Positions 1-21,372 of a stretch of DNA of 21,372 nt are shown piece by piece. Position numbers and translations under genes: made by a program. Origin of the DNA: a virus; the IMG/VR virus record IMGVR_UViG_3300034111_000658, positions 1-21,372 of that record. One strand, given 5' to 3'. Position 1 is the first letter of the stretch. Every line of letters starts with the position of its first letter. Below the pieces are notes generated by a model, which saw nothing but the letters and a program-made list of their open reading frames with translations, did not search any database and was not told the DNA's origin.

Positions 1-3000
1 GTTACACTACCCGCAAATTCATCATTACTATCATAGTTAATAGAATATTCACGTATTTTAGTTGAATATGGTTTAACTTCTGTGATGTAATTTTCATAAT
101 ACGTTTGATTATCTTTAATATAGTTTGGATATTGTAATAGCGAACGCAATTTATGTGATACACTAATAAAACTAGTTTTAAATAACCAATCTACATATTT
201 TTGTTCAGTTAACGCATAATTAATCATTACAAAAATTAGATTATTAAATTCAGCATCTAATTCACCGATAAAAATATCATCTTTAAGAGCGTTGATTATA
301 TGACGAATTTCTATAGTCGGAGTAGTAGGAATAACAGTATCATTGTTTGATGTTGTTAATTGTATTGTTCCATTCTGTCTGCCCACGATAGTATAAGCAA
401 GATCAGCCGCTACTGAAATAAGAGTCCAACCACTATTGCCACTACCAACCTTGACAAGTATATCATCACCAACAGCAACTGGTAATTTTAAAGCATCAGG
501 AAGTGTATCAACTACATAATCAAGTTGTATATCAGTAGGACTTACTCCTTCTGCGTACCAATCAACATAATTCCAATATAAAGAAGTTTTATACTGCTGG
601 ATTCGAGTTAGTGACCAAGTTTTAGTTGGAGATAATGTATAAACAGTCCATAGATTATTTTGGGTAGTATCTTGATTTACTAACACTGTATAACCTACAG
701 ATAATACATCAGTATCGAGATATGCCAATTCAATATCTGTATTAATTTTTAAATCACATTCGCCTAGATTAACATTGGGTTGTGCTTCCTGAGTATTAAG
801 TGTATTTAAATTACAGGTACTAACAATCGGTTTAGTTATTAAGATACTATTAACATAATCTACTAAACTGGCATAAGCTGTTGTTTTATCAACAAACATA
901 GTCTGCCGTGGGCGTACTCCTAATCCAAATTTACTAGCAGTACTAAGAGCAGGATCGGGTACTTCTGCCCCTAATATATCAATCCCAGCTAAACTATCAA
1001 TTAATTTATTAACAATTTTTGGAGATATTATACTATCTGCGTTACCTTTTTGTACTAGCTCGTATTCACTGTGAATAATATTAGTGTTCTTAACTGTGTT
1101 ATAGTCGACATGTAAAATAGTATTTTGTGCTGATAGATAATCGGCTATATTATATAGATTAATAACATTATTACTAACAATTGCAGCATAGGGGATACCT
1201 TGATTTTTAGGATTTTCGATTATATCTCGAATAGCCACAAGAGGTAGCTGTCTAGTTTTATTATTAGGATCAACTGTTGTTTTATCTTTAACCCAGAAAT
1301 AATATTTAATACTAATAATATTAGTAACTGGATCAACATATACTAATTCCGCATAAGCACTATCGTCGGCATATTTCGGAATACCTTCTCCGCCTCGAGC
1401 AACATACGTACTTGGTAAGTACGGACTTTCTACCCACTCTAATACCTCAACTGTTGAACCTGGGAATAGTCGCCCCCAATTAATGCTACGATATGTTACT
1501 GTATCTTGTTCGTAGTCAATGTAACTAAGTTGACTTAAGTTCCACCATACTTGTCCAACTTGATTACCGTTCCAGAATATATTATCATTTAAACTAACTG
1601 CGCTATTTGTTCCGCGATTATATATCGCCGGATCATATCCGGTTTTATATGCGATTTCTTGTTCTGCTCGGCCAAGTATTTTACCTTTTGCAGGATCAAT
1701 AAATTCTAAAGTTGTTAGAATAGTGTTTGACAGATTACTGTATAGATACATTCTATTAACTGATTCTATATCTACTGTCGGTTGTTGATATCTAATTAAA
1801 CTCCATCCACGTTTGTTTATTATATTATTAAACAGGTAAATACTGCCACCATCATTAATAGTAGTATCATCACTTGGTGCACTTACTATAATATAATCGC
1901 CGATTATATCGATTGCTGTACCAAAACCGTCGCCGGTGTTTAAATCAGTTGGATCAAGTTGTTGACAGAATGCATAACGTCCAGGATGTTCAACCATATC
2001 ACGAGGATCATCATATAATTCGTATGTGTACACACTACCGCTAACTTTGATACTATCAACAAAAGATGTAGAATCATCATCAATTACTGTAGTGTCATTA
2101 TCAAAGGTAGTAACAGTATTTGTTGTTCCGCGTTCGCTACTAATTACTAGCATATAGGCATTACGAGCCAATATAACTTTAGTACCAAAATATTCATTAT
2201 TGCTGTTATACGGATTAACAATAATCTGCATGAACGCAAATATAGCCAAGCCTGCGTCAGCATACACTGTACCACTGCCCGATAGAATACGTAAACGATT
2301 TTTAGCTACAGTTTTATCACTGTCTAATCTTAAGTATCCGTTTTCATTGACTGCGGTAATACCTAATAGATTGGCATCATTGATATCTTCGATTAAACTA
2401 TCTAAACTTGTACCAGTCACAGTAATCTGGAAGTTATCTAAACGAATTGTGTCGCCCGGAGTAAACGTTGGATTCTTAGTAAACCCTCTGTTGATACCAT
2501 ATAGCGTGCCCTTGTTATGGAATTTCCACACAGCACCAGTATTGTAAGCTGTACCGGAATTATAATAGGGAGCACCGATGTAGAAAGCACAATTATTTGA
2601 ACAGATAGTTAGGGCCGATCCAAATCGCGCTCCTTCCTGGATGGCACTTAAACTTCCGCCCAGGCTATCAATTCCGATTATTCTTTCTAATAGAGTAAAT
2701 TTGTTAGTTTCAATTTTTACATTTTTACCTACACCAAGCGGTACAGATAATGTTATTTCGTTTGCGCCAGTTACTGTATAATTAAATATTTCAATATCAT
2801 CAACAGTTACTTTATACACAGGAGCAATTGTTTCTACTGTGGTATATACTGTATCAGTTGTACTATTAAATGCTTCAATTACACGATCATATATATACAC
2901 TGCCCCAGCTTGTGCAAGTAAATCGCCGGTTGCGCCGATTACCCCATCAGCAGGAGCGCCAACACCGAGCTGTGCTCCGTTTAAACTTGCATCGATACAA

Positions 3001-6000
3001 AAACCAAATTCACTGCCCGCTGGTCCATTAATTGTTTCGACTAATGTATAATACGGGCCTTGTGAAATTGTAAGCGTATCATTAACGTTTCCAGATATAA
3101 ATGTTATTGTTGTTCCGGATAAGGTGTAATCAATATTTGGAATGTATGTACGTGTTTCGCTAGTAACTACTAATGAATTAGCATCATCAGTTACTTCGGG
3201 TGTAAATGGTACTGTGATAGATGATACAGATCCGGATGTAGTAACTGTCTCACTTTCCTCAGTTACAAATCGTTTTAAACCGTAGACATAAACTTTAGGA
3301 GTTGATTCATAAGGAGCACCAACATATAACCAGTGGCCTAATTCATCAAACGCAAAGCCGTGGCCAAATTGTCCGTTAGTGGCACTAACATTGCCTGCAA
3401 TAACTTGTCCTCTATTCCATACAGTTTCGCCTTCAAGTTTATTATAGGTATAGATTAAGCCAACATTAGCAGCACCGGCTAAACCAGAACTTGTTGGTGC
3501 GTTTGCGGCCATTCTTAGTTGTGTACCGTCAACTGCTGTGTCGATATGTGAACCATAGGTAAATGTATTAGCACCGTCTGGTGTTATAGTAGACGTTTTA
3601 CTGTAAGCATTTGATGTATTTTTATCAAATACACTTACAGCACCAGTACCGGCATATAAAGTCGTACCTACAAAAATAGTTTGTTCGGCATTGTCAATCA
3701 TTTTTAGTGCTTGGCCGAATCCATCATTGGCTGTATATTCAGTATCAACCGTTAATGAAGATACGGTAGTATTAGCTGGAAATATATTACTGTTATTAAC
3801 AGTCTGACTTGCTGCTACGTTTGCTACATTAGGGTTAAACATATCTACATTTGATATAATGCCAACAGCATTGCCTGTAATAGTTGTAATCCCAGTAACA
3901 ACATTACCTCCGATAGTTAATGTACTTGTGGCATTAGCTAGTGCTACATTACTAAATGTAATATACACATCATTTGTTTTTACTAAACGTTGAGTCACTC
4001 CCCATGGGTGTGTTTTTTCGTACACTTTCCAGGTACCGCTCGGTTGCGTACCAAATGGTTGACCCTGTACTGCTGTTGTTTCGGCATCCTCGTCGATCCA
4101 AATCTTTTCACCAACTTTCCATCCATTTGGCGGAACATATTCTCGGGCAGTTTCCATGTAGTTAAATCGTATACTGTCTAAAACAAACAATATACCGTCA
4201 CCGTCGAGTGTGGTTAATTGTGTTGTATCACCGGAGTACTTGACTAATATATTATTAAGATCAACTACACTTTCGACTTGGTAAAAACCATCAAATTCTG
4301 TAGTAAAACTACGGATTAGGAATATATCTCCGACAGATAAACTGTGTGGACTGTCTGTGGTAAATGTTACAAATCCATCAAGCGAGTTAGATACTAAAAA
4401 CACATGATTGTTAGTTTCTGTTACTCGATAAACATTCCAGTTTTGTGAAAAGTCTCTTGCGCACCAGATAGTATAGCCTGTGCCAATAGCATCTAATTGA
4501 TTATTTAAATCTGTAAAATTAGCAAGATCGAATATAGTAGTATCAACATCGTCAATATTTACATATCCAGCCTTTATGATATCATTCTCGTAATTACTAT
4601 AAGCATCTCTATTCAATGCTATTGTGCCGTTGTAAGAATTATTTGATTTGTATAATTGTGAACTATCAAATATATTCAAGCCATTGCCGCTAGTATTAGC
4701 TACGAATGTAGCAGAAACAGGATTAATTCCAAATGCTGATTCATCTAATACAATTTCTACATACGGGTTTGTATCTATTGCTCCATATTCACCTATACGT
4801 ATTGCCCATTCTTCGTAGAATTTTATATCACTACTTAGATTATTAAATTGTGCGTTAGATAATTGATTAACAGCATTGGCTGAGCCTTTTTGCTTGATAA
4901 ATCCTTTATATAATTCAATTTGTGTTGTATCACTTAAGCCAATATCTGTTAGATATTGTCGTGTGCTAAATCCAATCAATCCGTGACTGTATGTAATTTG
5001 GTCCGAATCTTTAAAGTTTGTATATGAATCGTAGTATGCTTGCGACTTAGTGGCAATAGTAGCAAAGTTTGGTAACAATCCTTTTTTAATTTCGCTAACA
5101 GAAAGTTGTTTCCACGAAGCAAAACTAAACTCAGTCGTTGCTGAAATATTCTGTAAAGCGACAAAATATTGATTTTTAAATTGTACTAAGGCACCTTTTA
5201 AATAATCTACGCCAGCTACCCACTCGTCAACTTGACCAGAATTGTATACAAAGCCCGGAGCATAAAGACTACCGTTCCATTCAGTTGTTTTTTGTCCGAT
5301 CAATTTTAATCTAAATTGTCTATTACCAAGCTCTGGTTTGTAAATAATATCATTAAACACTGTTGTATTATCAAATATTAAAACGTGTTCGTATTGTACC
5401 AAATTTAACTCGATATAGCCAATAACTGCATCATTAGTTAATGTCAATTTGAAAGTAGTGGGACTGCGTAATACATTATAGTTTGTATTTTTAACTAAAG
5501 CAAAATTCTGATCTAATACTTTAGAACCATACTGGCTATCTGTGATAGCATCTGTAATTGCTCCAACGGTAACGGCATTTATCACATTAGCCACTGGACT
5601 CAATACTAAGATACTACCAGGTGCCCAGCCTTGTTGTGCCCAAAATAAGAATTCTTTAGTCGACAATTTCCAATTACGAGTTTCGCCTAGTTGTTCATCT
5701 GTATCATTAAAGATAAACCCTTGGGCTATTAAATGTCTTTCGTAACTAATTAAAAAATCAGCTATTTGTTGTTGGCTATTAAATTCGTAACCATAAGGTA
5801 CTGTTAGTTTTAAATTTTGATAATCGTTAAACACCGTCACTGAATTGTTTAATACAGTAATTTTATATGCGTTTGTGTTTATAACACTTGGAATAATAGT
5901 GAAATACGGATTAGATAAATTATATCCGCGTACACTATATCCATTTGTTGTTTTTTCAATAATTACACCGCTATAGGTTATTTTACCGACCGGAGTTGAT

Positions 6001-9000
6001 TTATACAAATGTACATTATAGTTTTCATTTGGGATAACGATACTATCATTTGTGCTAGTTGGCGAATTTTGCTCTGCCAATACCTGAAGATATTTTTGAT
6101 CACTAAATCCGGCCATTTTGTAGGCAAGATTGACTTCATAATTTTTTAATAATGGAGTAATAACATTAGAAGGATTAATTCCTTGATTCACTAGGAAATC
6201 AGCGATCCAGTTTATATAGCCCGCTGTTCTAACCACAGTGCCCGATGATGTGTCACCGTTGAACGTCATTGATGTTTGTTTAATGTGATCGTTTGTATCA
6301 GTCAGATATTGATTTAATGTATTATTTTTTGAATATCGAGATATGTCCATTAATAAACCAAAATATCTAGCAGGTTTAGCTAAAGCAAGGGCCTGTTGTA
6401 CAGCATACGGGAAATTACTACTGATGCGCCAAGCCGCTTCGACCGGTCCTTGTTGCCCCACTGCCCAAGCTGTTGCAGCTCTAGTAGAATTGAAAGACGC
6501 AGTCATGATTGCTGCTGGGCTTAATAAAAGTCCATTGGCGTCTACAGGAATAACTGCTGATAATCCCGGACGAGCAAAAACAGTATCTATACCAGCACGT
6601 TCGCCGTATTTAATTAATCCTAGTTCTAGGTCATCCCATAGAAGTTTGTTACCGCCAGTATAAGGTGCAGGACCGTATTCTTCTACCCACCACGATGGCA
6701 TAGTAGAAAAACCTAACATTTCCCAAGGAGTCAAATGTGGACGTATTGTATCGTAGAAATATTGATAACATGCTCTCCAACTACCAGGCAATATTTCACC
6801 GTTAATTCTGTCAACAAAACGACTATAGTTCCACGTAAATGGATCATTGCTTTCAAATGTATCATTGACTGTAAAATCAATTTTGTTATTACCGATCCAA
6901 TTTAAGAAATTCTTAGATAATAATTGATTAACATCACCTATTGTATAATCACTTGTTCTGAATTTCCCTGGTATAACTGAATATACGTCTTGATAACTAC
7001 TAATGTTGTGCAATGTGATGTTATTGTAAATACGTTTTTCTAATTCTAATACAAAACTATCTCTGTAGTCATCAAATGCTGGAGTTATGCTGCCGTCATG
7101 TCCACGTATAACATTGATAGGTGTACGATACGTATCGTCTAAGAAGATCTCAGGAATAAATTTAGGATATAAGCCCAACTTACTCGGAGTCTCTGGTACA
7201 TAAGATCCATTGGTATCCGCATACTCTACAATTTTAACAATATCATCTACTTCTAAAGTAACAGTATTCTTAAATGTTATTGCCGGACGATCTGTATCAA
7301 ATGTATAATCTCTATCTAAGATTAATTGTACATCATTTAAATAAACAAGTACCGCAGTATTACCTAGAGTATAGGCGTCAAATACCGAAGTAATTTCATA
7401 TGAACGTACCAATGGGTCGAATATTGTATAACCTGTACCGTTAACAATATTTTTTAATGTACCGTATGGTACCATGTCACTGTAGAACCATGGGAATGTT
7501 TTGTTTTTAATCTTGTTAATTTCTGTTAAGATTAAATCCACACTGGCCACAGGATCAGTTGGTTGTATGCCTGATAGTGTAGCACTTAATTCTAAGAATT
7601 TATTTTTAAATCTAGCGTATTCTTGTTGCGCATAACGAATTGCATCGATAAAGTTTGTGCTGTCATTTAATAAAAACAGTGCGGCATTTGATATTGGCGC
7701 ACTATGTTGTAGTATGTTGCCGCCTTTTGATGTAATCTCGATATCTCTGAGATTACTTTCGCTAAGAACATCGCCAACAAGCTCAGTACTATTTTGACTC
7801 AACTCAATCAGATGATTTCTAAGTTGACCTAATGTTAACGATGTTAGGTTAATATTTTGAGCATTTAAATCTAAATTTTGTGGAACTTGATACTGACCAA
7901 GCGCACTTATATCATTACTAAAAATTAATATATCAATTTTATCACCTATAGAAGGTTCAGTAGCTAACGTCAACGCATTATTTGTCAGAGTCCACTGTGT
8001 TGTTTTTAAGAATGTGTTATTTTTATAAACTTTAACATGTGGAACAGACGTCGCCGCTGCTGGAGTAACATCAATTTTAAACGGACTATTCAACCCGTCA
8101 TATACGTATGTAATAAGTTGTTCATGATGTAGTATCTCAGTTGATTTCTTCCAAATATTAGTTGGAACTACTATATTTCTATCTATAATTTTTTGTAAAA
8201 ATCCAATGGAAATTTGACTAGTATATGCTATTTGATTGAGTATATAACTAAATTCATCTGTGTCAAAATAGTTAGAAAATTCAATATCGCCTTGTGTAAG
8301 GAATGTTCTGTATTTTAATGGAAATTTAAGTACAGGATCTACTACTGTACTTGTACTTGTTCTGTTATAGCCAAATAATTTTGTACCAGCAAATGTACTG
8401 TTAGTATAAAGAGATAAACTTGTTCCACTAGTGTCATACATATCAAACATCGGTTCTTGTTGTAGGCTAGTTTTTTGTTGGCTTTGTTCCCAAGTATCTC
8501 CATTATACCACCATTGCGTTCCTTTATACAATCCTGTTTTTACTACCACAGTATCATAAATTTCATTGTTAGCATCAGTGGCAGGATTTAAATTTATATA
8601 TACAGGTCCAGATGGCAATCCATTAATGTCAACAGCAAGTTGTACTAAATTAATTGTATAGATATTATCACGTACTACTGGGTCGATGTCATTAGCAAAT
8701 ATAATTCGCATGCCGTCAACTAAAGTAACTCCGCCTATAACAGTTAATACTTTTCCTTGTATATCTATTAACGCATTTTTTGTAGTTACATCTAAGATAT
8801 CAATAGGTTGTTTACCAATTCTACCATAGTTAAATAATTGTAAATTTGCGTCAAATTGTATAATCGGACGTCGCGCACGATAAGTTTGATCATATGTTAC
8901 AATCACGCCGTTATAATCAGCTGTGGCTTTGATTACATCTCGATGGAACCAACGGTTATTACGAGACCAAGCATTTAAATCTTTGCTACAACGATTAATT

Positions 9001-10553
9001 GTAATATATTCTGCATTAGATTCATTACCCGGTAATCCGTCTGGATAATTTAGTGCTAGTTCATCATTGTATAACTCGGAAGTAACTAACAATGACGCAT
9101 CAATTAATTGTATTCCAGTCGATGACCCTACACCCTCAACATAATATTCTTTATTTTGATAAGTTGCTGGAGTAACATCGGTGCTAAAACTTACTTTTAA
9201 TCCACTAGTGAATATAACTCCGTTAGGACTAGTGTAGTTAGATTTTCCTAATATGTCGTTTTCGACATCAATTTCCCAGCCGGCAATATCAATAAGTTTA
9301 ATTGTGCCGTAGATAGCTGGATTGCTACCGTCTTGGAAATATAATGTATCTTGTATACTTGAAATTACAGGAACAACATGGAAGAACTCATCGTAATCTT
9401 TAAAGAATTCTTTATTGGCATTAACAAGACCAGATCTGATGTATACTTTTTCGTTAAGCAAAACATCCTGAACATGTACCAAACGAATCAACGGATCGTC
9501 AATATTACCAATATCACTGAACTGTACTCTCCATACTCCGTAACGTTGCGTAGTCGAGATCACTGTACCGGCATCATATCCCGGAACAACTAGTCCAGTA
9601 ACTGGATCAATGACTTCGGGCATAGTCCACGCTTCTTCACCGCGATTTGTTAATAAATTTTGATTAACAAATATTGCAGTTTCACCATTAAGTTGACCAG
9701 TGATTCCTGCGTATGCCGGAAAGGCTGTGACAAATTGACTAACTGTGCTATTGTGAATATCTGCGAAAGCAAGTGGAACTGCGTATTCTACGCTAGCTAC
9801 TACATTCATTAACACATATCTATCTTGCGCATTTGCCTGCGGAACATTAAATGTAATGGTGCCGGTTTCAGCACCATTATTAATAACGCCAAGCACGTCT
9901 CGTGTACTAACTGTTGGTGTCGCATTTACTAGACCATCGACACCAAGTTCTGTTTGTATCCAGAAGCCAGAACCAAGTTGGTTAACTTCAAATGTGTATT
10001 GGCCGCCGCGAGCAAGTGTAATTGTATTCTTTATCTGGCCGCCGGTAGAAAAATCGTAACGAGCTGTAGTTGTATCACGAGTAACAGTAAATGTTTTTTC
10101 TAAATCGACCCCACTTGTATTAACATCAACAGGATCTAAACCATCAGCAAGCCAATAGTACTGTGTAAAGTTAACAAAATGGTCAAGTGATATGTGCGGA
10201 TCAAAGCTATAATATTCGGCTTCAAATAACTTAGCGTGATTTGGCGTTAGCCCGCTATAATATTCGAGTTTATTTAATAAATCAACATAACTAGCAAAAA
10301 ATGTAACTTCGTTTTGTTCATTGCGAACCACTATGCTCGGCTCAAGTTGATATTTTTGTCGTTCGGCCGAACTTTCGATTATATAACTATCATTACTTTT
10401 GTAGGTCGGCGCAAATGTTCTTCCGATATAGCCATATATATTTCTTAAATTTGGTTCAGTTACTAACTGATCCATTGTGGCCGACAAGAACTTATTGTTA
10501 ACGTCGGTTTGGAATATGCTAGGAAGTAAATTTGAAGTCTTTTTTATCGCCAT
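1..10553 (-). CDS. Giant virion structural protein (baseplate/tail periphery), 3' end outside window
   Basis: Reading from the ATG at 10553-10551 I find no in-frame stop down to base 1, giving at least 3,517 codons; the C-terminus is missing. The start begins MAIKKTSNLLPSIF, 30 bases after the gp6 stop, with only a weak GAG ribosome-binding site. Visible parts: an N-terminal region (about 1-150) rich in aromatic residues; a PWEMLGF...PSWW segment near 1276-1290; a WKVYEKTHPW segment near 2175-2184; seven FG-GAP repeats from 2279 to about 2910; four fibre-type beta repeats; and near 3446-3478 a segment containing KYVDWLFKTSF. No signal peptide or membrane segment is seen. From memory, these segments resemble the very large, poorly characterised structural proteins of marine T4-like myoviruses. 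Its place directly after gp6 is that of T4 gp7 or Afp12, so a wedge-linked or peripheral baseplate role is inferred. A tail-fibre or host-recognition role is the main alternative. The coding call is near certain; the function is not. Confidence 0.93.
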   Translation of the reverse strand, partial: MAIKKTSNLLPSIFQTDVNNKFLSATMDQLVTEPNLRNIYGYIGRTFAPTYKSNDSYIIESSAERQKYQLEPSIVVRNEQNEVTFFASYVDLLNKLEYYSGLTPNHAKLFEAEYYSFDPHISLDHFVNFTQYYWLADGLDPVDVNTSGVDLEKTFTVTRDTTTARYDFSTGGQIKNTITLARGGQYTFEVNQLGSGFWIQTELGVDGLVNATPTVSTRDVLGVINNGAETGTITFNVPQANAQDRYVLMNVVASVEYAVPLAFADIHNSTVSQFVTAFPAYAGITGQLNGETAIFVNQNLLTNRGEEAWTMPEVIDPVTGLVVPGYDAGTVISTTQRYGVWRVQFSDIGNIDDPLIRLVHVQDVLLNEKVYIRSGLVNANKEFFKDYDEFFHVVPVISSIQDTLYFQDGSNPAIYGTIKLIDIAGWEIDVENDILGKSNYTSPNGVIFTSGLKVSFSTDVTPATYQNKEYYVEGVGSSTGIQLIDASLLVTSELYNDELALNYPDGLPGNESNAEYITINRCSKDLNAWSRNNRWFHRDVIKATADYNGVIVTYDQTYRARRPIIQFDANLQLFNYGRIGKQPIDILDVTTKNALIDIQGKVLTVIGGVTLVDGMRIIFANDIDPVVRDNIYTINLVQLAVDINGLPSGPVYINLNPATDANNEIYDTVVVKTGLYKGTQWWYNGDTWEQSQQKTSLQQEPMFDMYDTSGTSLSLYTNSTFAGTKLFGYNRTSTSTVVDPVLKFPLKYRTFLTQGDIEFSNYFDTDEFSYILNQIAYTSQISIGFLQKIIDRNIVVPTNIWKKSTEILHHEQLITYVYDGLNSPFKIDVTPAAATSVPHVKVYKNNTFLKTTQWTLTNNALTLATEPSIGDKIDILIFSNDISALGQYQVPQNLDLNAQNINLTSLTLGQLRNHLIELSQNSTELVGDVLSESNLRDIEITSKGGNILQHSAPISNAALFLLNDSTNFIDAIRYAQQEYARFKNKFLELSATLSGIQPTDPVASVDLILTEINKIKNKTFPWFYSDMVPYGTLKNIVNGTGYTIFDPLVRSYEITSVFDAYTLGNTAVLVYLNDVQLILDRDYTFDTDRPAITFKNTVTLEVDDIVKIVEYADTNGSYVPETPSKLGLYPKFIPEIFLDDTYRTPINVIRGHDGSITPAFDDYRDSFVLELEKRIYNNITLHNISSYQDVYSVIPGKFRTSDYTIGDVNQLLSKNFLNWIGNNKIDFTVNDTFESNDPFTWNYSRFVDRINGEILPGSWRACYQYFYDTIRPHLTPWEMLGFSTMPSWWVEEYGPAPYTGGNKLLWDDLELGLIKYGERAGIDTVFARPGLSAVIPVDANGLLLSPAAIMTASFNSTRAATAWAVGQQGPVEAAWRISSNFPYAVQQALALAKPARYFGLLMDISRYSKNNTLNQYLTDTNDHIKQTSMTFNGDTSSGTVVRTAGYINWIADFLVNQGINPSNVITPLLKNYEVNLAYKMAGFSDQKYLQVLAEQNSPTSTNDSIVIPNENYNVHLYKSTPVGKITYSGVIIEKTTNGYSVRGYNLSNPYFTIIPSVINTNAYKITVLNNSVTVFNDYQNLKLTVPYGYEFNSQQQIADFLISYERHLIAQGFIFNDTDEQLGETRNWKLSTKEFLFWAQQGWAPGSILVLSPVANVINAVTVGAITDAITDSQYGSKVLDQNFALVKNTNYNVLRSPTTFKLTLTNDAVIGYIELNLVQYEHVLIFDNTTVFNDIIYKPELGNRQFRLKLIGQKTTEWNGSLYAPGFVYNSGQVDEWVAGVDYLKGALVQFKNQYFVALQNISATTEFSFASWKQLSVSEIKKGLLPNFATIATKSQAYYDSYTNFKDSDQITYSHGLIGFSTRQYLTDIGLSDTTQIELYKGFIKQKGSANAVNQLSNAQFNNLSSDIKFYEEWAIRIGEYGAIDTNPYVEIVLDESAFGINPVSATFVANTSGNGLNIFDSSQLYKSNNSYNGTIALNRDAYSNYENDIIKAGYVNIDDVDTTIFDLANFTDLNNQLDAIGTGYTIWCARDFSQNWNVYRVTETNNHVFLVSNSLDGFVTFTTDSPHSLSVGDIFLIRSFTTEFDGFYQVESVVDLNNILVKYSGDTTQLTTLDGDGILFVLDSIRFNYMETAREYVPPNGWKVGEKIWIDEDAETTAVQGQPFGTQPSGTWKVYEKTHPWGVTQRLVKTNDVYITFSNVALANATSTLTIGGNVVTGITTITGNAVGIISNVDMFNPNVANVAASQTVNNSNIFPANTTVSSLTVDTEYTANDGFGQALKMIDNAEQTIFVGTTLYAGTGAVSVFDKNTSNAYSKTSTITPDGANTFTYGSHIDTAVDGTQLRMAANAPTSSGLAGAANVGLIYTYNKLEGETVWNRGQVIAGNVSATNGQFGHGFAFDELGHWLYVGAPYESTPKVYVYGLKRFVTEESETVTTSGSVSSITVPFTPEVTDDANSLVVTSETRTYIPNIDYTLSGTTITFISGNVNDTLTISQGPYYTLVETINGPAGSEFGFCIDASLNGAQLGVGAPADGVIGATGDLLAQAGAVYIYDRVIEAFNSTTDTVYTTVETIAPVYKVTVDDIEIFNYTVTGANEITLSVPLGVGKNVKIETNKFTLLERIIGIDSLGGSLSAIQEGARFGSALTICSNNCAFYIGAPYYNSGTAYNTGAVWKFHNKGTLYGINRGFTKNPTFTPGDTIRLDNFQITVTGTSLDSLIEDINDANLLGITAVNENGYLRLDSDKTVAKNRLRILSGSGTVYADAGLAIFAFMQIIVNPYNSNNEYFGTKVILARNAYMLVISSERGTTNTVTTFDNDTTVIDDDSTSFVDSIKVSGSVYTYELYDDPRDMVEHPGRYAFCQQLDPTDLNTGDGFGTAIDIIGDYIIVSAPSDDTTINDGGSIYLFNNIINKRGWSLIRYQQPTVDIESVNRMYLYSNLSNTILTTLEFIDPAKGKILGRAEQEIAYKTGYDPAIYNRGTNSAVSLNDNIFWNGNQVGQVWWNLSQLSYIDYEQDTVTYRSINWGRLFPGSTVEVLEWVESPYLPSTYVARGGEGIPKYADDSAYAELVYVDPVTNIISIKYYFWVKDKTTVDPNNKTRQLPLVAIRDIIENPKNQGIPYAAIVSNNVINLYNIADYLSAQNTILHVDYNTVKNTNIIHSEYELVQKGNADSIISPKIVNKLIDSLAGIDILGAEVPDPALSTASKFGLGVRPRQTMFVDKTTAYASLVDYVNSILITKPIVSTCNLNTLNTQEAQPNVNLGECDLKINTDIELAYLDTDVLSVGYTVLVNQDTTQNNLWTVYTLSPTKTWSLTRIQQYKTSLYWNYVDWYAEGVSPTDIQLDYVVDTLPDALKLPVAVGDDILVKVGSGNSGWTLISVAADLAYTIVGRQNGTIQLTTSNNDTVIPTTPTIEIRHIINALKDDIFIGELDAEFNNLIFVMINYALTEQKYVDWLFKTSFISVSHKLRSLLQYPNYIKDNQTYYENYITEVKPYSTKIREYSINYDSNDEFAGSV
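1824..3719 (-). repeat. Seven FG-GAP repeats (predicted integrin-type beta-propeller) inside the giant protein
   Basis: Within the giant ORF, seven segments follow the pattern FG-x-x(5-12)-[VI]-[GS]-A-P-x(n)-G-x-[VI]-Y-x-[YF]. They begin at residues 2279 (FGQALKMID), 2333 (YGSHIDTAV), 2396 (FGHGFAFDE), 2516 (FGFCIDASL), 2644 (FGSALTICS), 2789 (FGTKVILAR) and 2877 (FGTAIDIIG). Repeats 3, 4 and 5 keep GAP exactly (YVGAPYES, GVGAPADG, YIGAPYYN); repeat 7 has SAP; repeats 1 and 6 are degenerate. The first three are spaced 54 and 63 residues apart, as expected for propeller blades. Later spacings (120, 128, 145, 88) imply inserted domains, two of which look like fibre-type beta repeats. FG-GAP repeats form the seven-bladed propeller of integrin alpha subunits; the fold here is inferred from repeat number and pattern. 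Confidence 0.75.
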
Positions 10554-10570
10554 GTCGTTATAATCTCAAG

Positions 10571-10585
10571 TGTTATATAGTATTT
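10571..10585 (-). promoter_or_regulatory. Putative late promoter before the giant gene
   Basis: The minus strand reads AAATACTATATAACA, matching the shared pattern AAATAC-NN-TATAACA seen before two other genes of this window. It overlaps the gp6 stop codon by two bases and ends 18 bases before the giant gene's ATG. The upstream extension is CTTAAATA, one mismatch from the NATAAATA late-promoter core known from T4-like cyanophages, so this is the weakest of the three copies. Confidence 0.5.
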
Positions 10586-13500
10586 AAGCCAATACAGTTT
10601 GGTTGATTTGCGCCGCGGTAATAGCACTAATAATCTGTACATTATCTACTGTAGCAGCACTTACAATAATTTCGTTATAGTTTGCATTAATTTGTAACAA
10701 GCTACCAAATACACTAGTTGCGCTAGACGGAACAATAGTAATACTTGCAATATTCGGAGCAAGTACACTATGTAAATATGCGCTCAGTTCACTAAAGTAA
10801 AATGTTTCACCAAAGTCCCAATTTGCTACATCAAAATAATTATTAATTGCTTCAATTACTTTAGTTTTAATATCATTATCACTAACAATGATACTAGAAT
10901 TTTTTACAACCTTAAATGTTGCCTGTAGCGAATCTGGTGCCAAAGCTCCAAATATTGGTTTAAATATAGCAGGATTGTAAATAATTGTATCTGTTAAATT
11001 TTTATATTTCTCTAATATACCAAACTCTGTAGAAAGCGCATTAGAACTCGGAGCTGTTGGTTCAACTACAGTATTAGTAGTATCTTGTATCCACGCAGTA
11101 TAATCATCCGAATATTGTTTTGTTAACAGATATAAATCAATGATATTACTTGGGCTCGGGTCAATTCGTCGATAATTTGGACTATTGTGTCTATATTGAA
11201 AATATATATCCTGTCTACCTTTTTTAGCAGTATACCCCGAAACTTCAAGCAATGTGTAGGCGGCACCATTGATAGATAATTGATAAAATTTATTTTCAGG
11301 CACAATATAGAATAATTGCCCATTCTGATATAATGTTGCGGCAGCCTCGGCAGCAATTAATGTACTATATGATGATTCTACTAAAGCATTGCTGACTAAA
11401 GTTTGTGTAGCAAAATTATTATATCCAGTAATTGATTGGAAATATACATATTTGTTGTTAACATCAACATTAGGGTTAACAATTATGTCAAACAAATCCG
11501 GATTGTCAAAAATACCATCATTATCTAAATCAGCAAATGTAATTAAAATTTTATTAGGATTTTCATAACCATCAACTTCAACAATATTTTTATAAATGTA
11601 CCATGTATAATCTAATGCTAGTGGATTTGAATCATCTGAATTCGAGTTTACTTTTAATATTTTGATATGATCATGTATTGTAACTCCAGTTGACGGGTCA
11701 AAGACCTTAACTGCATTATCAAAATAGAAGTTAGTTTCATTTACACTTTCAAATACATAATTCAAACCTCTATAATAAACAGTGTAAGTTTGTCCGATTG
11801 CTCGAAAGCGTATTAACCAACTGGTATCTAATCCTGTACTGCTAGTGTCTCCGGTATTGGCGAGACTAAATTCACCAATAGCTAAATCACCAGGTAATAT
11901 TAATTTCCATGAGGTAGTACCGCTATCATACCGTAGACCAAAATCTTCGTATGCTTGTACATAACTTACTATAGTATCTGTTAGGGTAGTTGAAAATTCA
12001 GTGTCGAATACCGCATACACTACAATTGCTACAGCACCATCTGGTACTCTTTCACTTAACGTAATTGGTCCGAGTCCAGTAGATAAATTCCCAACGCCGC
12101 CATTTGTGCCGTCACCAACAACTTGTTGAACAGCCGCGTAAATATAATATTTTTCTCCCGGGCGAACTGGAACGCCGGGCTGGATATTGTTTTGTGTATC
12201 AAAATAATTTCCTACACCTGCGCTAAATTTAATGACCGACCCTTGTGTAATATATCTGTTATTATTTGAAACTGTATCGCCAACTGATAGTATTATATTA
12301 GTAGCGTCTACTAGATATCCTGTACCACCATTTGCTATTGTCGTTGAATCATGCCAGTAAGTGTTACTTAATGTAATAGGTGGGTATTCTCCATAGAAGT
12401 AATGTAGTGTTTCTGGATTAGAAACGACTGGTTTTACTTTATTGTAAATTGCTTTGTAAATATCGTTCTTTGTATTATAATCAAAAGATGTTGAACTAAC
12501 AAATGGATCGCGATATAGTACGCCATCTTCTGCAAAGATGTTGGTACTTGAATATTTTCCAGTTGTATCAATAACATCTAAGTAACGACTAATACCAGAA
12601 CTGGTACGATTAACTGCTTTAACTTTAAGTATGTTACTAAACAATGTGTAAGGTAAGATGTTGTAATCTTCGCCTGTTACCATACGATCTTGTGTGTAGT
12701 ATTGTTGTGGTGCTTTTTGTCTAATTTCTTCAAGTGACTCGCGTGAACTAGCATTAGCCACTGTGTAGCGCAAACTTGAACGAATAGTAAGTGTTTCGAT
12801 ACGGCCGGTTCGACTAATATAGTTAATCGGTACGACTATACCTTGCATTTCATCTGGGGTAATTTTATAATCAGTACCGTTACTTACACGATAATACAAT
12901 CTATAATTACCCTGCGGTATGTTAGCAAATGCGCCGTCACCGAATACTAAATCAATTTGGTCACTGGCTCGAGTGTTAACTTGAAAGATGGATTTGCTAG
13001 AACTTTTATTGTAGATAACATTAGTATTACCCACTGCCGGGACCTGAGTCCACAAAGCATTTGGTAAGCCCTGCGCATCTAAACTGTATAACCATATATC
13101 AGTATTATTAATATTATCTACGTTAATACTGTACACACGATTTGGTGTACTTTCTTGGAATGTAAAATCAAGTGACTTTAATTCACCTTGTTTGAAATAG
13201 GTAAAGAATCCAGTATTTGTACTAGTATTGCCTAAATTATCATTACGATAAAGTAGATTAAATGGTTGATTTTGACGAGGAGCACTTTCATATATAAAAG
13301 TTTTACCAGCACTTGTCGGACTAATCATTTCAAAATTAGTCGTGGTACCTTCAATTTTACTTGTGAAACTATATGTTGCAATAATATTCGGTACTAAATT
13401 TATTTGATATTCGTCGTTGGTTATGCCATTAATTAATTGTGAGTTACTAGGTTTACCGATAGATTGAGATGATAATAGTCCTGCGTTGATCACTGCTGTG

Positions 13501-13967
13501 AACTGCTCGTACCAATTATCGTTTGCTGAATCTGCCCAGGAGATCACTAAGCCAGCTAAATTAATGCCGTTACTATCATATATATTTTCAGTAGTACTTA
13601 CACTATCAACTTTTAAAAATCCGCTAGCAGGAATATTACGTTTAGGATTGTATGAAATTAACTTAGCTAGTTTAAGAATACTGTCACGACGTTGTGCTGT
13701 GTCAATAAAGTTTTCACGTGCGTTTAAGTCGCTTCGGAAAGCAAGACTTTGACCTAAGAAGGCAATTAAATCGATAAGCGCAATGAACTCACTTGATTCG
13801 ATAAAGTCATTAAAGTCCTCCGGGTAATATAAGCGTAAATAATCAATCATCGACTTACGAAGTGTTTCGTAGTCGTAGCTTTGAAAATCCGCATTACGGA
13901 AGGTTTGATATACTCGTGTCCAATCTTCCGCAACTAATAAACCTGATTGTCTTGTAGTGATAGCCAT
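10584..13967 (-). CDS. 6: Baseplate wedge protein, gp6-like (baseplate J family), enlarged
   Basis: A 1127-residue protein. gp6 of T4 is the structural core of each baseplate wedge and forms the ring joining wedges around the hub. The N-terminus (about 1-130) has the typical pattern DFQSYDYETLRKSMIDYL, then a helix-rich stretch containing SEFIALIDLIAFLGQSLA. A central block near 402-435 (SRESLEEIRQKAPQQYYTQ, then DRMVTGEDYN) is characteristic of gp6/baseplate J proteins. The C-terminal part (about 1000-1127) contains a conserved-looking helix-strand region ending in VDNVQIISAITAAQ. The protein is far longer than T4 gp6 (about 660 residues); the excess lies between about 440 and 1000 and is beta-rich, including a DLDNDGIFD motif at 813-821. 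The ATG at 13967 is preceded by an AGGGAA ribosome-binding site and a late-promoter-like motif. It follows gp25 and precedes the giant gene, the expected wedge order. Confidence 0.9.
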   Translation of the reverse strand: MAITTRQSGLLVAEDWTRVYQTFRNADFQSYDYETLRKSMIDYLRLYYPEDFNDFIESSEFIALIDLIAFLGQSLAFRSDLNARENFIDTAQRRDSILKLAKLISYNPKRNIPASGFLKVDSVSTTENIYDSNGINLAGLVISWADSANDNWYEQFTAVINAGLLSSQSIGKPSNSQLINGITNDEYQINLVPNIIATYSFTSKIEGTTTNFEMISPTSAGKTFIYESAPRQNQPFNLLYRNDNLGNTSTNTGFFTYFKQGELKSLDFTFQESTPNRVYSINVDNINNTDIWLYSLDAQGLPNALWTQVPAVGNTNVIYNKSSSKSIFQVNTRASDQIDLVFGDGAFANIPQGNYRLYYRVSNGTDYKITPDEMQGIVVPINYISRTGRIETLTIRSSLRYTVANASSRESLEEIRQKAPQQYYTQDRMVTGEDYNILPYTLFSNILKVKAVNRTSSGISRYLDVIDTTGKYSSTNIFAEDGVLYRDPFVSSTSFDYNTKNDIYKAIYNKVKPVVSNPETLHYFYGEYPPITLSNTYWHDSTTIANGGTGYLVDATNIILSVGDTVSNNNRYITQGSVIKFSAGVGNYFDTQNNIQPGVPVRPGEKYYIYAAVQQVVGDGTNGGVGNLSTGLGPITLSERVPDGAVAIVVYAVFDTEFSTTLTDTIVSYVQAYEDFGLRYDSGTTSWKLILPGDLAIGEFSLANTGDTSSTGLDTSWLIRFRAIGQTYTVYYRGLNYVFESVNETNFYFDNAVKVFDPSTGVTIHDHIKILKVNSNSDDSNPLALDYTWYIYKNIVEVDGYENPNKILITFADLDNDGIFDNPDLFDIIVNPNVDVNNKYVYFQSITGYNNFATQTLVSNALVESSYSTLIAAEAAATLYQNGQLFYIVPENKFYQLSINGAAYTLLEVSGYTAKKGRQDIYFQYRHNSPNYRRIDPSPSNIIDLYLLTKQYSDDYTAWIQDTTNTVVEPTAPSSNALSTEFGILEKYKNLTDTIIYNPAIFKPIFGALAPDSLQATFKVVKNSSIIVSDNDIKTKVIEAINNYFDVANWDFGETFYFSELSAYLHSVLAPNIASITIVPSSATSVFGSLLQINANYNEIIVSAATVDNVQIISAITAAQINQTVLA

Positions 13968-13977
13968 ACTAATTCCC

Positions 13978-13992
13978 TGTTATAATGTATTT
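13978..13992 (-). promoter_or_regulatory. Putative late promoter before gp6-like gene
   Basis: The minus strand reads AAATACATTATAACA, preceded by bases that make AATAAATA, a full match to the T4/cyanophage late core NATAAATA. It lies in the largest gap of the window (13968-14018) and ends 10 bases before the gp6 ATG, with the AGGGAA ribosome-binding site between. If it is a promoter, the leader would be very short. The same 15-base pattern occurs before the giant gene and the 407-residue gene. Confidence 0.6.
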
Positions 13993-14018
13993 ATTTAAGG
14001 AAAAAAGTACGTAGTTTA

Positions 14019-14396
14019 TTAATATGTGGTGAGTGTGCGGTTCTGATTATTGAATCTAAGATTCATTAGATTTGTTTGGTTTGTCTGTAGGTAACGCAGT
14101 TCAATTTCGATTTGAATGCCAGTTTCATACTCAGTAACGATAACATTATCAATCGATACACGTGGATCATACGCAGCAATTGCTTTAATATCGGCTATAA
14201 TTGCACTCTTAAGCTCGGGAGTAAATGGATCATATAAGACGTTCCATATAATAGTGCCAAAATTTGGATTCATCAATTTCTCACCTTTACGGATCTGAAA
14301 GTGATTTAGTAAATCTTGCTTAATTAACTCAAAGTCAGTTAGACGAAACTTTTTGTTTCTGCCTACTGTTGAGAAACCTTTATATAAAATAGCCAT
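14019..14396 (-). CDS. 25: Baseplate wedge protein, gp25-like (GPW/gp25 family)
   Basis: A 125-residue protein, close to T4 gp25 (132 residues). gp25 is a small wedge component that links gp6 to the first sheath ring and is the counterpart of TssE in type VI secretion and Afp9 in antifeeding prophages. The sequence has the family pattern: DFELIKQDLLNHFQIRKGEK, then NPNFGTIIWNVLYDP, then a helix, then DPRV in place of the usual EPR motif near the end of the helix, followed by beta strands (IQIEIELRYL). The ATG is eight bases after the spike gene stop; an AGGA ribosome-binding site overlaps the end of that gene, which suggests translational coupling. Stop is TAA. The Asp for Glu change in EPR is the only oddity. 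Confidence 0.92.
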   Translation of the reverse strand: MAILYKGFSTVGRNKKFRLTDFELIKQDLLNHFQIRKGEKLMNPNFGTIIWNVLYDPFTPELKSAIIADIKAIAAYDPRVSIDNVIVTEYETGIQIEIELRYLQTNQTNLMNLRFNNQNRTLTTY

Positions 14397-14404
14397 AATA
14401 ATAT

Positions 14405-16543
14405 TTATCCTGCCCTGAGTGTCGCAACTTTTGGCGCCATTACAGCAATAGCATATTTTCCTTTCTGATAATAACTTGCTCCTGAAGTTCCATTATTAAT
14501 ATCAGCACCAACACCGGTACGTGCAAATGTATTTGCTCCGCCTGCGCCTAACATATGAGCTGTCATTAGTAATCCACCGATTTCTTCTTTTGAAGTTTCT
14601 GTTGTGATTGTTTTTTTAGCAACTAATGTATTATAATTAGCTTTAGTAAAGTTATAGATTGCCTGCTCTTGTAGTGCGGGCGTATTAAGAAACTTATCAC
14701 GACTTAATCCGTTTAACCACATGGCATCATTGCCCAATGTTGCAGTGCCTTGGCAATGACTAGCAACGAAGCCGGCTTGTTGCAATGCCTGAAAACCCAT
14801 CTGATATTTTCCTAAAAATCCGCATTGATTAATTGCCTCGTATCCTGCCTTACCATTTTGCAGCCTCGGTGAGTAAGAACGCGGAACTTTACAGTCTACA
14901 TTCATTGGTGTAGCGGCACTGCTTTCACTTTTTGCAATTTGCGCCAATAAAGCAATTACTTCATCTTTACTCAATGGTCCAATTACACCAACACCGTCAG
15001 CATTAATAAGTTGATCTCTAATATTTTTTTCAGTTAACTGACCCGATACTCCTGTTAAATCTTTATATGCTGGTTTAAAATTAGGACTGCCCACCGGAGT
15101 TGATAGCGTCGGTACCTCTGTGACTTTTTCACCGCGATTGAATGGTTCGTGTGTTGGAGCGACAGCAACAATTGATGTTAATTTTCCTGAAGGTACATAA
15201 ACTCCATTGTTGTTAAGTGCCACATCGGAAAAAGTATGTGATGGTATTGGGTTAGGTTTTTTAACTGTTTTTGCGCCACCGCTATTCTGTTTAATTAGCG
15301 CACCTGTATGTGCTATGTCGCCGGTTGAGTTCATTGATATACTACCAGTATCGACATTAACTTCAGTACTACTTTGTAAGCCAATTGCGCCGCCAGCACC
15401 TACAGTAACTACACCATTGGATAGCAGATTAAAACTAGCACAATCAATTTGAAATTTGTTGCCAGCATTTAAATTGATATTATTAGCGGCATTGAGATTT
15501 ATGTTAGTATCCGAATGTAAATTAATAGATCCTTCGCTTCTAACATTAAATCCTGATTGTGAATATATATGTATTTGACCATCACTTGACAACTCAACCC
15601 AACTTTTTCCAGTCTTGTGTGAAATGTACAAAGTATTATTTGTATCATTCATCATAATTTGATGACCACTAGCAGTGCGTAATCTTATTAATTGATTTTC
15701 AGCAATAGCATTACCGTCATCCATAACAAACGTATGGCCACCCTTACGAGTTGTATAACGATAATCGTCTTCGGTTAATGTACCAGCTAGTACTTTAGCA
15801 TTATATAGTTCAACGTTATCGGCAGGATCACCATCATAAGGTCTCCCCGGAGTACTAATACCGAATACATTGCTCGGACTTTCGCGTTGACTACTACTTG
15901 TAATAGTACCACGAGCTGTATCTCTATCTAACCCCTGCGCTTTTAATATAGAATACTGTTCTTCATGTATTGGTTTAGGGTTATCAATAAAATTTGGGTT
16001 TGCTTTTGTAATAGGATCAATTTCGTTATATTCTACAACTGGTGCTGTAATACCTGGTTGATATGATTTTTTAGTAGAGTCGCTAGATCCGCTTGGGTCA
16101 ATCTTATTACTGCTGGCTAATCCTGGCATCATGTGTCGACTAACATGTGAGTTAACACAGGCAATAAAATATCCACGTAACGGGTCACCTGCAATGAATA
16201 TTACAATTACTTCGACTCCGATATCCGGTGGTACCATCCACATACCATAGGTGTGCGGTACATTTCTAAACTTATTATCACTATTGGGTTTGTTTGCGTA
16301 TTTTGATGCAATATCGGTGGTTCCCATAAACGGGCTAGCATAGCTGACTGTACGCCAGTTTTTTGGCTCATCGGGATTACCACCTAGATCCGGAATATAA
16401 ACTTGTAGTCTACCTGCTCGTGTAGGATCTAAATTGTTTTTAACAATACCTATATATGGATGTGGGTCAACTCTAGTAGCAGCGGCATCTTCTCTACGAA
16501 AATGTTTGACTACCTTACTACCAACTCTGTGATCTATTGCCAT
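14405..16543 (-). CDS. 5: Baseplate spike, gp5/VgrG-like, with C-terminal lysozyme-like domain
   Basis: A 712-residue central spike protein. Residues about 28-138 form the gp5-type OB fold (IGIVKNNLDPTRAGRLQVYI, then WMVPPDIGVEVIVIFIAGDP), which sits on the hub. Around 270-320 is the typical join to the needle (LIRLRTASGHQIMMNDTNNT). About 325-430 has short alternating strands (INLHSDTNINLNAANNINLN), the pattern of the gp5/VgrG triple-stranded beta-helix. After a Pro-rich linker, residues about 505-712 look like a lysozyme or transglycosylase domain: a helix followed by Glu540 in KSESSA and a GFLGKYQMG motif at 575-583, typical of muramidase-type enzymes that cleave peptidoglycan during injection. 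Glu540 as catalyst is inferred. In T4 gp5 the lysozyme lies between the OB fold and the helix; here it follows the helix. Start supported by AAGGAAA at 16551-16557. Confidence 0.9.
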   Translation of the reverse strand: MAIDHRVGSKVVKHFRREDAAATRVDPHPYIGIVKNNLDPTRAGRLQVYIPDLGGNPDEPKNWRTVSYASPFMGTTDIASKYANKPNSDNKFRNVPHTYGMWMVPPDIGVEVIVIFIAGDPLRGYFIACVNSHVSRHMMPGLASSNKIDPSGSSDSTKKSYQPGITAPVVEYNEIDPITKANPNFIDNPKPIHEEQYSILKAQGLDRDTARGTITSSSQRESPSNVFGISTPGRPYDGDPADNVELYNAKVLAGTLTEDDYRYTTRKGGHTFVMDDGNAIAENQLIRLRTASGHQIMMNDTNNTLYISHKTGKSWVELSSDGQIHIYSQSGFNVRSEGSINLHSDTNINLNAANNINLNAGNKFQIDCASFNLLSNGVVTVGAGGAIGLQSSTEVNVDTGSISMNSTGDIAHTGALIKQNSGGAKTVKKPNPIPSHTFSDVALNNNGVYVPSGKLTSIVAVAPTHEPFNRGEKVTEVPTLSTPVGSPNFKPAYKDLTGVSGQLTEKNIRDQLINADGVGVIGPLSKDEVIALLAQIAKSESSAATPMNVDCKVPRSYSPRLQNGKAGYEAINQCGFLGKYQMGFQALQQAGFVASHCQGTATLGNDAMWLNGLSRDKFLNTPALQEQAIYNFTKANYNTLVAKKTITTETSKEEIGGLLMTAHMLGAGGANTFARTGVGADINNGTSGASYYQKGKYAIAVMAPKVATLRAG

Positions 16544-16550
16544 TTATTAC

Positions 16551-16557
16551 TTTCCTT
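16551..16557 (-). promoter_or_regulatory. Shine-Dalgarno site of spike gene
   Basis: The minus strand reads AAGGAAA seven bases upstream of the ATG at 16543, within the 22-base gap after the hub gene. It supports this start for the spike gene. No promoter motif of the shared type is seen here, so the spike is probably translated from the upstream transcript. Confidence 0.7.
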
Positions 16558-16565
16558 ATTTTTGA

Positions 16566-19500
16566 TTAAGCCGCTCTTGTATATGAATCTAATGCGTTAA
16601 CGTATGCAGTTTGTGCGGCTTTATTGGCTGCATCCAAGGGTGCATACTTAGCTTGTGCAGTTGCTAACTGATTCTGTGCTAGAGCCAAGTTTTGTTGATT
16701 ATTATCAATTAATGAGGCAGCCTCGGCTTGTGTTAATACTCCTCGTGCTACTCTGTCAGGGTATCTATCAAGGTTAGCACGTATAGTCTCAATTCTAGAT
16801 TCAATTTGCATAACTGCATCTAACGCAGTATTTGCTGCAGATTGTGCTTGATCTCTTGCGGCTCTGGCTTGATCCGATGTAGCTTTTAATGCTAATTTCT
16901 CTGCACTTGGTGGAACTGGGCTCGGTGTTGATACTGGTTCTGTTTGTGTAGTAATTGCTGTTTCTGGAGCGGTTGCGTCAACTTTAGCCAATGCTCGTTC
17001 TTCAGCTGTTTGCAATGGTAGTGTAGTATCATCGACTGGGGCACTGCCCGGGGCTTTATCATCACTAAATGTTTTAGCTGTGTTTTCGGCATTAGCCACG
17101 GCATCTACATTAACCGATAACGGAGCAGCATTGGCTTCACGTTCTGTATTAGCCGTTTTTAACGGATATGTTGGTTCTAATGATGTTTGTCGTGGTAAGC
17201 GTACTACATCCAATGTTTGTTCAAATTTTCCACCAGAAAATGTGCTTTCAACAGTTAGGACACGATACATTCCAGAAAATAAACTTGTTGAGTATTTAGA
17301 ATCAAACTTCATCAATCCAGTAGATTCGTCTATATCGCTCGGACTTTTGACTGTGATCTGTATATAAAGCTCACCTTGGTCCATACGCAGACTACCGTTA
17401 GCAATTAATCGAGGTTCTATGCCTGTTCCATCAACTTGATCCGACAATACAGTCATTTCTGGTGGATAAAATACATCATCTTGTTTAATATACTGCGGAT
17501 CGCCAATTATCTTTATTTTTGCCTGCAGCATATCGCCACCAGCTGTTGTATACAACGATGCTTCTATATCAGCTAGAGCAATTGCTTCTACTGTCACTGC
17601 GCCGCCGGTTGATTGTTGCTGTGAGTTTTGTACAACTGTTTTCTTGCCGAGAAGCATTAGCGCATTGGCTTCTCTCGACTGCTCAGTAATTTTTGCGTTT
17701 GTAGTTTTATCTAACAATAGATTTTGTGTCTTAGATAAATTTTCTCTATATGCGGTGACAGCAGTATAGTACAGAGCATTAAACTCAATATTAAAATCAA
17801 GCACATCGTTATTTTTTCCTGTGTACCAATAATTATGTATTTTACATGGTTCAGTCCACGTTCCTTGCGGACCTTCTCTTGTTTTTGTATTGTATACAGT
17901 GTATGGCAATATATGATAAGTGATTTCACGAGCCCACGTTTCTTGTGACACATTGTAATCAAGTAACTTTACAGTTGGTACTACCTTATACCACTTTAAT
18001 GGTACCTTAGCTTGCTCGTCAAGATATTTTTTATATGCTTCGTCGTTGCCATTGAAGTGCGAAACTGGTTTTATCTGTCCCTGTAAATATTTGGTATGTC
18101 GCATCGCAAAAGCAATAACTTGATCTATACTAGTACCTGTATTGATTGCAAATACTCGCATGCCATGATCTAAACTTCCGGGAGTGCCCCTAATAGACAT
18201 TCCGTTTTCTTGGCTAGCCATTGGAGTTTGTGCTGTACTCAATGTTTCTATATTAAGATTAAATTGGCCCCCGTCCTCTTTAGTAATATCTGGATGAACT
18301 TTAAAATAATACTTGTCGGCAATTGCTGTTTTTTCTCTAGCGGCTACATCAGCATAATAAGCAGTGATAGCACCGCCATATGATTTTACTTTATAGAATG
18401 CGTCTTTGCCTTTAAGAGAATTAGTAGATTCTGCATTTGCCTTTCCTATAGCAGTTAACGGAACAACTTCGTTTGTTCCGCCTCTGACTGTTAGAAGTCC
18501 GTTGGCATCCTGTTGGAATTGACCCTGCTGGCCAATTAATCCTTCTCGTTGAGTCTTTGCTTTAGCAAAAGCCGTTTCCTCAGCTGTACTTTGTAAAAAA
18601 CCCTCAAGTGTACCTGCTGTTATTTCAAAGTTTGCCGGTGTACTAACTGTTGATAAATCATAAGCTGAATGATTATACGGACATGCTTCCATATGATATT
18701 CAGCACCTTTTGGTGTGGCTTTTATATCCATTTTTAAAAGACGAATAGGTATACGTTTTGTTTGGTCAGGTATAATGCCCACAATCTCTCCAGCATCATT
18801 TATGCCAAAGAAATCAATTTGTAATAGATACGGTTGTGCTATGTAATTTACCGAGCCGATATCGGCACTAAGGTCAAGAATTCGATTTAATAGTGTAACT
18901 CCGTATGGTTCTATAATATTAAATGTAAGATTTATTGCATTAGTCGAACGTGAACGATCATTAAGGCCAATGACTGTGGTCATGTTAAGATCTTCAAAGT
19001 AAAAATCTTCGGCAAAGAATGGCGCACGCTTAAACATTGACACACCTTCGTCACTATTCCATCGCCCGGCGCTGGCTATGATAACACGATTTGATTGATA
19101 ATTTTTAACGTCACTTACTATTTTATTATATTCATCAACTGTTAATAGTGCTAAACTCAATCCATAGGTATACGACGGATATGCTAGCAACGGATTAGGT
19201 ATCGGTTTCTTCTTTTCATTGTTTGCTGTGGTTGCCTTTGTTGTTTCGCCACTCGTGGCCTCTGATTTTGTTGAAAAATTAGGACCAATGTCGTAATTGT
19301 TTATTGCCGCTCCGGCGCCTGCTGTACTTACACTTAGATTTTTTTGCTCGCTGGCCGACAGTGTATTATTTTCAGCAGGCGGTGCTGGCGGCGCAGCAGT
19401 GTCTTGTAATGCTACCGGCGGGTTAGCAACAGGAGGATCGTTAGCAATTTTATTTGCAGCGGTGTCTGATGTTATAGCCGGCGCTTCTTGTAATTGAGCA

Positions 19501-19739
19501 TTTAAATCTGCTATTGCTAATTCTTGTCGTCTAATAATATCAACAGCGTTATCTATATCTACCTGCAGATCTGCAGCGTCTTGTAACAAATTCTCCCTCA
19601 TACTACGATTGCCGGGACTATTTGCATTTATTATTTTTTGATCATACCGTTGACGTAGACTAGCTAACTCTTGCTGATTAGATGCAAGAGTTTGTTGAGC
19701 TGATGTTATTTTAGATTGTAATTGTGCTGCGGTAGCCAT
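16566..19739 (-). CDS. Probable baseplate hub protein (gp27 position) with terminal coiled coils
   Basis: A 1057-residue protein. Residues 1-95 are a Gln/Ala/Leu-rich heptad-like helix (QLQSKITSAQQTLASNQQEL), followed by a Pro/Ala/Thr linker to about 180. The folded core begins with NPLLAYPSYTYGLSLALL (about 182) and runs to about 880; it includes INTGTSIDQVIAFAMRHTKY near 525-545 and YWYTGKNNDVLDFNIEFN near 637-654. A second low-complexity linker leads to a C-terminal coiled coil (about 944-1057; DQARAARDQAQSAANTALDA). The core resembles, from memory, uncharacterised structural proteins of marine T4-like phages. Its place between gp53-like and gp5-like genes, and the hub-spike pairing in Afp8/VgrG, suggest it is the gp27-type hub on which the spike sits. 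That role rests on synteny and is not proven. It starts three bases after the previous stop, so it is co-translated. The ribosome-binding site is weak (GGGG). Confidence 0.88.
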   Translation of the reverse strand: MATAAQLQSKITSAQQTLASNQQELASLRQRYDQKIINANSPGNRSMRENLLQDAADLQVDIDNAVDIIRRQELAIADLNAQLQEAPAITSDTAANKIANDPPVANPPVALQDTAAPPAPPAENNTLSASEQKNLSVSTAGAGAAINNYDIGPNFSTKSEATSGETTKATTANNEKKKPIPNPLLAYPSYTYGLSLALLTVDEYNKIVSDVKNYQSNRVIIASAGRWNSDEGVSMFKRAPFFAEDFYFEDLNMTTVIGLNDRSRSTNAINLTFNIIEPYGVTLLNRILDLSADIGSVNYIAQPYLLQIDFFGINDAGEIVGIIPDQTKRIPIRLLKMDIKATPKGAEYHMEACPYNHSAYDLSTVSTPANFEITAGTLEGFLQSTAEETAFAKAKTQREGLIGQQGQFQQDANGLLTVRGGTNEVVPLTAIGKANAESTNSLKGKDAFYKVKSYGGAITAYYADVAAREKTAIADKYYFKVHPDITKEDGGQFNLNIETLSTAQTPMASQENGMSIRGTPGSLDHGMRVFAINTGTSIDQVIAFAMRHTKYLQGQIKPVSHFNGNDEAYKKYLDEQAKVPLKWYKVVPTVKLLDYNVSQETWAREITYHILPYTVYNTKTREGPQGTWTEPCKIHNYWYTGKNNDVLDFNIEFNALYYTAVTAYRENLSKTQNLLLDKTTNAKITEQSREANALMLLGKKTVVQNSQQQSTGGAVTVEAIALADIEASLYTTAGGDMLQAKIKIIGDPQYIKQDDVFYPPEMTVLSDQVDGTGIEPRLIANGSLRMDQGELYIQITVKSPSDIDESTGLMKFDSKYSTSLFSGMYRVLTVESTFSGGKFEQTLDVVRLPRQTSLEPTYPLKTANTEREANAAPLSVNVDAVANAENTAKTFSDDKAPGSAPVDDTTLPLQTAEERALAKVDATAPETAITTQTEPVSTPSPVPPSAEKLALKATSDQARAARDQAQSAANTALDAVMQIESRIETIRANLDRYPDRVARGVLTQAEAASLIDNNQQNLALAQNQLATAQAKYAPLDAANKAAQTAYVNALDSYTRAA

Positions 19740-19742
19740 CTA

Positions 19743-20048
19743 CTATAACCCCAATGCCGCGACGATAGTTTCTTTTTTTGGAATGAATATTGTTGTGCCC
19801 GGTAAAAAATCAAACACTGGGTCTTGTATGGTGTTAGGATTGCGCATGGCAAATACCCACCATAACGCACTGTCGCCGTATAAGTCGTAGGCTAGCAAGT
19901 CCGGACGATGTTTATATGTTGCAGCAATTCTATAGACTACGTCAGCGGCCAATGCTGGTATATCTCTAAATGTTGTGACATCTAAAAAGAATCCGTATGT
20001 TTCTGTTTTACTATATGGACTTGTTTGACTATATTTAACTGCTGACAT
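19743..20048 (-). CDS. 53: Baseplate wedge protein, gp53-like (LysM-type)
   Basis: A 101-residue protein. The stretch DLLAYDLYGDSALWWVFAMR followed by NPNTIQDPVFDFLPG and TTIFIPK fits the gp53/LysM-type baseplate proteins (T4 gp53, Afp7): a helix, a YGDxxxWW motif, a NPxxxxDPxxDxxPG turn and a terminal strand giving an IP end. Family members help fix wedges to the hub and tube. T4 gp53 is about twice as long, so this is a minimal form, nearer in length to small LysM tube-baseplate connectors. Its ATG overlaps the upstream TAA by one base (TAATG) and a strong AGGAGGA ribosome-binding site lies inside the end of the upstream gene, a clear sign of translational coupling. The stop is TAG. Confidence 0.8.
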   Translation of the reverse strand: MSAVKYSQTSPYSKTETYGFFLDVTTFRDIPALAADVVYRIAATYKHRPDLLAYDLYGDSALWWVFAMRNPNTIQDPVFDFLPGTTIFIPKKETIVAALGL

Positions 20049-21271
20049 TATAGGAATCCTCCTGTAGTAGCAGTTTGTATTAATCTGCCTGCGGCAAATG
20101 CGTCAAGATTGAAATTATCATGTAGATTTTTGCGACTGTATACTGGTTTTAGTGTAATTGATATTGTACTCACTGCTGGTACTCTAGTAGATGTTGTTAC
20201 TGATTTATATGAGGACATTGTTGTATCAGCAGTTGCTTTTTTACTGCCCCACTGCGGCGCAAATTCCATACCCTGATTATCTAGCGTATTTACGACACTC
20301 ATAGGAGTTGAAGGAGTAACAGTTGATTCCGTTAATGTAGTGGTTGTTACAGGAATTTGTATATAATCAACTTCGTTTGGCATAGTATGTGTAAAGTTAG
20401 TTATTACACACGGCACATGAGGGAAATAATGACTACCGTAGCCATCTAAAAATACGATCGGTGGCGGATTACCTGCATTTGCTCCCTGACCAAAGAACAT
20501 TTTAGTAGCTGATCTAAAAAAGTAGATAGCGGCTAATAAGTATTTTCCTTCATCAATGCCCTGTACTGTAAATTCACCACCAATAGTAATATCACTTACT
20601 TCACTGTTGGTATAAAATTGTTGCGAATAGTTACTGTGTACCGGAGTAGTGGGATTGTAGTTAGCCACATGTGATACCTGTATACTCGGTGTATACGGGA
20701 ATATAACTCCGTTTGTTTCTACTAGTGGTGCCATGAGATTGTTAGGGTTAGCACCCGAGGCTTTGTAAAATATAGTTGATTTGTCTGCTAAACTTATACG
20801 CACTCGCCAATCATCATCTGATGCGCCTGCTCCGGATCCGGCATCTTGTATAGCAATCGAAGGATCACTTTTTGTAGCTGCCACAGCGGCATTGTCTGGC
20901 AATAAACTACGTCTAGCATCCTCTGATTCGTATGATATCGACGGATCTGATCCACCTCCGCTCCATTCAACTTGATCGCCATAAAAGCCACCACGGAAGT
21001 CAGCACCTTGATTATAATTTTCGGTTATGGCAGCCTTACCACCAATTGAGTCTGTGCCGGTCAAATATGCGCTTGGGTTGCTGGGATTGTAGCCCCCGCC
21101 AGTACTTAATACTTGTTCGCCGTTATATCCGCCAGCAAAACTAGGAGCATAAGCGCCAGTATAAGGCTGTGTAGCATAAGGGTTGTATCCACCATTGGTA
21201 GATTCAACTTGACCGGGTACGTATCCGCCTCTATTGTCATATACCGGTGCGTCTGTAGGATTTAGAGCCAT
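20048..21271 (-). CDS. Tail/baseplate structural protein with glycine-rich N-terminal repeats
   Basis: A 407-residue protein. Residues 15-110 hold three copies of a 17-residue Gly/Tyr-rich unit. From about 153 a folded domain begins (DDWRVRISLADKSTIFYK) with GVIFPYTPSIQVSHVANYNP, then NYSQQFYTNSEVSDITIGGE, FFRSATKMFFGQ and PPPIVFLDGYG. From memory this domain is common in structural proteins of marine T4-like and large myoviruses, usually without a defined function. It could be the tube-cap or tube-baseplate component (gp48/gp54 position), since it directly precedes the gp53-like gene; this is inference. No signal peptide or membrane segment is seen. The start is supported by AGAGG about nine bases upstream and by the late-promoter-like motif at 21285-21299. 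Confidence 0.85.
   Translation of the reverse strand: MALNPTDAPVYDNRGGYVPGQVESTNGGYNPYATQPYTGAYAPSFAGGYNGEQVLSTGGGYNPSNPSAYLTGTDSIGGKAAITENYNQGADFRGGFYGDQVEWSGGGSDPSISYESEDARRSLLPDNAAVAATKSDPSIAIQDAGSGAGASDDDWRVRISLADKSTIFYKASGANPNNLMAPLVETNGVIFPYTPSIQVSHVANYNPTTPVHSNYSQQFYTNSEVSDITIGGEFTVQGIDEGKYLLAAIYFFRSATKMFFGQGANAGNPPPIVFLDGYGSHYFPHVPCVITNFTHTMPNEVDYIQIPVTTTTLTESTVTPSTPMSVVNTLDNQGMEFAPQWGSKKATADTTMSSYKSVTTSTRVPAVSTISITLKPVYSRKNLHDNFNLDAFAAGRLIQTATTGGFL
20942..21229 (-). repeat. Three 17-residue Gly-rich repeats in the 407-residue protein
   Basis: Residues 15-31 (GGYVPGQVESTNGGYNP), 47-63 (GGYNGEQVLSTGGGYNP) and 94-110 (GGFYGDQVEWSGGGSDP) align without gaps as GG[YF]xx-x-QV-x-x-[ST]-x-GG-x-[ND]-P. 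Minus-strand copies lie at 21179-21229, 21083-21133 and 20942-20992. The segments between them are also Gly/Tyr/Pro-rich. They are probably flexible and exposed, ahead of the folded domain. Function unknown. Confidence 0.8.
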
Positions 21272-21284
21272 AATAAAACCTCTG

Positions 21285-21299
21285 TGTTATAGTGTATTT
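21285..21299 (-). promoter_or_regulatory. Putative late promoter before the 407-residue gene
   Basis: The minus strand reads AAATACACTATAACA, again AAATAC-NN-TATAACA, preceded by bases making AATAAATA (NATAAATA late core). It ends 13 bases before the ATG at 21271, with AGAGG between as ribosome-binding site. It would drive the 407-residue gene and, with no other such motif seen until gp6, also the gp53-like, hub, spike and gp25 genes. Confidence 0.6.
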
Positions 21300-21372
21300 A
21301 TTACCGGAGAAATAGTAGCAGTTAAAGATTGTCCGCATAAATAGGTTGTATAGTGCAATGCTATTATGTTAT
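21287..21372 (-). CDS. Possible C-terminal end of an upstream gene (partial)
   Basis: One minus-strand frame is open from the window edge to a TAA at 21289-21287 and would end in ...GQSLTATISPVINTL. The stop would lie inside the promoter motif, as happens at the gp6/giant gene junction. With only about 28 codons, an open frame by chance is quite possible; another frame is open here too. No homology can be judged. Alternatively this stretch is non-coding leader. Confidence 0.3.
   Translation of the reverse strand, partial: NIIALHYTTYLCGQSLTATISPVINTL

Follow-up and report, generated by a model that had tools for sequence, protein, structure and literature searches.

A predicted seven-bladed FG-GAP propeller within a giant gp7-position baseplate protein of uncultured jumbo-type phages

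Beta-propellers at the baseplate periphery of tailed phages have been described, such as the receptor-binding propeller of phi11 gp45 and the seven-bladed propeller of PhiKZ gp131, and a part in receptor binding was suggested for both (PMC4901313). Phage virion proteins with FG-GAP propellers are also already present in the databases. Residues 1544-2006 of the examined part of the 7000-aa virion protein of cyanophage S-MbCM6 (L209) contain FG-GAP_2 repeats (E=6e-40) and, nearby, a concanavalin-like domain. In the open-licence literature, no paper was found that pairs FG-GAP with a phage baseplate, a jumbo phage or (relevantly) a cyanophage. A third group comprises the giant proteins of PHROG 10938 from jumbo myophages (the PA5oct group, CBB_236, Atu_ph07 and SCTP-2).

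The locus analyzed here shared its gene position, a conserved body and approximately 25-40% identity in aligned blocks with the PHROG 10938 proteins, whereas the six cultured proteins examined had no propeller at the corresponding site. The predicted propeller was a domain within a giant gp7-position protein, unlike phi11 gp45, which is five-bladed and is a separate fibre/spike protein. PhiKZ gp131C is seven-bladed as well, but it is also a separate fibre/spike protein and was missing from the 50 listed Foldseek matches, all of which were integrins. The FG-GAP_2 repeats were shared with S-MbCM6, but that phage belongs to Kyanoviridae, and only a single local match (E=0.5), lying inside the FG-GAP region, was obtained.

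The giant protein and its FG-GAP units

The window was a 21,372-nucleotide stretch of viral DNA (IMG/VR record IMGVR_UViG_3300034111_000658). An open reading frame at 3..10553 (-) encoded a giant virion protein, of which 3517 aa lay inside the window, and continued past the window edge (>3517 aa). The whole protein was 4322 aa long in the loci L001 and L029, and the full gene was taken from L001, which comes from a longer contig 99.95% identical to the window across 13.9 kb. The body of the window protein matched the profile of PHROG 10938 (virion structural protein) with E=0 and 1206 bits.

Genes of gp53- and gp5-like proteins were found upstream, those of gp25- and gp6-like proteins just before the giant gene, which directly followed the gp6-like gene as gene 7 does in T4 (order 6-7-8). 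Based on these neighbours, it was concluded that the giant gene occupies the T4 gene 7 position. Homology to T4 gp7 was undetectable by sequence (the hhalign comparison of a seven-member family with T4 gp7 gave a probability of 0.1), and a structural relation of the two proteins is possible. The first-pass annotation had assigned the repeats to a baseplate protein. This assignment agreed with the operon and with the cultured homologue CBB_236, which was detected in virions by mass spectrometry with 21 peptides (PMC5259590).

The repeats were located at 1824-3719 (-), corresponding to residues 2279-2910 of the protein, a span that opens with the first F-G and closes with the third strand of unit 7. 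Seven [FY]G units began at residues 2279, 2333, 2396, 2516, 2644, 2789 and 2877. Unit 1 (strands A-B-C, residues 2277-2311, 3621..3725), unit 2 (2333-2374, 3432..3557), unit 3 (2396-2428, 3270..3368), unit 4 (2516-2562, 2868..3008) and unit 5 (2644-2681, 2511..2624), all on the (-) strand, were assigned by reading of the units, the structural model and a cross-match of unit profiles; unit 5 was also among the most conserved. Unit 6 (2789-2846, 2016..2189 (-)), including a 30-aa loop between strands B and C (nucleotides 2043-2132), was assigned by reading and the model, and unit 7 (2877-2910, 1824..1925 (-)) by Pfam, the model and the cross-match.

Only unit 7 passed the Pfam cut-off in the window sequence alone (FG-GAP_2, E=6e-8), and FG-GAP_2 was matched by all 49 aligned relatives, with a best value of 7e-25. 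Profiles built per unit from these 49 family members recognised other units of the same proteins with up to 28 bits, when shuffled copies reached at most 8 bits and rarely more than 5; unit 6 was the weakest in this comparison (best 7 bits). A compact array of seven units was counted by eye in each of the most distant relatives, L198 and L202. The number of seven units given in the first-pass annotation was borne out by the [FY]G starts, the cross-match above shuffles and these compact arrays, and the repeat observation was confirmed.

Some further features of the giant protein and its neighbours were recorded. The giant gene of L023/L085 (IMGVR_UViG_3300008259_000310) consisted of two overlapping frames of 1126 and 3186 codons, at approximately 5050-5135 in L023, which is a frameshift, either real or made by the assembly. 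The C-terminal end (residues 565-699) of the gp5-like hub protein (14405-16543 (-)) matched a PHROG named tail lysozyme, and no lysozyme domain was among the Pfam matches to this end. Relatives of the giant protein repeatedly showed a weak match to carbohydrate-binding module 5/12, under the Pfam cut-off, within their conserved body, for example at residues 1293-1324 of L109, 1272-1300 of L107 and 1508-1531 of L202. A stretch of similar look was present near residue 1780 of the window protein, where Pfam gave no match.

Predicted fold and inserts within the blades

The single-sequence AlphaFold model of the stretch was uninformative (pLDDT 30.6). The region was refolded by AlphaFold2 with the 49 aligned relatives, and the resulting model had a pLDDT of 75.8 and a pTM of 0.77, with D-A-B-C strands surrounding the FG units as assigned by DSSP. 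Several segments near blades 6-7 and at the flanks of the model had pLDDT values below 50. The Foldseek search of the model against the PDB gave 134 matches at E<=0.001 (best E=1.4e-9), and all 50 matches listed of these 134 were integrin alpha heads. Several alignments extended over approximately 700 columns (up to 714) on the 450-residue integrin heads, with TM by target length of up to 0.59; the RMSD was 7-13 Å in most long alignments, thus the blade geometry and packing are approximate. By sequence, the family profile found integrin alpha-6 (E=1.7e-7), as well as alpha-4, alpha-M and alpha-IIb. A viral library added FG-GAP proteins of other phages and of giant viruses, including an Atu_ph07 'hemagglutinin' as well as a virion protein of S-TIM5.

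The strand preceding unit 1 (D0, WGVTQRLVKT, residues 2184-2193, 3975..4004 (-)) was present in the model and fitted the D pattern seen before each FG unit. We proposed that this leading strand would close blade 7 in the manner of the integrin N-terminal strand, which fits the strand register; the Foldseek match together with the register would be consistent with a closed ring. The integrin-alpha-type propeller suggested from the sequence was upheld by the model, the fold search and the family profile, and both the integrin-type fold and its insertion into the giant protein are well supported. The likeness to integrin alpha propellers comprised the seven FG-GAP units, the predicted fold, the sequence similarity and the D-A-B-C register with its leading D strand. 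The differences were the large C-D inserts, the location in a virion protein with no known beta-subunit partner and the calcium motif. The motif D-x-[DN]-x-[DN]-G was absent in 47 of the 49 members, with isolated matches only in L020 and L079, and the DxDxDG-type sites that integrins have in the A-B loops of blades 4-7 were not a feature of this family.

Two other assignments of the repeats were considered. The FG-GAP-like units might belong to separate beta domains that form no single ring, as the weak single-sequence signal and the large inserts would allow, but the integrin matches covered whole heads and the arrays of L198 and L202 were compact with seven units, which makes this explanation the least probable of all. 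The propeller might also be a carbohydrate-active enzyme of the sialidase- or lyase-like type that degrades a host surface polymer; some phage enzymes, e.g. endosialidases, do use propellers (PMC4901313). We regard an enzyme as very improbable, since the fold and sequence matches were of the integrin type, neither sialidase nor lyase, and Pfam gave no enzyme family. A sialidase- or lyase-type propeller was rejected because the listed Foldseek matches were all integrins.

Uneven spacing of the units with extra domains between blades 3-4, 4-5 and 5-6 had been described in the first-pass annotation. The spacing was correct, but in the DSSP assignment strands C and D of blades 3, 4 and 5 were the ones separated by large inserts, and a D strand followed each insert ahead of the next FG unit, so that the inserts lie within the blades and not between them. 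The blade 3 insert (residues 2429-2499, 3057..3269 (-); model and loop lengths) varied from 73 to 248 aa among relatives, the blade 4 insert (2563-2616, 2706..2867 (-); model and loop lengths) was near constant in size and the blade 5 insert (2682-2770, 2244..2510 (-); loop lengths) varied from 91 to 351 aa. As the deepest carriers had compact seven-unit arrays, the large inserts seem to have been added later. By eye, the blade 5 insert resembled Flagellin_IN; this Pfam family was matched in two of the 49 members (E=2e-5, position in the protein not given).

Insertion site and distribution

The left edge of the insertion site was W-K-V-G-E-K-I-W-I-D ... W-K-V-Y-E-K (residues 2145-2181, 4011..4121 (-)), with an equivalent W-x-V strand in empty-site relatives. 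The right edge, WSLIRYQQP...VNRMYLY...FIDPAKGKILG (2917-2980, 1614..1805 (-)), aligned with W-x-x-I-R-x-Q...DPxKGxIPG of the propeller-free relatives. Both sides were alignable and the propeller was missing in Cassandra, CBB, Vibrio 2.275.O, SCTP-2, Phosso and Atu_ph07. The short edges were aligned by eye. In Phosso, Cassandra, SCTP-2 and the environmental L201 and L206, the edges were joined, a W-x-V strand being followed by the x-x-I-R-x-Q-type strand and DPxKG. Therefore, the insert splits a pre-existing hairpin, W-x-V-Y-x-x / W-x-x-I-R-x-Q, which is still unsplit in these relatives. Between the flank markers, approximately 1500 aa of other sequence were found in Atu_ph07 and Phosso, and 200-310 aa in Cassandra and CBB. 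Inspection by eye of the same region revealed a LamG-like-looking insert at residues ~2120-2340 of SCTP-2 (L108) and long glycine-rich repeats at ~1715-3160 of Phosso (L109).

The distribution was assessed by sampling related loci from a conserved stretch approximately 800 residues upstream, leaving the propeller itself unused. Among the 58 related loci with both edges, propeller units were present in 56 and absent from two. In a tree built from the conserved parts, 52 carriers were separated from eight non-carriers (six of them cultured) by one branch with a support of 1.0, and the propeller was retained although the carrier clade diverges deeply. Cultured phages gave no match when searched with the propeller at the DNA and protein levels, because the isolates lack it. 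A single gain would depend on how the tree is rooted, the midpoint rooting being compatible with a gain as well as with a loss; owing to the clean empty site, the gain (or loss) is open to a direct test. Jumbo-type phages in nature have a baseplate domain missing from the cultured relatives examined, so the picture based on isolates is incomplete.

Recurrent modules and the proposed role

Loop lengths at CD3 and CD5 rose in steps of approximately 75 aa among relatives. A profile seeded with three loops defined the first module family, which occupied loops BC1, CD1, CD3, CD4, CD5 and BC7 of the propeller and also occurred in the protein's C-terminal arm, with zero matches in reversed and window-shuffled controls. 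At least one copy was present in the propeller of 38 of the 49 members and none in the window's own propeller. The latter carried a second family, the optional N-module in the D0-A1 loop (residues 2193-2272, 3738..3977 (-)), present in four of the 49 members, the loop being approximately 4 aa in the other 45; a second copy of this module was found in the C-terminal arm of L068. At the DNA level, the CD1 module of L047 shared 85% identity with the module in the C-terminal arm of L036, a different phage. Related phages had variable inserts, as seen from both the loop lengths and the modules; such a comparison had been proposed in the first-pass annotation. The modules had no match in PHROGs or in a tblastn search of cultured phages. 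Weak matches were set aside (PDB, best E=0.02; Pfam DUF5649, best E=0.003). The module alignment was too divergent to scan viral contigs by pattern, and a search with a single module gave mostly contigs already known.

It was proposed, as the somewhat favoured reading, that a seven-bladed FG-GAP propeller is inserted in a hairpin of the gp7-position protein of uncultured jumbo-type phages and serves as a tail-tip platform displaying loops and modules to the host envelope. The ends of the propeller would lie close together, so that the domain could fit in a loop and leave the protein carrying it undisturbed. A stable propeller at the tail tip would then present the host envelope with small modules and loops that can be exchanged. 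The most conserved part, blades 4-6 with their fixed inserts, may be where the domain docks onto the other baseplate components; the remaining loops would accept the optional modules of ~75 aa, which also occur in the C-terminal arm, and these would bind. Surface exposure and orientation of the propeller are presumed in this proposal, as is the glycan or protein binding suggested in the first-pass annotation, and host-surface binding or display is the likeliest role judging by its position and by the phi11 and PhiKZ propellers. By canonical propeller topology, the C-D hairpins, which bear the largest inserts, would be on the tether face and hence would not be distal tips, which counts against display; distal tips would be formed by the optional inserts at B-C and D0-A1.

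The main rival to a display platform is docking or scaffolding, in which the propeller would be an internal part that widens the baseplate or anchors a fibre or spike and the modules a tolerated decoration with no binding role. This is quite possible, although not preferred by us. Integrin propellers bind a partner subunit, and the retention of the propeller throughout the carrier clade fits such a part. For strands A, B and C, conservation was 0.86-0.95 in blades 5-6 versus 0.65-0.77 in blades 1-2, and blades 4-6 with the loop YDDPRxxVExPGRY were almost invariant over the 49 relatives. However, the other half of the propeller was variable, with modules gained and lost among close relatives, and relatives build baseplates without it. 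Such baseplates can do without the propeller, since the cultured relatives that lack it are infectious.

An extension of the display platform was put forward more tentatively, and we hold it as rather doubtful: a large clade of uncultured jumbo phages would have received the propeller in a single acquisition by its ancestor, the propeller becoming a chassis for orphan modules swapped between the loops and the C-terminal arm, and altering host-surface binding with no change of fibres. If true, such phages would possess a built-in means of changing host-surface binding while the fibres stay unchanged. From the module families that are shared, it seems that a single virion protein diversifies internally, in a manner that could be tied to host range.
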